The position numbers were made by a program, and so were the translations under genes. Shown piece by piece: positions 1-64,000 of a DNA stretch of 64,000 nt; the stretch's first letter is position 1, and the number at the start of each line of letters is the position of its first letter. The notes under the pieces were generated by a model that did not search any database, had not been told where the DNA came from, and saw nothing but the letters and a program-made list of their open reading frames with translations. Origin of the DNA: Rhodopila globiformis (GTDB lineage Bacteria; Pseudomonadota; Alphaproteobacteria; Acetobacterales; Acetobacteraceae); contig NZ_NHRY01000239.1 of NCBI RefSeq assembly GCF_002937115.1, forward strand, positions 1 to 64,000. The letters are read 5' to 3'.

Positions 1-1
1 T

Positions 2-37
2 CAGCCCGCGCTGATGGACTTCCTGCACGCGTTATAG
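2..37 (+). CDS. 3' end of an unidentified gene cut by the window edge
   Basis: An open frame enters from the left edge, reads QPALMDFLHAL and stops at TAG. Eleven residues are too few to assign a family. It is listed because the next gene points the same way and the inverted repeat that follows could serve as its terminator. The alternative is that the frame is open by chance. Confidence 0.25.
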   Translation, partial: QPALMDFLHAL

Positions 38-46
38 CCGTTTGGT

Positions 47-109
47 TATGTGGCGTTCAAAGGCCACCAACCGGCCCTGGCAGCCGCATTCGGCGCTGAA
101 CGCCACATA
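47..109. repeat. 13-bp perfect inverted repeat, 37-base loop
   Basis: Bases 47-59 (tatgtggcgttca) are exactly complementary to 97-109. There is no T-run, so it is not a textbook terminator. It lies between the end of the upstream frame and the nitrilase-fold gene, so a processed stem or an operator are both possible. Confidence 0.45.
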
Positions 110-256
110 TCCACCGGCGCCACATTAAGCAGCGGCATCGTTGGTCACGCGCAATTCATGTTGCCGGGACACATTGAAACGGAAGATCGTGCGCACGGAA
201 CCCGGGACGGCGGCCGATTGGCGGTTGCGGCTCTGGGTAAACCGAGGGGGAAACGC

Positions 257-1330
257 ATGATTGAACCATACAACGCCGTCGGGCTGATCCCGACCTTCTG
301 GGGCATCCGCCGCCGGGCGGACATGGACAGGAACCTGGAACACCTGGAAAGCCTGACCAAGGCGGCGTTCTGGCTGTCCAACCTGGATATCCCGGTGCGC
401 CTGGTCGCCATCCCCGAGGGAGCGCTGCAGGGCTTCAACGACGAGGTGCTGGACGCCGACCACGCGGACTTCGCGCGGGACTGCGCCATCGACATCCCCG
501 GGCCGGAGACCGATCGGCTGGGGCGGCTGGCGCGGCAGTGGGGCGTGTTCATCATGGCGCAGGCCAAGGCGCGGCATGAGGACTGGCCGGACCGGTTCTT
601 CAACGTGGGGTTTGTCATCGATCCGGACGGGGCCGTGATCCTGAAGCACTACAAGGTCTCGGCGCTGCTGCCGTGCGAGCGGTCGGTGTCGCCGCACGAC
701 GTGTTCGACTGGTGGGTGGCGAAGTACGGGCGGACGCTGCAGGCGTTCTGGCCGGTGGTGGACACCGCGATCGGGCGCCTGGGGATCATGATGGCGATGG
801 AGGGCAGCTATCCCGAGAACGGGCGGGGGCTGGCGCTGAACGGGGCAGAGGTAGTATACCGGGCCTCGCTGCCGGCGCCGTTCACCGAGAACGATTTCTT
901 CGAGATAACGAACCGGGCGCGGGCGCTGGAGAACAATTTCTACGTCGTGGCGCCGAATATCGGCGGCTACCACCTGTACCCGGACAGCGAGACGCCGATC
1001 GATGCCGGGGGCGGGCAGTCGATGATCGTGGATTACCGCGGGGGGATCGTGGGGAAGCAGCGGGATACGAATGGATCGACGTTCGTGTCCGGGGTGGTGA
1101 ACATCGAGGCGCTGCGGCACCATCGGCAGAGCGCGCAGGTGACCAACTGGGTGAAGGACATCCGGGCGGAGACGGCGCAGATCATTTATGAGCAGGCGAT
1201 TTATCCGAAGAATTTGTATGCGGAGAGGGTTCCGGGGCGGCACGCGGATTACAAGCGGGAGGTGATTGATCGGCAGGTCCGGTTGATGCAGGAGCGGGGG
1301 GTCTGGAAGGGGCCGGCGGGCACGGGTTGA
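257..1330 (+). CDS. Nitrilase-superfamily (carbon-nitrogen hydrolase fold) protein lacking the catalytic cysteine
   Basis: A 357-residue protein with the CN_hydrolase alpha-beta-beta-alpha fold along its length. The start at 257 is chosen because a purine-rich GAGGGGG sits just upstream and the longer upstream frame has no homology-like content. Two residues of the family triad are visible: Glu54 in AIPEGALQG and Lys133 in LKHYKVSAL. Where the nucleophile elbow normally reads G-x-x-G-x-x-x-Cys, this protein reads GRLGIMMAMEGSYPE, so the cysteine position is Ala180 (codon GCG). The flanking EGSYPENGRGLALNGAEV is otherwise typical. Family members hydrolyse nitriles, amides or carbamoyl groups through a Cys thioester; this one cannot do so in the usual way and may be a pseudoenzyme, a binding protein, or use another mechanism. 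No operon partner is visible. Confidence 0.85.
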   Translation: MIEPYNAVGLIPTFWGIRRRADMDRNLEHLESLTKAAFWLSNLDIPVRLVAIPEGALQGFNDEVLDADHADFARDCAIDIPGPETDRLGRLARQWGVFIMAQAKARHEDWPDRFFNVGFVIDPDGAVILKHYKVSALLPCERSVSPHDVFDWWVAKYGRTLQAFWPVVDTAIGRLGIMMAMEGSYPENGRGLALNGAEVVYRASLPAPFTENDFFEITNRARALENNFYVVAPNIGGYHLYPDSETPIDAGGGQSMIVDYRGGIVGKQRDTNGSTFVSGVVNIEALRHHRQSAQVTNWVKDIRAETAQIIYEQAIYPKNLYAERVPGRHADYKREVIDRQVRLMQERGVWKGPAGTG

Positions 1331-1784
1331 CGGAAGCCGGAGCGGCGCGTTCCGCCAGGTCTTTGTTGGCGAGTTGAATTCAAAACGATAATCTGCCCGG
1401 CTACAGCAGACCGCAGGTCGGTTGGGACGCACAGGTGGCCTGTCCTCATCGTCATGGCCCGGCTTGTCCGGGCCACCTATTCCAGCACGTCTGCCGCGAC
1501 AGGTGGCCCGGACGAGCCGGGCCATGACGATGCGGGTGCGCCGTCGCCCTGTCCCAACCGACCTGCGGTCTGCTGTAGGCAAAGCTTCCGCGCCCGGTCC
1601 GACTGCGATTTGATCGTTGCAGTCCCCGCATCTGATACAGCCCAGCGGAAGCTTCCTGGCGTCCTGTCTTCCACCGGGGCAACTGTAGCGGCGATGCGCC
1701 GGCTATCGCCCGACTGCGTGTGGAACGACGATTTGCCATAAGTGCATAGCGCGCGGCCGGACGTTGGGCTTTCCTAATCATATG
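1331..1784. other. Intergenic stretch holding a composite palindromic repeat
   Basis: No coding signal is seen between the nitrilase-fold gene and the IS element. Its main content is the nested inverted repeat at 1401-1578; the remainder (about 1580-1784) shows no gene-like frame. Confidence 0.6.
1401..1578. repeat. Nested palindromic repeat, family R1 (complete copy)
   Basis: Outer arms of 28 bp (1401-1428 and 1551-1578) are perfect inverted copies. Inside them a second pair (1447-1478 and 1501-1532) forms a 32-bp stem with a single mismatch around a 22-base loop. The same inner stem and loop recur at 9768-9837 and 58701-58782, and the right outer arm recurs alone near 5930-5957, 9861-9884 and 10519-10537. 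This looks like a genome-wide REP/BIME-type element. Confidence 0.85.
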
Positions 1785-3100
1785 CACTGCTGTCCGGTTC
1801 GCTGATCTTGGATCTTCGATAACTGGCGGATAGCGTTTGCTTTTTTGGCCCGAATCGGTGGTATCGATTTGAGTTTTGTGCGGCCTTCTCCGGCGCTGAA
1901 CCGGGGACGAACGGGCCATGAACACCGGCAAGACACTGTTCGCGCAATTGATGGATTTCCTGCCGTGGAGCACGTTTGCACGGATCGTCAGCCGTTATGA
2001 CGGCGACCGCGCGGCGCGTGTGTTACCTTGCACCGAGCAGTTCAGGGCGATGGCCTTTGCGCAGTTGACCTATCGGGAAAGCCTGCGTGACATTGAAGCC
2101 TGCTTGTCGGCCCAGGCGCACAAGCTCTACCACATCGGTTTCCGCCAACCGGTTCACCGCTCGACGCTTGCGGATGCGAACGAGATACGCGACTGGCGGA
2201 TGTATGCCGACTTCGCCCACCGGCTGATTGCCCAGGCGCGGCGCCTGTATGCGGGCGACAGCCTCGGCGTTGACCTCAAGGAAGCGGTTTATGCGTTGGA
2301 CTCGACCACGATTGACCTCTGCCTGTCGGTCTTCCCCTGGGCGCATTTCCGAACGAGCAAGGCGGCGGTGAAGATGCACACGCGGCTCGATCTGCGTGGC
2401 AACAGTCCCAGTTTCATCCATGTTTCCAATGGCAAGATGCACGATGTCCGGGTGCTCGACAGGCTGGTGCCGGAGGCTGGTGCGATCTATGTCATGGACC
2501 GCGCCTATGTCGATTTTGCCCGGCTCCATGCGTTGCACCAGGCCGGTGCGTTCTTCGTCACGCGTGCCAAGTCCAACCTCCGGGCGCACCGGGTGTACTC
2601 GGCACCGGCCGATCGGGACGCGGGGATTATCGCCGACCAGACGATCGCGCTGGATGGCGCCCGCACCCGGCACGAGTGTCCCATCCACCTCCGCCGTATC
2701 CGCTTCAAGGATCCGGAAACGGGCAAGACACTGGTGTTTCTGACCAACCAGACGAGCTTGCCGGCGGCGACCGTGTGCGACCTCTACAAGGCTCGTTGGC
2801 AAGTTGATCTATTCTTCAAGTGGATCAAGCAGCACCTGCGGATCAAGCGCTTCTATGGCACCTCGGAAAACGCCGTGAAGACGCAGATCTGGATCGCCGT
2901 GTCGGTCTACGTGCTCGTGGCCATTGTGCGCAAACGGCTGAACCTGGAGCCCTCGCTCTACACAATGTTGCAGGTGGTTTCGGTGTCAGTATTCGAAAAG
3001 CTACCGATCCAATCTGCGTTTTTGCCTGGCGCCTGCGGTTTCGATGCCGCTATGGAAAATAACCAATTGAATCTATTCACAGATTGACCGGACAGCAGTG
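1785..3100 (+). mobile_element. IS4-family insertion sequence, 1316 bp
   Basis: The element is bounded by 14-bp perfect terminal inverted repeats, cactgctgtccggt at 1785-1798 and its complement at 3087-3100. The pentamer atatg abuts both ends (1780-1784 and 3101-3105), consistent with a target duplication. One transposase gene fills the interior and its stop codon runs into the right repeat. The intact ends suggest a fairly recent insertion. Confidence 0.88.
1918..3087 (+). CDS. IS4-family DDE transposase with N-terminal DUF4372
   Basis: A 389-residue transposase. The N-terminal 70 residues (LMDFLPWSTFARIVSRYDGD onward) match the DUF4372 DNA-binding segment that precedes the RNase H-like core in one IS4 branch. 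The first aspartate is in YALDSTTIDL, the second in YVMDRAYVDF. In this branch the third acidic residue is normally the Glu of QVELFFKWIKQHL; here it is Asp297 (codon GAT) in QVDLFFKWIKQHL. The reading frame is complete, so the protein is made, but a DDD rather than DDE triad may lower or abolish transposition. The C-terminus NQLNLF is typical of the family. Confidence 0.9.
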   Translation: MNTGKTLFAQLMDFLPWSTFARIVSRYDGDRAARVLPCTEQFRAMAFAQLTYRESLRDIEACLSAQAHKLYHIGFRQPVHRSTLADANEIRDWRMYADFAHRLIAQARRLYAGDSLGVDLKEAVYALDSTTIDLCLSVFPWAHFRTSKAAVKMHTRLDLRGNSPSFIHVSNGKMHDVRVLDRLVPEAGAIYVMDRAYVDFARLHALHQAGAFFVTRAKSNLRAHRVYSAPADRDAGIIADQTIALDGARTRHECPIHLRRIRFKDPETGKTLVFLTNQTSLPAATVCDLYKARWQVDLFFKWIKQHLRIKRFYGTSENAVKTQIWIAVSVYVLVAIVRKRLNLEPSLYTMLQVVSVSVFEKLPIQSAFLPGACGFDAAMENNQLNLFTD

Positions 3101-3201
3101 ATATGGTTATAATAGGGCTCCTCCGCATGGGCGCGGCTGAGAGAGACAAGGCCGGGACCGTGGCCTCTCCGTCATGGCCACCAAAACCCGCGCCGGCAGC
3201 C

Positions 3202-3831
3202 TCACGGCAGCGGCCTGGACTCCCCCGCCGCGGCGCCCAGGCGGATCAGGTCCGCCGTCCGGCCGACGCCGAGCTTGGCCTTGATCTGCGTGCACGCATT
3301 GGCCACCGTCTTGTAGCCCAGCCCCAGCGCCGCGGCGATCTCGTGCAGCGAGCGGCCGGCGCCGAGCAGCCGCACGATCTCCAGGTCGCGCTCGGTCAGC
3401 CGGTTCGCCGGGTCGGGCGCCGCCGCGGTCTGCAACGCCACCGCCTGCGCGATCTCGGCCTCGATGTAGCGGCCGCCCTCGGCCACCACCCGCAGCGCCT
3501 TCAGCAACTCGGCCGGCGCGGCGTTCTTGCTCATGTAGCCGCAGGCGCCGGCCTGGATGGCGCGGGCGGCAAAACTTGCCTGCAGATGCATGCTGAGCAC
3601 CAGGACCCGGGCCGGCGGGTGCTCGCGCAGGATGCGCCGCAGCAACTCGAACCCGCCCAGTCCCGGCAGGTTGAGGTCCAGCACCACAAGGTCCGGCCGC
3701 TCGTCCTGGACCAGGGCCAGCGCATCCCGGCCGGTGGCGGCTTCGGCAATCCGCCACTGCGGCTGTCCGCCCAGCAGGCGCCGCAGGCCGCTGCGCACGA
3801 TGGCATGGTCATCGACCAGCAGCACCTTCAT
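3202..3831 (-). CDS. NarL/FixJ-type response regulator with LuxR HTH
   Basis: A 209-residue regulator with an N-terminal receiver domain (about 1-118; acidic pocket in VLLVDDHAIVR, phospho-acceptor Asp52 in LVVLDLNLPG) and a C-terminal GerE/LuxR helix-turn-helix (about 145-205, LTERDLEIVRLLGAGRSLHE). The start at 3831 is chosen because its ATG overlaps the TGA of the kinase gene upstream (ATGA), the usual sign of translational coupling. It should be phosphorylated by that kinase and act on transcription. The target is not shown by sequence; the divergent cytochrome c gene is one candidate. Confidence 0.9.
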   Translation of the reverse strand: MKVLLVDDHAIVRSGLRRLLGGQPQWRIAEAATGRDALALVQDERPDLVVLDLNLPGLGGFELLRRILREHPPARVLVLSMHLQASFAARAIQAGACGYMSKNAAPAELLKALRVVAEGGRYIEAEIAQAVALQTAAAPDPANRLTERDLEIVRLLGAGRSLHEIAAALGLGYKTVANACTQIKAKLGVGRTADLIRLGAAAGESRPLP

Positions 3832-5162
3832 GCCGGCACCTCGCACGGCAGCCGCGCCGTCACCGCCAGGCCGCGGCCACCGAGCCGCGGCGCCACCGCC
3901 AGCGTGCCGGCCTGGGCCCGCACACGCTCCTGCATGCCGACCAGGCCGAAGCCCGGGGTCAGGCCGCCGGCGCCCGGGCCGGCGCCGTCGTCGTCAACCC
4001 GCACGACAATGTCCCTCCGGTCGCGGAACACGCGGACCGCCACCTGCGTCGGCGCGCCGTGGCGGACGGCGTTGAGGACGCTCTCCTGCACCACCCGGCA
4101 TACGGTTGCGCGCACGGCTTCATCCAGCGCCGCATCCTCCGGCGCCACGTCCAGGGAAAACGCGATCCCGGGATGCCGGCCGCGCCAGAACGCGACGACG
4201 TTGCCGATCGCGTCCGCCAGGCCGACCGAGCCGGAGCCGAGCGGGCGCAGCCGCCCCAGGATGCCGCGGACCTGGCGCTGCATCGACGCGATCGACTCGC
4301 GGATCGCCTCGGCCCGTTCCGCCGCCTCGGCGGCCTGGCCGTCGGCCAGCAGCGCCGGGATGCCGGCGGCGTCGATCGCGGCGGCGAACAGCAGCGGTCC
4401 GATGTCGTCGTGCAGGTCGCGGGCGAGCTCGGCGCGCTCTTCCTCCTGCAACGTCAGCACCTGCTCGCGCAGCATGGCGTTCTGCGCCTCGGCCTGGCCG
4501 AGCTGCTCGGCCATGCGGTTGAAGCCGTTCGCCAGCCGGGCGAGCTCGGGCGGGCCGGCCACGTCCAGGCGGGCGGCGTAGTCGCCGGCGCCGATGCGTC
4601 CGAGCGCGGCGGACAGGCGCGTCAGCGGCGCCAGGGCGCGGCCGAGCGTCCACAGAATCAGCAGCACCGTCAGGCCGAAGAACACGGCCAGCATGCGCAG
4701 CGTGTCATTGGCCTGGCCCCACACCTCGCCGGTTTCGTTGGCCGCGTCGGTCGCCAGGGTCAAGGTGCCGCCGCTCTCCCAGCCCGGACTGGGCGGGACG
4801 GCCAGGATTGCCGGGGGCAGGGCGGGGTCGATCAGCCGGCGGAACCAAGCCGGCACCGGCTGGCCGGGCGGTTGCAGGTGGGAGGTGGCGATCATCGTGC
4901 CATTGGCGTCCGCCAGCACCGCCCGCATATGGCGGTTGCCGTCGAAGGTCGTCACCAGGTGGCGCAGCTCGCGCAGCTGTCCCGCTGCGCCGATGATTTC
5001 GCCGATGTTGTTGGCTGCCGACTGCCGGCCGGCGGCGATGGCCGCCTGCATCTCGGTCCGCACCGAGGCATCGGCGTGCCACCACGCCAGGGCGCAGCCC
5101 AGGCCGAGCGTAACCGCCAGCACGCCGCCGAGCCACAGGACCAACCGGACACGCAAGGCCAT
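3828..5162 (-). CDS. Membrane sensor histidine kinase (HAMP, HisKA_3, HATPase_c)
   Basis: A 444-residue inner-membrane kinase. TM1 is near residues 5-27, an extracytoplasmic sensor of about 130 residues follows, TM2 is near 155-174, then HAMP (about 175-228), a HisKA_3 dimerisation segment with phospho-acceptor His251 in ARDLHDDIGP, and HATPase_c with VVQESVLNAVRHG (N box) and DDDGAGPG. The start is set by GGGAGG about eight bases upstream of ATG. Architecture is that of NarX/UhpB-type kinases, which pair with LuxR-type regulators such as the one it overlaps. The signal sensed is unknown; the periplasmic domain has no cofactor motif that I recognise. Confidence 0.9.
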   Translation of the reverse strand: MALRVRLVLWLGGVLAVTLGLGCALAWWHADASVRTEMQAAIAAGRQSAANNIGEIIGAAGQLRELRHLVTTFDGNRHMRAVLADANGTMIATSHLQPPGQPVPAWFRRLIDPALPPAILAVPPSPGWESGGTLTLATDAANETGEVWGQANDTLRMLAVFFGLTVLLILWTLGRALAPLTRLSAALGRIGAGDYAARLDVAGPPELARLANGFNRMAEQLGQAEAQNAMLREQVLTLQEEERAELARDLHDDIGPLLFAAAIDAAGIPALLADGQAAEAAERAEAIRESIASMQRQVRGILGRLRPLGSGSVGLADAIGNVVAFWRGRHPGIAFSLDVAPEDAALDEAVRATVCRVVQESVLNAVRHGAPTQVAVRVFRDRRDIVVRVDDDGAGPGAGGLTPGFGLVGMQERVRAQAGTLAVAPRLGGRGLAVTARLPCEVPA

Positions 5163-5412
5163 GCATTTCCCTCCCGGCGCATCGTAGCCGCAGACGGCCA
5201 CAACGGGTTATTCAACCCTGCGCCAAATGCAGCGCGGGCCGGGGCCGCGGCGTCACCGGACCCCGCGGAAGCAGGATCTGCCCCGGACTATCCGGCGTCA
5301 GGGAGCCGGCGATCCCTGCGGGAACGGCATGGCTGCCGCATTGTTGCGCCAGATCAAAGCGGCACGCCCGGCTGGCGTGCTTGATAGCTTCGTCATTACC
5401 CGGAACTGTACC

Positions 5413-5784
5413 ATGCGTTTCGTTTCTGCTTTGCTCACATTGGCTGTCGTCTCCTTACCGCTGGCCGCGCGCGCCGCGGACGTCGAGGCCGGGAAGGCGA
5501 TTTTCAACCGGACCTGCACCAATTGCCACTCCACAGACATTGGTGTGAACAAGATCGGCCCCAGCCTGTACCACGTCGTCGGCCGCCCGTCGGCCGTCGT
5601 GCAGGACTACAATTACTCCGAGGCGATGAAGAACCTGCACTAGGTCTGGACGCCCGCGGCGCTGGACGCCTACCTGTCCAATCCCCGCAGCGAGATCCAC
5701 GGCGTCAAGATGTATTTCAAGGGCCTGCCTGACGCGCAGGACCGGGCCAACGTCATCGCCTATCTGCAAAGCCTGCAGCAGTAA
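5413..5784 (+). pseudogene. Class I cytochrome c gene interrupted by an in-frame amber codon
   Basis: Reading from ATG 5413 gives a signal peptide (RFVSALLTLAVVSLPLAARA), then the haem-binding CTNCH motif (Cys35, Cys38, His39). Codon 77 is TAG (5641-5643). Downstream, in the same frame, the rest of a normal small cytochrome c continues: VWTPAALDAYLSNP, the axial methionine in HGVKMYFKGL (Met100) and the final helix RANVIAYLQSLQQ, ending in TAA. Full length would be 123 codons, normal for this family. Without readthrough the product lacks its sixth haem ligand. A single CAG-to-TAG change would explain it. It lies divergent from the two-component genes and is followed by a strong hairpin. Confidence 0.85.
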
Positions 5785-5797
5785 CACCACGCCGGCG

Positions 5798-5834
5798 GCC
5801 CGGGCGTTTCCATCCTGCGCGGAAACGCCCGGGC
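5798..5834 (+). terminator. 14-bp perfect hairpin downstream of the cytochrome c gene
   Basis: The arms 5798-5811 and 5821-5834 (gcccgggcgtttcc and complement) are perfect with a 9-base loop, 14 bases after the TAA. The T-run that follows is weak (gcatgttt), so termination efficiency is uncertain. Confidence 0.6.
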
Positions 5835-5900
5835 GCATGTTTCGCCATGACGAGGAGGCAACAGCCAGCCCTATTTTAACGCCAATGAGGCCTGCGCCCG

Positions 5901-5957
5901 CCATGACGATGAAGGAGCGCCGTCCTCTCGTCTCAACCGACCTGCGGTCTGCTGTAA
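5901..5957. repeat. Half copy of repeat family R1
   Basis: Ends with the same outer arm as the copy at 1551-1578 (ctcaaccgacctgcggtct core) preceded by ccatgacgatg. No matching left half is present, so this is a remnant or a one-armed variant. Confidence 0.6.
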
Positions 5958-6069
5958 GCCGCTAAGAATGGGATGACCCCCACGCTCACGGGCAGTCTCC
6001 CGGTTCGCACAGAATGGCGCCGGCATGCAGGACCGGCCAAAGCGGACCGGCTCTATCCAGGCTCGGGTT

Positions 6070-7233
6070 CTAACCGCCGAAGTGCCGCTTCAGCCGCGCG
6101 ATCGCCTCTTCCAGGATCTCCGGCCGCTTGCAGAACGCGAACCGGGCATAATGCCGCGGCGCGCCCGGCTCGTCATAGAACGCTGAGACCGGGATCGCCG
6201 TGACGCCCGCAGCCTCGGTGATGTGGCGGCAGAACACGACATCGTCGCCGTCGAAGCCGAGCGGCGCGAAATCGGTGGTGATGAAATACGTCCCCGCCGT
6301 CGGCAGCACCGAGAGCCCGACCTTGGCCAGACCGGCCGCCAGCTGGTCCCGCCGTGCCTGCAGACTGGTCGCGAGGGACGCGAAATAGGCATCGTCCCTG
6401 CTCAGCCCGGCCGCCACCGCCCGTTGCAGATTCGGCGCGGTGGTGAAGGTCAGGTTCTGGTGCGCCTTCTGCACCAGCGGCGTCAGCGCCGCCCCGGCCG
6501 TGACGTAGCCGACTTTCCATCCGGTCAATGAGAATGTCTTGCCGGCCGAGCCGATGCGCATCGTCCGCTCGCGCAGGCCCGGCAGGGTCATCAGCGGGAT
6601 ATGGCGGGCGCCGTCGAACACCAGGTGCTCATACACCTCGTCGCAGATCGCATAGCTGTCCCACTGCGCCACCAGCCCGGCGATGAACGCGAGCTCCTCC
6701 ATGGTGAACACCTTGCCGCACGGGTTCATGGGGGAGTTGAACAGGATCGCCTTGGTCTTCGGCCCGAACGCCGCCGCCAACTGGTCGCGCGGCAGGTCCC
6801 AGTGCGGCGGGGTCAGCCGGACGATGCGCGGGATGGCCCCCAGCATGCGCACGACAGGCACATAGGTATCGTACAGCGGCTCGATCAGCACGACCTCGTC
6901 GCCCGGGTCGATCACCGCCATCAGGCAGGCGGTGATCGCCTCGGTGGCGCCGGAGGTGACGGTGACCTCTCTCGCCCAATCGACGTCCAGGCCGTAGAAC
7001 CGGCGGTTGGCCGCGGCGACGGCTTGGCGCAGCTCCGGCAGGCCGGGCATCGGCGGATACTGGTTGCGGCCGTCCATCAGGGCATCGGCCGCCGCCTGCA
7101 CGATATCCCGCGGCCCCTCGGTGTCCGGGAAGCCCTGGCCCAGGTTGATCGAGCGGTGCTCGACGGCGAGCGCCGACATCACCGTAAAGATGGTGGTGCC
7201 GATGGACCCCAGATAGCTGTTCGCGCCGCGCAT
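6070..7233 (-). CDS. PLP-dependent class I/II aminotransferase
   Basis: A 387-residue fold-type I aminotransferase. Visible landmarks are SGATEAI (cofactor phosphate side), NSPMNPCGKV, the ICDEVYEHL strand with the PLP-binding Asp, and the Schiff-base lysine in SAGKTFSLTGWKVGY. ATG 7233 is preferred over a TTG 36 bases upstream because it has a GGAG about ten bases ahead and the TTG has none. The sequence style (INLGQGFPDTEGP near the N-terminus) is that of the methionine/kynurenine aminotransferase-like YbdL group, so substrate assignment beyond aminotransferase is not safe. It is transcribed alone, away from glnB. Confidence 0.88.
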   Translation of the reverse strand: MRGANSYLGSIGTTIFTVMSALAVEHRSINLGQGFPDTEGPRDIVQAAADALMDGRNQYPPMPGLPELRQAVAAANRRFYGLDVDWAREVTVTSGATEAITACLMAVIDPGDEVVLIEPLYDTYVPVVRMLGAIPRIVRLTPPHWDLPRDQLAAAFGPKTKAILFNSPMNPCGKVFTMEELAFIAGLVAQWDSYAICDEVYEHLVFDGARHIPLMTLPGLRERTMRIGSAGKTFSLTGWKVGYVTAGAALTPLVQKAHQNLTFTTAPNLQRAVAAGLSRDDAYFASLATSLQARRDQLAAGLAKVGLSVLPTAGTYFITTDFAPLGFDGDDVVFCRHITEAAGVTAIPVSAFYDEPGAPRHYARFAFCKRPEILEEAIARLKRHFGG

Positions 7234-7519
7234 CAGGTCACGCTCCGTTCTGACTGTCGCCTGTGACAAGAGGGATTACCGCCTGGAAATCGGCTTGGAA
7301 AGGTCATGAAGGGTTCGGACAGCGTATAGTTTTGCCACAGATTCTGCCCAAAAACCGGGCTGACTGCATCTGTTTCAGCCGCGCAAATAAGCGACATTCG
7401 GTCGGGTGTCGTACCGGCGTGTGCGGAAATGCCCCTCTGCGGGCCGCTTTGATCAAAATCCCCCTGGTCCTTGGAATTCCTGTTACGCTCGGTTAGACCG
7501 TGGGATACGTCGTTGCTGC

Positions 7520-7537
7520 TTGGCACGCCGCGTGCAA
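7520..7537 (+). promoter_or_regulatory. Sigma-54 promoter upstream of glnB-glnA
   Basis: TTGGCACGCCGCGTGCAA keeps the invariant GG and GC separated by exactly 10 bases and the TTGGCACG -24 box, about 90 bases ahead of the glnB start. This fits NtrC/RpoN control of the glnBA operon. Confidence 0.82.
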
Positions 7538-7573
7538 ACCTAAGGCGCTGTTCATGCGGCTGACATCTGATAA

Positions 7574-7969
<396 letters not shown>

Positions 7970-8195
7970 CATCCGGCCTCCCCGGCTTCGCCGCCGCGCG
8001 CGACGACTGACGGGACGCGGCGAGCGGTTCCAGACACGGTACCTTCCACACCCGCTTCCGGTCCTCGGCGGAAACGACTACAGAGGGCCGCGTCATAGGG
8101 CGCCGCGTGGTGCGGCGCTTTGACCTGCCGTGCCCCGTCCCGCCCGATGGCGGGCGGCGCTCCACGGCGTCTTGTTTGGTAACGGGGATTACAGG

Positions 8196-9632
8196 ATGGC
8201 GAAGAAGCCAATTGAAGGCGGAAGCGGCGACGTGAGCAAAGTGCTCAAGATGCTCAGCGACAATTCCGTGGAATACGTGGACCTGCGGTTCACCGACCCC
8301 CGCGGCAAGTGGCAGCACACCGCGCAGCACGTCTCGACCATGACCGAGGAAGCCTTTCGCGAAGGCATCATGTTCGACGGCTCGTCGATCGCCGGCTGGA
8401 AGGCGATCAACGAAAGCGACATGATCCTGATGCCGGACCCGGACACCGCGGTGATGGACCCATTCGCGGCCAAGCCGAGCCTGATCGTGTTCTGCGACAT
8501 CGTCGAGCCGTCCACCGGCCAGTACTACACGCGCGACCCGCGGGCCACCGCCAAGCTGTGCGCCGAGTATGTCAAGTCGAGCGGCATCGGCGACACCGTG
8601 TACGTCGGCCCGGAAGCTGAGTTCTTCATCTTCGACAGCGTCAAGTTCGGCACTGGCGGCAACTACGCCACCCACCAGGTTGACAGCGTCGAAGGTCCCG
8701 GTTCCTCGATGAAGGACTATCCGGAAGGCAACATGGGCCACCGTCCGGCGGTGAAGGGCGGCTACTTCCCGGTCCCGCCGGTCGACGGCGACAGCGACCT
8801 GCGCGCCGAGATGCTGTCCACCATGGGCGAGATGGGCCTGGTCATTGAGAAGCACCACCACGAAGTGGCGCAGTCGCAGCACGAGCTTGGCAACAAGTTC
8901 GGCCCGCTGGTGACGATGGCCGACCAGATGCAGATCTACAAGTATGTGGTGCATAACGTCGCGCACAGCTACGGCAAGACGGCAACGTTCATGCCGAAGC
9001 CGATCTATGGCGACAACGGCTCGGGCATGCACACCCACCTGTCGATCTGGAAGGACGGCAAGCCGCTGTTCGCCGGCAATGGCTACGCCGACCTGTCGGA
9101 CACCTGCCTGTATGCCATCGGCGGCATCATCAAGCATGCCAAGGCGTGCAATGCGTTCACCAACCCCGCGACCAACAGCTACAAGCGGCTGATCCCGGGG
9201 TTCGAGGCGCCGGTGCTGCTGGCCTACTCCGCCCGCAACCGTTCGGCTTCCTGCCGTATCCCCTACACCACCAACCCGAAGGCCAAGCGCGTCGAAGTGC
9301 GCTTCCCCGATCCGGCCGCGAACCCGTACCTGGCGTTCTCGGCGCTGACCATGGCGGCGCTGGACGGGATCAAGAACAAGATCCATCCGGGCGACCCGAT
9401 GGACAAGGACCTGTACGACCTGCCGCCGGAAGAGCTGAAGGGCATCCCGACGGTGTGCGGCAGCCTGCGCGAGGCGCTGGGCGCGCTGGCCGCAGACTAC
9501 GAGTTCCTGCTGGAAGGCGGCGTGTTCAGCAAGGACCAGATCGAGAGCTACATCGAGCTGAAGTGGAATGAGGTGTATCGTTTCGAGCATACCCCGCACC
9601 CGGTTGAGTTCGAGATGTACTACTCGGTCTGA
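8196..9632 (+). CDS. glnA: Glutamine synthetase, type I (GlnA)
   Basis: A 478-residue subunit of the dodecameric enzyme that makes glutamine from glutamate, ammonia and ATP. The start is placed at ATG 8196, behind a GGGGA. Active-site stretches include [19 protein letters not shown], the [10 protein letters not shown] loop, and [11 protein letters not shown]. The adenylylation Tyr lies in [11 protein letters not shown], so activity should be controlled by GlnE and GlnB. It is cotranscribed with glnB from the sigma-54 promoter and ends in a strong intrinsic terminator. Nothing unusual is seen. Confidence 0.97.
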
Positions 9633-9653
9633 TCTGCGGACCGTCAAGTAACG

Positions 9654-9683
9654 AACCCCGCCGTGATGAACGGCGGGGTTTTT
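9654..9683 (+). terminator. Rho-independent terminator of glnBA
   Basis: The stem 9654-9664 (aaccccgccgt) pairs perfectly with 9670-9680 around the loop gatga and runs into a run of T. Confidence 0.93.
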
Positions 9684-10700
9684 ATTGCGACGGAAGGGAA
9701 GCGGCGGGCACAGGCTGCGTTGGCGTTGAAATAGCGGGGCAGCGGCACGGTTTTTGCTATTCCGTCATTGTCCGGCGTGTCCGGGTCACCTATTCCGGTA
9801 CGTGTGCCGCGACAGGTGACCCGGACACGCCGGGCCATAGCGATGGAGGGCGCCGTCGCCCTGTCTCAACCGGTCTGCTGTGGCGCCATTGAGGAGCAGG
9901 CCGCCCGAATCCCTGCTCTGCGGACTCTGCGCTCCGCTCGGCGAACTCTGCGTTTCAACGCGGTGGCCGGGGCGCCACCGGCGTTTCGGGTTGGGCGACT
10001 CACCGGCAGCGCCGCTCTTTGCTGCGTCACCGCATTTTTACAACGCAGAGATCGCCGAGCGGAGCGCAGAGCTCGCAGAGAAGTCTTTGGTGCGACCTGC
10101 GGTCGCGGTGGGTTGGGGCGATGACCGTGCCAAGTCGCCGCTTCCGGCCAGCATGACGCAATTCCAGCCGACAGGGGCCGCATCGATGTGGTCCGGCGCC
10201 GGTTGCTGTATCCTCATGGCCCGGATACGCCCGTCCATAATGACGTAGCAACGATTGTATTGCCAGGACGCGATTCCAACGCCAGACGGGGACACGCTCT
10301 TCCATGACGGGATGACAACAGGCCCGTCGTCCTATCCCCTGCAACCCGGCCCGCCACGGTCCACGCTTTCACCTTGGCTTCGTCAGAAAGACGCCGATGT
10401 CGCGCAGGCCCCCGGCCATCCGTCACCGGCGGCGCAAAGCCGATTCGGCGGTCAGGACATGCGTGGAGGACAGGGGTCCCAGCGGATCCGTGAGGAACAC
10501 TGCCATTCTGCCCGTACCTGCCTGCGGTCTGCTGTAACGGCCATCGCCCAAGACCGCCGGACCTACGACGATCGGGCAAAATTTGTTTCTGGTGCGCGGT
10601 GACTGGGGCAGGACAAGGCAAATGCCGCTAAATTGTGCAAAGTTTCCAGACACAACGGCCCGCGCGGCCTGAATCCGGCGCTTTGATTGCGCCCGGGCAC
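9684..10700. other. About 1 kb non-coding stretch built from repeats
   Basis: No gene-like frame is seen. It holds an R1 stem-loop (arms 9768-9791 and 9814-9837 with the conserved 22-base loop), R1 outer-arm fragments near 9861-9884 and 10519-10537, and an inverted pair of ctctgcg/cgcagag-rich segments (about 9907-9957 and 10037-10083) recognisable as a third repeat type. The rest shows no structure I can name. Confidence 0.6.
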
Positions 10701-10717
10701 TTGGCACGATTGTTGAT
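10701..10717 (+). promoter_or_regulatory. Sigma-54-like promoter upstream of glnK-amtB
   Basis: TTGGCACGATTGTTGAT has a perfect -24 box and correct 10-base spacing, but the invariant -12 GC is GA. It lies about 120 bases ahead of glnK. Position and -24 match support NtrC/RpoN control; the -12 deviation may weaken it. Confidence 0.65.
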
Positions 10718-10836
10718 TCTCCCTGCGTCACGTCTGTGACCGTTGCTCATCGTAGCGGCGCGGCGCAACGGCGAGACAGGATTGCAAGAATGCATGCCTA
10801 CCCCAGCAACACCATGAGACCGAAGGACCGGGCGCG

Positions 10837-11175
10837 ATGAAACTCATCATGGCCATTATCAAGCCCTTCAAGCTTGACGACGTCCGGGAGGCCTTGACGC
10901 CGCTCGGCGTGCAGGGCCTGACCGTGTCGGAAGTAAAAGGCTTTGGCCGCCAGAAAGGCCAGACGGAAATCTATCGTGGCGCCGAGTACCACGTCAGCTT
11001 CCTGCCCAAGATCAAGATCGAGGTCGTCGTGCCATCCGATCTGGCTGATCAGGTCATCGAAGCAATCACCAAGGCCGCGCATACCGGCAAAATCGGCGAC
11101 GGCAAGATCTTTGTTCTCGATATCGAACGAGCCATGCGCATCCGCACCGGTGAAGTCGATGGCGAAGCACTCTGA
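10837..11175 (+). CDS. glnK: Nitrogen regulatory protein P-II (GlnK)
   Basis: A second 112-residue P-II protein, clearly diverged from the glnB product (MKLIMAIIKPFKLDDVREAL). The T-loop EIYRGAEYHVSF keeps the uridylylatable Tyr51 and the signature TGKIGDGKIF is present. It is 26 bases upstream of amtB, the near-universal glnK-amtB pairing in which deuridylylated GlnK plugs the ammonium channel when nitrogen is plentiful. The name glnK rather than glnB rests on this linkage. Confidence 0.94.
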   Translation: MKLIMAIIKPFKLDDVREALTPLGVQGLTVSEVKGFGRQKGQTEIYRGAEYHVSFLPKIKIEVVVPSDLADQVIEAITKAAHTGKIGDGKIFVLDIERAMRIRTGEVDGEAL

Positions 11176-11201
11176 CCAGGAAGCATAGGGAACACAGGAC
11201 T

Positions 11202-12608
11202 ATGAAGAAGCCCCTCAATCTGTGGGGACTGAGCGTGCTGCTGCCCGCTCTGTTGCTCGCGCTACCGGCTTTCGCCGACAATGCCGCCGCGCCAGCCGCC
11301 GCCGCGGCCGCAGCGGCGGTTGCCGCCCCGCCCAAGCTCGACTCCGGCGACACCGCGTGGATGCTGGCCAGCACGGCGCTGGTGCTGATGATGACCGTCC
11401 CGGGACTGGCTCTTTTCTACGCCGGCATGGTGCGGAAAAAGAACGTCCTCGCGACCATGATGCAGTCGTTCGTGATCTGCTGCATCGTTACGCTGGCCTG
11501 GACCGTTGTCGGCTACAGCATCGCGTTCACCACCGGCAACGAATACATGGGTGACTTCTCGCGCGTGCTGCTGAACGGCATCGCCGGTCACATCGTCAAG
11601 GGCAACGACACCCAGGCGTTCGTGCTGGCCTCGGGCATCCCGGGCGTCTCGGACATGGCGACGACGATCCCCGAGACCGTCTACATGATGTTCCAGATGA
11701 CCTTCGCGATCATCACCCCGGCGCTGATCGCCGGCGCGTTCGCTGATCGCATGAAGTTCTCCGCCCTGTGCATCTTCATGACGCTGTGGACGATCCTGGT
11801 GTACTCGCCGATTGCGCACTGGGTGTGGGCGCCGTCCGGCTGGGCCAACCAGATGGGCGTGCTCGACTTCGCCGGCGGCACGGTCGTGCACATCAACGCC
11901 GGTATCGCCGGCCTGATGTGCGCCCTGGTGCTGGGCAAGCGCGTCGGCTACGGCAGCGACAACATGGCGCCGTACAACCTGTCGCTCGCGGTCATCGGCG
12001 CCTCCCTGCTGTGGGTGGGCTGGTTCGGCTTCAACGCCGGCTCCGCGGTGGCCGCCAACGGCCGTGCGGGCATGGCGATGGCGGTGACGCAGATCGCCAC
12101 GGCGGCGGCGGCGCTGGGCTGGATGTTCGCCGAGTGGATCACCAAGGGCAAGCCGTCCGTCCTGGGCGCGATCTCGGGCGCGGTGGCCGGCCTGGTCGCC
12201 ATCACCCCGGCCTCGGGCTTCGTGCTGCCGGGCGGGGCGATCGTCATCGGCGTCGCGGCGGGCGTGGTATGCTTCTGGGCGGCGACCTGGCTCAAGCACC
12301 TGCTGGGCTACGACGACAGCCTGGATGCCTTCGGCGTGCACGGCGTGGGCGGCATCGTCGGCGCGCTGCTGACCGGCGTGTTCTCCTACGGCCCGCTGTC
12401 GGCCACCGACGCGAGCCCGGACGGCAGCCCCGGTAGCCTGGCGCAGCTGAAGATCCAGGCCATCGGCGTCGTCTCGACACTAGTCTATAGCGGCGTGGTG
12501 ACGCTGATCATCCTGATGATAACGAAAGCGTTGGTCGGCCTGCGTGTGACCAGCGAGGAAGAGCGCGAAGGCCTGGATATCGTTCTCCACGGCGAGCAGA
12601 TCTTCTAA
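11202..12608 (+). CDS. amtB: Ammonium transporter (AmtB)
   Basis: A 468-residue inner-membrane ammonium channel. An N-terminal signal peptide (LLPALLLALPAFA) and a short Ala-rich spacer precede eleven membrane helices. Key sites visible are ALFYAGMVRKKN in helix 1, the gate region, and the two pore histidines in SPIAHWVWAPSGW and AFGVHGVGGIVGAL. The cytosolic tail VTSEEEREGLDIVLHGEQIF is the usual GlnK-binding C-terminus. It forms an operon with glnK and is followed by a hairpin and T-run. Confidence 0.96.
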   Translation: MKKPLNLWGLSVLLPALLLALPAFADNAAAPAAAAAAAAVAAPPKLDSGDTAWMLASTALVLMMTVPGLALFYAGMVRKKNVLATMMQSFVICCIVTLAWTVVGYSIAFTTGNEYMGDFSRVLLNGIAGHIVKGNDTQAFVLASGIPGVSDMATTIPETVYMMFQMTFAIITPALIAGAFADRMKFSALCIFMTLWTILVYSPIAHWVWAPSGWANQMGVLDFAGGTVVHINAGIAGLMCALVLGKRVGYGSDNMAPYNLSLAVIGASLLWVGWFGFNAGSAVAANGRAGMAMAVTQIATAAAALGWMFAEWITKGKPSVLGAISGAVAGLVAITPASGFVLPGGAIVIGVAAGVVCFWAATWLKHLLGYDDSLDAFGVHGVGGIVGALLTGVFSYGPLSATDASPDGSPGSLAQLKIQAIGVVSTLVYSGVVTLIILMITKALVGLRVTSEEEREGLDIVLHGEQIF

Positions 12609-12623
12609 GCTACTGTATAGTAC

Positions 12624-12654
12624 AGGCGTCCCACCCCAGTGGGGCGCCTTTTTT
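12624..12654 (+). terminator. Likely intrinsic terminator of glnK-amtB
   Basis: aggcg and cccc pair with gggg and cgcct across a five-base bulge, followed by six T. The stem is imperfect but position and T-run are convincing. Confidence 0.75.
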
Positions 12655-12754
12655 ACAATAGTGTTGCAGGATAGACACCTTTTTTGCAACGGAATGTCCT
12701 TAAGAGACAGCAGGACATAGCGGGACCGCCCGCCCAGAGGATGGAAAGCAACAG

Positions 12755-14152
12755 ATGATACGCATGAGACTGTGGCAGAGCACATGCCTCGCCGCGACCG
12801 CAACGATATTGGCTGCCGCGACGGCGTCCGCGCAGACCACGACAACGCCGACCACGACAACGCCGACCACGACCGCCCCGTCCGCAACGACGCAGGCCGA
12901 AACGACGCCGGCCGCAGCGGCGCCTGAGGCCGTACCGCCCGGATACTGGATCGACGGGATCCATCTGTCGGCGCAGTTGGACGCGGGCGTGATCTTCAAT
13001 CCGTTCCGGCCAAGCACCGGGCTGAACTGGGGGCAGCTGTTCACCGACCATGCCAACCAGGTGCAGATGAACCAGTTGCTGCTGACCGCGAACAAGCCGC
13101 TGGACCCGAAGAACCCGGACATCCAGTGGGGCTTCAAGCTGCAGTTCATGTACGGCTCGGACGCACGCTATACGCAGTTCCTGGGCGAGCTGAACCGGGT
13201 CGATCCGAACGCGCGCTACCAGCTTGACGTCGTCGAGGCGAATGTCCTGGCGCACCTGCCGTTCGTGACCGCAGGCGGCATCGACATCAAGGCCGGCCAG
13301 TATCCGACGCCGATTGGCTATGAGGTGATCGATCCGTCGCTCAACCCGTTCTATTCGCACTCCTACATCTTCCAGTTCGGCCTGCCGTTCAAGCACACCG
13401 GCGTGCTGACGACGGCGCACCTGACGCCGATGGTGGATTTCTACGCGGGCCTTGACACCGGCACCAACACGACGTTCGGCCCGCTGGGCGAGAACAACAG
13501 CGCCATTGGCGGCATTTTCGGCTTCGGGCTGAACAACCTGATGGGTGGCAACCTGACGATCCTGGGGCTGACCCACCTGGGTCCGGAGCAGGCGACCCGG
13601 GTGCTGTCGCCACTAGGCTTCAACGCCGACGGACAGTATCGCGCGTATAACGACATCGTCGTTACCTATAAGGCCAGTGACGCCCTGACGCTGACGACCG
13701 AATTGGACTGGGTCCGTGACGCTTACGGCTTCGATAATAAGCCGGTGAACGCGTTTGGCGTAGCGCAGTACGGTTCTTACACGTTAAGCGACACGGTAAC
13801 CCTGAATGCCAGAGCCGAAGTCTTCCGGGACGACAACAACTTCTTCGTTGCCTCGTTCCCCGGCAACAGCAATTACATCATGGCCCAGCAAGGGCTGCCG
13901 ACCACCGTGTATTACGCGCCGCCGGCTGGCACCGCGCCGCCGGGTGGCAGTTCGACCTATGGTGCCCTGACCCTTGGCGTGACCTACAAGCCTGCGGTCC
14001 CGGCGCCGGTCACTGGCCTGTTGCTGCGGCCGGAAGTGCGGTGGGATCACGCCTTCACCTCGAACAACCCGTACAACCAGAACCCACCGGCCTACACCAA
14101 GGGCACTGCCAATAACTTCACCTTTGGCGGCGACGTCGTGCTGACGTTCTGA
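12755..14152 (+). CDS. Outer-membrane beta-barrel porin (OmpL-like, bbp2 type)
   Basis: A 465-residue secreted protein. A signal peptide ends near ATASAQ, followed by a Thr/Pro low-complexity linker (TTTTPTTTTPTTTAPSATTQ) and then a long barrel of alternating strands that ends in the outer-membrane signature Phe (DVVLTF). The region QLLLTANKPLDPKNPDIQWG and the YPTPIGYEVIDPSLNPFYSHSY segment are typical of the putative porin family PF07642. It is transcribed downstream of glnK-amtB but behind its terminator, so a link to nitrogen uptake is suggestive only. AGGATGG upstream supports the start; ATG 12764 is an alternative. Confidence 0.82.
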   Translation: MIRMRLWQSTCLAATATILAAATASAQTTTTPTTTTPTTTAPSATTQAETTPAAAAPEAVPPGYWIDGIHLSAQLDAGVIFNPFRPSTGLNWGQLFTDHANQVQMNQLLLTANKPLDPKNPDIQWGFKLQFMYGSDARYTQFLGELNRVDPNARYQLDVVEANVLAHLPFVTAGGIDIKAGQYPTPIGYEVIDPSLNPFYSHSYIFQFGLPFKHTGVLTTAHLTPMVDFYAGLDTGTNTTFGPLGENNSAIGGIFGFGLNNLMGGNLTILGLTHLGPEQATRVLSPLGFNADGQYRAYNDIVVTYKASDALTLTTELDWVRDAYGFDNKPVNAFGVAQYGSYTLSDTVTLNARAEVFRDDNNFFVASFPGNSNYIMAQQGLPTTVYYAPPAGTAPPGGSSTYGALTLGVTYKPAVPAPVTGLLLRPEVRWDHAFTSNNPYNQNPPAYTKGTANNFTFGGDVVLTF

Positions 14153-14203
14153 AAACACTGCGGACCAGGGATATCGCTCCCAGGTCCGTTACTCGACCGT
14201 CCT

Positions 14204-14246
14204 GGGCATTGTCCACGCGCCCGCCGCCTGGACAATGCCCTTTTGT
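14204..14246. terminator. Strong terminator between convergent genes
   Basis: Arms 14204-14215 and 14229-14240 (gggcattgtcca and complement) are perfect, followed by ttttgttt. It lies between the porin and the opposing SDR gene and may work in both directions. Confidence 0.85.
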
Positions 14247-14304
14247 TTCTCAACCCATGCGTATCGCTCGCCGGCAATCCTGCGCCGAAGCAGCGAACGC
14301 CGCC

Positions 14305-15066
14305 CTACAGCGTCAGCCCACCGTCGACCGTCACCGTCTGGCCCGTCACCATTGCCGCACCGAAGCCCAGAAACAGGATCACCTCGGCCAGGTCCTCCGG
14401 CTGGCAGCGGCGCTTCAGCAGTGCGCGGTCGATCGACTGCTGGCGTTCCTCGTCGGTCCATTCCACCATCCACGAACTGTCCACCGCACCCGGGGCGATC
14501 GCGTTCACCCGCACCTCGGGCGCCAGCGCCCGCGCCAGGTTCTGCGTCAGGCTGACCACGCCCGCCTTGGTCGCGCTGTAGGCCAGGCTGCTGCCGGCCC
14601 GCCCCAGCCCGGCGATCGAGGCGGTGTTGACGATCGCGCCCCCCGCCGCCTTCAAAGCCGGCGCCGCGGCCTTGGCGCAGCGGAACACGCCCAGAAGGTT
14701 CACTTCCAGCAGCAGCGACCACAGGTCCTCGGTGATCAGGTCGAGCTGTGGCGGCGCGATCCGGTGCCGCGTGCCCGGCGTGCCGGCGTTGTTGACCAGC
14801 AGATCCAGCCGTCCCAGATCAGCCACCGCCTTTTGCACCATCGCTTCGGCGGCGCCGGCCTCGCCGACACTGCCGGGGGCCGCGATCGCCCTGGCCCCCG
14901 TAGCGGCCAGCGTCTCCACCGCCTCCGGCCCGCGCGGATCGTCCGCCAGGAAATTCACCGCCACCGTGGCCCCGAAGCCCGCCAGCATCTTCGCGGTGGC
15001 GAAGCCGATGCCGGAGGCGCCGCCGGTCACCAGGGCGGTCTTGCCGGTCAAATCGTAGCGGATCAT
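14305..15066 (-). CDS. Short-chain dehydrogenase/reductase (FabG-like)
   Basis: A 253-residue NAD(P)-binding classical SDR. It shows TGGASGIG (residues 14-21), NNAG (92-95), Ser150 in NTASIAG and the catalytic YSATK (Tyr163, Lys167), plus the C-terminal VTGQTVTVDGG. Its ATG overlaps the TGA of the upstream 3-hydroxyacyl-CoA dehydrogenase (ATGA), so the two are translationally coupled. It is the last gene of a three-gene operon. The substrate is not predictable; oxidation of a hydroxy compound produced by the TPP enzyme is one idea. Confidence 0.9.
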   Translation of the reverse strand: MIRYDLTGKTALVTGGASGIGFATAKMLAGFGATVAVNFLADDPRGPEAVETLAATGARAIAAPGSVGEAGAAEAMVQKAVADLGRLDLLVNNAGTPGTRHRIAPPQLDLITEDLWSLLLEVNLLGVFRCAKAAAPALKAAGGAIVNTASIAGLGRAGSSLAYSATKAGVVSLTQNLARALAPEVRVNAIAPGAVDSSWMVEWTDEERQQSIDRALLKRRCQPEDLAEVILFLGFGAAMVTGQTVTVDGGLTL

Positions 15067-16013
15067 GTCCCCTCCATCGGGCCGATGGCCCGCAATGCCT
15101 GTTTCAGCGCCAGCAGCTTGCGGTCGCGCTCGCGGAACAGGTCCTCCGGCGAGCGGTCGCCCCAGTCGAAGTAGCCCTTCCCGGCCATCACGCCGGTGCG
15201 GCCCTCGGCGATCAGCTTGTCCAGCGTCTCGCTCTCGCCGCGCGGCTCGGGCGGGGTGTAGCTGCGGTTCTTCAATCCCTGCTGCATCAGCAGCAGCCCG
15301 GTGAAGTCGGCCTTGGCCATGATCCCCAGGATCGGGATGCGCAGCGCCAGGCCGTGCAGCACCGAGTCGTCGATGTCCTTCGCCGTCACCAGCCCTTCGT
15401 CCAGCAGCCGGTACACCTCCAGCTGCATTGCCGCCTGCAGCCGGTTGGCGACGTAGCCCTGCACCATCTGCCGGAACACCACCGGCGCCTTGCCCATCGC
15501 CTTCACCATGTCGCGCACGGTCTCGAGCATGCCCGGCTTGGTGCGCGGGCCGGGACAGAGGTCCACCAGGTCGCACAGGTAGGGCGGCGTGTACCAGTGG
15601 GCGATGATGGTGCGCTCCTGCAGCGCCTCCGGCACCAGCGGGAAGATGTCCAGGTTCGAGGTGTTGCTGGCCAGGATGGCATCCGGCGCCATCAGCGGCT
15701 GAAGCTGCTCGTACACCGAGCGCTTCACATCCGGCCGCTCCACCACCGCCTCGATCACCAGCGCGGCGTCCTTCACCGTCTCTTCCAGCGACGGCAGGCA
15801 GCGCACCGCGGCGGACAGTTTCTGGCGGTTCCAGCTGGCGTCCACTTCCCCGGCCTCGGCCAGGGTGGCGAGCGCGGTGGCCATCAGGTCCGGCGCCCGC
15901 GCCAGGGTCTCCGGATTGTTGTCGGTCAGGCGGACCTGGTGCCCGCCCAGCGCGAAGACCAAAGCCAGCGCGTGGCCCATCAGGCCCGCGCCGACAACCG
16001 CGACCTCCGTCAT
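15063..16013 (-). CDS. 3-hydroxyacyl-CoA dehydrogenase family protein
   Basis: A 316-residue protein with an N-terminal Rossmann domain (VAVVGAGLMGHALALVF, GxGxxG at residues 8-13), the catalytic-domain signature ASNTSNLDI, and the H-containing segment IIAHWYTPPYLCDLV, then the C-terminal helical dimerisation domain. In beta-oxidation enzymes the motif is GxHFFNP; here HWYTPP departs from it, so the substrate may not be a fatty acyl-CoA and a beta-hydroxyacid is possible. The gene starts one base inside the stop of the TPP gene (TAATG) and overlaps the SDR by four bases. Confidence 0.85.
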   Translation of the reverse strand: MTEVAVVGAGLMGHALALVFALGGHQVRLTDNNPETLARAPDLMATALATLAEAGEVDASWNRQKLSAAVRCLPSLEETVKDAALVIEAVVERPDVKRSVYEQLQPLMAPDAILASNTSNLDIFPLVPEALQERTIIAHWYTPPYLCDLVDLCPGPRTKPGMLETVRDMVKAMGKAPVVFRQMVQGYVANRLQAAMQLEVYRLLDEGLVTAKDIDDSVLHGLALRIPILGIMAKADFTGLLLMQQGLKNRSYTPPEPRGESETLDKLIAEGRTGVMAGKGYFDWGDRSPEDLFRERDRKLLALKQALRAIGPMEGT

Positions 16014-17704
16014 TATGCGCCCTCCGGCAGCCAGGGAACTGGAGCCAGGCGGTCGATGTCGGTCGCGACATCCACCACCACGGTTTCATCCGACGCCAGC
16101 GCATCGCGCAGCGCCGCGCCAAGCTGCGACGGGTCCTCCACCCGGATGCCGCGCAGCCCGAACACCTTCGCCACATCAGCAAAGTTGGTCGGTCCGAAAC
16201 GCACCAGTTCGGCCGCATCGCCCGGCCGGTTGCCCTGCTGCCGCTTCAGGCTCGGCCAGCTCTGCCCGAAGCCGGAGTTGTTGTTGACCACCAGCACGGC
16301 GGCGATGCCGCGGCGGCGGGCGGTCTCCAGCTCCGTCAGGTGGTAGTACAGCGCGCCGTCGCCGGACCAGCAGATCACCTTCCGCCGCGGCGCCGCGCAT
16401 TTCGCCCCCAGCGCCGCGGGAAACGCCCAGCCCAGCGAGCCGGCGGCGCGCAGATAGGTCTGTCCCTCGCCGTTCAGCTCCACCAGCGTGCTGCTCCAGA
16501 TGCCGGAGTAGCCAGTGTCGGCGACCAGGATGCCGTCGCGCGGCAGCGCCCGGGTGATCTCGTCGCACAGCCGATCGGGCCAGATGGGCGTGGCATTGCT
16601 GGCCAGGGCCGAGGCCATGCCCTCCCGCCATGCCGCCACGATCCCCGCCGCCCGGTCGGCATAGGCGGTGTCGCGCACCGGGCGGCCCAGCGCCGTGATC
16701 AGCGCCGCCAGCGTCGCCTTCGGATCGCCCACCACGCCCAGCGTGTCCGGGTAGGACCGGCCGATTTCCGCCGGGTCCAGCTCGATCTGCACGCAGGGCG
16801 TAGGCAGCGCCGGGATGCGCCAAGTGTGGGTGACCTGGTCCCCGGTGTCGCAGCCGACGAACACCACCAGCTCCGCCTCGTGCACGATCTGGTTCGCCGG
16901 CGGCGCCGCATAGCTGCCGGCGCAGCCGATGGACAGGCGATGCCGCGTCGGCACCAGCCCGCGCCCGCCCAGCGACGTGGCAATCGGCGCCGCCAGCAGT
17001 TCCGCCAGCGCCAGCAGCATGGGATCGGCGCCCGAGGCCGTCGCGCCCTCGCCGGCGACGATCACTACCCGGCGCGCCGCCAGGATGCGCCGGGCCGCGC
17101 GCTCGATCTCGCCGGAGGCGGCCACCGGCCGGTGCGGCGGCAGGGTCAGCTGGAACGCCGGGTCGACGCCCGGCGCCTCGTTCACCAGGCCGGTGTCGAT
17201 GACCTCGGCCTGCAATCCGTTCAGGTCCAGGTGCGCCGGGCGCGGCGTGCCGGTCATCGCCTCCCGCCAGGCCAGGCGCATCAGCCGCGGCAGGTCCGCC
17301 GCCTGGTCCACCCGGGTAGAGAGCTTCGTCACCGGCGCGAACAGCGGCGCGTGCGCGATCTCCTGATAGGCATTGCGGTGCTGCATCGACGGCGGCTTGT
17401 GCCCGGTCATCGCGATCACCGGCGAGCGGGCCAGGTAGGCATCCTGCAATCCGGACGCCAGGTTCGCCGCGCCGACGGACTGGGCGAAGCAGATGCCCGG
17501 CCGTCCGGCGATCCGGGCATAGCCGTCGGCCATGTAGGCAGCGGCCTTCTCGCTGTGCGCCAGGATGCGCTGGACGCCGAGCGTGCCCAGCTCGATCAGG
17601 GTGCGGCGCAGGATCGCGTCGATGAAGAAGACATGGGTCGTGCCGTTCGCGGCCAGGCTGCGCGCCAGGAACTCCGGGCCGGTGACCGGCTCGGTCTGTG
17701 TCAT
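16013..17704 (-). CDS. Thiamine-diphosphate-dependent enzyme of the acetolactate synthase type
   Basis: A 563-residue three-domain TPP enzyme. The N-terminal PYR domain has the cofactor-activating Glu52 in AHSEKAAAYMADGYARI; the central domain is about 195-345; the C-terminal PP domain has the Mg-TPP motif SGDGALYY through NNNSGFG (GDG 448-450). It belongs with acetolactate synthase, benzoylformate decarboxylase and oxalyl-CoA/2-hydroxyacyl-CoA lyase, but I cannot place it in one. It heads an operon with a hydroxyacyl-CoA dehydrogenase-like protein and an SDR, which suggests a carboligation or decarboxylation step in a catabolic route. AAAGGA precedes the ATG. Confidence 0.87.
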   Translation of the reverse strand: MTQTEPVTGPEFLARSLAANGTTHVFFIDAILRRTLIELGTLGVQRILAHSEKAAAYMADGYARIAGRPGICFAQSVGAANLASGLQDAYLARSPVIAMTGHKPPSMQHRNAYQEIAHAPLFAPVTKLSTRVDQAADLPRLMRLAWREAMTGTPRPAHLDLNGLQAEVIDTGLVNEAPGVDPAFQLTLPPHRPVAASGEIERAARRILAARRVVIVAGEGATASGADPMLLALAELLAAPIATSLGGRGLVPTRHRLSIGCAGSYAAPPANQIVHEAELVVFVGCDTGDQVTHTWRIPALPTPCVQIELDPAEIGRSYPDTLGVVGDPKATLAALITALGRPVRDTAYADRAAGIVAAWREGMASALASNATPIWPDRLCDEITRALPRDGILVADTGYSGIWSSTLVELNGEGQTYLRAAGSLGWAFPAALGAKCAAPRRKVICWSGDGALYYHLTELETARRRGIAAVLVVNNNSGFGQSWPSLKRQQGNRPGDAAELVRFGPTNFADVAKVFGLRGIRVEDPSQLGAALRDALASDETVVVDVATDIDRLAPVPWLPEGA

Positions 17705-17843
17705 GGACGGTTTCCTTTCTTGGACACCGGGAGCTTAGAGCAACGCCGTACGGTGTAAAATCCGCGGCGGGTCCCAAGGTTGCCGGTTTGACGGCCCGGC
17801 AACGACTCTGGAGGCTACACAGGGATTGAATGGTTTCACTCAA

Positions 17844-17859
17844 CGTGATATATGTCACG
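17844..17859. promoter_or_regulatory. Palindrome overlapping the HTH antitoxin start; candidate operator
   Basis: cgtga-tatatg-tcacg has 5-bp perfect arms around the first possible ATG of the HTH gene. A symmetric site at the start of an autoregulated HTH-toxin operon is what one expects of its operator. It also favours the second ATG (17864) as the real start. Confidence 0.5.
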
Positions 17860-18208
17860 CATCATGACCACCCAGGGACAGTTTCGTGCCGCCAGGTCGC
17901 TTCTGCATCTTGACCAGGCCGAGCTTGCACGCCGCGCCGAGGTATCGCTCGCGACCATCCGGCGTATCGAGACGCCGGACGGCGAACCGCGCGTGGCACC
18001 GGCGACCGTGGACACAGTCCGTCGTGTGCTGGAAGAGGCCGGCGCGGAGTTCATTCCGCACGGCGTCCGGCGCCGGACCGAGGGGTCCGCACAGGAGGTA
18101 TTGCTTCGCGACCTTCAGGCCATCAGCCAGCGCAGCGCCGCCCGGCTGAAGGGGCAAGCCGTCATGACCGAAGCGGATCTGTATAACGAGGACGGCCTGC
18201 CGGCGTGA
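17852..18208 (+). CDS. HTH-domain antitoxin/regulator of a VapC module
   Basis: A 118-residue protein. Residues about 9-60 form an XRE-like helix-turn-helix (ARSLLHLDQAELARRAEVSL). The C-terminal 35 residues (LLRDLQAISQRSAARLKG, then MTEADLYNEDGLPA) resemble the toxin-binding tail of VapB/Phd-type antitoxins rather than an XRE protein. Its TGA overlaps the GTG of the PIN-domain gene by four bases, so the two are coupled. The likely role is DNA binding plus neutralisation of the VapC-like RNase. The start could be 17852 or 17864; no clear SD separates them. Confidence 0.78.
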   Translation: MSRIMTTQGQFRAARSLLHLDQAELARRAEVSLATIRRIETPDGEPRVAPATVDTVRRVLEEAGAEFIPHGVRRRTEGSAQEVLLRDLQAISQRSAARLKGQAVMTEADLYNEDGLPA

Positions 18209-18600
18209 TCGTCGCCGACACGTCCGCCCTGATCGCGATCCTGCGGCGCGAGCCGGAGGCCGATGATTTCCTGCGGATTATTGTCCGCTCCGGTTCCTGC
18301 CTTGTCCTGTCGGTCAGCGTCATGGAAGCATCCATGGTCCTGGCGGGACGGGACGGTGACGACACATCCTGGCTGGGACTGGATCAGTTGATCGCCCGCG
18401 CCGGCATCGACGTGGTGGCGCAGGATCGGCTGCTCACCGGGATCGCCCGGGATGCCTTCCTGCGCTTCGGCAAAGGACGGCACCCGGCCGGGCTCAACAT
18501 GGGCGACTGCGCGTCTTATGCGCTGGCACAGTCACGCGGGCTGCCGCTTCTGTTCAAAGGCAACGACTTCAGCAAGACCGACGTAGTGGCCGCCGCATAG
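18205..18600 (+). CDS. VapC-family PIN-domain toxin (RNase)
   Basis: A 131-residue PIN-domain protein beginning MIVADTSALIAIL with the first catalytic Asp, a central acidic segment (Glu in MEASMVL), and the Asp of NMGDCASYALAQ followed by LPLLFKGNDFSKTDV. These are the Mg-binding residues of VapC-type ribonucleases that cut tRNA or rRNA when unrestrained. The GTG start overlaps the antitoxin stop. Length and layout are normal; only the type of its partner is unusual. Confidence 0.9.
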   Translation: MIVADTSALIAILRREPEADDFLRIIVRSGSCLVLSVSVMEASMVLAGRDGDDTSWLGLDQLIARAGIDVVAQDRLLTGIARDAFLRFGKGRHPAGLNMGDCASYALAQSRGLPLLFKGNDFSKTDVVAAA

Positions 18601-19123
18601 AGTGCTTCTTTCGGCTGGGAACGCTCAGCCAGGGTAGGACCCCCGCCGGAGTTTCCGCCACCATTCCCCCCGTCCTTGCGGATCTCGGCAGGCCGAAAGG
18701 CAAGGGCGTTCCGCCCCGGTCCAACAGGGTCGCCGATGGGGCGTGCATGGGCGGCAAGCGGCACACCTGTCCCGGGCGGGTCGAAGACGGCGGCGGAGCC
18801 TGGATCGCCTGTCGATCTTCAACACGGAGGACGACGGAGGATCATCAAGGGCCACGAAAGGTGTGAACGAGTCCGGCAATGAAGCAGCGCAGGCCGTGTT
18901 TCCGGCACGTTGCAGGGGCGGACTCAAGCAGGCAAGGGCTTATGGTATGATGCGCCGCAGTCGCTCGCACAATCATGCGGCTGGTCAGGCCCCGATAGGC
19001 CGGCAAGGCCCGGTCTTCGTGGCCCTTCGTAGTCCTTCGTCTTCCTCCGTGGTAAGAATCACGGCAGGATGAACAAGTATGGACGATCCTGGCACCATCC
19101 ACCACGATCCCAGGCCCCCGGCG
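18601..19123. repeat. Intergenic repeat family R3, copy 1
   Basis: No gene is seen. The segment about 18808-19066 has an outer inverted pair: ttcaacacggaggacgacgg through the cacgaaaggtgtgaac block on the left, and the gtggcccttcg/cttcctccgtgg block on the right. The same composite, including flanking text, recurs at about 52800-53095, so this is a dispersed element of roughly 260-290 bp. Confidence 0.65.
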
Positions 19124-19447
19124 TCAGCGCGCCCCCGCATCGCTGTCGGGCATCATCCACAGCACGTAGGCGCCGCCGCCCATCGGCACCAGCACCGATT
19201 TGTCGATGTCGTCCATGAAGGTCAGCTCGTCCAGCATCTCCTCCAGCTGGTAGTCGCCATAGGCGTCCGGGTCCACATCCGGCCGGTAGTCGACCGACAG
19301 GGTGCGCGGGTTGATCCGCATCGCCAGGATCCGGTGCGGCGCCTGGCCGATGACCGCCGCGCCACCCAGCAGGATCGCGGGATCCTCGGGCGGGCCTTGC
19401 TCCACCAGCGCGGCGGGCCATTGCGGCGCGGGGAGGTTTACGGGCAT
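19124..19447 (-). CDS. Conserved-looking hypothetical protein, 107 residues
   Basis: A short acidic soluble protein (ILAMRINPRTLSVDYRPDV, then YGDYQLEEMLDELTFMDDID). The start is set by AAGGGAGA ahead of the ATG at 19447; codon bias and the absence of an equally good antisense frame support coding. I recognise no domain. It lies just downstream of the ClC gene on the same strand, 31 bases away, so it may be cotranscribed with it. Confidence 0.6.
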   Translation of the reverse strand: MPVNLPAPQWPAALVEQGPPEDPAILLGGAAVIGQAPHRILAMRINPRTLSVDYRPDVDPDAYGDYQLEEMLDELTFMDDIDKSVLVPMGGGAYVLWMMPDSDAGAR

Positions 19448-19478
19448 GGCATGGTCTCCCTTGGCGGTCGCAACAAGG

Positions 19479-21335
19479 TCAGCCGGGGTATATCTGCACG
19501 CTGCGGGCAACAGTATCCGCAACATGCTCTTTGGTGACAACGCCAAGGACGCGGTCGGTTCCGTTTTCGCTGCCAACGACGATCGCCATGGTGGCGCCAC
19601 GGTCCCAGATCGTCCGGATCACGTCGAACGCCACCTCGTGCTCCCGCACAATCACGAAGCCCGGCTGCACCAGGTCGCCCAGCCGCACGTCCTCGGCCAC
19701 GGCGCCCAGCGTGCGGCGAAGGTCGGTGTTCACCCGCAGGGCGCCGATGACGCCACCGTCCCGGGTGACGACGACGTGCCGTAGGCCGCCCTGCGCCGCG
19801 GCGAGCCGCAGGAAGGTGGCGAACGGCGTCGTCTCGTCCAGCACCACCACGTCGCTTTCCATGATCTCGGCGGCACTGCGCACCAGGAACATGTTGGCGT
19901 GCAGCGCCTTGGGGATCGGATGGCCGCGCCGCGCCAGCTTCATGGTGTAGATGTTCTCGACCGTCAGCATCCGCCGCACGCCCAGCGCCAGCGCCACCGC
20001 CAGGATCATCGGCAGCACGATGTCGTAGTCGCGCGTCATCTCGAAGATCATCGTCACCGCGGTCATCGCCGCGCCGGTGCCGCTGCCTACCATCGCACCC
20101 ATGCCGACCATGGCGAAGGCCGGGGGGCTGAGCGGTATCCCGGGGAAAATCGCCTGGATGCCGGCCGCGAAGGCGGACCCCAGCGCCGCGCCCATGAACA
20201 GCGAAGGCGAGAAGATCCCGCCCGACGAGCCGGAGCCCAGGCTGATCGTCGTCGCCAGCAGCTTGCAGACGAACAGGATCAGCAGGAACCAGGCGACGGT
20301 GAGATGGTTGTACAGGATCGCCTGGATCGTGGCGTAGCCGACGCCCTCGACATAGTAGTGCCCGCCCATAACCCAGAGCGTGTAGATCATGAGGCCGACC
20401 AGCATCATGCCCAGGATGTGGCGGACATAGCGGCCGGGTATTAGGTCGAAGCCGTCCTCCAGCCAGTGCAGGACGCGGACGAACGCCGCGGCAGCTACCC
20501 CGGTGATCACGCCCAGGACGGCGTACAGCGCCAGGATCGCCACCGTGCTGATGTCGTTCGGCAGCGGCACCAGGTTGGCCGGCACGTTGAACGCCGGCTG
20601 GCTGCCGAAGAACAGGCGCCCGATGAAGGTCGCCGTGCCGGTCGCCACCGCCACCGGCAGAAAGGTGTTGACGCTGATCTCCGGCAGCATCAGTTCGGTG
20701 GCGAACAGCACGCCGCCGATGGGCGTGTTGAACGTCGCCGCGATGCCCGCCCCCGCGCCAGCCGCCACCAGGGTGATGCGCTGGCCCGGCCGCATGTGGA
20801 TGATCTGCCCCAGCGTCGAGCCGAGCGCGGAGCCGATCTGGATGATCGGCCCCTCGCGCCCGACCGCGGCGCCGGTGCCGATGGCCAGGGCGGAGGCGAT
20901 GGATTTCACCACCGCCACCACCGGCCGGATGATGCCTCGCTGATAGTAGATCGCGTCCATCACCTCGGGCACGCCGTGCCCCTTGGCCTCCGGCGCGAAG
21001 TTGGAGACGATCCAGGTGACGCCGATGCCGCCGATGACCGGCACCAGGATGATTGCCGGCCCCCAGGGATTGGTTGGCGTGAAAAGGCTGGAGTCGTAGG
21101 CGAACGAGAAATGGCGCAGGAAGAACAGGTTGTGGATCAGGCCGATCAGGTCGCGGAACACGACGGCGCCGAAACCGGTGACGATGCCGACGACCAGCGC
21201 CAGCAGCGACAGCGGCAGCAGGCGCAATCGGTGAGCCGTTTCTTCTATCGGCGCGGGCGGTGCCGGCGGCGCCTTGATCGAGTTGGCAACCGCCGGCGCC
21301 TGGTCAGGAGCCGGAGCAAATTCTTCGCTGACCAT
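19479..21335 (-). CDS. ClC-family chloride channel/transporter with C-terminal CBS domains
   Basis: A 618-residue inner-membrane protein. Classic ClC filters are visible: AVGREGPIIQIGSALG (gating Glu in GREGP) and GSGSSGGIFSPSLFMG. About eighteen helices fill residues 35-460, after which a cytosolic region contains a CBS pair (DVVVLDETTPFATFLRL and later VRLGDLVQPGFVIVREHE) that may bind nucleotides and tune transport. It probably moves Cl-, possibly in exchange for H+, in acid tolerance or volume control. GGGAGC precedes the ATG. Confidence 0.92.
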   Translation of the reverse strand: MVSEEFAPAPDQAPAVANSIKAPPAPPAPIEETAHRLRLLPLSLLALVVGIVTGFGAVVFRDLIGLIHNLFFLRHFSFAYDSSLFTPTNPWGPAIILVPVIGGIGVTWIVSNFAPEAKGHGVPEVMDAIYYQRGIIRPVVAVVKSIASALAIGTGAAVGREGPIIQIGSALGSTLGQIIHMRPGQRITLVAAGAGAGIAATFNTPIGGVLFATELMLPEISVNTFLPVAVATGTATFIGRLFFGSQPAFNVPANLVPLPNDISTVAILALYAVLGVITGVAAAAFVRVLHWLEDGFDLIPGRYVRHILGMMLVGLMIYTLWVMGGHYYVEGVGYATIQAILYNHLTVAWFLLILFVCKLLATTISLGSGSSGGIFSPSLFMGAALGSAFAAGIQAIFPGIPLSPPAFAMVGMGAMVGSGTGAAMTAVTMIFEMTRDYDIVLPMILAVALALGVRRMLTVENIYTMKLARRGHPIPKALHANMFLVRSAAEIMESDVVVLDETTPFATFLRLAAAQGGLRHVVVTRDGGVIGALRVNTDLRRTLGAVAEDVRLGDLVQPGFVIVREHEVAFDVIRTIWDRGATMAIVVGSENGTDRVLGVVTKEHVADTVARSVQIYPG

Positions 21336-21413
21336 CTGGATGGGCTCCCGGTGCAGGCATGAAAACGGTCCGGACCGATCAGGTTGCTCCGATCCCCGGA
21401 CCGGATGCTGGTA

Positions 21414-23027
21414 TCAGGCTGCCTTGCGGATTGCCACAGCTTTGACGTCGTCGTCGACGCCGGCTTCGAAGCTGGCGAAATTGGCCTCGAAGCGTTCCAC
21501 CAGTTGTGCCGCCATCCGATCGTAGGCGGCTTTGTCGGCCCAGGCCAGGCGCGGGTCCAGCACCTCGTCCGGAATGCCCGGCACGTGCGCGGGGATCGAC
21601 AGGCCGAAATACGGTTCCTTGTGGAACTCCATCTGCGCCAGCGAGCCGTCCAGGGCGCCGCGCAGCAAGGCCCGCGTATGCCTGATGCTCATGCGCTTGC
21701 CGACGCCGTACTGGCCGCCGCTCCAGCCGGTGTTGACCAGCCAGCAGGTGGCATCGTGCCGGGCGATCAGATCGGCGAACATCCGGCCATAGACCTCGGG
21801 CGGGCGCGGCAGGAACGGATGCGCGAAGCAGGTGCTGAACGCCGCCTTCGGCTCGGCGCCGAGGCCCTTCTCGGTGCCGGCGACCTGCGCGGTGTAGCCG
21901 GACAGGAAGTGGTACATCGCCTGCGCCGGGGTCAGCCGGGAAATCGGCGGCAGCACGCCGAACGCGTCGCAGGTCAGCATGAACACGTTCTTCGGCTGCC
22001 CGCCGCGGCCGGACAGGTCGACGTTGGGGATGAACTCGACCGGATAGCAGGACCGCGTGTTCTCGGTCAGCGAGGCGTCGGCCAGGTCGAGGTTGCCTTC
22101 ATCGTCGCCGATGACGTTCTCCAGCACCGCGCCGAAGCGGTGCGACGCCGCCCAGATCTCGGGCTCAGCCTCGCGCGACAGGTTGATGACCTTGGCATAG
22201 CAGCCGCCTTCGACGTTGAAGGTGCCGGTGTCGCCCCAGCCATGCTCGTCATCGCCAATCAGCTTGCGCTCGGGGTCGGAGGACAGGGTGGTCTTGCCGG
22301 TGCCCGACAGGCCGAAGAACAGCGCGACGTCGCCGTCCTTGCCGATGTTGGCGCTGCAGTGCATCGGCATCACGCCCTTCGGCGGCAGCAGCCAGTTCAT
22401 CACCGTGAAGATCGACTTCTTCACCTCGCCGGCATACTCGCTGCCGGCGATGATCAGCAGCTTCTGCTCGAACGACAAGGCGATGGTGGTGGTGGAGCGC
22501 ACGCCGTCCACCGCGGGATCGGTCTGGAACAGCGGCGCGTGCAGGATGACGTAGTCCGGCTCGAAGTCCTTCAGCTCCGAGGCCTTCGGGCGGATGAAGA
22601 TGTTGCGGGCGAACAGCGCATTCCAGGCCTGCGTCGTCACCATCCGGACCCGCACGCGATGCGCCGGATCGGCACCGGCATACAGGTCCTGGATGAACAG
22701 CTCCTGGCCTTGCAGATAGGCCTGGACGCGGCCCTTCAGCGCGTTGAAGCGCTCCACCGGCATGGACTGGTTGACCTTGCCCCACCAGATTTCGTTGGTA
22801 ACGGACGGCTCATCGACGACGAACTTGTCCTGCACCGAGCGGCCGGTGTGGACGCCGGTCTGCACCATGAAGGCGCCATCGGCGGAGAAGCGGCCTTCAT
22901 GGCGGCGGACGGCCTCCACCACCAGGGCGGGCGCGGTCTGGTTGGCGTGGACGGGGCGGGATGCGTGCACCCCGGTGCCGGACAGGGCGGCTGCGGCGCG
23001 GTGTTTCCAGGTGGGCTCGTGCGTCAA
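21414..23027 (-). CDS. pckA: Phosphoenolpyruvate carboxykinase, ATP-dependent
   Basis: A 537-residue gluconeogenic enzyme that converts oxaloacetate and ATP to PEP, CO2 and ADP. The kinase P-loop GLSGTGKTTLS, the preceding MHCSANIG, and DDEHGWGDTGTFNVEGG metal site are intact, as is the NTGWSGGQYGVGKRM segment. The frame opens with TTG, with AGGA about nine bases upstream; no ATG is available before the conserved N-terminus. In many alphaproteobacteria pckA sits beside chvI/chvG; that is not so here. Confidence 0.96.
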   Translation of the reverse strand: MTHEPTWKHRAAAALSGTGVHASRPVHANQTAPALVVEAVRRHEGRFSADGAFMVQTGVHTGRSVQDKFVVDEPSVTNEIWWGKVNQSMPVERFNALKGRVQAYLQGQELFIQDLYAGADPAHRVRVRMVTTQAWNALFARNIFIRPKASELKDFEPDYVILHAPLFQTDPAVDGVRSTTTIALSFEQKLLIIAGSEYAGEVKKSIFTVMNWLLPPKGVMPMHCSANIGKDGDVALFFGLSGTGKTTLSSDPERKLIGDDEHGWGDTGTFNVEGGCYAKVINLSREAEPEIWAASHRFGAVLENVIGDDEGNLDLADASLTENTRSCYPVEFIPNVDLSGRGGQPKNVFMLTCDAFGVLPPISRLTPAQAMYHFLSGYTAQVAGTEKGLGAEPKAAFSTCFAHPFLPRPPEVYGRMFADLIARHDATCWLVNTGWSGGQYGVGKRMSIRHTRALLRGALDGSLAQMEFHKEPYFGLSIPAHVPGIPDEVLDPRLAWADKAAYDRMAAQLVERFEANFASFEAGVDDDVKAVAIRKAA

Positions 23028-23606
23028 GGTCGGTGTCCTGCCTTCGTCAGCGTTGCGTAGCTTGCACCTGCATACCGCGACGCCCCGGTCTCAGGCGAGG
23101 CGGGTGGCCGCTGAAATGCGCATATGGCGCGTTCGTGACGGTATAGAGGAGGATGACAGGGAGGCAAGGTATCAGGGGCGAGGTTACGCCACGGTATGTG
23201 CAGGCGTGGGTCAAGCAGCGCTGTACAGGCAACCATCGTGGTGGGAAATGGCCTCGATGCCGCTGGCAGGAGCGAGAATCATTTCTGTTATGCGTGAATC
23301 AGGTGATGCATCCCGGCTGACACCCGGACCTCATGCATCCTGGAATCCAGCCCGAAACGGAGACGACCCCAACCGGGACGGGCGCATCCGCGGCACCGCT
23401 TTCTGCCGAAGGAGCCCCCCTGGGTTTATCAAAGGCGCACGTGCCTGCGCAGCGCCGCAACCGGTTTCCCATGAAACCGGACGGTGCACTGGCGCATCCG
23501 TTACTAGGCAGGCCGGATCAGGAATCGTCCAATACGAAAAACCACAATGTATCTAACACCTGTCGGAAATGGCATGTGGTGGATCGAACTGAAAACCATA
23601 AGCGTC
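23028..23606. other. Gap upstream of pckA
   Basis: Nearly 580 bases without a convincing gene. It must contain the pckA promoter and the region beyond the PemK-like toxin stop. I see no repeat of the families found elsewhere. Confidence 0.4.
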
Positions 23607-24050
23607 TTACCGCCTGTAAGAGGCGTCAGGATGTACCGCCAGATAATGCCTGAAATCCGCCGCAACCGCTGCGAACAGCCGGGGTGGCACAAACCCATAG
23701 TCGAACCTGTCGTTCGCCCCGGGCACACGAGCCAAATCGAACGGCCAGTCGTCCTCTACCGCGTAGGACGTATAAATATAAGACTGTTGCGTCGTCAGTC
23801 CGAGGTGCTGCGCTACCCGCGGCGGGATGGCAATACCCTGCTCATCCCTCCCCGGCGTAACATGAGAGATCGGCAAATACGTCACGCGAACGATGCTGCG
23901 GCCTGGCAATTCCGGTTCCTCGACCCGCTCCAGATCCACGATCAGGCAAGGCCGATCCTTGCCGGCGTCAGGCGGCCGACCGCGCCCCAAACCTGCCCAG
24001 ACGAAACCATAATGGACCACCAGACCAAGCTTGGGGTCCGGCAGCGGCAT
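23607..24050 (-). CDS. PemK/MazF-like toxin of a Phd-type module
   Basis: A 147-residue protein that opens with GLVVHYGFVWAGLGRG and continues KDRPCLIVDLERVEE, the pattern of PemK-like SH3-barrel proteins, followed by VRVTYLPISH. MazF/PemK proteins are ribosome-dependent or free endoribonucleases. It begins three bases after the stop of a Phd-type antitoxin, which supports the reading. Family assignment is by resemblance; catalytic residues are not certain. Confidence 0.72.
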   Translation of the reverse strand: MPLPDPKLGLVVHYGFVWAGLGRGRPPDAGKDRPCLIVDLERVEEPELPGRSIVRVTYLPISHVTPGRDEQGIAIPPRVAQHLGLTTQQSYIYTSYAVEDDWPFDLARVPGANDRFDYGFVPPRLFAAVAADFRHYLAVHPDASYRR

Positions 24051-24053
24051 CCA

Positions 24054-24311
24054 TCAGTCGTCCATGAGTGCGTCGAGATCGCTATACGCGGCGTCCATCC
24101 GGTTGTTGGCGATCCGCTCGATCTTTGCGACTGGCATGTCCGAGCGCTGCATGGCGAGTTTTCGGTTCTGCCGCAGCAAGGCATAATCTTCGACCGAGAG
24201 AACGATCAGCTCCGGCCGGCCGTGATAGGTGACCTCCACGGGTGCCCGGCGGGCCTCGGAGCGGACATAACCGCTGGCCTTTTGCAGCTGCTCGCCCGTA
24301 ACGCTGATCAT
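24054..24311 (-). CDS. Phd/YefM-family antitoxin
   Basis: An 85-residue protein starting MISVTGEQLQKASGYVRSEA with RRAPVEVTYHGRPELIVLS and the VEDYALLRQ helix: the N-terminal DNA-binding fold of Phd/YefM antitoxins, with a C-terminal tail ending SDLDALMDD that should bind the toxin. Its start is unusual: a 17-bp tandem duplication has placed a second ATG and the strong GGAGG upstream, so the gene's own ATG now overlaps the stop of a six-codon leader (ATGA). Confidence 0.85.
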   Translation of the reverse strand: MISVTGEQLQKASGYVRSEARRAPVEVTYHGRPELIVLSVEDYALLRQNRKLAMQRSDMPVAKIERIANNRMDAAYSDLDALMDD

Positions 24312-24334
24312 TGGAGTACGCTGATCATGGGAGC
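24301..24334 (-). promoter_or_regulatory. 17-bp tandem duplication creating a six-codon leader at the antitoxin start
   Basis: The two 17-base units 24301-24317 and 24318-24334 differ at two or three positions. On the minus strand the upstream copy has GGAGG, five bases, then ATG and encodes MISVLQ before TGA at 24308-24310. That TGA overlaps the antitoxin ATG by four bases, so antitoxin synthesis would need re-initiation or weak direct initiation. Confidence 0.7.
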
Positions 24335-24490
24335 CTCCAAAAAGTACGTAAATTATGGATAATCACCCAGAGCGTTGCAAGCCTGACGATCGGAACCACC
24401 AGCCGCTCTCATGGCTTGGGAACAATGTTGATCTGTGTGCGGAAAAGCCTCGGGGGGCGACCAAAGGCCGGCCATAGCACATTGAACCCG

Positions 24491-25477
24491 TTATCCCCCC
24501 GTCACGCTCATGTGCCGCGCTACCGCCGGCTTGTCGTGCCGCCGGTCGATGATGAAGTCATGACCCTTCGGCTTGCGGGAAATCGCCTCGCGGATCGCGT
24601 CCTCGAGCCGCTCATCCGTTACCCCGGCCCGCAGAAGCGAGCGGAAATCGGCGGAATCCTCCTGCCCGAGACACATATATAATGTACCCGTACAGGTCAG
24701 CCGCACCCGGTTGCAGCTTTCGCAGAAATTGTGCGTCATCGGCGTGATGAAGCCGACCCGCCGCCCGGTTTCCCGGACGTTGAAGTAGCGCGCCGGACCG
24801 CCGGTCTTGTAGTCGGTATCCTCCAGCGTCCAGGTCCGGCGCAGGCGGGCACGGACCACGGACAGCGGCAGGTACTGCTCGGTCCGGTCGCCGGTGATCT
24901 CGCCCATCGGCATGGTCTCGATCAGGCACAGGTCGAAGCCGTGCTCGCCGCACCAGGCGACCAGGGCGTCGAACTCTTCCTCGTTCACGCCCTTCATCGC
25001 CACGGCGTTGATCTTCACCGCCAGCCCTGCCGCCTTGGCGGCAAAGATGCCGTCCAGCGTCTGCTCGATCTGCCCCCAGCGGGTGATCTGCCCAAAGCGC
25101 ACCGGATCGAGCGTATCCAGCGAGACGTTGATCCGCTTCACGCCGGCGGCCACCAGCGTCCCGGCATGTTTGGCCAGTTGCGTGCCGTTGGTGGTGACCG
25201 TCAGTTCCTTCAGCCCGTTCCCGAGCCGTTGCCCCAGCTTGCCGAACAGTTGCATCACGTCGCGCCGCACCAGCGGCTCGCCGCCGGTGATGCGGATCTT
25301 CGTCGTGCCCAGGCGGATGAAGGCCGCGCATAGGCGATCCAGTTCCTCCAGCGTCAGCAGGTCGCGCTTGGGCAGGAAGTGCATGTCCTCCGACATGCAA
25401 TAGACGCAACGGAGATCGCAGCGGTCGGTCACCGATACCCGAAGGTAGGTGATCGCGCGGCCGAAAGGATCGATCAT
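24491..25477 (-). CDS. moaA: GTP 3',8-cyclase MoaA (molybdenum cofactor biosynthesis)
   Basis: A 328-residue radical-SAM enzyme that starts molybdopterin synthesis from GTP with MoaC. The N-terminal cluster motif is in [16 protein letters not shown], the second 4Fe-4S site in [19 protein letters not shown], and the C-terminus ends in GG, needed for MoaC partnership. ATG 25477 gives the normal [18 protein letters not shown] start. It stands alone, divergent from cheA. I looked for a Moco-riboswitch-like structure in the 246 bases upstream and cannot support one. Confidence 0.95.
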
Positions 25478-25723
25478 ATGGCTTGCAGGCTCCCTCCAAG
25501 GCGGACTGTCGCCGCTTGGTTCCTGTTATAGGCTGTCCTTTCCAGGTGCGCCAACACCACCCCGTGTTCAACCCCTTGGCCGCAATGAAGCCGTGGTGAC
25601 GGGCCAGGGGCGGGCGGGGAAATCGCGCCGGAGCGAATTTTTTCGTCCGCATTTACCTTTTGTTTGCGAAGTGCTGCCAAGGATTGGCTCCCACCCGGCC
25701 GACGGGACTGCAAGGGGGCTACC

Positions 25724-28396
25724 GTGGACGATCTGCTTGCCGATTTCCTCACCGAGACGAATGAAAGCCTGGCCGAGCTCGACATCGCCCTGGTCACCCT
25801 GGAGCGCACGCCGGACGACGCCGAAACCCTATCGGGCATCTTCCGCCTGGTGCACACCATCAAGGGCACCTGCGGCTTCCTCGGCCTGCCGCGGCTGGAG
25901 CGTGTCGCCCATGCCGGCGAGAACGTGCTGGGCAAGCTGCGCGACCGGACCCTGGCGGTCACCCCCGCCATCGTCAGCCTGGTGCTGGCGGCGATCGACC
26001 GGATCAAGGCGATCGTGGCCGCGCTGGCAGCGACCGGCGCGGAACCGCCGGGCGACGACAGCGAGCTGATCAACGCCCTGAACGCGACGGCCGCCAGCGA
26101 ACCGCCGCCCGCGAAGCCGGCCGCGCCGGCTGCCGCGAGGCCATCCGAAGCCGCAGTCATCCCGTCCAAACCCGCTCCTGCTGCCGCTCCGCCGGCCGCG
26201 CGCGAACCAGCCCCGTCCGCACCGCCTCCCGCAGCACCGATGGCCGGGACCCCGGCACCGGCTGCCGAACCCCTGTCCCCACCGCCGGCTGAAACGCCGG
26301 ACGCACCCTCGGCAGCTTCCGGCACGGCACCGGCGAGCGCGCCCCAGGCAGCGCAGACCATCCGTGTCACCGTCGACGTCCTGGAAGACCTGATGACCCT
26401 GGTCAGCGAGCTGGTGCTGACCCGCAACCAGCTGCTCCAGCTTGCCCGCACCCAGGAAAACAGCCCCTTCACCGTGCCCCTGCAGCGCCTGTCGCACATC
26501 ACCTCCGACCTGCAGGAAGGGGTGATGAAGACCCGCATGCAGCCCATCGGCAACGCCTGGAACAAGCTGCCCCGCCTGGTGCGCGACCTGTCGCACGAAA
26601 TGGGCAAGAAGATTCAGCTGACGATGCTGGGCGCCGACACCGAGCTCGACCGCCAGGTGCTGGAGATGATCAAGGACCCACTGACGCACATGGTGCGCAA
26701 CAGCGGCGATCATGGGCTGGAAACCCCGGCCGAGCGCCGCGCCGCCGGCAAGCCCGAAAGCGGCGCCATCGTGCTGAACGCCTTCCACGAAGGCGGCCAC
26801 ATCATCCTGGAGATCTCCGACGACGGCCGCGGCCTGTCGGTGGATCGCATCCGCGCCAAGGCATTGGCCAACGGCCTGGCGACCGAGGCGGAACTGGCGG
26901 CGATGACAGAGGGCCAGGTCCAGCGCTTCATCTTCCGCCCCGGCTTCTCCACCGCCACCACCGTCACCGCCGTCTCAGGCCGCGGCGTCGGCATGGACGT
27001 GGTGAAGACCAACATCGAGAAAATCGGCGGCACCATCGACCTGAAGAGCACGCCCGGCCAGGGCACGATGTTCACCGTCAAGATCCCGCTGACGCTGGCC
27101 ATCGTCTCCGCCCTGATTGTCGAGGCGTCCAGGGAGCGGTTCGCCATCCCGCAGATCAGCGTCGTCGAACTGGTCCGCGCCCGGCGCGACGGCGCCGCCG
27201 CTGATGGCGAAAGCGTGATCGAGCGGATCAACGACACGCCGGTGCTGCGCCTGCGCAACCGCCTGCTGCCGCTGGTCAGCCTGACCGAGCTGCTGGAGCT
27301 CGGCGCCGCGCAGACCGACGACACCGCCGCTCACATTGTCGTCGCCCAGGTCGGCCAGTACCTGATGGGCATCATCGTCGACCGGGTGTTCGACACCGAG
27401 GAAATCGTCGTCAAGCCGGTGGCGCCGATCCTGCGCAACGTGACGATGTTCAGCGGGAACACCATCCTGGGGGATGGGTCGGTGATCATGATCCTGGATC
27501 CGAACGGCATCGCCCGCGGCACCGGCGTCGGCGCCGGCTCGGAAAGCCGGCTGATGCAGTCGGCGCGGGTCGATACGCAAAGCTCCGCCGACAAGACCGC
27601 GATGCTGCTGTTCCACGCCGGCGGGTCGCAGCGCATGGCGGTGCCGCTCGGTCTGGTGGCGCGGCTGGAGGACATCCCGCGCGAATCGATCGAGCTGTCC
27701 TGCGGCTCGCCGGTCACGCAGTACCGCGGCAAGCTGATGCCGCTGATCGCCATCGACGGCAGCGGCGCGCAGGACCGGCCCACCCAGCCGCTGCTGGTGT
27801 TCGCCGACGGCGAGCGAATCATGGGCCTGATGGTGGACGAGATCATCGACGTGGTGGAGGACAGGCTCGACATCGAGCTGGCCGGCGCTCGGCCCGGCCT
27901 GCTGGGCAGCGCCGTCATCGGCGGCCAGGCGACGGACGTACTGGACACCGGCTACTGGCTGACCCTGGCGTGGGAGGACTGGTTCCGCAACGTGCCGCGC
28001 CGCGGCGCGACGATTGGCCAGAAGCACGTGCTGATGGTCGACGACAGCGACTTCTTCCGCCAGTTGATGGTGCCGACGCTGGGCGCGGCCGGGTTCCGCG
28101 TCACTGCCGTCGGCAGCGCCGCCGAGGCGCTGCGGCTGCGCGACGCCGGCACCCGGTTCGACGCCATCATCTCCGATATCGAGATGCCGGGGATGGACGG
28201 GCTGGCCTTCGCCCGCGCCGTCCGCGCCGGGGGCGCCTGGGCCGACCTGCCGATGATCGCCCTGACCGCGCATGCCGATGACCAGCATGTCGAGGCCGGG
28301 CGCGACGCCGGCTTCACCGACTACGTGGCCAAGTTCGAGCGCGACGCGGTGGCCGCCAGCCTGCGCGCCAATCTGGCGCAACTCGTCCCAGCCTGA
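25724..28396 (+). CDS. cheA: Hybrid chemotaxis histidine kinase CheA with C-terminal receiver
   Basis: An 890-residue kinase. Domains in order: HPt with phospho-acceptor His44 in RLVHTIKGTCGF; a long Pro/Ala linker (about 125-215); P3 dimerisation; HATPase_c (NSGDHGLETP, DDGRGLS, GRGVGMDVV); a CheW-like P5 domain; a second CheW-like segment (about 630-750); and a receiver with Asp818 in DAIISDIEMPGMDG. The start is the GTG at 25724, behind CAAGGGGG, because residues before it have no HPt content. Two CheW-like domains plus a receiver set it apart from enterobacterial CheA. It heads cheA-W-Y-B-R. Confidence 0.93.
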   Translation: MDDLLADFLTETNESLAELDIALVTLERTPDDAETLSGIFRLVHTIKGTCGFLGLPRLERVAHAGENVLGKLRDRTLAVTPAIVSLVLAAIDRIKAIVAALAATGAEPPGDDSELINALNATAASEPPPAKPAAPAAARPSEAAVIPSKPAPAAAPPAAREPAPSAPPPAAPMAGTPAPAAEPLSPPPAETPDAPSAASGTAPASAPQAAQTIRVTVDVLEDLMTLVSELVLTRNQLLQLARTQENSPFTVPLQRLSHITSDLQEGVMKTRMQPIGNAWNKLPRLVRDLSHEMGKKIQLTMLGADTELDRQVLEMIKDPLTHMVRNSGDHGLETPAERRAAGKPESGAIVLNAFHEGGHIILEISDDGRGLSVDRIRAKALANGLATEAELAAMTEGQVQRFIFRPGFSTATTVTAVSGRGVGMDVVKTNIEKIGGTIDLKSTPGQGTMFTVKIPLTLAIVSALIVEASRERFAIPQISVVELVRARRDGAAADGESVIERINDTPVLRLRNRLLPLVSLTELLELGAAQTDDTAAHIVVAQVGQYLMGIIVDRVFDTEEIVVKPVAPILRNVTMFSGNTILGDGSVIMILDPNGIARGTGVGAGSESRLMQSARVDTQSSADKTAMLLFHAGGSQRMAVPLGLVARLEDIPRESIELSCGSPVTQYRGKLMPLIAIDGSGAQDRPTQPLLVFADGERIMGLMVDEIIDVVEDRLDIELAGARPGLLGSAVIGGQATDVLDTGYWLTLAWEDWFRNVPRRGATIGQKHVLMVDDSDFFRQLMVPTLGAAGFRVTAVGSAAEALRLRDAGTRFDAIISDIEMPGMDGLAFARAVRAGGAWADLPMIALTAHADDQHVEAGRDAGFTDYVAKFERDAVAASLRANLAQLVPA

Positions 28397-28414
28397 CCGA
28401 CCGGAGACCCCACC

Positions 28415-28897
28415 ATGACCACACAGATTCTGGATCGGCCCGACAGCACAGGCCAGGCGACGGGAGAGGAACAGGTCCTCGTCACCCTGACCGTGGCGGA
28501 CCAGCTTTGCGGCGTGCCCGTGCTGGCGGTGCGCGACATCCTGGGCGAGCAGACCATCACCCGCATCCCGCTGGCGCCGCCGGAGATCGCCGGCAGCCTG
28601 AACCTGCGCGGCCGCATCGTCACCGCCATCGACCTGCGCCGCCGGCTGCACCTGCCGCCCGCCCCGGCCGAACAGCCGCGCATGTCGGTCGTCGCCGAGC
28701 AGGGCGGCGAGCTCTATGCCCTGCTGGTGGACCAGGTTGCGGAAGTCATGAGCCTGGAGGCCAGCCTGTTCGAGCGGAACCCGCCGACGCTGGCAAAGAA
28801 CTGGGCCGCGTTCAGCACCGGCATCTTCCGCCTGGATGGCCGGCTGCTGGTGATGCTGGACGTCTCCAGGCTGCTGGCGCTGGGGGAAAAGGGGTAG
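28415..28897 (+). CDS. cheW: Chemotaxis coupling protein CheW
   Basis: A 160-residue single-domain adaptor that links chemoreceptors to CheA. It shows VTLTVADQLCGVPVLAVRDI, the NLRGRIVTAIDLRRRL receptor-binding strand, and ALLVDQVAEVM. CGGAGA precedes the ATG. It lies 18 bases after cheA and six bases before cheY, so it is a member of the operon. Confidence 0.94.
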   Translation: MTTQILDRPDSTGQATGEEQVLVTLTVADQLCGVPVLAVRDILGEQTITRIPLAPPEIAGSLNLRGRIVTAIDLRRRLHLPPAPAEQPRMSVVAEQGGELYALLVDQVAEVMSLEASLFERNPPTLAKNWAAFSTGIFRLDGRLLVMLDVSRLLALGEKG

Positions 28898-28903
28898 AAG
28901 CCG

Positions 28904-29272
28904 ATGCCTCGCACCTGCCTTGTCGTCGACGACAGCCGCGTCGTCCGGAAAGTCGCGCGCCGCATCCTGGAAGCCAACGGCTTCGCCGTGAGCGAGGCCG
29001 CCGACGGGCAGCAGGCGCTGGAGTCCTGCCGCGCCAGCCTACCCGACTGCGTGCTGCTGGACTGGAACATGCCGGTGATGGACGGCCTGACCTTCCTGAA
29101 GTCGCTGCGCGCGGAGTTCGGCCACGACAACCCGCCGGTGGTGTTCTGCACCACCGAGAACGACATGGCCCACATCGAGGCGGCAATCGCGAACGGCGCC
29201 CAGGAATACATCATGAAGCCGTTCGACGAGGACATCCTGACCAGCAAGTTCGCCCAGGTCGGCCTGCTGTGA
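28904..29272 (+). CDS. cheY: Single-domain response regulator CheY
   Basis: A 122-residue receiver. It has CLVVDDSRVVRKVARRIL, the phospho-acceptor in CVLLDWNMPVMDGLTFL, Thr in VVFCTTEND and Lys in YIMKPFDE. It should accept phosphate from CheA, competing with the receiver fused to CheA. Its TGA overlaps the GTG proposed for cheB. Confidence 0.94.
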   Translation: MPRTCLVVDDSRVVRKVARRILEANGFAVSEAADGQQALESCRASLPDCVLLDWNMPVMDGLTFLKSLRAEFGHDNPPVVFCTTENDMAHIEAAIANGAQEYIMKPFDEDILTSKFAQVGLL

Positions 29273-30561
29273 CCCCGTTCTCCCGCCTGCCCCCAGCGGC
29301 GCAGCCGCCCGGATCAGCGAGGCCGGCGCAGCCGCCCGGATCAGCGAGGCCGGCGCAGCCGCCCGGATCAGCGAGGCCGGCGCAGCCGCCCGGATCAGCG
29401 AGTCCGGCGCGGCCGCCTGGGCCGACGAGCCCGGCACACACGCCGGCGGCGACGGCCCGTCCGGCCGCGCGGACGGTGCTCCCGGCCAGTCCCGCCACAG
29501 CGGCGCAGCCCGCGGGCAAGGCGCGGGTGATGCTGTGCGACGACTCCACGGTCATTCGCGGCGCCCTGGCCCGCATCCTGGAGGCCGATCCCGAGATCGA
29601 GGTGGTTGCCAAGGTCGCCAACGGGCAGGAAGCGGTCAACGCGATCCGCGATGCGCATGTCGACGTGGTGGTGCTGGACATCGAGATGCCGGTGATGGAC
29701 GGCATGACGGCCCTGCCGCTGCTGCTGCGCGCGGATGCCGGGGTGCGGGTCATCATGGCCTCGACCCTGACGACGCGGGGCGCGGACATCGCCCTGCGCG
29801 CCCTGCGGCTCGGCGCGGCCGACTACATCCCGAAGCCTTCCACCATCGGCACGGCCAGCGACGACAGCTTCCGGCGGGAATTGCTGGAAAAGGTCAAGGG
29901 CCTGGCTCGCCAGCGTCGCCGCGCCAGCCTGCCCAGCGCGCCGAAGACACCGCTGGCCCTGCGCACGGCGCCGGCTTTCCCGGCCCGCCTGCTGGCAGTC
30001 GGCAGTTCCACCGGCGGGCCGCAGGCGCTGTTCACCTTGGTGCAGGGGCTCGGCCGCGCGCTGAGCGTGCCGGTAGTGATGACGCAGCACATGCCCGCCA
30101 CCTTCACGCCGATCCTGGCCGAGCACCTGACGCGCATTGGCGTGATGCCCTGCGCGGAGGCGCGCGACGGCGAGTCGCTGCTGGCCGGCCGCATCTACCT
30201 GGCTCCCGGCGACAAGCACCTTCTGGTCGAAGGCAGCCGATCGGCTTTGCGCGCGCGGTTGTCGGAGGACCCGCCGGAGAATTTCTGCCGCCCGTCGGTC
30301 GATCCGATGCTGCGCAGCGCTGCCGCGGCGTGCGAGGGCCGGGTCCTGGTGGCGATGCTGACCGGCATGGGCCGTGACGGGCTGGAGGGTACGAAGCGGG
30401 TGGTGGAGGCCGGCGGCGCGGCGGTCGCTCAGGACGAGGCCAGCAGCGTGGTCTGGGGCATGCCGGGCGCCATCGCCCAGGCCGGCCTGTGCCACGCCGT
30501 GCTGCCGCTGCCGAAGATCGCGCCTCGGCTGCTGGAGATGCTGAAAGGCGGGCGGGCATGA
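29269..30561 (+). CDS. cheB: Chemoreceptor methylesterase/deamidase CheB with long repetitive N-terminal extension
   Basis: The frame gives 430 residues if it begins at the GTG overlapping the cheY stop. The first 86 are Pro/Ala-rich, built from a 27-bp repeat encoding AQPPGSARP. A normal CheB follows: receiver (VMLCDDSTVIRGALARIL, acceptor in VVVLDIEMPVMDG), then the methylesterase domain with Ser in LAVGSSTGGPQ, His in TQHMPATFT and Asp in LTGMGRDGLEG. A start at GTG 29527 or ATG 29530, right before the receiver, would give a standard CheB; the GTGA overlap favours the long form. It ends in ATGA with cheR. Confidence 0.92.
   Translation: MTPFSRLPPAAQPPGSARPAQPPGSARPAQPPGSARPAQPPGSASPARPPGPTSPAHTPAATARPAARTVLPASPATAAQPAGKARVMLCDDSTVIRGALARILEADPEIEVVAKVANGQEAVNAIRDAHVDVVVLDIEMPVMDGMTALPLLLRADAGVRVIMASTLTTRGADIALRALRLGAADYIPKPSTIGTASDDSFRRELLEKVKGLARQRRRASLPSAPKTPLALRTAPAFPARLLAVGSSTGGPQALFTLVQGLGRALSVPVVMTQHMPATFTPILAEHLTRIGVMPCAEARDGESLLAGRIYLAPGDKHLLVEGSRSALRARLSEDPPENFCRPSVDPMLRSAAAACEGRVLVAMLTGMGRDGLEGTKRVVEAGGAAVAQDEASSVVWGMPGAIAQAGLCHAVLPLPKIAPRLLEMLKGGRA
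29299..29433 (+). repeat. 27-bp tandem repeat, four near-perfect units plus one decayed
   Basis: Units begin at 29299, 29326, 29353 and 29380 (gcgcagccgcccggatcagc then gaggccg); the fourth has one change and the fifth (29407) is degenerate. The unit is a multiple of three, so copy changes keep the cheB frame and only alter linker length. Confidence 0.95.
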
Positions 30562-31424
30562 GCGCCAGCCTGTCCCCCGCGGCGTTCGAGACCTTCGCTA
30601 CGCTGCTGAAGACCCAGTCCGGCCTGGTGATCGGGACGGACAAGATCTACCTGCTGGAAACCCGCCTGGGGAATCTGCTCAAGCGGGAAAAGCTGAATGA
30701 CCTGAACCAATTGGCGGAAAAGCTGCGGCAGCCGGCGAATGACCGGATGGCGCGTGACGTGGTCGAGGCGATGACCACGAACGAGAGCTTCTTCTTCCGT
30801 GACGACAAGCCGTTCGTGCATTTCCGCACCCACGCCCTGCCTCGGCTGGTCGCCGCTCGCCCGCCCGGCAGTACGATCCGCATCTGGTCGGCGGCGTCGT
30901 CGTCGGGGCAGGAGGCATACTCGCTCGCAATGATCATCGCCGAGTCCCGTGCCGTCCTTGGCGACCGCAAGGTGGAAATCATCGGGACCGACATCGCCCG
31001 CGATCAACTGATCCGGGCGCGCGAGGGCCTGTATTCGCAATTCGAAGTGCAGCGCGGGCTGCCAGTGCAGATGCTGATGCGCTATTTCCGCAAGGAGGAC
31101 TCGTCCTGGCGCATCAATGACTCAATCCGGTCGATGGCGCAGTTCCGCGAATTCAACCTGCTGTCGGACCCGCGCTCGCTTGGGCGCTTCGACGTGGTGT
31201 TCTGCCGCAACGTGCTGATTTATTTTGACCAGCCGACGAAGTCGCGGGTGCTGGGCGGCATTGCCGGCGTCATGCCCGCGGACGGACTGCTTTACCTGGG
31301 CGGCGCGGAGACGGTGCTCGGGCTGACGACGCGCTTTGCGCCGCTGCCGGCGGAACGGGGGGTGTATGGGGTCGTGGCCGCCGCGACCGGGGCTCCGGCG
31401 GGACGGATGGCGGCGGCCGTTTAA
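30558..31424 (+). CDS. cheR: Chemoreceptor glutamate methyltransferase CheR
   Basis: A 288-residue SAM-dependent methyltransferase. It has the N-terminal helical domain and the catalytic fold with EAMTTNESFFFRD, IRIWSAASSSGQEAYSLAM (SAM-binding), IIGTDIARDQLIRAREG and FDVVFCRNVLIYFD. It adds methyl groups to receptor glutamates and opposes CheB. ATG 30558 overlaps the cheB stop by four bases. It is the last gene of the operon; no receptor gene is nearby. Confidence 0.95.
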   Translation: MSASLSPAAFETFATLLKTQSGLVIGTDKIYLLETRLGNLLKREKLNDLNQLAEKLRQPANDRMARDVVEAMTTNESFFFRDDKPFVHFRTHALPRLVAARPPGSTIRIWSAASSSGQEAYSLAMIIAESRAVLGDRKVEIIGTDIARDQLIRAREGLYSQFEVQRGLPVQMLMRYFRKEDSSWRINDSIRSMAQFREFNLLSDPRSLGRFDVVFCRNVLIYFDQPTKSRVLGGIAGVMPADGLLYLGGAETVLGLTTRFAPLPAERGVYGVVAAATGAPAGRMAAAV

Positions 31425-31587
31425 GGACGTGGCCTGTCGCCCTCCGTCATGGCCGGGACATGCCCTATCCCTATAAGGACAAGGTGGTGGACGGAGAAGG
31501 ATTTGGCCCCAGGTCCGTTACCCCTCGTCATGGCCGGGCGTGTCCCTACGGGATGCACAGATCTCTGAAACGATTAGGCGATATCCC

Positions 31588-31807
31588 TTGTTATCAATGG
31601 GTTAGGGAAAATTTTTGTAATAGGGGCAAAACCCCGGGCGAATTTGGTGATTGTCCATATCGTTCCGCAGTTGGATGCCAAAAAATGGCGGAATTCCGTG
31701 CCTGTCGTTCCAGTTTCGAGCGTATGCTGCACATGCGTGCCCGGGGTTTTGCCCCTATTACAAATTTTTGTATATACAGAAATTTTTGGCCAACCCACTG
31801 ATAACAA
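31588..31807. mobile_element. MITE-like AT-rich palindromic element inside a repeat
   Basis: Outer inverted repeats (31588-31604 and 31791-31807) match at 15 of 17 bases; an inner pair (31614-31639 and 31739-31764) is a perfect 26-bp inverted repeat carrying aggggcaaaaccccgggc. Base composition is far lower in GC than its surroundings. Flanking text on both sides is the two halves of an R2 repeat (ctctgaaacgat... and ...cgtttcagagatgtg), as if the element had inserted into one. It has no coding capacity. Confidence 0.6.
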
Positions 31808-31860
31808 AATACTTTTTTAGATAACCGAAGGTCGTTTCAGAGATGTGTATACGCGATAGG

Positions 31861-31915
31861 GCGTGTCCCGGCCATCTGCGCTTCGACAGTTGGAGGGTGG
31901 ATGGCCGGGACACGC
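31861..31915. repeat. R2 family stem-loop
   Basis: gcgtgtcccggccat (31861-31875) pairs perfectly with 31901-31915. The same arms and a related loop recur at about 58829-58886. Confidence 0.75.
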
Positions 31916-32006
31916 CCGGCCATGACGATAGAGCGACAACTCTGCTCCAGTCGTTCAAGGGACGACTCCGCTCCGGTTGTCCTCTTCCCCTTCCAGCCTA
32001 TCGCCG

Positions 32007-32642
32007 TCAGACGGTCTTGAGGAAGTCCGTCAGCTTGTTGATTGCCGTCACCTTGTCAGTCTTGTCCAGCGCGGCCAGTTCGGCGGCGAGGCGATCCATG
32101 GCGGATTCATAGATCTGCCGCTCGGAGAAACTCTGGTCGGGCTGGCCGGAATTGCGGTGCAGGTCGCGCACCACCTCGGCAATGGCCAGCGGATCGCCGG
32201 AGTTGATCTTCGCCTCGTATTCCTGCGCCCGGCGGGACCACATGGTGCGCTTGACCCGGGCCTTGCCTTTCAGCACGCCCAGCGCCTCGTCGAACTGCTT
32301 GCGGCTGGCCAGCTTGCGCAAGCCGGCGGTGCGGGCCTTGGCGACCGGCACCCGCAAGGTCATGCGGTTTTCCTCGAAAGTGATGTGGATCAGTTCCAGC
32401 TTGTGGCCGGCGATCTCCTCGGTCGCGATCCGCTCCACCCGGCCGACGCCGTGGGTGGGATAGACGACATGGTCGCCCTCGGCGAACACTTCGGCTTTGG
32501 CGATGGCACGCGGCGTGAGGTTCGGTCCGTTGTGCAGCGGGCGCGGCGCCACGCGGGGCTCTGGATTGGTCGCCGGCGCCTCGGCTGCCGGCCGTTCTGC
32601 CACCGGATTCGAAACGTCTTCCACTACCTGCTGCTCACCCAT
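32007..32642 (-). CDS. carD: CarD-family transcriptional regulator
   Basis: A 211-residue protein with an N-terminal unstructured region (about 1-50) and a CarD_CdnL_TRCF RNA-polymerase-interacting domain starting FAEGDHVVYPTHGVGRVERI, followed by the helical DNA-binding part (RAQEYEAKINSGDPLAIAEV). CarD proteins bind the RNAP beta subunit and stabilise open complexes at rRNA and other promoters. AGGAAG precedes the ATG. It stands alone, downstream of fdxA on the same strand. Confidence 0.92.
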   Translation of the reverse strand: MGEQQVVEDVSNPVAERPAAEAPATNPEPRVAPRPLHNGPNLTPRAIAKAEVFAEGDHVVYPTHGVGRVERIATEEIAGHKLELIHITFEENRMTLRVPVAKARTAGLRKLASRKQFDEALGVLKGKARVKRTMWSRRAQEYEAKINSGDPLAIAEVVRDLHRNSGQPDQSFSERQIYESAMDRLAAELAALDKTDKVTAINKLTDFLKTV

Positions 32643-32836
32643 TCTACTTCCTGTCTCTCAAGCCCTAGCTGCGATTGTGTCGGGGCGACGGAACAGCTTT
32701 GGACCGCCTCGGTCAGACCGGACGGCCGCCAGAAAACTCGATCAGGCACAGCCTGACCCACCGCTTCATGCGACGCCATTGCCTTGTCGGACGACTCGTG
32801 CGTAACCGACAGACACTATATACCATAAAAATGGCA

Positions 32837-32865
32837 GCGCGTCAGCGGCAAAGCCGCCGACGCGC
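32837..32865 (-). terminator. 13-bp hairpin downstream of fdxA
   Basis: gcgcgtcagcggc pairs with gccgccgacgcgc with one mismatch and a three-base loop. On the minus strand it is followed by a short ATTTTTA tract, so it probably ends the fdxA transcript. Confidence 0.6.
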
Positions 32866-32901
32866 GGGCTTTCAACGTTCAGGCGTGCTTAAGCGTTGCC
32901 G

Positions 32902-33234
32902 TCAGGGCTCACCGGGGTCCGCGGAGAACAGCTCGACCTTGTTGGGCTTGTCCTTCCACTCGTCGGCGTCGTCCGGCGGCGTGCCCTTGCGAGTGATGTT
33001 CGGCCATTCCCCGGCATAGGTGCGATTGCGCTCCATCCACGGCGCGGCCCGGTCGTCGCTGTCCGGCACGATCGCTTCGGCGGGGCACTCCGGCTCACAC
33101 ACGCCACAGTCGATGCATTCATCCGGGTGGATGACCAGCATGTTCGCGCCAACATAAAAGCAATCGACGGGGCAGACCTCGACGCAGTCCATGTACTTGC
33201 AGCGAATACAATTCTCGGTGACCACATAGGTCAT
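32902..33234 (-). CDS. fdxA: Seven-iron ferredoxin FdxA
   Basis: A 110-residue ferredoxin with 3Fe-4S and 4Fe-4S clusters. Cluster ligands are in [20 protein letters not shown] and [18 protein letters not shown], and the acidic C-terminal extension is typical of this group. It carries electrons in the cytosol; partners are unknown. AGGGG precedes the ATG. It lies in a run of minus-strand genes (helicase, S4 gene, fdxA, carD) that is common in alphaproteobacteria. Confidence 0.95.
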
Positions 33235-33276
33235 TTGGCAAACCCCTGGTATGGGAAATTGGCGGCACAGGCCGGT

Positions 33277-33606
33277 TCAGGCCCCGCCGTATGCCGACGA
33301 ATCAGTCGTGGTGCAAGATGTTGCTAACACATCGCTGACATCTGCGTACAAAAGCCTGGCCTGTGTGGCCGGTCCACGCCGCTCGGCCAAAGCCACGACG
33401 CGCAGCACCCGCACGGCGCCATGCACCGGAATCGTCAGGACATCCCCCACCCGCAGCCGGGCGTGCGGCTTGCTGGTCGGCTGGCGGTTGATGCGGACGG
33501 AGCCCTGCGCCACCAGCGCGGCGCAATCGCTGCGAGCACGCATGACGCGGGCGCACCACAGCCACTTGTCCAGCCTCTGCCAGTCACGGTCCTCGATGTC
33601 GGTGAT
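33277..33606 (-). CDS. S4-domain RNA-binding protein, apparent ATC start
   Basis: A small heat-shock-type S4 protein (HslR-like) of about 109 residues. The S4 fold begins WQRLDKWLWCARVMRARSDC and continues GSVRINRQPTSKPHARLRVG. The first in-frame ATG (33543) would delete the first helix of the S4 motif. Upstream in frame there is no ATG, GTG or TTG, yet GGGAGG sits six bases before an ATC at 33606-33604 that would give a natural N-terminus (xTDIEDRDW). It lies 27 bases after the helicase stop. Either ATC is used or a start mutation has damaged the gene. HslR-type proteins bind stalled 50S-peptidyl-tRNA complexes. Confidence 0.75.
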   Translation of the reverse strand: MTDIEDRDWQRLDKWLWCARVMRARSDCAALVAQGSVRINRQPTSKPHARLRVGDVLTIPVHGAVRVLRVVALAERRGPATQARLLYADVSDVLATSCTTTDSSAYGGA

Positions 33607-33633
33607 CGGAAACCTCCCTGAATCCCCGGGTCA

Positions 33634-36147
33634 TCATCGTCGCAAGGCAGCCAGCGCGGCAAACGGCCCGCTGGGGTTTCGCGGCGGCGCCGATCGCGCC
33701 GGAGCCGCCGGACGGCGGCGCAGCGGAGTCAGCATGGGCGGCGCCACCGGTCCCTGCTGGTCCGGCGCCAGGCCAACAGCCGGCAGCACCCGGAACCCGA
33801 GGTGACGCAGCACCGCGGGCAGCAGGTCCGCCTTGATTGCAAGCCGGGAGGCCAGTCCCGACGGCAGCGCCGCCGGCACGCGGCGCGAGCGGTAACCCAG
33901 TTCGCCGGCAATTCTCTCCGCGATATCAAGCCGTATCAGGATCGGCCCGGCCTCCACCCAGCCCAGGGCGGCGGCAAAGCCGGGCGGCCAGGCAGCCTGG
34001 TCCGCCGGAATCGAGACCAGCGCCGACGACGGCAGATCCGGCACCGCCACGCCATGCTGCAGCGCCCACAGCCGCGCCCGCATCGCCGCGGCCCGCGGTT
34101 TCATCATGGCAGGCATGAACAGGGCAAAACGACCGGAGCGCACGCCCAGTGCCCGCAACTGCGGCCGGATCGTCGCCGCCAGCGTCTCCGCGTCCGGACC
34201 GGGAATCGTGCCGAGCGATTCCATCAGCCGGTGCAGCGGCCCGCGCAGCGCCGGATGTTCCTGCGCCATCGCCTCGGCGGCGAACAGCGGCGCCAGGTCA
34301 GCCTGGATCTCGGCGTCCAGCCAGGCTTGCAGCCGCTTCCGGATCCGCTCGCGCTCGGCGCCGTCGAGGAACTCGCTGTCCAGCACCTGCACCCGCGGCC
34401 GGATCGGCGTGGCGCCGCGGACCAGGCGGGCAATCGGCGCATCGCTCCAGGTGATCCGATGATCCGCGGTCAGCGCGAAGACCGACTCGGGCTCGGCCTC
34501 CAGCAGCGTGACCCGGCGCGGCATCTCGGCACGCAGGGCACGGCGGGCGGCCCGAAGGACAAGCTTCTTTTCGTCGCCCACGGCCTCGGGGTCGGGGATG
34601 AACGTGAACCCCTCGATATGGCCGACGTTGTGGCCCTCCACCACGACTTCGCCGCGGCGGGTGACGGCGGATAGCAGGCTGTCGCCCTCGCCCGCCTCCA
34701 GCCGCCGCAGCAGGTGGGCTGAGCGGCGATCGACGAAGCGGCTGGTCAGGCTTTCGTGCAGGGCGTCGGACAGCTTGTCCTCGACCTCGCGCGCCTTCGC
34801 CTGCCAGTGCGCGGTGTCCTTCACCCAGTCGGCGCGGGCGGCGATGTAGGACCAGACGCGCACGCCGGCGAGGCGCTGCATCAGCGTATCGATGTCGCCT
34901 TCGGTGCGGTCGAGCGCGGCGATCTGCCCCGCGAGCCAGTCGGTCGGCAGCACGGTGTCGGTGGCGACGTGGTTGAACACCCGGGCACACAGCCGGGCAT
35001 GGGTGTCGTCGGCCAGCTTGCGGAAATCCGGGATCTGGCAGGCATCCCACAGCAGCCGCATCCGCCGCCGGCCGTGCGCCAGCTTGCGGATGTCCGGGTC
35101 GCGGGACAGCGTGGTCAGCGTCTCCAGGTCCGAGGCCTCGTTGCCGCGCACCAAGCCGGCCCCCGGCGGCGGCGCGTTCAGGCTGTCGAGCAAGCCTTCC
35201 AGCGAGGAAAAGTCCAGGTCGCTGTTGCGCCAGCACAGCAGGTCCAGGGCGTCGAAGCTATGGTTCTCGACGGCGTTGACGACGTCGTCCGGGATCGGCG
35301 GGCATTCGGTGGTGGTGCCGAAGGTGCCGTCCTTCATGCCGCGGCCGGCGCGGCCGGCGATCTGGCCGATCTCGGCGGGGGAGAGGCGGCGGGGGCGGTG
35401 GCCGTCGAACTTGCCCAGGCCGGCGAAGGCGACATGGTCCACGTTCATGTTCAGGCCCATGCCGATGGCGTCGGTGGCGACCAGGAAATCGACCTCGCGC
35501 TCCTGGTACAGTGCCACCTGGGCGTTGCGGGTGCGCGGTGACAGGCGGCCCATGACGACGGCGCAGCCGCCCTTGCGGCGGCGGATCAGCTCGGCGAGGG
35601 CGTAGATCTCGGCGGCACTGAAGGCGACGACGGCGGTGCGCGGCGGCAGGCGCACCAGCTTGGCCGGACCGGCGTAGGTCAGTTGCGACAGCCGCGGGCG
35701 GGTTTCGATCTGCGCCGAGGGCACCAGGCGGCGGAGCAGCGGGGCGATGGTCTCGGCGCCGAGGAACATGGTCTCCACCATGCCGCGGGCATGCAGCAGG
35801 CGGTCGGTGAACACGTGTCCGCGATCGGGGTCGGCGCACAGTTGTATTTCGTCAACGGCGACGAATTCGGCGCGGCGGTCGAGCGGCATCGCCTCGACGG
35901 TGCAGGAGAACCAGCGCGCGTCGGGCGGGATGATCTTTTCCTCGCCGGTGATCAGGGCGACGTGGCGGGCACCCTTCCTGGCCACCATGCGGTCGTAGTT
36001 TTCGCGCGCCAGCAGGCGCAGCGGGAAGCCGATGATTCCAGAGGCGTGGGCCAGCATCCGCTCGATGGCGAGATGCGTCTTGCCGGTGTTCGTCGGGCCG
36101 AGGACAGCCTTGACGCGAGCCGCGAAACCGGAGTCGGAGCCGAGCAT
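33634..36147 (-). CDS. Suv3-like SF2 RNA helicase
   Basis: An 837-residue helicase of the bacterial/mitochondrial Suv3 type. Walker A is LGPTNTGKTHLAI, Walker B FVAVDEIQLC, and motif VI IGQIAGRAGRGMKDG; the motif III region reads MFLGAETIAPLL. The C-terminal third (about 480-800) is the alphaproteobacterial extension, ending in a basic Pro/Ala tail. In mitochondria Suv3 partners PNPase in RNA decay; a similar role is likely but unproven. It probably shares an operon with the S4 gene. Confidence 0.9.
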   Translation of the reverse strand: MLGSDSGFAARVKAVLGPTNTGKTHLAIERMLAHASGIIGFPLRLLARENYDRMVARKGARHVALITGEEKIIPPDARWFSCTVEAMPLDRRAEFVAVDEIQLCADPDRGHVFTDRLLHARGMVETMFLGAETIAPLLRRLVPSAQIETRPRLSQLTYAGPAKLVRLPPRTAVVAFSAAEIYALAELIRRRKGGCAVVMGRLSPRTRNAQVALYQEREVDFLVATDAIGMGLNMNVDHVAFAGLGKFDGHRPRRLSPAEIGQIAGRAGRGMKDGTFGTTTECPPIPDDVVNAVENHSFDALDLLCWRNSDLDFSSLEGLLDSLNAPPPGAGLVRGNEASDLETLTTLSRDPDIRKLAHGRRRMRLLWDACQIPDFRKLADDTHARLCARVFNHVATDTVLPTDWLAGQIAALDRTEGDIDTLMQRLAGVRVWSYIAARADWVKDTAHWQAKAREVEDKLSDALHESLTSRFVDRRSAHLLRRLEAGEGDSLLSAVTRRGEVVVEGHNVGHIEGFTFIPDPEAVGDEKKLVLRAARRALRAEMPRRVTLLEAEPESVFALTADHRITWSDAPIARLVRGATPIRPRVQVLDSEFLDGAERERIRKRLQAWLDAEIQADLAPLFAAEAMAQEHPALRGPLHRLMESLGTIPGPDAETLAATIRPQLRALGVRSGRFALFMPAMMKPRAAAMRARLWALQHGVAVPDLPSSALVSIPADQAAWPPGFAAALGWVEAGPILIRLDIAERIAGELGYRSRRVPAALPSGLASRLAIKADLLPAVLRHLGFRVLPAVGLAPDQQGPVAPPMLTPLRRRPAAPARSAPPRNPSGPFAALAALRR

Positions 36148-36260
36148 GGGAGAATCTTTGGGGGTCGCGGCGCGGAATGCAAGCGGAGAAGTTGTTACGG
36201 ATCGCCATTGCCCATGATATTGTCGTCTTGGAAACGGCTGCGGCCACGGAAGCGCGATTC

Positions 36261-36509
36261 ATGCCGACAATTGCCATCGTGGACGGGGTCAGGATCATGA
36301 TGTTTTACAATGACCACAATCCGCCGCATTTTCATGCAAGATTGGGCGGTGATGAGGCGCTGGTGGCGATCGGCAACCTGAGCGTAGTCCGAGGTTCCCT
36401 ACCTCAGGCTAAACTGAGCCATATCCTGGCCTGGGCTCGGGACCATCGGGACGCATTGGCGCTCAACTGGATCAGGTGCCAGAATAACGAGGAACCGCAA
36501 GGGATTTAG
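36261..36509 (+). CDS. DUF4160-family small protein
   Basis: An 82-residue protein starting MPTIAIVDGVRIMMFYNDHN, then PPHFHARLGGDEALV: the DUF4160 signature (FYxDHxPPHFH). The start at 36261 fits the family N-terminus better than upstream codons. It ends two bases before a DUF2442 gene, the standard pairing. Such pairs have been suggested to be toxin-antitoxin-like, but no biochemical role is established to my knowledge. Confidence 0.85.
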   Translation: MPTIAIVDGVRIMMFYNDHNPPHFHARLGGDEALVAIGNLSVVRGSLPQAKLSHILAWARDHRDALALNWIRCQNNEEPQGI

Positions 36510-36511
36510 AA

Positions 36512-36850
36512 ATGCCCCAGGTACTGGAGAATATCATCGTATCCGCCGTGCCCGAGCCATCCGTGCGTCGTGTTTTCCTGACCTGGGCTAATGGCGAGAC
36601 GACGACGCACAACCTGCAGCACCTCTCAGACAAGGGCGTCTTTCGAGCACTCCGCGATCCGACATTTTTCGCGCGGGTCCGTGTCGGCGATCATGGACGC
36701 AGCCTGGAATGGCCTGGTGAACTTGACCTATGCGCGGATGCTCTCTGGTTCGAAGCCCATCCGTTGGACGCACCCGACTCGGCGATTGCCGCTACGAATG
36801 ACTACGTTGCTAAGCATGGGTTGCCCGGAGAGGACTATATGCCCGTGTGA
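36512..36850 (+). CDS. DUF2442-family protein
   Basis: A 112-residue protein with VRRVFLTWANGETTTHNLQH and DLCADALWFEAHPLD, consistent with DUF2442, whose members sit directly after DUF4160 genes. Spacing of two bases implies cotranscription and coupling. The pair stands divergent from the helicase gene. Confidence 0.8.
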   Translation: MPQVLENIIVSAVPEPSVRRVFLTWANGETTTHNLQHLSDKGVFRALRDPTFFARVRVGDHGRSLEWPGELDLCADALWFEAHPLDAPDSAIAATNDYVAKHGLPGEDYMPV

Positions 36851-37040
36851 TGGCCAAGTCGACGCCCAAACCAAACTACACTGCCTTCAGTTTGAAGACC
36901 GCACTCTCGACAGCCGGAGCCAAGGTGCCGTGTGACGGGCGCATTTCCCGACTATAGGCGGCGATCACAACGGGCTTCAAAGCGGATAAGGTTTAGGCCG
37001 TCTTCAGCCGTTCACGTCTAAGCACGCGAGCGGGTGAAGA

Positions 37041-37080
37041 TGCTCGCGAAAACAGAGGCCTAAAGCCGATTTCGCGAGCA
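37041..37080. terminator. 10-bp perfect hairpin between convergent genes
   Basis: tgctcgcgaa (37041-37050) pairs perfectly with 37071-37080 over a 20-base loop. It lies between the DUF2442 gene and the small minus-strand gene, so it may end both transcripts. Confidence 0.45.
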
Positions 37081-37099
37081 CCCGTGAGCGGAATCGGTG

Positions 37100-37420
37100 C
37101 TATTCGAATTTCGTAGACGACGATTGTGCCACGATCGGAATGCGTGCAAGCAATTGTTGTAGTTCATGTTGTTGTTGTAGTGCGTGTTGTAGTGCGATCG
37201 TCGCTTGGGCAAGTTGGTTCTGGTATTGCGCCAACATGGGCTTTGCTAGTTCGAGCCCGATGATGACGCCGACCGCCCTCTCATCCTCTTTGATACTTGC
37301 CAAGCCACCGGCCTGGAAGGTGCGTAGATTGCGCGCAGCGCCGCCATAGCACATCCGTCCTGTCGCAGGGTTGAGGCACCCGGTCGTAAGGCCGGCGTCA
37401 TAATCCTTTACATTTTTCAT
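37100..37420 (-). CDS. Hypothetical small protein with Gln-rich C-terminus
   Basis: A 106-residue protein (MKNVKDYDAGLTTGCLNPA, ending in a Gln/Leu-rich helix with QHALQQQHELQQLLARIP). An exact AGGAGG four bases before ATG argues strongly that it is translated. Its DNA is more AT-rich than neighbouring genes, with tgttgt runs, so it may be acquired. I recognise no family. The C-terminal half is likely a coiled coil. Confidence 0.65.
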   Translation of the reverse strand: MKNVKDYDAGLTTGCLNPATGRMCYGGAARNLRTFQAGGLASIKEDERAVGVIIGLELAKPMLAQYQNQLAQATIALQHALQQQHELQQLLARIPIVAQSSSTKFE

Positions 37421-38009
37421 ACTGCCTCCTGTCTGGCCAGCGTCAGATAGTGCGCATCATCAACGTATCAAGCGGCGGATTTCGGACTGACTTCTAAACC
37501 GCATCCAGTTTGGAACCGCAGTCTGGCAGGTTCGGACTCAAAGTGCCGCAGAATCGCATTTTCTGGTAGCGAGCCGACATAGCCACGGATCCAATATTGG
37601 GCACGGTTTGGGCCTAAATTGGTCGGTCATTCCTTTGATCTGGTGAATGTTCAGCCGCGCCGTCATTATTCCGCGGTGAATGTTCAGCCGCGCCGTCATT
37701 ATTCCGCCGGGACCCGGTTGTCGTTCCTTTGAAGCGGTTGCCCGACCGGGGTGACACCGATCCACCCGGCACCGAAATTCATCATCGAGGGCGAGCCGTT
37801 GGGATTCAATCCGCTGCTGATATTCACCACGCCGATTTCCACCCTTGACCCGGTCGTCGCCTCCCTCGCAGCCGACGATCACGCTGGCCGTGTCATCGCC
37901 GCGATCAATGAGGTCATCACTCAGGCATACAGGTGACAACCGCTTGACTTGGCCAACCCCACAAGGCTTGTGTGCCGCCCCTGACGAGCAGCCAGGACAC
38001 GGAAAGCAC
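37421..38009. other. Gap upstream of aspS, with a 33-bp tandem duplication
   Basis: The unit ggtgaatgttcagccgcgcc (33 bases in all) is repeated exactly at 37642-37674 and 37675-37707. Otherwise no feature is clear; a 61-codon frame at 37751-37936 is not convincing. The aspS promoter should lie here. Confidence 0.6.
37642..37707. repeat. 33-bp perfect tandem duplication
   Basis: Two adjacent identical units. No third copy is visible in the window, so this is probably a local slippage event or a scar. Confidence 0.85.
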
Positions 38010-39806
38010 ATGCACGCCTATCGCACCCATACCTGTGGCGCCCTGCGCGCCGCCGACGCCAGCCAGCAGGCCCGCCTCTCGGGCTGGGTGCACGCCAAGC
38101 GCGACCATGGCGGCCTGCTGTTCATCGACCTGCGCGACCACTACGGCATCACCCAGTGCGTGTTCGCCGCCGGCTCCCCGGCCTTCACTGCCGCCGACGC
38201 GGTGCGGCCGGAAAGCGTCATCACCGTCACCGGCCAGGTGGTGCTGCGCGAGCCCGGCACCGTCAACCCCAAGCTGCCAACCGGCGAGATCGAGCTGCGG
38301 GTCGCGGACCTGGCGGTGCAGTCCACCGCCGAGGTGCTGCCGATGCAGGTCTCCGGCGACGAGAAGTTCCCCGAGGACATCCGCCTGAAATACCGCTTCA
38401 TCGACCTGCGGCGCGAGAAGCTGCACCGCAACATGGTGCTGCGATCCAACGTCATCACCTCGATCCGCCGGCGGATGATCGAGCAGGGCTTCCTGGAGTA
38501 CCAGACGCCGATCCTAACGGCATCCTCGCCCGAGGGCGCGCGCGACTTCCTGGTGCCGGCGCGGCTGCATCCGGGCAAGTTCTACGCCCTGCCGCAGGCG
38601 CCACAGCAGTTCAAGCAGTTGCTGATGGTCGCCGGCTTCGATCGCTATTTCCAGATCGCCCCCTGCTTCCGCGACGAGGCCTCGCGCGCCGACCGCTCGC
38701 CCGGCGAGTTCTACCAGCTCGATTTCGAGATGAGCTACGTTACCCAGGAAGACGTGTTCGCCACCATCGAGCCGGTGATCGCCGGCGTGTTCGAGGAGTT
38801 CGCCGAGGGTAGGACGGTGACCAGGCCGCCCTTCCCGCGCATCCCGTATGAGCAGGCGATGCTGGAATACGGCTCCGACAAGCCCGACCTGCGCAACCCG
38901 ATCCGCATCGCCGACGTCACCGAGCAGTATGCCGGCTCCGGCTTCGGCCTGTTCGCCCGCATCGCCGCCTCGGGCGGGGTGATCCGCGCCATTCCCGCTC
39001 CCGGCGCCGGGTCGCAGCCGCGCAGCTTCTTCGACAAGCTGAACGACTGGGCCAAGGCCGAGGGCCAGGGCGGCCTGGGCTACATCGTCTATGACGCCGA
39101 AGGCCCCAAGGGGCCGATCGCCCGCAACCTGGAGCCGGACCGGGCCGAGGCGATCCGGGTGGCGTGCGGCCTGAAGGCGGGCGATGCCGTGTTCTTCGCC
39201 GGCGGCAAGAAGGACGTCGCGCCGAAGTTCGCCGGCACGGTGCGCACGCGGCTGGCCGAGGAACTCGGGCTGATGGAAACCGGCACGTTCCGCTTCTGCT
39301 GGGTCACCGACTTCCCGATGTATGAACTGAACGAGGAAACCGGCCTGATCGACTTCAGCCACAACCCGTTCAGCATGCCGCAGGGCGAGCTGGAGGCGCT
39401 GAACACCCAGGACCCGCTGACCATCAAGGCCTACCAGTACGACATCGTCTGCAACGGCATCGAGCTGTCCTCGGGCGCCATCCGCAACCACCGGCCCGAC
39501 ATCATGATCCGCGCCTTCGAGATCGCCGGCTACACCGCCGCCGACGTGGAAGCCCGGTTCGGCGGCATGCTGAACGCCTTCCGCTACGGCGCTCCGCCGC
39601 ATGGCGGCTCGGCCCCCGGCATCGACCGCATGGTGATGCTGCTGGCCGACGAGCCGAACATCCGCGAGGTCATCCTGTTCCCGCTCAACCAGCAAGGCGA
39701 GGACCTGCTGATGGGCGCGCCGGCCGAGATCCCGCCCGCGCGGCTGAAGGAACTGTCGCTGAAGCTCGACCTGGCGCCCGCCAAGCCGAAGGTCACGGGT
39801 AGCTGA
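38010..39806 (+). CDS. aspS: Aspartyl-tRNA synthetase (bacterial type)
   Basis: A 598-residue class II synthetase. It has the N-terminal OB anticodon domain ([20 protein letters not shown]), motif 2 [21 protein letters not shown], the GAD insertion domain, and motif 3 [14 protein letters not shown]. The start at 38010 is set by GGAAAG and the typical [12 protein letters not shown]. Alphaproteobacterial enzymes of this type are often non-discriminating (tRNA-Asp/Asn); sequence alone does not decide it. Confidence 0.96.
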
Positions 39807-39904
39807 GGCGCGGGCAAACTTGCCGTTGAGCAATGGCGCGGTGGACGCGCCATCCTTAATGTTTAAACTTCGAACGCGGCGACCCTCGTTCTGCGGAGTC
39901 CTTC

Positions 39905-40729
39905 ATGCGTTTTCACGCCGCGCTCGTAGCGCTGCTTCTGATGTCGGGATGGCTGGTTCAGCCTGCTGTTGCCGCCAATTCCCCGCCGCCTGCGGCCCCT
40001 TCAACCACCAGCGGGCTGATCGGGCATCGGGCGCTGTACACGCTGACGCTCGCCACCGCCAAGAGCACGGATGTCGTCGCCGCGCGCGGCACCATGGGCT
40101 ACGAGGTGACCGACGCCTGCGACGGCTGGGCGGTGCGGCAGCGGCTGCGCATGACCGTCACCAATGCCGACGGCCAGGACATCGAGATGGCGTCGGACTA
40201 CACCACCTGGGAATCCAAGGATGGCCTGAGGTTCCGCTATCACATGCGCCAGACCACCGACACCGCGGTCACCAGCCAGACCGACGGGGAGGCGTCGTTG
40301 CACAGGACCGGTGGCACCGGCGAGGCGCACTACACCACGCCGCATGAGACCACCATCCCGCTGCCGGCCGGCACCCTGTTCCCGATGGCCCATACCGCCG
40401 CCATCATTGCCGCGGCGCGCGAGAAGAAGCACTTTCTCAGCGTGCCGCTGTTCGACGGCACGGACGAGAACGGCGCGGAGGACAGCTTCATCGTGATCCT
40501 GGACTGGAAGCCGCCGATGCAGACGAAATGGCCGGCGCTGTCGGCCCTTCCCAGCACCCGGGTGCACCTGTCGTTCTTCGACCGCAAGCCCGGCAGCGTG
40601 ACGCCAACCTATGAGGTCACCATGCGCTACTGGGAGAACGGGGTCGCCGATGACATGAAGATGGATTTCGGGGACTTCGTCATGGACGCCAAGATGAAGG
40701 AGTTCGCGCCGCAGCCTCGGCGGTGCTGA
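39905..40729 (+). CDS. eipB: EipB-type cell envelope integrity protein (DUF1849)
   Basis: A 274-residue periplasmic protein. A signal peptide (ALVALLLMSGWLVQPAVA) precedes a DUF1849 beta-spiral domain (GLIGHRALYTLTLATAKSTD onward, WESKDGLRFRYHMRQ). Two cysteines, Cys72 in TDACDGW and the final residue Cys274, fall where the conserved disulfide of Brucella EipB lies. EipB supports envelope integrity in Brucella. CGGAG precedes the ATG. It converges on the restriction-fusion gene. Confidence 0.88.
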   Translation: MRFHAALVALLLMSGWLVQPAVAANSPPPAAPSTTSGLIGHRALYTLTLATAKSTDVVAARGTMGYEVTDACDGWAVRQRLRMTVTNADGQDIEMASDYTTWESKDGLRFRYHMRQTTDTAVTSQTDGEASLHRTGGTGEAHYTTPHETTIPLPAGTLFPMAHTAAIIAAAREKKHFLSVPLFDGTDENGAEDSFIVILDWKPPMQTKWPALSALPSTRVHLSFFDRKPGSVTPTYEVTMRYWENGVADDMKMDFGDFVMDAKMKEFAPQPRRC

Positions 40730-40818
40730 CCGGGCGGCGCCGGACTGCCGGCGCGCTTCCTGTGGTGCCCCCGAGTGGCGCACTGTGACGCACCAACACC
40801 TTCCATGCAAAGATGGCT

Positions 40819-43800
40819 TCAAAAGACCTCGAAGGTGACACTCATCGGCGCCTGCCCCTCATGCCGGAGATAGCGCACTCTGCCGTGATAGACGAACGGT
40901 GCGGCCTTGCCGCCTTCCAGCTTGCCATCGCGCACGAACAGATGCAGCGTGATGCCGAGCTTCTCATGGCCGATGATTTCCCGCCCCCGGCTGCTCGTCG
41001 GCGTTGTGGCATTCTGGCTCTGCCAGTGGAACGTCGTCTCGTCGATCCAATGATCGACATAGCGATGCGCCTCCGCCTTCCCTTGCTTGTTCAACGTCAC
41101 CAGCAGGACATGCGCCTTCGGCGCCCGCAATACCACGTGGCCTGAATTCCAACTGCCAGGGTTGAATGTTTCCCCGAACAGCGGCGGGATGTCCTCGCGC
41201 ATGAACGCCTGCCCCACCGCGAGGTCGAGCGGATCGACGATCGCACGGAAGCGGGCGAAGGTGCGCATCTCTCCGGTCGCTTCCAGATCGGCGTAGTCGG
41301 GATTGTTGGCCTTCAGGATGTAGCGTCCGTCGCGGGTCTTGGTGACCACCCGCAGCAGATACTGGCTGTCACCGGTCACGTCCTGCCGCTCGACCGCCAT
41401 GATTTTGCCTGTGATCGACCCGGCACTCGTGGAACTGACCAGCTCCAGCAGCAGATAGTCGCCGTCTCGGATTGGCGTCTTGCCGCCGTTCATCGAATTG
41501 CCCGACGCCCGCGCAATGAAATGCCGCGCCGGGTCCAGGTTGCCGTAGCCGGGGCCAAGAGTGCGATGCTCCTCCGCGTCGGCATAGCCGGTCTTGAAGT
41601 GCCCGCAGGCGATGGGGAGATTTGGGAAATAGGCAAGCTCCACCCGGTTCGGGCGGTTGCGATACAGCGGAATGATTTCGGCCGACGCTGCCGCTTTCGG
41701 CTGGCGGGCTTCGTAGGTGGCGAGACGGTAGTCGGCGATTTCCTGCACCAGACTGGCGAGTGTATCGGCGGTCTCGGCAGGGACGGCGAAGGCCGGTACG
41801 AAGCGGTCCTCCTCCAACCTGAAGAAGCGCGGCGCGGTGCCGTCCACGAAGCCGCCAATCCAGGCGTTGACCGGATTGCCGCGCCAGTAGCGCTGCCATT
41901 GCGACGACGCGCCGTCCTCTTCGCTGGTGGCGAAGTCGTCGGAGAGATCGCCGAGCAGAGGCCGCCGCCGCTGCAACACCTCCCAGGAGCGTTGTGCCAG
42001 GTCGGCAAGCCTTGGCGCAGTGCGCCAGCCGTCGAGTTCCTGGAACGCTTCGAGCAGCACCATCTTGAACGACTTCACCAGTCGGGTCTTCTCCAGCTCG
42101 GTCAGGAACGTGGCGTGTGCCCGTGCAGTCTCCGCCTCGTCGCCGGACAGGTCTCCCATTTCGGCGACCAGCGCGAACCAGTGACCGTATTGCTGCTGCA
42201 TCCGTGGCATGTTGGCGCCGGAGCGGTAGAACTCCGTCAGCGTCGGCCGCCGGCCGAGCACCGCCTTCAGTGCCTCGTAGTCCGACCTGGTGCCATCGGA
42301 ATCCAACACCTTGAGGAAGTCGATCAGCCGCAGATCGAAGTTGATGAAACAGCCCGGCGGCAGCTCCAGCCGCCCCTCCTCCACTCGGCGCGCGAAGGCG
42401 GCGAGCTGGCGATAGGTGTCGCCGGCCTGCGCCAACGCCTGCGGCTTGTGCAGGAAACTGTGATGGTTGCCGATGAAGTCGAGCACCACCAGCCGTTCCT
42501 TGCCCTCGGCCCGACGCAGGCCGCGGCCGAGCTGTTGCAGGAAGAGTATTTTCGACTCGGTCGGCCGCAGCATCAGCACGGTGTCGATCGCCGGCAGGTC
42601 GACGCCTTCATTGAACAGGTCGACCGAGAAGATCACCGCCAGCCGCCCCGCCGAAAGCTGGTCCAGCGCCTCGCTTCGCCCGAGCGTGGAGCCGGCATAG
42701 ACCGCCTCGGCGCTCACCCCCTGCCGGCGGAACTGATCGGCCATGAACTCGGCGTGCCTGACCGAGACGCAGAACGCCAGCGTGCGCGTCTGCCGATGGT
42801 CCCGCCACTGCGCGAGGGCGTGCCGGGCACGTGCCAGCGTGGCGAGCTTGTTGGTCAACTGCTCCGGATCGAACCGTCCGCTGCGCCAGGGGATTTCGCG
42901 GTAATCCACCGTCTCGTCCCAGATGCCGTAATAGTGGAACGGCGCCAGCAACCCAGCGGTGACGCCTTCGAACAGGGTACGGGTGAAGACGAGATTGTCG
43001 TCGCACAGGGAGAGGATGTCCGACTGGTCGGTGCGATCCGGCGTCGCGGTCAGGCCGATGAGGAAATGCGGCGCGAAGTGAGCCAGCACGCGCCGGTAAG
43101 TCGGCGCGGCAGCGTGGTGGAATTCATCGACGACGATGTAGTCGAAATGCTGCGGCGGAAAGCGTTCGAGATGCCGGTTCCGCCCAAGCGTCTGCACTGA
43201 AGCGCACAGCACGTCGACTTCCCCGTCCCGCAGCTTGCCGGTGTAGAAGCCGACGCGGCTGTGCGGGCGGATGCGCAGGAACGTCGCCGCCGCCTGATGC
43301 AGGATTTCCTCCCGGTGCGCGATGAACAGCACGCGCCGTGCGGCGATCTGCTCGGCGTCGAAGGCGGCCAGCCACGTCTTGCCGAGGCCCGTGGCCAGCA
43401 CGACCAGGCCGCGCCGGTAGCCCTGCGCACGGGTCGCCGCGAGAGCGTTGAGCGCGTCTGCCTGGATGGGGGAAGGCTCGGGCGGTGGGTCAAGCTCATT
43501 CGTTCCGGGGGCGATGGCGCGCGCCGGCGGTACGCGACGGCGCTCATAGGCTTCGATCCAGGCATCGGTGAGCAGGCAGGTCCGGCGATCATGGAACAGG
43601 TCCTCGAAGCGGGCACGCGCCTCCAGGAAGCCAGGGTCACCCGGATATTCGATGCGGTAATTCCACTCCAATCCATCGGTCAGCGCCATGCGGCTGATAT
43701 TGCTGGAGCCGATGAACGCCGTGCCGCGCCATTCGCCTTGCTCGTCGATCCCGGCAAACAGGTAAGCCTTCAGGTGGAAGCTGCCGGTCCCAGCCTCGAA

Positions 43801-44685
43801 GACGCGAACATGCGCGCCCTTCTCTTGCAGAAGGAGCAGCAGGCGCAAGGCATCCGGGTCGGTGACATCGAGATAATCGCTGGTCAGCACGCGCAATCGC
43901 GCCGGCGGCCGCGTGCGCTGCTCATCGTGGCCGAGGGCTGCGTGGAGATCGTCGATCAGCAAGCGGAGCCCGGTGGTCTTGATGAAGGCAACCGCGAAGT
44001 CGATCTCGCCGGCCTGCGCCATGGCGGCGGAAAGCTGCGGCCGGAACGGGTTGGCCTGTTCGCCGGTGACCACTTTGTCGGCCGCAGCCGGATTGCGCCG
44101 GATGATGGCGTTGAGCCAGGCCTCCTGCCGATCCGGCCGCGCATCCTGGGTCGTCCAGCACGCGATGGCGGCAATATCCGGGAGAGCCTGGAGCCAGGTG
44201 CGCAGCCGTTCCTCGGTGGCATCGGTGAAATGGCGGCCGTCCTTGATCCTTTCGCCGTCGCCGAGCTTGAAACTGAGATAGAACGCTCCGGCCGGCTTCA
44301 GCGCCGCCCACAATCGCGCAAGGCAATCCGGAATCGCCACCTCGGGCAGGTGCAGCAGACTGGCGCAAGCCCAGATGCCGTCGAACATCGGCGGCCGGTG
44401 GAAGTCCTCGAAGCGCAGCACCGCGACGGCCTGGCCGATCAACGCGGACGCCCGCGCGGCGAGTTCAGTCGAGGCATCGAACGCCTGGACGCGATAGCCG
44501 CGGCCTATGAAGGCTTTCGCATCCCGTCCGGAGCCACACCCGGCATCCAGCACCAGGCCACCATGGGGAACCCAGGCAAGGAACCGGTCGTGCAGCGGCG
44601 TCATGTCGACGCCGACCGTGCCGGCGACAAACACATCTGCGTTCTGGTCGTAGTAGCGGAGAGTCTCGCCGGCAGCCGTTGACAT
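40819..44685 (-). CDS. Fusion of SAM methyltransferase, PLD nuclease, SF2 helicase and DUF3427 (SauUSI-like restriction protein)
   Basis: A single 1288-residue protein. Order: class I SAM methyltransferase-like domain (about 1-165; VLDAGCGSGRDAKAF at 45-59), PLD-type nuclease (about 205-375; HLK at 304-306 and GSSNIS at 326-331), SF2 helicase (ATGLGKT 431-437, DEFH 520-523, TATP 546-549, QQLGRGLRR 717-725), then DUF3427 (about 760-1288) including an S24/LexA-like segment with SGNSMNGG (Ser1064). PLD-helicase-DUF3427 is the layout of SauUSI, a type IV enzyme that cuts 5-methyl/hydroxymethylcytosine DNA. The methyltransferase fusion is extra and lacks DNA-methylase DPPY/SPPY motifs. It stands alone, convergent with eipB. 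Confidence 0.88.
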   Translation of the reverse strand: MSTAAGETLRYYDQNADVFVAGTVGVDMTPLHDRFLAWVPHGGLVLDAGCGSGRDAKAFIGRGYRVQAFDASTELAARASALIGQAVAVLRFEDFHRPPMFDGIWACASLLHLPEVAIPDCLARLWAALKPAGAFYLSFKLGDGERIKDGRHFTDATEERLRTWLQALPDIAAIACWTTQDARPDRQEAWLNAIIRRNPAAADKVVTGEQANPFRPQLSAAMAQAGEIDFAVAFIKTTGLRLLIDDLHAALGHDEQRTRPPARLRVLTSDYLDVTDPDALRLLLLLQEKGAHVRVFEAGTGSFHLKAYLFAGIDEQGEWRGTAFIGSSNISRMALTDGLEWNYRIEYPGDPGFLEARARFEDLFHDRRTCLLTDAWIEAYERRRVPPARAIAPGTNELDPPPEPSPIQADALNALAATRAQGYRRGLVVLATGLGKTWLAAFDAEQIAARRVLFIAHREEILHQAAATFLRIRPHSRVGFYTGKLRDGEVDVLCASVQTLGRNRHLERFPPQHFDYIVVDEFHHAAAPTYRRVLAHFAPHFLIGLTATPDRTDQSDILSLCDDNLVFTRTLFEGVTAGLLAPFHYYGIWDETVDYREIPWRSGRFDPEQLTNKLATLARARHALAQWRDHRQTRTLAFCVSVRHAEFMADQFRRQGVSAEAVYAGSTLGRSEALDQLSAGRLAVIFSVDLFNEGVDLPAIDTVLMLRPTESKILFLQQLGRGLRRAEGKERLVVLDFIGNHHSFLHKPQALAQAGDTYRQLAAFARRVEEGRLELPPGCFINFDLRLIDFLKVLDSDGTRSDYEALKAVLGRRPTLTEFYRSGANMPRMQQQYGHWFALVAEMGDLSGDEAETARAHATFLTELEKTRLVKSFKMVLLEAFQELDGWRTAPRLADLAQRSWEVLQRRRPLLGDLSDDFATSEEDGASSQWQRYWRGNPVNAWIGGFVDGTAPRFFRLEEDRFVPAFAVPAETADTLASLVQEIADYRLATYEARQPKAAASAEIIPLYRNRPNRVELAYFPNLPIACGHFKTGYADAEEHRTLGPGYGNLDPARHFIARASGNSMNGGKTPIRDGDYLLLELVSSTSAGSITGKIMAVERQDVTGDSQYLLRVVTKTRDGRYILKANNPDYADLEATGEMRTFARFRAIVDPLDLAVGQAFMREDIPPLFGETFNPGSWNSGHVVLRAPKAHVLLVTLNKQGKAEAHRYVDHWIDETTFHWQSQNATTPTSSRGREIIGHEKLGITLHLFVRDGKLEGGKAAPFVYHGRVRYLRHEGQAPMSVTFEVF

Positions 44686-45034
44686 GCCGCAATCTTATCA
44701 GTTTGCACGCATGTCGATAGCGTCCCGGATATGCGCTGTCTTCTCCTCCAGACCAGTACCTGTGTCCACCGGAGCAGGGCATGCCTGTTCACGTCCGAAG
44801 AAGGCGCACACTGGACCTGACCGCTGAAGCCGCCAAGACCGACCTGTCCTGGCGGCATCGGGCGATGTTCGTGCTTACCGAGGCGACATGGTATGTCGCT
44901 TCGGCCGCGCCAGGAGCCGCCTCACGATGGATCCGAGCTTGAAGGCCAGCTTTGCATCCACGGATCCCGGGCCTCGGAAACATTCGCCAGGAAACCAGGA
45001 CGATGCATCAAGGAAATGCCGGGCGCTGGGTTCT
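44686..45034. other. Gap upstream of the restriction-fusion gene
   Basis: About 350 bases. It must hold the promoter of the minus-strand fusion gene. I see no repeat, hairpin or clear promoter. Confidence 0.35.
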
Positions 45035-45262
45035 TTACCGATCCGCCTCGTCCGTCGTCGTCGGCTCCTGCTCGGCGTGATGCGCCGTCTCAGCGCCATG
45101 ACGATCAGAAGTTGGCATGCCGGTCGGCCTGTCGCCGTCCTTCTGCTGCAACGGAGCCGGCGGCTCGGCTCCGGTCACGCCGGAATTGGCCGGCGGATCA
45201 CTGGCCGGGAAAGTATCTTCCAGGTTCTTGTCCTGGTCGCGATCCGAACGCTCGCGGGTCAT
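45035..45262 (-). CDS. Small hydrophilic protein with DTFPASDPPAN motif
   Basis: A 75-residue, highly charged and probably disordered protein. The core EDTFPASDPPANSG is a motif seen in many small alphaproteobacterial proteins of unknown role. AAGGGA precedes the ATG at 45262. The C-terminus is rich in His, Glu and Asp. No function can be given. Confidence 0.7.
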   Translation of the reverse strand: MTRERSDRDQDKNLEDTFPASDPPANSGVTGAEPPAPLQQKDGDRPTGMPTSDRHGAETAHHAEQEPTTTDEADR

Positions 45263-45620
45263 GGCAATCCCTTTCATCCGGCGCGGATGCCGGTCGTGCC
45301 TGAACGCCACACGGCGGCCAGAGTTCACGCGCACACGACACCGCCGGTGAGGCCCGGACCTGCCAGGCTGGCCGCATGAGCGATCGCATCCGTCCCCGCA
45401 TGCTGACTCCATCCTCCAACACCACGCCCGCGCCGGCCAGCACCGCCATGGTCGCCGGCCCGCAATTCCGTTCCGCAAGGATCGCCCGGTTGACCGCTCC
45501 CAACCGAGCGGGACATACCGGCGCGCAGAGTGCAGACGACTGTTTCCCGATAGCTTATGATCCGAGGGGTTCTCCGCCAAAGAACCGGGCAGCGTTGCCG
45601 CCAGTGGTGCAGAAGACAAG
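45263..45620. other. Divergent gap ahead of the PAS_5/PYP pair
   Basis: 358 bases between the small hydrophilic gene and the PAS_5 gene. It should hold promoters in both directions. No repeat family from elsewhere in the window is seen. Confidence 0.35.
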
Positions 45621-46235
45621 ATGGCGTTGATTTTGCTTTGCCTTGTGCTGTCGTGGCTGGCTGTTCTGGCGCTGCTGTTCTCCGGCGGTGCCAGACCGTC
45701 AACAGCGCCGATGCGGCAGGCAGGCCCGGAGGGCAACGACAACGCCGATGATCACCGGCTGGTTTCCCGGCTGCGGAGCCATAGGCTGCTGATGGCGTAC
45801 CTGTTCTGGAAGGCGGCCAGGCGCGGCAACAGGCCGCCGTGCCTTGCCGACGTCCAATGGCAGGGCGCACTGGATGATCCACACATGTTCACCGTCGCCG
45901 TCGAAAATCCGGACCTGCAGCCGCCCCGTTTTCGCTATACCCGGATCGGCTCCGCGCTCGAACAGCGGCTCGGCCGCGGGCTTGCCGGCCTGCCGACTGG
46001 CGCGCATCCAGGCAACGACTATGTCGGGTCGCTGGAAGGCGCCTATCGCAGATGTGCCCGGACTTTGACGCCCAGCTATGAATACGCGAACTACAATTTC
46101 GGCGACGGCGCTCCGATAACCTTCGAGCGCCTGATCCTGCCTCTCGCCGGCATGAACGGACGCATCACCCATTTGATCGGCGTCGTGCTGTTCAGCGAGC
46201 AGGAGAAAAGGCCCAATGGAAGCGAAGGCTCCTGA
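45621..46235 (+). CDS. PAS_5-domain protein with N-terminal membrane anchor
   Basis: A 204-residue protein. An N-terminal hydrophobic helix (LILLCLVLSWLAVLALLF) anchors it; residues about 70-195 match the PAS_5 pattern (LADVQWQGALDDPHMFTV, RFRYTRIGSALEQRLGRGL, FERLILPLAGMNGRITHLIG). PAS_5 proteins in alphaproteobacteria are mostly uncharacterised sensors. Its last 20 bases overlap the start of the PYP-like gene, so the two are coupled and may work as a pair, one membrane-bound and one soluble. Confidence 0.8.
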   Translation: MALILLCLVLSWLAVLALLFSGGARPSTAPMRQAGPEGNDNADDHRLVSRLRSHRLLMAYLFWKAARRGNRPPCLADVQWQGALDDPHMFTVAVENPDLQPPRFRYTRIGSALEQRLGRGLAGLPTGAHPGNDYVGSLEGAYRRCARTLTPSYEYANYNFGDGAPITFERLILPLAGMNGRITHLIGVVLFSEQEKRPNGSEGS

Positions 46236-46593
46236 TTTCCACGACCCCGCTCTCGCATCGATCGTCGAGACGCTGCCGCCCGCCGTCGTGGATGCGCTTC
46301 CGTATGGGGCCATCCGGCTGGACCGGGAAGGGCGGGTCACATTTTACAGCGAAACGGAGCGCCGGTTGTCCGGCTACGACCAGCCGACGGTCGCGCGGTC
46401 GTTCTTCACCGAGATTGCCCCGTGCATGGACAACGCCCAGTTCCGCGGGCGGATCGACAAGGCTCTGGCGGCGGGGACGCTCGACATCACCTTCAGCTTC
46501 GTCGGGGACTTCAACGATCCGGACAGGGAACTGGATGTGCGGGTGCAGTCTGCCGCGGGCGGAGGATGCTGGATCTTTCTGCGCCGGCTATAG
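46216..46593 (+). CDS. Photoactive yellow protein homologue (PAS fold)
   Basis: A 125-residue protein, the same length as Halorhodospira PYP and alignable throughout. The chromophore cysteine is kept: Cys70 in FFTEIAPCMDN matches Cys69 in the FFKDVAPCTDS context. Tyr44 and Glu48, equivalent to Tyr42 and Glu46 that hold the p-coumaryl phenolate, are present; Thr50 is Ser52 and Arg52 is Tyr54. PYP is a blue-light receptor whose photocycle starts with chromophore isomerisation. Genes for chromophore supply (tyrosine ammonia-lyase, p-coumaroyl-CoA ligase) are not in this window. AGGAG lies ten bases before the ATG. Confidence 0.85.
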   Translation: MEAKAPDFHDPALASIVETLPPAVVDALPYGAIRLDREGRVTFYSETERRLSGYDQPTVARSFFTEIAPCMDNAQFRGRIDKALAAGTLDITFSFVGDFNDPDRELDVRVQSAAGGGCWIFLRRL

Positions 46594-46700
46594 CACCGCG
46601 ACGGCTCCGCTCCCGCCGCAACCGCGGCATGCCCCGCCGCTCCGGTCACACGCCTGCGCCGCACCTGATTCGTGGGGACAGTGCGCGAGAACCGGATGGA

Positions 46701-47078
46701 TCAGTGGATCGTCACGGACTCCGGGCGAGCGGTGCCGGCGCAAAACGCCGGTTGGCGGCAAATGACGTCGAGGACGTCCCGCAGCGACGCATAGATCCCG
46801 ATCTCGGTTATTTCGTCCCAGTGCACCTGGTCCAGACGGAAGCCATAGCCTTCCCGGTTGACCACGAAGCTTGGGCCATTCAGATCCTCGCCCCCGTCCG
46901 GCAGCAGGATCAGGTTCGCCTCATCCGCGCAGAAACCCTGCAACTCCACGGTCCATCCAGGCGCGACCTCGGTCATCACCGACTGGAAAAAGGCCTGGTC
47001 CGCCATGCCGAGCGGCGGTGGCGGCACGGCGACGGCCGGTTCCTGGCTGGTCTGGTCGCTCGATCTCTTGTAATACAT
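46701..47078 (-). CDS. Hypothetical soluble protein, 125 residues
   Basis: Begins MYYKRSSDQTSQEP with a Pro-rich stretch, then a compact domain (VELQGFCADEANLILLPDGG, GYGFRLDQVHWDEITEIG). GGAG six bases before ATG 47078 supports translation. It converges on the PYP gene. I recognise no family and the function is unknown. Confidence 0.6.
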   Translation of the reverse strand: MYYKRSSDQTSQEPAVAVPPPPLGMADQAFFQSVMTEVAPGWTVELQGFCADEANLILLPDGGEDLNGPSFVVNREGYGFRLDQVHWDEITEIGIYASLRDVLDVICRQPAFCAGTARPESVTIH

Positions 47079-47215
47079 TGCAATCTCCGGATGTGCGCTG
47101 GAGTCGCGCCCAAGCCAAATCGAGAAGTGCATTCTTGTTGCACACGGAGCAAACAAAGAAAAGTATCTTTTGTCGATTTTCGGATCAAAAATGCGACCAG
47201 CCGCCCCATGACCCC

Positions 47216-48241
47216 TCACCGCCGCATCGACCGGGCCGCCACAGCCGATCGGCGGGCGAGGGTGAGAATGGCGTTGCGCGACAGGACGTCATCGGGCCAG
47301 CCCGTGCGCTTGCAGCCGCGTTCCGCCTCCGCTACCGCCGCCAGCGCAGCGGTCAGGTTCGCCGTGGACCACAGCCCCAACGAGCGGCCGAACGCTCCGA
47401 CCTTCTGGTAGAACACCGGCGGACGGACGGCCTTCGTCGCGTCCGACGCGGTCAGGCCCTGCTCCTCCATCGCCAGCCGGGCCCGGTGCAGCTTCTGTAG
47501 ATGCAGCAGCGCCGCGCGCAGCACCTGCACCGGCGCCGCGCCCTCCGCGACCGCCAGTTCCAGCGCCCGGTCGGTGGTGGCGACGTCGCCGGTGGTCGCG
47601 GCGAACAGCGCGTCGTCCAGCGACAGCCCCGCCAGGTCGCCCACGCAGGTCAGCGCGGCATCGAGATCGACGGTGTTGCCCGGTCCCACATACAGCGCCA
47701 GCTTCTCCAGTTCCGCCCGGGTCGAGACCCGGTCGGCGCCAAGCTGCTGCGACAGCCAGGACAGCGCATCGGGCGTGACGCCGGCGCCGGCCGCCTTCAG
47801 CGTCGCGCGGATGGTTTCCTCCAGCGCGCGGCCTTCCTCGGGATAGCAGCCGATGCTCGCCCCGTCCGGCGCGGCCTCGAGCAGGCTGCGCAGCTTGGAG
47901 CGCGTCGGCAACGCGCCGGCTTCCAGCACCACCAGCGCCGGAGCACTGCCCTTCAGCAGCAGGGCGACCGGATCAGCCGCGGCGTCGGAGGCATCGCGCA
48001 CCCGCACCACGCGCCGCCCGCCCATCAGCGACAGGCCCGCCGCTTCATCCGGCAGGCGGCGGATATCCTCGCGCGCCAGTTCCGTGACCCGGAACGGATC
48101 GTCCAGCGATCCGGCGATGGCCCGCACCAGGGCCTCGGCCCGCTCCCGGATCATGCCGGCGTCGTCGCCGTGCAGCAGGACCACCCGGCAGGTCCCCGGA
48201 TCGCGCAGGAACGCCTGGAGCCGCGCGGGCGGCAGCTTCAT
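47216..48241 (-). CDS. holA: DNA polymerase III subunit delta (HolA)
   Basis: A 341-residue clamp-loader subunit. N-terminal VVLLHGDDAGMIRERAEALV starts the RecA-like fold; the middle has YPEEGRALEETIRATLKAAG and the C-terminal collar includes LLHLQKLHRARLAMEEQG. It opens the beta clamp as part of the replicase loader. Its ATG overlaps the lptE stop (ATGA), a linkage conserved in many proteobacteria together with leuS. Confidence 0.92.
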   Translation of the reverse strand: MKLPPARLQAFLRDPGTCRVVLLHGDDAGMIRERAEALVRAIAGSLDDPFRVTELAREDIRRLPDEAAGLSLMGGRRVVRVRDASDAAADPVALLLKGSAPALVVLEAGALPTRSKLRSLLEAAPDGASIGCYPEEGRALEETIRATLKAAGAGVTPDALSWLSQQLGADRVSTRAELEKLALYVGPGNTVDLDAALTCVGDLAGLSLDDALFAATTGDVATTDRALELAVAEGAAPVQVLRAALLHLQKLHRARLAMEEQGLTASDATKAVRPPVFYQKVGAFGRSLGLWSTANLTAALAAVAEAERGCKRTGWPDDVLSRNAILTLARRSAVAARSMRR

Positions 48242-48783
48242 CCCGCCTTGGCCGCCTGCTGCGCGGCCTGCCGGCGGAACCAGATGCCAAGCTGCATCGC
48301 GATCTGATCGGCGATGTTCTCGGCAATCCGCTTCTGCACCGATTCCGTTTCCAGGTCCGCGGCGAAATACTGCGCATCGATGATGTTGAAGCCGTCGATC
48401 GAGCGCGCCGATCCCGACGCCAGCCTGGTGCGCGCGGCATCGTGGGCGAACAACGTCCAGGTCGCGTTCCCGGTCAGCCGTACCCGGGTGGCGATGGTGT
48501 CGGACAGGATGCCGATGCCTTCGCCGCCGATGCCGAAGCTGACCCGTAGGTCGTAGCGGGGAGGGATTCCCGAGTCGCTGCCGAAGCGCTCCTGCAACGC
48601 CTGCCGCAGTTCCTGGCCGGGGCGCTCCGGGATGTTGCTGACGAAAACGGTTTGCAATCCACGTGCGGCCGCGCCGGTCTTACCCGAGGCCGTCGGCATG
48701 TAGACCGGCTGGAAGCCGCAGCCACCCAGGGCGGCAACGGCACCAAGGCAAAACCAGCGGCGACCAGGCATGGCGGTTACCAT
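48238..48783 (-). CDS. lptE: LPS-assembly lipoprotein LptE
   Basis: A 181-residue lipoprotein. The lipobox ALGGC follows a short basic start (MVTAMPGRRWFC), and the mature part (GFQPVYMPTASGK, NIPERPGQELRQALQERFGS) is typical of LptE, the plug of the outer-membrane LptD translocon. ATG 48783 is preferred over 48771 because AGGG is correctly spaced. The leuS stop lies only a few bases upstream and holA overlaps downstream, so leuS-lptE-holA is one unit. Confidence 0.9.
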   Translation of the reverse strand: MVTAMPGRRWFCLGAVAALGGCGFQPVYMPTASGKTGAAARGLQTVFVSNIPERPGQELRQALQERFGSDSGIPPRYDLRVSFGIGGEGIGILSDTIATRVRLTGNATWTLFAHDAARTRLASGSARSIDGFNIIDAQYFAADLETESVQKRIAENIADQIAMQLGIWFRRQAAQQAAKAG

Positions 48784-48788
48784 AGCGG

Positions 48789-51422
48789 TTACCCTGCGAG
48801 TACGTAGTTGACGATGCGGTTCGGCACGTGCACGCGCTTGACGATGCGCTTGCCCTCCAGCGCCTTGGCGACGTTGGCGTCGGCCTCGGCCGCGGCGAAC
48901 ACCACCTCGGCGGCCGCGTTCGGCGCGACCTCGACGGTGCCGCGCAGCTTGCCCATCACCTGCACCGCGATGGTGACGCTTTCCGCCACCAGCAGCGCCG
49001 GATCGGCCTCCGGCCAGGGCAGTTGCGCGACCAGCTTGTCGGCCACCGGATACAGGCGGGCGTACACGTCCTCGGCCAAATGCGGCATCATCGGGCTGCC
49101 GAGGCGGGCCAGCATTTCCACCGCCTCGCGCCGCGCCCAGTTCAGCCCGGGTTCGGCCGCGGCACGTTCGGCCTCGGTGATTGCGTTGGCCAGTTCGTAC
49201 AGCCGGGCGACGGCGACGTTGAACGCGAAGCTGTCCAGCGCCTCGGTCACCGCGGCGATGCAGCGGTGGGTGGCGCGGCGGAGCGTGCGGCCGGCGGCGC
49301 CGAAGCTGTCGGGGCGGGTTTCGGCGGGCAGGCCGTCGAGCGCCTCGGCCAGGCGGAACACGCGCTGGGTGAAGCGGAATGCGCCGGCGGCGCCGGACTC
49401 GGTCCACTCCATGTCCCGCTCGGGCGGGTTGTCGGACAGGATGAACCAGCGGGCGGTGTCGGCGCCGTAGCGGGCGATGATGGCGCCGGGGTCGATGGTG
49501 TTGCGCTTCGACTTGCTCATCGCCTCGACGCGGCCGACGACGACGGGCTGGTCGGTGCCGCGGCGGACCGCGGTGCCGTCCGGGCGCTTCTCCACCTCGT
49601 CGGGGTAGAGCCAGTGGCCGTCCTCGGTCCTGTAGGATTCGTGGTTCACCATGCCCTGGGTGAACAGGCCGGCGAACGGCTCCTCGACCGAGACGTGCCC
49701 GGTGTCCTTCATCGCGCGGGTGAAGAAGCGCGAATACAGCAGGTGCAGGATGGCGTGCTCGATGCCGCCGATGTACTGGTCCACCGGCATCCAGTGGTCC
49801 ACGGCGTCCCGGACCAGCGGCACGCCGGCGTGCGGGCTGCAGTAGCGGGCGAAATACCAGGAGCTGTCGACGAACGTGTCGAAGGTGTCGGTTTCCCGCC
49901 GCGCCGGCTTGCCGCATGTCGGGCAATCGACGTGCTTCCAGGTCGGGTGGTGGTCCAGCGGGTTGCCGGGCTTGTCGAAGGTGACGTCGTCGGGCAGGCG
50001 GACCGGCAACTGGTCGTCCGGCACCGGGACCACGCCGCAGGACTTGCAGTGGATGACCGGGATCGGGCAGCCCCAGTAGCGCTGGCGCGAGACGCCCCAG
50101 TCGCGCAGGCGCCAGTTGGTCACGCCCTGGCCGATGCCGAGCTGTTCCAGCTTCCCGATCGCGGCGCGCTTGGCGGCATCGACGTCCAGGCCGTTCATAA
50201 AGCCGGAGTTGATGATCGTCCCCGGGCCGACATAGGCCTCTTTGCCCAGGGTGAAACTGGCCGCATCGGCGCCGGGCGGCAGCACCACCGGGGTGACGGA
50301 CAGGCCGTACTTGCGGGCGAAGTCCATGTCGCGCTGGTCATGGCCCGGGCAGCCGAAGATGGCGCCGGTGCCGTATTCCATCAGCACGAAGTTGGCGATC
50401 CACACCGGATAGGTGGCGCCCTCGATGAACGGATGCTTCACCCGCAGGCCGGTGTCGAAGCCGAGCTTTTCCCCGGTCTCGATGACCGCTTCCGAGGTGC
50501 CGCGGCGGCGGCAATCGGCGACGAACGCCTCGGCATCCGGGTTCCGGCTGGCAACGGCGGCGGCGAGCGGGTGTTCCGGGGCGATAGCCAGGAACGACAT
50601 GCCGTAGAGCGTGTCGGGACGGGTGGTGTAGACCTCCACCGTCTCCTGGCTGTCGGCCAGGCTGAAGGTCAGGCGGGCGCCCTCGCTGCGGCCGATCCAG
50701 TTGGCCTGCATCAGGCGGACGCGCTCGGGCCAGCGGTCGAGACTGTCCAGCGCCTCCAGCAGGTCCGGCGCATATTTGGTGATGCTGAGGAACCACTGGC
50801 TGAGCAGCTTTTTCTCCACCAGGGCGCCGGAGCGCCAGCCGCGGCCGTCGATCACCTGTTCGTTCGCCAGCACGGTGCCGTCGATCGGGTCCCAGTTGAC
50901 CCAGCTTTCCTTGCGTTCGACCAGGCCGGCCTTGAGGAAGTCCAGGAACAGCTTCTGCTGGTGGCGGTAGTATTCCGGCTGGCAGGTGGCGAATTCGCGC
51001 TCCCATTCCAGCGACAGGCCCATGCGCTTGAGCTCGGCGCGCATGTTGGCGATGTTCTCATAGGTCCATTTGGCCGGATGGACGCCGCGCTCGCGGGCGG
51101 CGTTCTCGGCGGGCAGGCCGAACGCGTCCCAGCCCATGGGGTGCATCACCGAGAAGCCGCGGGCGCGCTTGTAGCGGGCGACGACATCCCCCAGCGTGTA
51201 ATTGCGCACGTGCCCCATGTGGATCTTGCCGGAGGGGTAGGGGAACATCTCAAGCACATAGTATTTCGGCTTGCCGTCGGCGGGGACATCGGCGACGCGG
51301 AAGCAGCCGCGTTCGTCCCAGGCGGCCTGCCAGCGCGGTTCGGCTGCGGCGAAATCGTAGCGCGGGCCGGAGTCCGGGGCTGCAGGCTCCTGCCGTGGGG
51401 CGGCTGTACTCGTATCGTTCAT
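48789..51422 (-). CDS. leuS: Leucyl-tRNA synthetase
   Basis: An 877-residue class I synthetase. HIGH motif [14 protein letters not shown], the CP1 editing domain ([12 protein letters not shown] region), the zinc-like cysteine pair in [13 protein letters not shown], and KMSKS as [16 protein letters not shown] 51422 is chosen; an in-frame TTG 36 bases upstream has no supporting SD. It heads the leuS-lptE-holA operon. Confidence 0.96.
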
Positions 51423-52092
51423 AGGCGGATGTATCGTTCGCCGCGGTGCCTGTTGCAAGTGGATATAGGCCGACGAGCCGCAAAGCGGGTCGGCGTGGCA
51501 CCGCTGCGATCAGGCGCGCGGAAGCCCGGCCATGGACCGATCAGCGGACCTGCCGTTCCGCCCGGTGCCGCCGGCCGGAGCAATTGCGCAGCCGCCCGAG
51601 GACCACGCGGTGCCGCCATCGGCGTGACCTATGGCGGCCGGGAGGCACCGGCACCGCCGATCGGCGGGCGCTTCGGAAGTCTTCCTGGCGTCATCCGGGC
51701 CGGGCCACATCGGCGTTGAAACGGCGGCACAGGCGGCGCCACTGCGCTGTCGTCATGGCGGTCACCATGACGCCATGGCAACGGCCGCCGTTCCCTTGAA
51801 GCCTGTGCGGCCCGGGCCGCCCATCCGTGTCCCAGTGCAGTTCGGGCCGTGCCGGCTGCCATCAACGCCCGGACCGTTCACAAAACCAATCGTTCGCCGG
51901 ATGGCACTTGGCAGTCGTTCTCGCCGCATATAGATTGGCGTCGTCATGAAGAGGCATCCGGGTGATCCGGACGCCGCCAACCTGCCGACCCGGGCAAGGT
52001 GGCATCCATTTGGACATGCGGCAGGGAACAGGCGTTTCCGAGCAACGAACCGGGAAGGGTGGTCGCCCTTCCAACCGTAGGAAAGGCACACC
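51423..52092. other. Gap between leuS and a small plus-strand gene
   Basis: About 670 bases with no convincing gene or repeat of the named families. The leuS promoter must lie at its left end. Confidence 0.35.
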
Positions 52093-52473
52093 GTGGTGAC
52101 CTACTCGAATATCCGCACGCGGGCTCTGCGAGAGATGCTGGCGCAAACGTCGTTCGCCGACGCGGCGGCGCGTGATCGGATCGACGAACTGATGCGGCTT
52201 GAAGAGTGGTTGCACAAGCAACCTCATGGCATGGCAGCGAACGTCAGCCTGTTCCACATGCGGCGGCGCCATCCGGTGGAGACGGTCCGCTTTCTGTCCG
52301 AACTTCGCAATGGCATCTACATGGAGGAGCAGGCGGCCAAAGCCCATGCAGAGGCCGCGCAACAGGCGCGTGATGAGGCACATCGTCTTCTGCTCCAGGT
52401 GAATGACGCGCGGCGCGCGGAAGAGCTCGCGAGGGTGCGGGATGCCTGGCTTGCCGCGGGCGGCCGGCCGTAA
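52093..52473 (+). CDS. Hypothetical protein with helical C-terminus, 126 residues
   Basis: Starts at GTG behind AGGAAAGG (MVTYSNIRTRALREMLAQTS). The C-terminal half (EEQAAKAHAEAAQQARDEAH, then VNDARRAEELARVRD) should be one long helix or coiled coil. No family is recognised. A well-placed SD and consistent third-position bias support coding. Confidence 0.6.
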   Translation: MVTYSNIRTRALREMLAQTSFADAAARDRIDELMRLEEWLHKQPHGMAANVSLFHMRRRHPVETVRFLSELRNGIYMEEQAAKAHAEAAQQARDEAHRLLLQVNDARRAEELARVRDAWLAAGGRP

Positions 52474-52799
52474 GGGGCGGTCCGGGATGGTGCGTCCGCG
52501 GCAGGGACAGCGTGGTCGACGGCGCATTTCCGTTCGCACAGAGAAGAAGCCGAGGGTCATGGAGGGCCACAGGGGGCAGGGGACGCCGTGCGGGCCGGTG
52601 CGGATGGTGGCGTCGTGGCAGGCGGCTTCACCGGTCCGGCGGGGGGGGCGAGGGCCAGCGTCGCATCGTCCGGCCGTGCCGCTTGCCGTGCGCTCCGCGC
52701 GCAGCGCCATAGTGGCGGCCGACGAGGAGTCCGCCCTCATTCCGTCAGCTCTTGCGACGAGCGGCAGTCTTGTCCCGAGTGGGTCAAGGCAGCGGCAGA

Positions 52800-53095
52800 G
52801 TCTGGATTGGCGACCGATTTTCAACACGGAGAACGACGGAGGATCACCGAGGGCCGCGAAGGGTGTGAAAGAGTCAGCCAATCACGAACGGTATGGCCGA
52901 GTGAGCCAATGATGCGGCGCAGGCCGTACGTCAGGTGCAAGGCATAAATCGCTTCGGGCACGCCCGCCGACGCTGCGAAACGCTTTGATCGCCAACCCAG
53001 GGGTGCGGTGGGCCGATTCCCGGGTCGCCAGCAAGGTCGGGTCTCCGTGGCACTTCGTGGTCCTCCGCGTTCTCCGTGTTGAAAATCAAGTAAGA
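52800..53095. repeat. Intergenic repeat family R3, copy 2
   Basis: Left arm ttcaacacggagaacgacgg, then gatcaccgagggccgcgaag; right arm cgtggcacttcgtggtcctc, then gcgttctccgtgttgaa. Arms are inverted relatives of each other, and flanking text also matches copy 1 at 18808-19066. Confidence 0.7.
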
Positions 53096-53249
53096 ATGCG
53101 CAGGTACGAACGGTTCCGGGGAGGCACTGCCGCCGCCCACCACGGCTTCAGCCCCAGTCTCCATCCCATGCCGATGATGGCCAGGGCCAAAGGCGAAGCG
53201 CCTTCTGCCCCATCCAACGGGGGCGGCATTTCCGGCGCGCTGTAATACG

Positions 53250-53768
53250 GTTCCCGGGAAGCATTGTCGGTTTCGTCGCTCTTCAGGCCAACGCAGGCCG
53301 CGCCAACTATCGCGGGAAGACGGCGAGAGTTTCCCAGGTGCCGTATGATACCAACCCGCATAAGAAATCACCCATCCGCGGCCACCAAGCACTCTTCATC
53401 CGGGGTCGGAAGGCAACGTCGGTGAGTAATTCTTTATGCGGGTTGGTATGAGAGGCTGTCACCCGGCCGTACGGCGGCGGGTGCCTCGGTATCTTGGCGG
53501 CTTGGCGTCTTGGCGTTGACAGGAACCGCGCAGCCGCTCCCGGCGGTGATGGGTGCGCAACACCGGAGGCCGGTGGGGTTGATTCCACCGCTAAAGCGCC
53601 AAGACGCCAGGTTCATGGCCATCAGGCCGCCGCCTGCCGCGATCGATGGCATGATACCGTTCCCGGGAAACATCGTCGGTTTCGTCACTCTTCAGGCCAA
53701 CGCTTCAGGCCAGCGCAGGCCGCGCCAACTGTCGCGGGAAGACGCCAGAGTTTCCTGGGTGCCCTATA
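53250..53768. repeat. Pair of about 100-bp direct repeats
   Basis: Copy A (53250-53348) and copy B (53659-53768) share the blocks ttcccgggaa, cgtcg-rich text, ttcaggccaacgc, aggccgcgccaact and agagtttcc. Copy B carries a short internal duplication (cttcaggcca). Confidence 0.7.
53348..53449. mobile_element. MITE-like element, about 100 bp
   Basis: ataccaacccgcataa (53348-53363) and its exact complement (53434-53449) flank 70 bases that begin and end with further imperfect complementarity. A TA lies at each edge, as expected for IS630/Tc1-type insertion. It abuts direct-repeat copy A and is absent from copy B. Confidence 0.5.
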
Positions 53769-53973
53769 ACAGGCACTTCTCAGTGGCCCTCCACGGCCCT
53801 CAGCTTTCCTCTGTGGTTACATGTCAGGACGATCCACCCGCACGCCCGCCGTCAATGACCCTCAATCAGCTGAAACGCAGGCACAGCCCGTCCACACCGC
53901 CGACGCTCAAACCATCGGCCGCCTCTGAATGAAGGGCCACAATCAAACAGGCCATCACCAGTCAAACAGGCTC

Positions 53974-55206
53974 TCAACCACGCCCCCCAGGCCATACCGC
54001 ACTGACATCGAACTCAATCAACTCCACCTTCGAGTTACGCTTGCGCATCGGCCGGCAGGCGATCGAGCGGAAGCCGATCCGCTCCAGCATGGCGGCATAC
54101 AGCCGCTCCACCGGAAGCAGGACGCGATAGAACGTCGAATTCCCAACGATGTAATGGATCTCCGCGTCACGCGACAGCATTGTCGTGACGTTCTGCAAAT
54201 GAACCCACATGTCGCCGAAATACTTCGCGATATAGTTGGCAAGGATACCGCCATTCCGGTTGCCGGCATCGGCGACAAGATCGAGGACCCGGCCGAGTTC
54301 CGCGTGCTCGAACGCCTCCGCCGGACGCTTCCAGGCCGCCAGGCGGCTCGTCGCCGTGCCCCAGGTGCCGCCAATGGCGCTCCAGTCCAGCGCGCCGGCA
54401 TCGTGCCCGTTGGCGAGGAAGCCGAGCCAGTACATGTACGGCCGAAGCTCCCGGATGTACGACATGCGGTTGACATAGGGTGGCGAGGTGACGACGCGGT
54501 CGAACAGGCCGTCATACGGCAGCGGCGCGCGGGCATCGGCCAGGATGACCTCGGCCGCGCCGGGCGGGTTTTCGCCGGCGCCGTGCAGGACCAGCGCGAC
54601 GGCCTCGGCAAACACCTGCCCCCGATCGCGGCCCGGCGCGGACGCCGCGGGCGGGCTGAACGACATCGACTGGTGATTGAACGCGGCATTCGACAGCGCG
54701 ATCAGGGTGCGGCAGAACGCGACCAGCAGCAGAGTCCGCGGCTGGGACTGCGGCTCCGTGACGTGATCGATCGCGGCCTTCAGCAGCTGCAGGAAATCGA
54801 GTTCCTGCGGATTCCACCAGCGCTCGATACGGTGGATCGGCGGCGCCGGCACCGGCGGCAGCGCATCGCGGGCGACGAGCCGCAGGGCCCGGCCGCAGGC
54901 GTCGCGCGTGGCGGCTATCGTTGCGCCAGTATATCGGTCTGTCTTCGCCCGGCCGAACCACACCAGGAACGGATTGATATCGGTGGTAACGGCCTGGTGC
55001 CCGTGGCAGGCGGCGCTCAGCGCCGTGGTGGCCGTGCCGCAGAACGGGTCGAGGATCCGCATGGGATGGTCGCACCGGGCGATCAGTTCCTCGACGATCC
55101 TGACCGAGTAGGCCGGCGTAAGGCGCAGCCAACCGTGGCGGCCGCTCTGCGCGTTGAATTTGTGCGTATAGTCGGCCCTCTGGCGCAGGGTGGCTCTGAC
55201 GGTCAC
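53974..55206 (-). CDS. Orphan DNA methyltransferase (SPPY type)
   Basis: A 410-residue SAM-dependent DNA methyltransferase. Motif I is DPFCGTATTALSA (from Asp53) and motif IV TSPPYVNRMSY (240-250), the class that makes N4-methylcytosine or N6-methyladenine. The long middle segment (about 80-235) probably carries target recognition. Start is set at GTG 55206 because the frame upstream runs into the tRNA gene. No restriction partner is adjacent. It may guard against an enzyme encoded elsewhere or act in regulation. Confidence 0.85.
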   Translation of the reverse strand: MTVRATLRQRADYTHKFNAQSGRHGWLRLTPAYSVRIVEELIARCDHPMRILDPFCGTATTALSAACHGHQAVTTDINPFLVWFGRAKTDRYTGATIAATRDACGRALRLVARDALPPVPAPPIHRIERWWNPQELDFLQLLKAAIDHVTEPQSQPRTLLLVAFCRTLIALSNAAFNHQSMSFSPPAASAPGRDRGQVFAEAVALVLHGAGENPPGAAEVILADARAPLPYDGLFDRVVTSPPYVNRMSYIRELRPYMYWLGFLANGHDAGALDWSAIGGTWGTATSRLAAWKRPAEAFEHAELGRVLDLVADAGNRNGGILANYIAKYFGDMWVHLQNVTTMLSRDAEIHYIVGNSTFYRVLLPVERLYAAMLERIGFRSIACRPMRKRNSKVELIEFDVSAVWPGGRG

Positions 55207-55277
55207 GACTGGGCGGCTCCGGGGCGAGCGGGCATGGCCGAGGCCACGGGAAGACGCATCCGATCTGCCGGCCGGGA

Positions 55278-55352
55278 TGGTAGCGGCGGGCGGATTTGAA
55301 CCACCGACCAAGGGATTATGATTCCCCTGCTCTACCGCTGAGCTACGCCGCC
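55278..55352 (-). tRNA. tRNA-Met (anticodon CAT), elongator-like
   Basis: A full cloverleaf: acceptor GGCGGCG/CGCCGCT, D arm GCTC/GAGC, anticodon stem GGGGA/TCCCT with loop ATCATAA, T arm GGTGG/CCGCC with TTCAAAT, and encoded CCA. G1-T72 is a wobble pair. The GAATCATAATC context is that of elongator Met; an Ile(CAT, lysidine) identity cannot be fully excluded. Confidence 0.93.
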
Positions 55353-55395
55353 ATCCAACGGGAGGACGGCGAAATACGCGCCTGATCGCCCGGCG

Positions 55396-56193
55396 TCAAC
55401 CGTCTCGTGCCAACGTCTGAACCCCCAGCAGCCGCACCAGGGTGCCGTCGTCCGCCTGGCCGGTAACCGCTTCCGGCCGCCAGTGCCGCTGGAATGCCCG
55501 CAGCACGCTGGACAGGGCGGGATCGAGCGCCCCCTCCGGTGCCACCTTGTAGCCGATGTCCGCCAGGGCGGCGCGCACCGGACGCAGCGTCACGGCGTCG
55601 CGAATCGCGCCGGTGGTGCCCAGGTCGATCGCGTCCGCGGGCCACAGGCCGACGCCGTTCTCGGCCAGCGCGCGCCAGTCGAACCGCTCGCCGGGATCCT
55701 GCTTGCGATCGGGGGCGACATCGCTGTGGCCGACGACGTTGCGCTGCGGGATGGCATGGCGCGCCAGGATCGACAGGCACAGGTCGCACACCGCGGCCAG
55801 CTGCAGCACCGGAAAGTCCCGGTAGCCGAACTCATGCCCGGGGTTGACGATCTCGATGCCGATGGAGCGGCCGTTCAGCGCGCTGCTGCCGCGCCAGTGG
55901 GAGACACCGGCGTGCCAGGCGCGGCGCTGTTCGGGCACCAGGCGCAGGATGGTGCCGTCCTCGTCCACCACGTAGTGCGCCGAGACCTGCGCCTGCGGGT
56001 CGCGCAGGCGGTCGATCGCCGCCCGGGCGGTCTCCATGCCGGTGTAGTGCAGGATCAGCATGTCGACCGGCTCGGCCCGCTCGTCGTGGTTCGGGCTCGG
56101 CAGGTCGACCATCGGTAGGCCGGTGGCCAGCAGGGCAGGCCGCACGGCCCGCAGCGGTGGAACCGCCCGCAACCGGGGCGGCGTGCGGGTCAC
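55396..56193 (-). CDS. ampD: N-acetylmuramoyl-L-alanine amidase, AmpD type
   Basis: A 265-residue zinc amidase. Zinc ligands are in DMLILHYTGM and NVVGHSDVAPDRKQDPG, and the C-terminal 65 residues form a PG_binding_1 domain. AmpD cleaves anhydro-muropeptides in recycling; with a peptidoglycan-binding domain and no clear signal peptide, location is uncertain. The GTG start overlaps the djlA stop (GTGA). ATG 56112 is an alternative. Confidence 0.9.
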   Translation of the reverse strand: MTRTPPRLRAVPPLRAVRPALLATGLPMVDLPSPNHDERAEPVDMLILHYTGMETARAAIDRLRDPQAQVSAHYVVDEDGTILRLVPEQRRAWHAGVSHWRGSSALNGRSIGIEIVNPGHEFGYRDFPVLQLAAVCDLCLSILARHAIPQRNVVGHSDVAPDRKQDPGERFDWRALAENGVGLWPADAIDLGTTGAIRDAVTLRPVRAALADIGYKVAPEGALDPALSSVLRAFQRHWRPEAVTGQADDGTLVRLLGVQTLARDG

Positions 56194-56981
56194 AGCCCGC
56201 GTTCCCGCTTGATGCGGTCCCACGCGGCGTTGATGCGCGCCACCTTCTCACTGGCGCGGGCGATGAAATCCGGCGGTACGCCGCGGGAGACGAGCGTATC
56301 GGGATGATTCTCCCGCATCAGGCGCTTCCAGGCCGCGCGCAGCTGCTCCCCGGTGGCGGAGCGGGACACGCCGAGCTCCAGGTACGGGTCGTTCTCCTCG
56401 ACCGGGACGGAGCGCTGCTGCTGCGCCCGCTCGCCGCCGGCGCGTTCCCATGCCCGCTGGTCCAGGCCGAAGCGGCGGTGCACGCGGCGCAGGTACTCCT
56501 GCTCCCGCATGTTCAGCGGGCCGTCGGCGCGGGCGATGGCGAACAGCGAGCTCAGCACCTGCTCCAGCATCACGTGGTTGTCGTTGAAGGCCTCGCCGAG
56601 CTGGGCGGCGAACGGCTCAAACGATTCAGGGCTGTCGCGGGCCTGGTCGAACAGCCGGCCGATGCCGCGCGCCGAGGCGGGCGGGATGCGGAAATGCCGT
56701 TTGAACGCGTCGATTTCCAGCCGCGTCACCGGCCCGTCGACCTTGCACAGCTTGGCGGCCAGCACGGTGACGGTGATGGCGAAGACCTCATCCCGCCGTC
56801 CCAGCATGCCGGCGAAGCGCGCCGGATTGAGCGTCGACGTGAAGTCGAACGAGCGGCGGGCGCCCGTGGACACCGAGCCGGTGTCGGCCGCATGCCCGAG
56901 TGCGGCGCCGATGACCGCGCCATACGGACCGCCGACAAAAAAACCCGCGGTGCCGCCGATGATCTTACCCCAGAAACTCAT
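56190..56981 (-). CDS. djlA: DjlA-like protein (TerB plus J domain)
   Basis: A 263-residue protein. A short glycine-rich hydrophobic N-terminus (GGTAGFFVGGPYGAVIG) may anchor it; a TerB-like helical domain spans about 50-180 (FAITVTVLAAKLCKVDGPVT); the C-terminal J domain has YLELGVSRSATGEQLRAAWK and the HPD of RENHPDTLV. It should stimulate DnaK. It is coupled to ampD by a four-base overlap. Confidence 0.9.
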   Translation of the reverse strand: MSFWGKIIGGTAGFFVGGPYGAVIGAALGHAADTGSVSTGARRSFDFTSTLNPARFAGMLGRRDEVFAITVTVLAAKLCKVDGPVTRLEIDAFKRHFRIPPASARGIGRLFDQARDSPESFEPFAAQLGEAFNDNHVMLEQVLSSLFAIARADGPLNMREQEYLRRVHRRFGLDQRAWERAGGERAQQQRSVPVEENDPYLELGVSRSATGEQLRAAWKRLMRENHPDTLVSRGVPPDFIARASEKVARINAAWDRIKRERGL

Positions 56982-57046
56982 CCGCTGCCGTTACCATGCC
57001 GGACCCTGCCGGAGCAAAGCACGAACGGTGGAAAAGCGACAGGGTT

Positions 57047-57586
57047 TCAGTGCCGCAGCAGCGCCGGGTCCTGCAACCGCGTGTCCTGGCCGCGCACCGG
57101 ATCGGCGATCGCCGCCTCCAGGCTCTGCGCGCCTTTCCATTCGTGCGCCGGGCGGGCCTGCTCGCCGGGGACGATCTGGTCGATTCCCCAGTAGATTTCC
57201 AGCCGGTGGCCGTCGGGGTCGCGGAACTCCACCGCGATCTGCACGCCGGCGCGGCGGCGGCCGTCGAAGTCGATTGGCACGGCGTGGGCGCGCAGGTGCG
57301 CCCGGGCGCGGACCACGTCGTCCAGAGTCGGGACCTCGAACGCCATGTGGTGCATGCCGCCGCCGGCGGGATTGGCCTCGGTCGCCTGGAACAGGGCGAT
57401 GCCGTGGTGGTCGTTGTTGCAGCGCAGGAACACGGCGCCGCCGGGCATCATGTCCTGATTGTAGATGTCGGAAACCTGGAAGCCGAGGATGTCAGTGTAG
57501 AAGCGCATCGAACGTTCGATGTCGCGGACATACAGGGCGACATGGCCGATCTTTCCGATCTGAAAAGGAACTCCTGTGGCTGTCAT
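57047..57586 (-). CDS. VOC-family (glyoxalase/extradiol dioxygenase fold) protein
   Basis: A 179-residue protein with two beta-alpha-beta-beta-beta modules. Likely metal ligands are His in IGHVALYVRD, His in GGMHHMAFEVP and Glu in HRLEIYWG, the layout of type I extradiol dioxygenases. GGGAGG precedes the ATG. The substrate is unknown; the DHHGIALFQ segment argues for a real enzyme. It is transcribed alone. Confidence 0.85.
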   Translation of the reverse strand: MTATGVPFQIGKIGHVALYVRDIERSMRFYTDILGFQVSDIYNQDMMPGGAVFLRCNNDHHGIALFQATEANPAGGGMHHMAFEVPTLDDVVRARAHLRAHAVPIDFDGRRRAGVQIAVEFRDPDGHRLEIYWGIDQIVPGEQARPAHEWKGAQSLEAAIADPVRGQDTRLQDPALLRH

Positions 57587-57658
57587 GGTGATTTTCCTCC
57601 CGTTGCGCCCTTATATCATGGGTTCTAGCCTACGGTTGGCAGTGACGGAGGGGTGATG

Positions 57659-58459
57659 ATGGACGCCATGACGCAACGCCGGGTCAATGCCGGGGAGCGG
57701 GAGCGGCTGCGCATCCGGGACGGCGCCTTCACCGGGCCGACCGCCGGGCTGGCGCCGGGGCATGTGCAGGCGAACCTGGCGATCCTGCCGCGGGCGCTGG
57801 CGCACGACTTCCTGCGCTTCGCCCAGGCCAATCCGAAGCCGTGCCCGGTGCTGGCGGTGTCGGAGCCGGGCGATCCGCGGCTGCCGACCCTGGGCGCGGA
57901 CCTGGATATCCGCACCGACGTGCCGCGCTACCGCGTGTGGCGCAACGGCGAGTTGGTGGCGGAGCCGACGGATCTGCGCGACGTTTGGCGCGATGACCTG
58001 GTGACCTTCGCCATCGGCTGCTCGTTTTCCTTTGAAGAGGCACTGATCGACGACGGCATCGAGATCCGCCACATCACCGTCGGCTCCAACGTGCCGATGT
58101 ACCGGACCAATATTCCCTGCGTGCCGGCGGGCGTGTTCAGCGGGCCGCTGGTGGTGTCGATGCGGCCGATGAAGCCGGCGGATGCGATCCGAGCGGTGCA
58201 GATTACGTCACGGTTCCCGTCGGTGCACGGCGCGCCGGTGCACCTGGGGTTCCCGGCCTCAATCGGCATTGCCGACATCGGCAAGCCCGATTACGGCGAT
58301 CCGGTGCCTATCGGGCCGGAGGAGATGCCGGTGTTCTGGGCGTGTGGGGTGACGCCGCAAGCGGTGGTGGCGCAGGTGCGACCGGAATTCTGCATCACCC
58401 ACGCGCCCGGCAGCATGCTGGTCACCGACCTGCGGAATACCACGCTGTCGGCGCTTTAG
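57659..58459 (+). CDS. UPF0317/DUF1445 putative hydro-lyase
   Basis: A 266-residue protein of the family whose animal relative forms the N-terminal part of D-glutamate cyclase. It shows [33 protein letters not shown] and RNIPC-like [16 protein letters not shown] lies right before tandem GTG/ATG/ATG codons; ATG 57659 is chosen. A DUF4392 gene, the other half of that cyclase, follows after a repeat block, so both may act in D-glutamate or related acid metabolism. Confidence 0.88.
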
Positions 58460-58496
58460 GCGCATTGGGCGGCACCCCGTGCGTATCAGGACAGGC

Positions 58497-58896
58497 CGGC
58501 TGGCGGAGCAAGGTCGTATTATCCCCATCGTCATGGCCGGGCGTGCCCCCAAGGCTAACAGGATAATGGGGCAGGCGGAGCGAGGTCGTCCCTCTATCGT
58601 CATGGCCGGGCGTGTCCCTACGCAATGCACACATCCTGGAAACGAGTCGGAAATGACCGTAAAATCAAGTGCTTGCCTGGGCGCCAAGAGCGTTCCCCCA
58701 TCGTCATGGCCCGGCTTGTCCGGGCCACCTATTCCAGCACTTGTGCCGCGACAGGTGGCCCGGACAAGCCGGGCCATGACGAAAGGGAAACGCAGCGGCG
58801 GACCGTTTCCGAGATGTGTGCATCCCGTAGGGCGTGTCCCGGCCATCCGCGCTTCGGCGGCGGGGGGTGGATGGCCGGGACACGCCTGGCCATGAC
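58497..58896. repeat. Array of R1 and R2 palindromic repeats between the two cyclase-like genes
   Basis: Contains short R2 copies (near 58530 and 58597), a perfect 30-bp R1 stem (58701-58730 with 58753-58782, conserved 22-base loop), and a full R2 hairpin (about 58817-58896). The last bases, ccatgac, supply the ATG proposed for the next gene. Confidence 0.85.
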
Positions 58897-59869
58897 GGAG
58901 AGAGAACGGTCGCGGCCGCTGGATCCTTTTCCGGGCTCGCCTCATGCGCATGGGCCGGCATCCGGCACGCGGACGCGGATCGACCGGATCGAGGCGGTGA
59001 TCCACCGCGATGTCGGCCGCGGCATGGCGCCCGTGTTCCAGGCGGCACGCGGCGGACTGTGGCGGGCGGCCCGCGCGCTGGCGGCGGCGGAGGCGCCGCG
59101 CATCGGCCTGATCACCGGGTTCTTCGTCCCCGGCGGCGACCCGCCCGCGGCCGAGACGGATGGTCCGGCCGGCGCCGCGCTGCTGGTCCGCGGCTTCGCC
59201 GGCGCCGGGGTGCGCTGCCGCCTGGCCACGGATGCGGCGTGCGAGTCCGCCTGCCGCGTGGCGCTGGACCAGGCGGGCGCCGAGGCGACGCCGATTGACG
59301 CGGTGGCGCCGGAGGAACCGGTGGACGCGGTGATCGAGCGCTGGCGGCAGGACGGCATCGACTGGGTGATCGCCATCGAGCGCTGCGGGCCGGGCGCCGA
59401 CGGCCGGCCGCGGAACATGCGCGGTACCGACATCTCTGCCCATACCGCGCCACTGGACCGCCTGTTCAGCGCCGCTCTCTGGCAGACGATTGCCATCGGC
59501 GACGGCGGCAACGAGCTTGGCATGGGCAGCGTGCCGCGGCCGGTGATCGCGGACAACGTGCCGGTGGGGGAGGCCATCGGCTGCGTCGTGCCGGCGGATC
59601 ATTTGATCGCGGCGGGGGTGTCGCACTGGGGCGCCTACGCCGTGCTGGCGGCGCTGGCGCTGCTGCGGCCGGACTGGGCGGCGGCGATGCTCGCGGGCCT
59701 GGACCCGGACCTGGACAGCGCGGTGATCGACGCGATGGTGCGGGACGGGCCGGTGGTCGATGGCGTGACGCTGCGGCGGGAGCAGACGATCGATGCGATG
59801 GACATGGCGGTGCATCGGGAGGTCATGGCGGCGGTGCGCAGCGTGTGCGTCTCGCCGAACAATCGCTGA
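58892..59869 (+). CDS. DUF4392 glutamate cyclase-like protein
   Basis: A protein of up to 325 residues with RIEAVIHRDVGRGMAPVFQA, PRIGLITGFFVPGGDPPAAE, AIERCGPGADGRPRNMRGTD and GDGGNELGMGSV, the DUF4392 signature found in the C-terminal part of mammalian D-glutamate cyclase. The ATG at 58892 lies inside the repeat and has no SD; the first conserved residues begin about 25-30 codons later, so the true start is uncertain and a GTG within that stretch is possible. Confidence 0.82.
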   Translation: MTERERSRPLDPFPGSPHAHGPASGTRTRIDRIEAVIHRDVGRGMAPVFQAARGGLWRAARALAAAEAPRIGLITGFFVPGGDPPAAETDGPAGAALLVRGFAGAGVRCRLATDAACESACRVALDQAGAEATPIDAVAPEEPVDAVIERWRQDGIDWVIAIERCGPGADGRPRNMRGTDISAHTAPLDRLFSAALWQTIAIGDGGNELGMGSVPRPVIADNVPVGEAIGCVVPADHLIAAGVSHWGAYAVLAALALLRPDWAAAMLAGLDPDLDSAVIDAMVRDGPVVDGVTLRREQTIDAMDMAVHREVMAAVRSVCVSPNNR

Positions 59870-59884
59870 GGGAAAGAACATCGC

Positions 59885-60403
<519 letters not shown>

Positions 60404-60650
60404 CCAAGCGCGTGCCCGGCCCGCGGGGCGGGAATGGTCCGGAGGCTCTGCCGGGCGGATGGCCAGCAAGTGGCCTCACATCGTGTCTGCAAACGGCTGA
60501 AATTCTGGTTTCGAGTTTCCGTCTCGACGTCGTGAGGGGACGAGGCTTGGCAGGCTTCCGTATACAAGCGGCGTAAGACGTAATCTTATTATGGTTTTCT
60601 TTCAAAAGCCAGGTTAAGATAGCCTTCAATGCTCCCTTGTGGAGGTTTGC
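60404..60650. other. AT-richer gap upstream of the Fic pseudogene
   Basis: The right half (about 60550-60630) is AT-rich and probably held the Fic promoter. GGAGG ends the gap. Confidence 0.4.
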
Positions 60651-61898
60651 TTGAAGCGGGCTGATCTATCCCCCGCGGTGCAGCAATTGCTCCGACGACT
60701 ACCGGAGCCCTATGCCAACCAGACGGTGCGACGCCGGCGCCGCCCCCGTTGGAGCCACCTTCCATCCTCGCCGTGGCAGATCGTCATGCGAGCGCCATGG
60801 CGGCGCTGGTCCGGATCGAGACCATTGTCGCCGAAATGCGTGATCCCTGGCTCGTCAGCCGCGTGCTGCCCAGGCGGGAAGCGGTCAGCAGCGCCGCGAT
60901 CGAGGGCACCAACACCATGCTTGACGAACTCCTTGCGGTCGAGGAAGGGGCGGAGGGGGACGACGACGAACGCCGCCAGGCTGCCGTGCAGGTGAGGAAC
61001 TATGCCCTCGGCCTTGAGGCGCTTCTGCCGGAAGCAAAGCGGCAGGGGCCGGTTGTCTTCACCCTTGACCTCATCCGCGCCCTGCACCGCGTCGTCATGG
61101 GAGGCGACAGCACGTACCAGGATTCCCCGGGGGTTGTTTCGAAGTCGTGTGGTCTCGATCGGCGGCGGGGGGAATATTGCCTATTCCACCTACGATCCCG
61201 CGCCGCCTGTGGACGTCGCGGCCTGCCTCCAGGACACGATCGCCTACATGCGTGGCGATGGATACGAGGCTGTTCATTCGAGCATTCTCATGCGCATGGC
61301 CGTGGCGCATGCACATTTCGAAGCCGCGCACCCCTTCAGGGACGGCAATGGCCGCGCGGGGCGCCTGCTGCTGCTGCTGCTGATGATGGCCGCGGAGGGG
61401 CATGTCCCGCTCTATCTTTCCCCATATATCAAGGCGAACAAGACCGCCTGCCATGCAGCCCTGAAGGCTGCGCAGCAGAGGCTTGACTGGCAGACGATGA
61501 CGGGCTTCTTCGCGGATGCCCTCGTCGGCACGGTCGATGAGCTTCCGGCAAGCCGCCGCGCGCTCCAGGAACTGGGGGAAAGCTGGTCGGCGCGCCGCCG
61601 GTTCCGGGCCGGTTCGGCGTCGCTTCGTGCGCTGCCCCTGCTGCTGGACTACCCGGTGATCACGATCGGCCGCTTGGCGTCGGAACTTTCAGTCAGCTGG
61701 GCGCAGGCCTCGGCGGCGGTCGCGCAACTCGTCGCTGCAGGCATCTTACGGGAACGCACCGGCTACCGCCGGAACAGGCTGTTCGCGGCGAGCGAGGTTC
61801 TGGCGCTGATCAACCGCCCGTTCAGCGTGGAACCCATTGTCGGGGACGACGATGGCGGCGCGGGCTCCAGGGGCGGGGTATCGGGGAGCCAGGGCTGA
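60651..61898 (+). pseudogene. Fic-domain protein gene with two compensating frameshifts
   Basis: Reads LKRADLSPAVQQLLRRLPEP from TTG 60651, loses frame near 60722 (one base apparently missing after NQ), continues in a second frame with AVSSAAIEGTNTMLDELLAV, then returns to the first frame at a ccccggggg run (61125-61133, one base extra). The last part has the intact Fic motif HPFRDGNGRAGR and a winged-helix C-terminus. Intact relatives AMPylate proteins and carry the inhibitory SAIEGT-type helix at the N-terminus. As written no full product is made. Confidence 0.85.
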
Positions 61899-61976
61899 CG
61901 CGGCGGAACACGCGGCCGTGTCGGCGTATGGCGTCGGCCATAGCAGGATCAGGCCGAGGTGCGCATCGCGCGGCAA

Positions 61977-62504
61977 TCATTGCTGCGCCTCTGGATCGAT
62001 CTTCTGTAGTTTCGTCAGGTCGAGAGCCAGCGTCGGGGTGCCCACGGGTAGCCGGGTAAATCCGTGATAAAGATAGTAAGCTTCGGCTGCCGCCGACAGG
62101 GCGTGGACAATCACCAGCCGCGCAGCGACCTGACTGGACGCGAGAGCCGATCGGCGTATGACCTCGGCGAGGAGCGCCTGGCCCAGTCCTTTGCCTTGCC
62201 ACGCCCTGTCAATCGCAAGTCTCCCGAACACGACGGCCGGAATCTGCCGCGGCATATTCCGCCGCACCGGGGCCGTGACCTCCGCCGCGAGGATTTGTCC
62301 CATGCTCAGAGCGAAGTAACCGGCGACCCGGTGCGAGCCGGCCTGGCAGACGACATAGGTGCGACTGGCGCCCAGTTGCATGTTTTCCCAGGTGCGCTGC
62401 CGCAGCCAGTCGTCGAGAACCGGTTCGCCGGACTCGAACTGCGACCGGTCGTGGGCTTCCGTCAACAGAACGGGCGGCGCGAAGGCTGGCGCCGGTTCAG
62501 CCAC
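61977..62504 (-). CDS. TacT-like GNAT acetyltransferase toxin
   Basis: A 175-residue GNAT protein. It has FGRLAIDRAWQGKGLGQALL (acetyl-CoA loop), the substrate-side segment SRTYVVCQAG, and AAEAYYLYHGFTRLP. TacT-type toxins acetylate aminoacyl-tRNA. GTG 62504 is chosen since it overlaps the antitoxin stop (GTGGCTGA); a TTG at 62528 is possible. The DUF1778 partner supports the assignment. Confidence 0.85.
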   Translation of the reverse strand: MAEPAPAFAPPVLLTEAHDRSQFESGEPVLDDWLRQRTWENMQLGASRTYVVCQAGSHRVAGYFALSMGQILAAEVTAPVRRNMPRQIPAVVFGRLAIDRAWQGKGLGQALLAEVIRRSALASSQVAARLVIVHALSAAAEAYYLYHGFTRLPVGTPTLALDLTKLQKIDPEAQQ

Positions 62505-62787
62505 GTTGCCAGGGTAATGACGCGCCAAGAAGGCGTTTCATGCTGGCTTCCTCGGCCGGCGTTGCCTCGGCGTCCATCCAGTCCATGATCTTGCGGAAGG
62601 CTTCGGCGTTGGCATGGATCGTGGTCTGGTCGAGCAGGATGTTCCTGGCTTCCTTGAGAGCCAATGACAGCATGAACTGCGACCTGTTGGCACCAACCAG
62701 TTCCGCTGCCTGATCGGCCAGGGTTCGGTCCTGTGCGCGAGCACGCAGGTGGAGGTTCACTTCGGCGGTCGCGAGAGGATTGTTCAT
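62497..62787 (-). CDS. TacA-like DUF1778 antitoxin
   Basis: A 96-residue ribbon-helix-helix antitoxin. VNLHLRARAQDRTLADQAAE then GANRSQFMLSLALKEA form the DNA-binding part; the C-terminal helix (AFRKIMDWMDAEATPAEEAS) should bind the acetyltransferase. ATG 62787 follows the family N-terminus. It overlaps the toxin by eight bases. Confidence 0.85.
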   Translation of the reverse strand: MNNPLATAEVNLHLRARAQDRTLADQAAELVGANRSQFMLSLALKEARNILLDQTTIHANAEAFRKIMDWMDAEATPAEEASMKRLLGASLPWQRG

Positions 62788-63019
62788 CCGCAAAGCTTGT
62801 TGGTTTGTGTGGACATTGCCAACATAAATGAGCGGCTGCTGGGATACGCCCTCGTATGATCCTCCCTGCTTGGCGAGCTGAGGCGGAGGGATTGTACCGT
62901 CAGAACCAGCGAAAGGTGACCGGCGGCAAGCGGGTCGTTTGTTCGAACTTGTGACGACGACCGGGTTGTGCATGTGTTGGCACCCAAAGGATCAGCACTC
63001 ACCCACTACGGCATTGCCG

Positions 63020-63048
63020 TTGACACTACTGCGGCGCTGCCGTATTTA
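63020..63048 (+). promoter_or_regulatory. Sigma-70 promoter of the HigB/HigA-like operon
   Basis: TTGACA at 63020 and TATTTA at 63043 are separated by exactly 17 bases, about 100 bases before the toxin gene. It is the cleanest housekeeping promoter in the window. Confidence 0.78.
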
Positions 63049-63145
63049 AGATTCGGTGGAAACACCCCGGCGGGTGTGGGACCTGGCGGATATTGAGAGG
63101 AAAAAATATGCATTTACAACCTGACTACCGACCAGGGACAGGTCC

Positions 63146-63508
63146 ATGCACTCTATCGTTGAAACGCCTGACTATCTCCATGACTGTAAAGCCGCTGGGA
63201 TAACCGAGACGGAGCGGGCGGAAATCGTCTTGTCTCTGGCGGCTAATCCGCTGGCCGGAGTGCTGATTCCGGGAACTGACGGCGCGCGCAAGGTGCGGTT
63301 TGCTGGCCGTGGCAAAGGTAAGAGCGGCGGATATCGGGTCATAACCTATTATGGCGGCGATGATATTCCTTTGTTTCTGCTGAACGTATTCGCCAAGGGC
63401 GACAAGATCAATTTGACGAAGGCCGAGCGCAATCAGCTTCGCGAGATGCTGGCGGGGTTGGCCGACGATTATCGACAAGGAGGGCGACGGCATGTCGGAA
63501 GCGGGTAG
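63146..63508 (+). CDS. HigB/RelE-type toxin
   Basis: A 120-residue ParE/RelE-superfamily protein. [18 protein letters not shown], then [20 protein letters not shown] and [20 protein letters not shown] are typical of HigB-2/RelE toxins that cut mRNA on ribosomes. AGGGACAGG precedes the ATG. Toxin-first order and a 17-base overlap with the XRE gene are as in higBA. A short leader frame from ATG 63108 with an excellent SD overlaps its start. Confidence 0.88.
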
Positions 63509-63815
63509 TCGAATTCTTCGGAGCGTCGAGCGCGCAAGGGCCTACGCTCGCGGCGAGGCGACCGATGGATTTGTTGCTCATGTGCCTGCCGGTGTGGACG
63601 TCAAGTCAATCCGCACCAAGCTGGGCTTGAGCCAGGATAGCTTTGCGCTACGGTTCGGCTTCAGCCCGGCAGCGGTGCGGGATTGGGAGCAGCACCGCCG
63701 CCAGCCTGAGCAAGCGGCTCGGGTGCTGTTGCTGGTCATCGACCGCCATCCCGAGGTTGTCCACGAGACGCTGGAAGCGGCGCTGCGCGATGCCGGCACT
63801 TCTGTCAGTCCATAG
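63492..63815 (+). CDS. HigA-type XRE antitoxin
   Basis: A 107-residue XRE protein. The helix-turn-helix is [20 protein letters not shown], then [20 protein letters not shown]. It should bind both the toxin and the operon promoter. It overlaps the toxin gene by 17 bases. Confidence 0.88.
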
Positions 63816-63840
63816 GACCAGCCGCCACGATCGTGCCGAC

Positions 63841-64000
63841 CTACCCTCCCACCTGGAACGGCCGCCCCAGCATCGCCGGCCGGTGCAGCCGGATTCGCCG
63901 CGCATCCCGCGAAATCAGCACCAGCACCACCACCGTCCCGACATACGGCAGCGCCGACAGCAGCGCCGAGGGCACCGCCACGCCCAGCGCCTGCACATAC
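63841..64000 (-). CDS. C-terminus of an ABC transporter permease
   Basis: Partial at the window edge. The frame reads VQALGVAVPSALLSALPYVG, then TVVVLVLISRDARRIRLHRP and ends MLGRPFQVGG before TAG. The last membrane helix followed by a short basic tail and LGRPF resembles permeases of the simple-sugar/nucleoside ABC group (PF02653). Substrate unknown. Confidence 0.7.
   Translation of the reverse strand, partial: YVQALGVAVPSALLSALPYVGTVVVLVLISRDARRIRLHRPAMLGRPFQVGG

Follow-up and report, generated by a model that had tools for sequence, protein, structure and literature searches.

SauUSI, a type IV enzyme from Staphylococcus aureus (PDB 7clg), is built from a PLD nuclease with an HxK motif, an SF2 ATPase, a coupler and an SRA-like target-recognition domain. 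The coupler is described for SauUSI in PMC7913695; Tyr831, Asp858 and Trp868 are residues of the 5mC/5hmC pocket, and in the model of SauUSI it is Tyr831 that touches the methyl group. The same domain order was found in a protein encoded in the window, i.e. the 64,000-nucleotide stretch of Rhodopila globiformis DNA analyzed here, and its likeness to SauUSI, proposed in the initial annotation, was supported by an alignment to 7clg with residues 230–756 as the best-matching stretch (E 1e-80). The best PADLOC match for the whole protein was mREase_IV, and only the nuclease half has a close PADLOC model.

Architecture of the protein

The protein is encoded on the minus strand, which had previously been left unstated, by a single unbroken frame of 1288 residues, as claimed. 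In 100 sequences of 64 kb generated by a dinucleotide-Markov model, no stop-free run exceeded 704 codons, far short of this frame, and many homologues align to it over nearly its full length with 57–73% identity; together these results rule out an artefact of GC-rich DNA. From N to C terminus, the protein comprises a class I SAM methyltransferase (MTase), a PLD nuclease, an SF2 helicase, a helical coupler, an S24 domain and an SRA-like DUF3427 domain. Methyltransf_25, ResIII, Helicase_C, Peptidase_S24 and DUF3427 were the Pfam families above cut-off, and PLDc_2 scored 22.9 bits, below its cut-off of 27. All motifs reported earlier were recovered, namely VLDAGCGSGRD (residues 45–55) in the MTase, HLK (304–306) and GSSN (326–329), the Walker A motif GLGKT (K436) and DEFHH (520–524) of the helicase, and SGNSM (S1064); the helicase further contains QQLGRGLR (717–724). 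Residue 50, listed in the initial annotation as a glycine, is a cysteine, the motif glycines being residues 49, 51 and 53. The S24-like SGNSM segment is indeed present but lies outside DUF3427, in a separate domain between the coupler and the SRA-like end. The latter matched 7clg and SUVH6 in Foldseek and 7clg by profile (E 1e-6), and its pocket retains D1211 and W1221 and has an invariant histidine, His1183, at the position of Tyr831 in SauUSI. We are close to certain of this anatomy (Table 1), as predicted from sequence and structural models.

Table 1 Predicted features of the protein (P0001), with positions in the window.
Feature	Position	Strand	Basis
Whole ORF, 1288 aa	40819..44685	-	Frame and homologues
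SAM-dependent MTase domain, residues 1-200	44086..44685	-	Pfam Methyltransf_25; 3e23; model
PLD-type nuclease domain, residues 206-395	43501..44070	-	Pfam PLDc_2 (sub-threshold); SauUSI alignment
SF2 helicase/translocase, residues 400-760	42406..43488	-	Pfam ResIII, Helicase_C; SauUSI 7clg
Helical coupler, residues 761-1007	41665..42405	-	Helices in predicted model
S24 (LexA/UmuD/lambda CI type) domain, residues about 1008-1152	41230..41664	-	Pfam Peptidase_S24; Foldseek
Candidate self-cleavage bond Cys1027-Gly1028	41602..41607	-	Alignment with UmuD C24-G25, LexA A84-G85
Ser1064	41494..41496	-	Aligned with LexA S119 / UmuD S60
Arg1112 at catalytic Lys position	41350..41352	-	Aligned with LexA K156 / UmuD K97
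SRA-like target-recognition domain (DUF3427 C-terminal half), residues 1151-1288	40822..41235	-	Pfam DUF3427; Foldseek; profile

The S24 domain

The S24 domain was recognized by Pfam Peptidase_S24 (32 bits), by Foldseek matches to 2hnf (E 2e-6), LexA and UmuD, and by sequence similarity to UmuD (E 0.005). Both the Cys-Gly cleavage bond and the serine were conserved in 45 of 45 S24 copies (42 distinct cores, as three same-core pairs are included; fragments below 150 bits were excluded), and in all 45 the position of the catalytic lysine was occupied by an arginine, Arg1112 in the present protein. This placement was the same in three MAFFT modes. Lys1116 is also invariant, but was rejected as the catalytic lysine since Arg1112 aligned to the lysines of LexA and UmuD in each mode. 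The loop directly after the candidate bond, residues 1028–1037, was modelled with a pLDDT below 50. The suggestion that the S24 part allows self-cleavage after DNA damage is incompletely supported: the fold and the cleavage site make it plausible, whereas the invariable replacement of the lysine, overlooked in the initial annotation, and the low model confidence after the bond make it doubtful, and cleavage may not occur. The invariant Ser-Arg site raises a clear question about the chemistry of this domain.

The arginine would also suit a non-cleaving S24 module, which would bind DNA or a partner and substitute for a target-recognition domain. Consistent with such a role, S24 is the C-terminal domain, at the position of the SauUSI reader, in a clade with the MTase on a separate gene (see below) as well as in HNH-S24 and restriction-like helicase proteins. 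We regard this as a possibility of some weight, although the equally invariant Cys-Gly bond and serine are hard to explain without chemistry at this site.

The methyltransferase domain

The MTase domain was modelled with a pLDDT of 96, and its best match by fold was PDB 3e23, the stand-alone MTase RPA2492 with bound SAM (sequence E 2e-28; 33% identity in the structural alignment). Across 73 distinct MTase sequences, the SAM-site residues D47, G49, G51, R54, D55 and D70 were kept in all 73. The site is intact as judged by residue conservation, with no sign of the lost SAM binding that had been named beforehand as a refuting result. Outside the SAM site, K140 and R151 were invariant (73/73) and R183 and R186 nearly so (72/73 and 71/73).

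DNA amino-MTases carry an NPPY-type motif and 5mC MTases a PCQ motif, in both cases together with a recognition domain. The present domain instead has the signature DGIWACASLLH (residues 102–112) at the motif-IV position, and consists of a 200-residue Rossmann domain only, lacking both the DNA-MTase catalytic motif and a target-recognition domain. There were no DNA MTases among the 50 fold matches listed, and the top matches are enzymes with small molecules, protein N-termini or tRNA as their substrates. Motifs and folds together rule out a classical DNA MTase and agree with the initial annotation, which had described an added MTase lacking DNA-methylase motifs; they also count against a role in marking self DNA.

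The nearest folds are those of RPA2492, which is of unknown function, toxoflavin N1-MTase and other small-molecule MTases including DhpI. They would fit an enzyme that senses metabolism or makes or removes a small-molecule signal (the SAM level, or a methylated or phage-made nucleotide), a change of which would free the nuclease with no mark on DNA. An alarm nucleotide, one of the substrates raised in the initial annotation, is conceivable. The conserved K140, R151, R183 and R186 may suit a small, phosphate-bearing substrate, and 14 of 30 MTases from Bacillota (the phylum of an Anaeroplasma genome, G398) had no adjoining nuclease gene. We nevertheless consider this somewhat unlikely, as a signal alone would leave unexplained the tracking of S24 with the MTase, and their joint absence from one group of DNA-modification readers, described in the following section.

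Distribution and partners of the methyltransferase

Among 398 genomes of the same phylum as the window (Pseudomonadota), the MTase was fused in two of 20 DUF3427 loci and encoded just upstream in one, and 17 of the 20 had neither the MTase in the ORF nor S24; one of the 20 loci (G086) was truncated by its contig start. This count had been set beforehand as a test, and the MTase is accordingly not a general feature of DUF3427 proteins. The fusion is uncommon but not unique, as another 39 loci encoded MTase and S24 within one ORF. In Vibrio/Pseudoalteromonas-type genomes, and in many marine gammaproteobacteria, the MTase and a PLD-helicase-S24 protein were instead encoded by adjoining separate genes, and this split clade has kept MTase and S24 in the absence of DUF3427. 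Elsewhere the same MTase stands as a separate gene beside an HNH protein or a restriction-like helicase, and the system is therefore not essentially a single-gene one, as had been supposed.

The MTase family was recurrently partnered with three unrelated nuclease types: PLD-helicases, restriction-like helicases, with an N-terminal domain that was PD-(D/E)XK-like as judged by eye, and HNH proteins. Using HNH and restriction-like-helicase profiles derived from loci found in this analysis, a same-strand nuclease gene was detected no more than 800 bases away at 9/10 MTase loci from Pseudomonadota and 16/30 from Bacillota, three of the latter partners (L121, L131 and L142) being broken or remnants. 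The control, comprising the 20 next-best MTase loci (121–147 bits), gave none. Six still lower-scoring MTases (78–82 bits), outside the control and picked for long frames, low scores or a DUF3427 neighbour, all had one. The places examined were 36 of 72 in one search and 30 of 33 in another. As judged by sequence, the MTase is thus the constant part across relatives and the nuclease is interchangeable.

S24 occurs on all three nuclease types, i.e. on PLD-helicases, on HNH proteins (L149 and L282) and, truncated, on a restriction-like helicase (L153). Since some homologue searches used MTase peptides, a count of 70/73 from the survey that also gave the 39 one-ORF loci is not independent, and the S24-driven searches provide the fair test of the association: the MTase was fused or adjoining in 7/7 and 20/21 genomes, or 23/24 given four shared genomes, the sole exception being a 73-residue S24 remnant. 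The reverse does not hold, as the MTase was often found without S24, both with nucleases of Bacillota and in Vibrio (L050 and L066). In the helicase tree, a group of four sequences (support 100/100) lacks both MTase and S24 inside a clade of 31 (100/99), the rest of which carries both apart from one frameshifted and one interrupted case. The inner forks placing this group have support of only 81/85 and 80/87, and if it were basal its lack of S24 could be ancestral. In Motilimonas pumila, a transposase-like gene interrupts the MTase (L064 and L310, on one contig) next to an intact nuclease ORF, and the MTase of L033 is frameshifted; expression aside, these broken copies fit poorly with an indispensable antidote. 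Taken together, it is highly probable that MTase, nuclease and S24 form a functional unit.

The same distribution bears on whether the protein could be an ordinary SauUSI-like type IV enzyme cutting modified-cytosine DNA, with MTase and S24 as passengers or stabilizing domains. The retained D1211 and W1221 and the 17 DUF3427 loci free of both domains would agree with this, but MTase and S24 show no variation at their active-site positions, the methyl-contacting tyrosine of the SauUSI model is replaced by histidine, and the split clade keeps the supposed passengers while dropping DUF3427, the reverse of what passengers would do; we consider it improbable. Methylation of the partner protein by the MTase (e.g. 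at the invariant Cys1027 or a basic S24 residue), thereby setting the switch, would account for S24 occurring without MTase only as a remnant and for protein N-terminal MTases among the near folds, but is very improbable given that the MTase also accompanies nucleases devoid of S24 and pairs with three unrelated nuclease types.

No close homologue was found in 23 genomes of the same genus, and the ORF lies in a slot of variable content, flanked by EipB and the holA/leuS block; relatives were also located on plasmids and viral contigs. The best reading of these sequence data is a mobile, restriction-like defence protein that was probably acquired horizontally.

Proposed mechanism

A role in defence is likely. 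We tentatively favour a horizontally acquired restriction-like defence protein assembled from parts of a modular system, in which the MTase would act on a common target and S24 would be an MTase-dependent switch. Because the nucleases served by this one MTase are of three non-homologous kinds, the substrate of the MTase should be something common to all versions rather than the nuclease. A nucleic acid or nucleotide seems most likely, whose methylation would decide whether DNA is self, and such a self-marking step by the MTase is conceivable rather than probable. The nuclease-translocase would bind DNA in the wrong state, via the SRA-like domain where present, and then shred it as SauUSI does. 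S24 would be an on/off switch required only alongside the MTase; at its simplest, it would shut the protein off in response to DNA damage by releasing or hiding the C-terminal part, although we put forward this link to damage with considerable reserve. The lineage that dropped the MTase would have become a plain reader of modified DNA, with the switch gone too. If true, restriction alleviation would be encoded in the restriction protein itself, and we know of no earlier restriction-like nuclease that has a LexA-type switch as one of its domains.

It is rather unlikely, taken in full, that these proteins represent a new type of defence comprising a small non-DNA-type MTase and interchangeable nucleases, with an MTase-tied Ser-Arg S24 through which DNA damage would turn the nuclease off (or on). 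Were it so, one conserved MTase would serve three unrelated DNA-cutting engines, and a methyl mark or signal would be the heart of the system.

Comparison with known systems

In restriction-modification types I–III, DISARM and MADS, an MTase likewise stands beside a nuclease or helicase, but the MTase described here is without DNA-MTase motifs or a recognition domain. The MADS defence system is a mad1-mad8 operon. In a PADLOC scan of this protein only, the match covering the MTase domain was mad2 (35 bits), and membership in MADS was judged unlikely on the basis of that scan, this being the single match, to the MTase. The accessible portions of the open literature, subscription papers and bioRxiv aside (including PMC7159879, PMC3874153, PMC7641849, PMC12839542, PMC12458937, PMC7101444, PMC12707154 and PMC7913695), gave no description of an MTase-nuclease-S24 fusion, an S24 module on a nuclease or an MTase-HNH pair. 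The pairing of one MTase with three unrelated DNA cutters points to a modular defence system that is apparently undescribed so far.

RPA2492 shares the fold and the SAM site with the present MTase, but the lower-scoring MTases taken to be of the RPA2492 kind had no adjoining nuclease gene (0/20). LexA, UmuD and lambda CI (peptidase family S24) have the fold, the position of the cleavage loop and the serine in common with the S24 domain, and the Cys-Gly bond is as in UmuD; the S24 domains described here differ in being attached to nucleases and in having an arginine in place of the catalytic lysine. Compared with SauUSI, the protein carries an extra N-terminal MTase and an extra S24 domain in addition to the altered pocket residue. 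SauUSI-type enzymes act without a partner MTase, whereas here the MTase is fused to the nuclease, and in S24-bearing relatives it is fused or adjacent.

Domain architecture of the 1288-residue protein

The gene at 40819-44685 encodes an uninterrupted 1288-residue frame, which is not a chance occurrence since 100 Markov sequences modelled on the window's composition contained no stop-free run longer than 704 codons, and its homologues are 57–73% identical over almost the full length. The fusion of a class I SAM methyltransferase (MTase) to a SauUSI-like protein, as described in the initial annotation, was right in substance, with the gene on the minus strand; the motifs listed there were found at the residues given, except that residue 50 is a cysteine and not a glycine. 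The solved structure nearest in sequence is that of the type IV enzyme SauUSI (E 1e-80, best stretch 230-756); the MTase part is nearest to RPA2492 (E 2e-28). The window's protein belongs to the SauUSI type, of which it is an uncommon variant.

Domain order of the 1288-residue protein
Domain	Residues	Location	Basis
MTase	1-200	minus strand ORF	sequence/structure comparison
PLD nuclease	206-395	minus strand ORF	sequence/structure comparison
SF2 helicase	400-760	minus strand ORF	sequence/structure comparison
Helical coupler	761-1007	minus strand ORF	sequence/structure comparison
S24	1008-1152	minus strand ORF	sequence/structure comparison
SRA-like DUF3427	1151-1288	minus strand ORF	sequence/structure comparison

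In the window's phylum, 398 genomes were surveyed and 20 had a DUF3427 locus over the cut-off. The MTase was in the same ORF in two (G000, G174) and encoded immediately upstream in one (G015), while 17 had neither an in-ORF MTase nor S24 (with G086 truncated at its contig start, and G044 and G292 short). Forty genomes were also searched for a same-genus comparison and all gave some match; in the 23 that were others of the genus the best was helicase-only (E 3e-33) and the remainder weaker, and thus the window's gene was acquired. Six relatives that were opened have aspS and/or EipB followed by a variable stretch, readable across in four (L272, L274, L275, L276) to holA, lptE and/or leuS. The corresponding slot in the window, from EipB to holA (40730-47215), is occupied in same-genus relatives by different small genes or none. 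Elsewhere in the window (36177-36850, plus strand), DUF4160 and DUF2442 genes lie in tandem, 2 bases apart, a layout like that of small toxin-antitoxin-like pairs.

Conservation of the individual domains

The window's MTase domain was aligned with 72 others, taken from fetched loci matching over 170 residues or more; 45 of these sequences were realigned. Residues D47, G49, G51, R54, D55, D70, W105, H112, K140, R151, D181, W190 and N192 were each conserved in 73/73 sequences, R183 in 72 and R186 in 71. The predicted structure (mean pLDDT 96) was closest to RPA2492 with SAM and toxoflavin N1-methyltransferase, the following matches including N-terminal protein methyltransferases and DhpI, and no DNA methyltransferase was found among the best 50 of 1802 fold matches. 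From these invariant residues and fold matches, the MTase looks like a putative working enzyme and not a DNA methyltransferase of a known kind.

A model of residues 738-1288 (mean pLDDT 79, pTM 0.51, residues 1028-1037 below 50) had as its top Foldseek match a lambda repressor fragment including the cleavage site (E 2e-6), with LexA next and UmuD lower; the S24 sequence profile matched UmuD (E 0.005), and this match put the cleavage site and the serine in register. In three MAFFT modes, Cys1027-Gly1028 aligned with the cleavage bond of E. coli UmuD, E. coli LexA and lambda CI and Ser1064 with their nucleophile, whereas Arg1112 occupied the position of the lysine that serves them as general base. 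To our knowledge, S24 members characterised so far use lysine there. C1027, G1028, S1064, R1112 and K1116 were each present in 45/45 S24 copies over 150 bits (42 distinct cores). Judged from these alignments the site is under strong constraint, yet with arginine at the lysine position, and self-cleavage should not be assumed; PMC7101444 terms the Ser-Lys dyad highly conserved.

The DUF3427 end matched the SauUSI SRA domain (E 1e-6), whose D858 and W868 are, in this alignment, retained as D1211 and W1221 (invariant, 15/15). In contrast, the position of SauUSI Tyr831, proposed as a methyl-group contact in section 25 of PMC7913695, is an invariant His1183, and the base-modification preference is likely altered relative to SauUSI.

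A modular family with three nuclease partners

The modular family around the 1288-residue protein is a more interesting result than the fusion itself. PADLOC, NCBIfam and Pfam scans named it only piecewise, and no description was found in our literature search. In a genome-contig scan of 80 loci, the fused form occurred in Rhodocyclales, Burkholderiales, Marinobacter, Alcanivorax and Paramagnetospirillum, among others, and in Pseudoalteromonas, Vibrio, Parashewanella and relatives a separate MTase gene lay directly 5' of a PLD-helicase-S24 protein without DUF3427. At two loci of Vibrio (L050, L066), the gene after the MTase encodes an 818-836-residue PLD-helicase lacking both S24 and DUF3427. 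The MTase family also adjoins an HNH nuclease family bearing a common N-terminal [ST]YK motif, and a helicase protein whose N-terminal domain is PD-(D/E)XK-like by eye; Pfam names only the helicase and S24 of this protein. A distant MTase subfamily (approx. 80 bits) had the same three partner types at 6/6 loci, including three MTase-HNH fusions.

Nuclease partner genes were counted when they lay on the MTase's strand and no more than 800 bases away; they were found at 9/10 Pseudomonadota and 16/30 Bacillota MTase loci (three of these 16 broken or remnant), and at 0/20 loci of the next-best MTases used as control. Nine of eleven MTase-only plasmid records were opened: six had the MTase and an HNH gene side by side on one strand, one had an HNH gene two genes upstream that the HNH profile does not match, and two had one nearby on the opposite strand. 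Of ten viral-contig loci, six had the HNH family (one with S24, L282), one a PLD-helicase (L286) and three no partner gene in reach.

Several further arrangements were observed. The distant subfamily is fused straight to the HNH family at five loci (L189, L190, L191, L223, L225), and this further kind of fusion twice adjoins a SauUSI-like DUF3427 gene, both among the 17 loci of the DUF3427 survey (L223, same strand; L225, opposite). An MTase-HNH pair lies directly 5' of type I-F cas1/cas3 genes on a plasmid of Acinetobacter lwoffii (L214), and a faecal viral scaffold (L217, MT836554) has PLD-helicase, MTase and HNH genes consecutively, with two nuclease types around one MTase. At L019, L054, L056, L058, L060, L062 and L314, another SauUSI-like protein, with neither MTase nor S24, is encoded a few kb from the MTase/S24 system.

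S24 tracks the MTase

The fair basis for this association is the S24-driven searches, covering 398 genomes of the window's phylum and 325 of the order of genome G162, with four genomes shared. The S24 was found in seven of the former, always with a fused or adjacent MTase, and in 21 of the latter, 20 with an MTase (pooled, 23/24 genomes). The one S24 found without an MTase is an isolated 73-residue remnant beside a SauUSI-like gene (L323, 2731-2952). Within the 20, one MTase is interrupted, in Motilimonas pumila, by a transposase-like gene (IS256-type by eye; L064 5983-7884 and L310 5664-7565, one contig), despite which the PLD-helicase-S24 ORF is open; S24 is split in G216 and L322. An S24-driven viral scan gave one locus, on the contig of L282. 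Other routes gave 73 loci, of which 39 carry MTase and S24 in a shared ORF (in L032 and L033 with a damaged MTase part), 31 have the MTase upstream (some via frameshift or rearrangement) and three are cut by a contig end.

In a helicase tree of 54 rows, a four-row alphaproteobacterial-type group lacking both MTase and S24 (support 100/100) was nested in a 31-row clade (100/99) otherwise carrying both, the exceptions being a frameshifted locus (L004) and one with an interrupted MTase (L064). This is explained most simply by loss of the two together. The forks just above this group have support of only 81/85 and 80/87; if the group were basal, the absence of S24 could be ancestral, because the next outgroup row (L232) has an MTase and no S24.

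Proposed mechanism

That a single MTase pairs with nucleases of three unrelated kinds speaks for a substrate which all three versions have in common, and against the nuclease as that substrate. The model that we favour over its alternatives, although we hold it to be less likely than not, is that the MTase sets a self/non-self state on nucleic acid or nucleotides and that the nuclease would attack DNA in the wrong state; S24 may be a switch sparing the host when marking fails, e.g. during DNA damage. Counting against it are Arg1112 at the lysine position, an MTase without a DNA-methyltransferase motif, the intact nuclease beside the interrupted MTase in Motilimonas pumila, and the 14/30 Bacillota MTases without an adjoining partner gene. 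The tie of S24 to the MTase and its absence from plain modified-DNA readers fit a host-protecting switch. Such a switch would have the same role as restriction alleviation in type I enzymes, described in PMC12707154 as proceeding through ClpX-dependent proteolysis.
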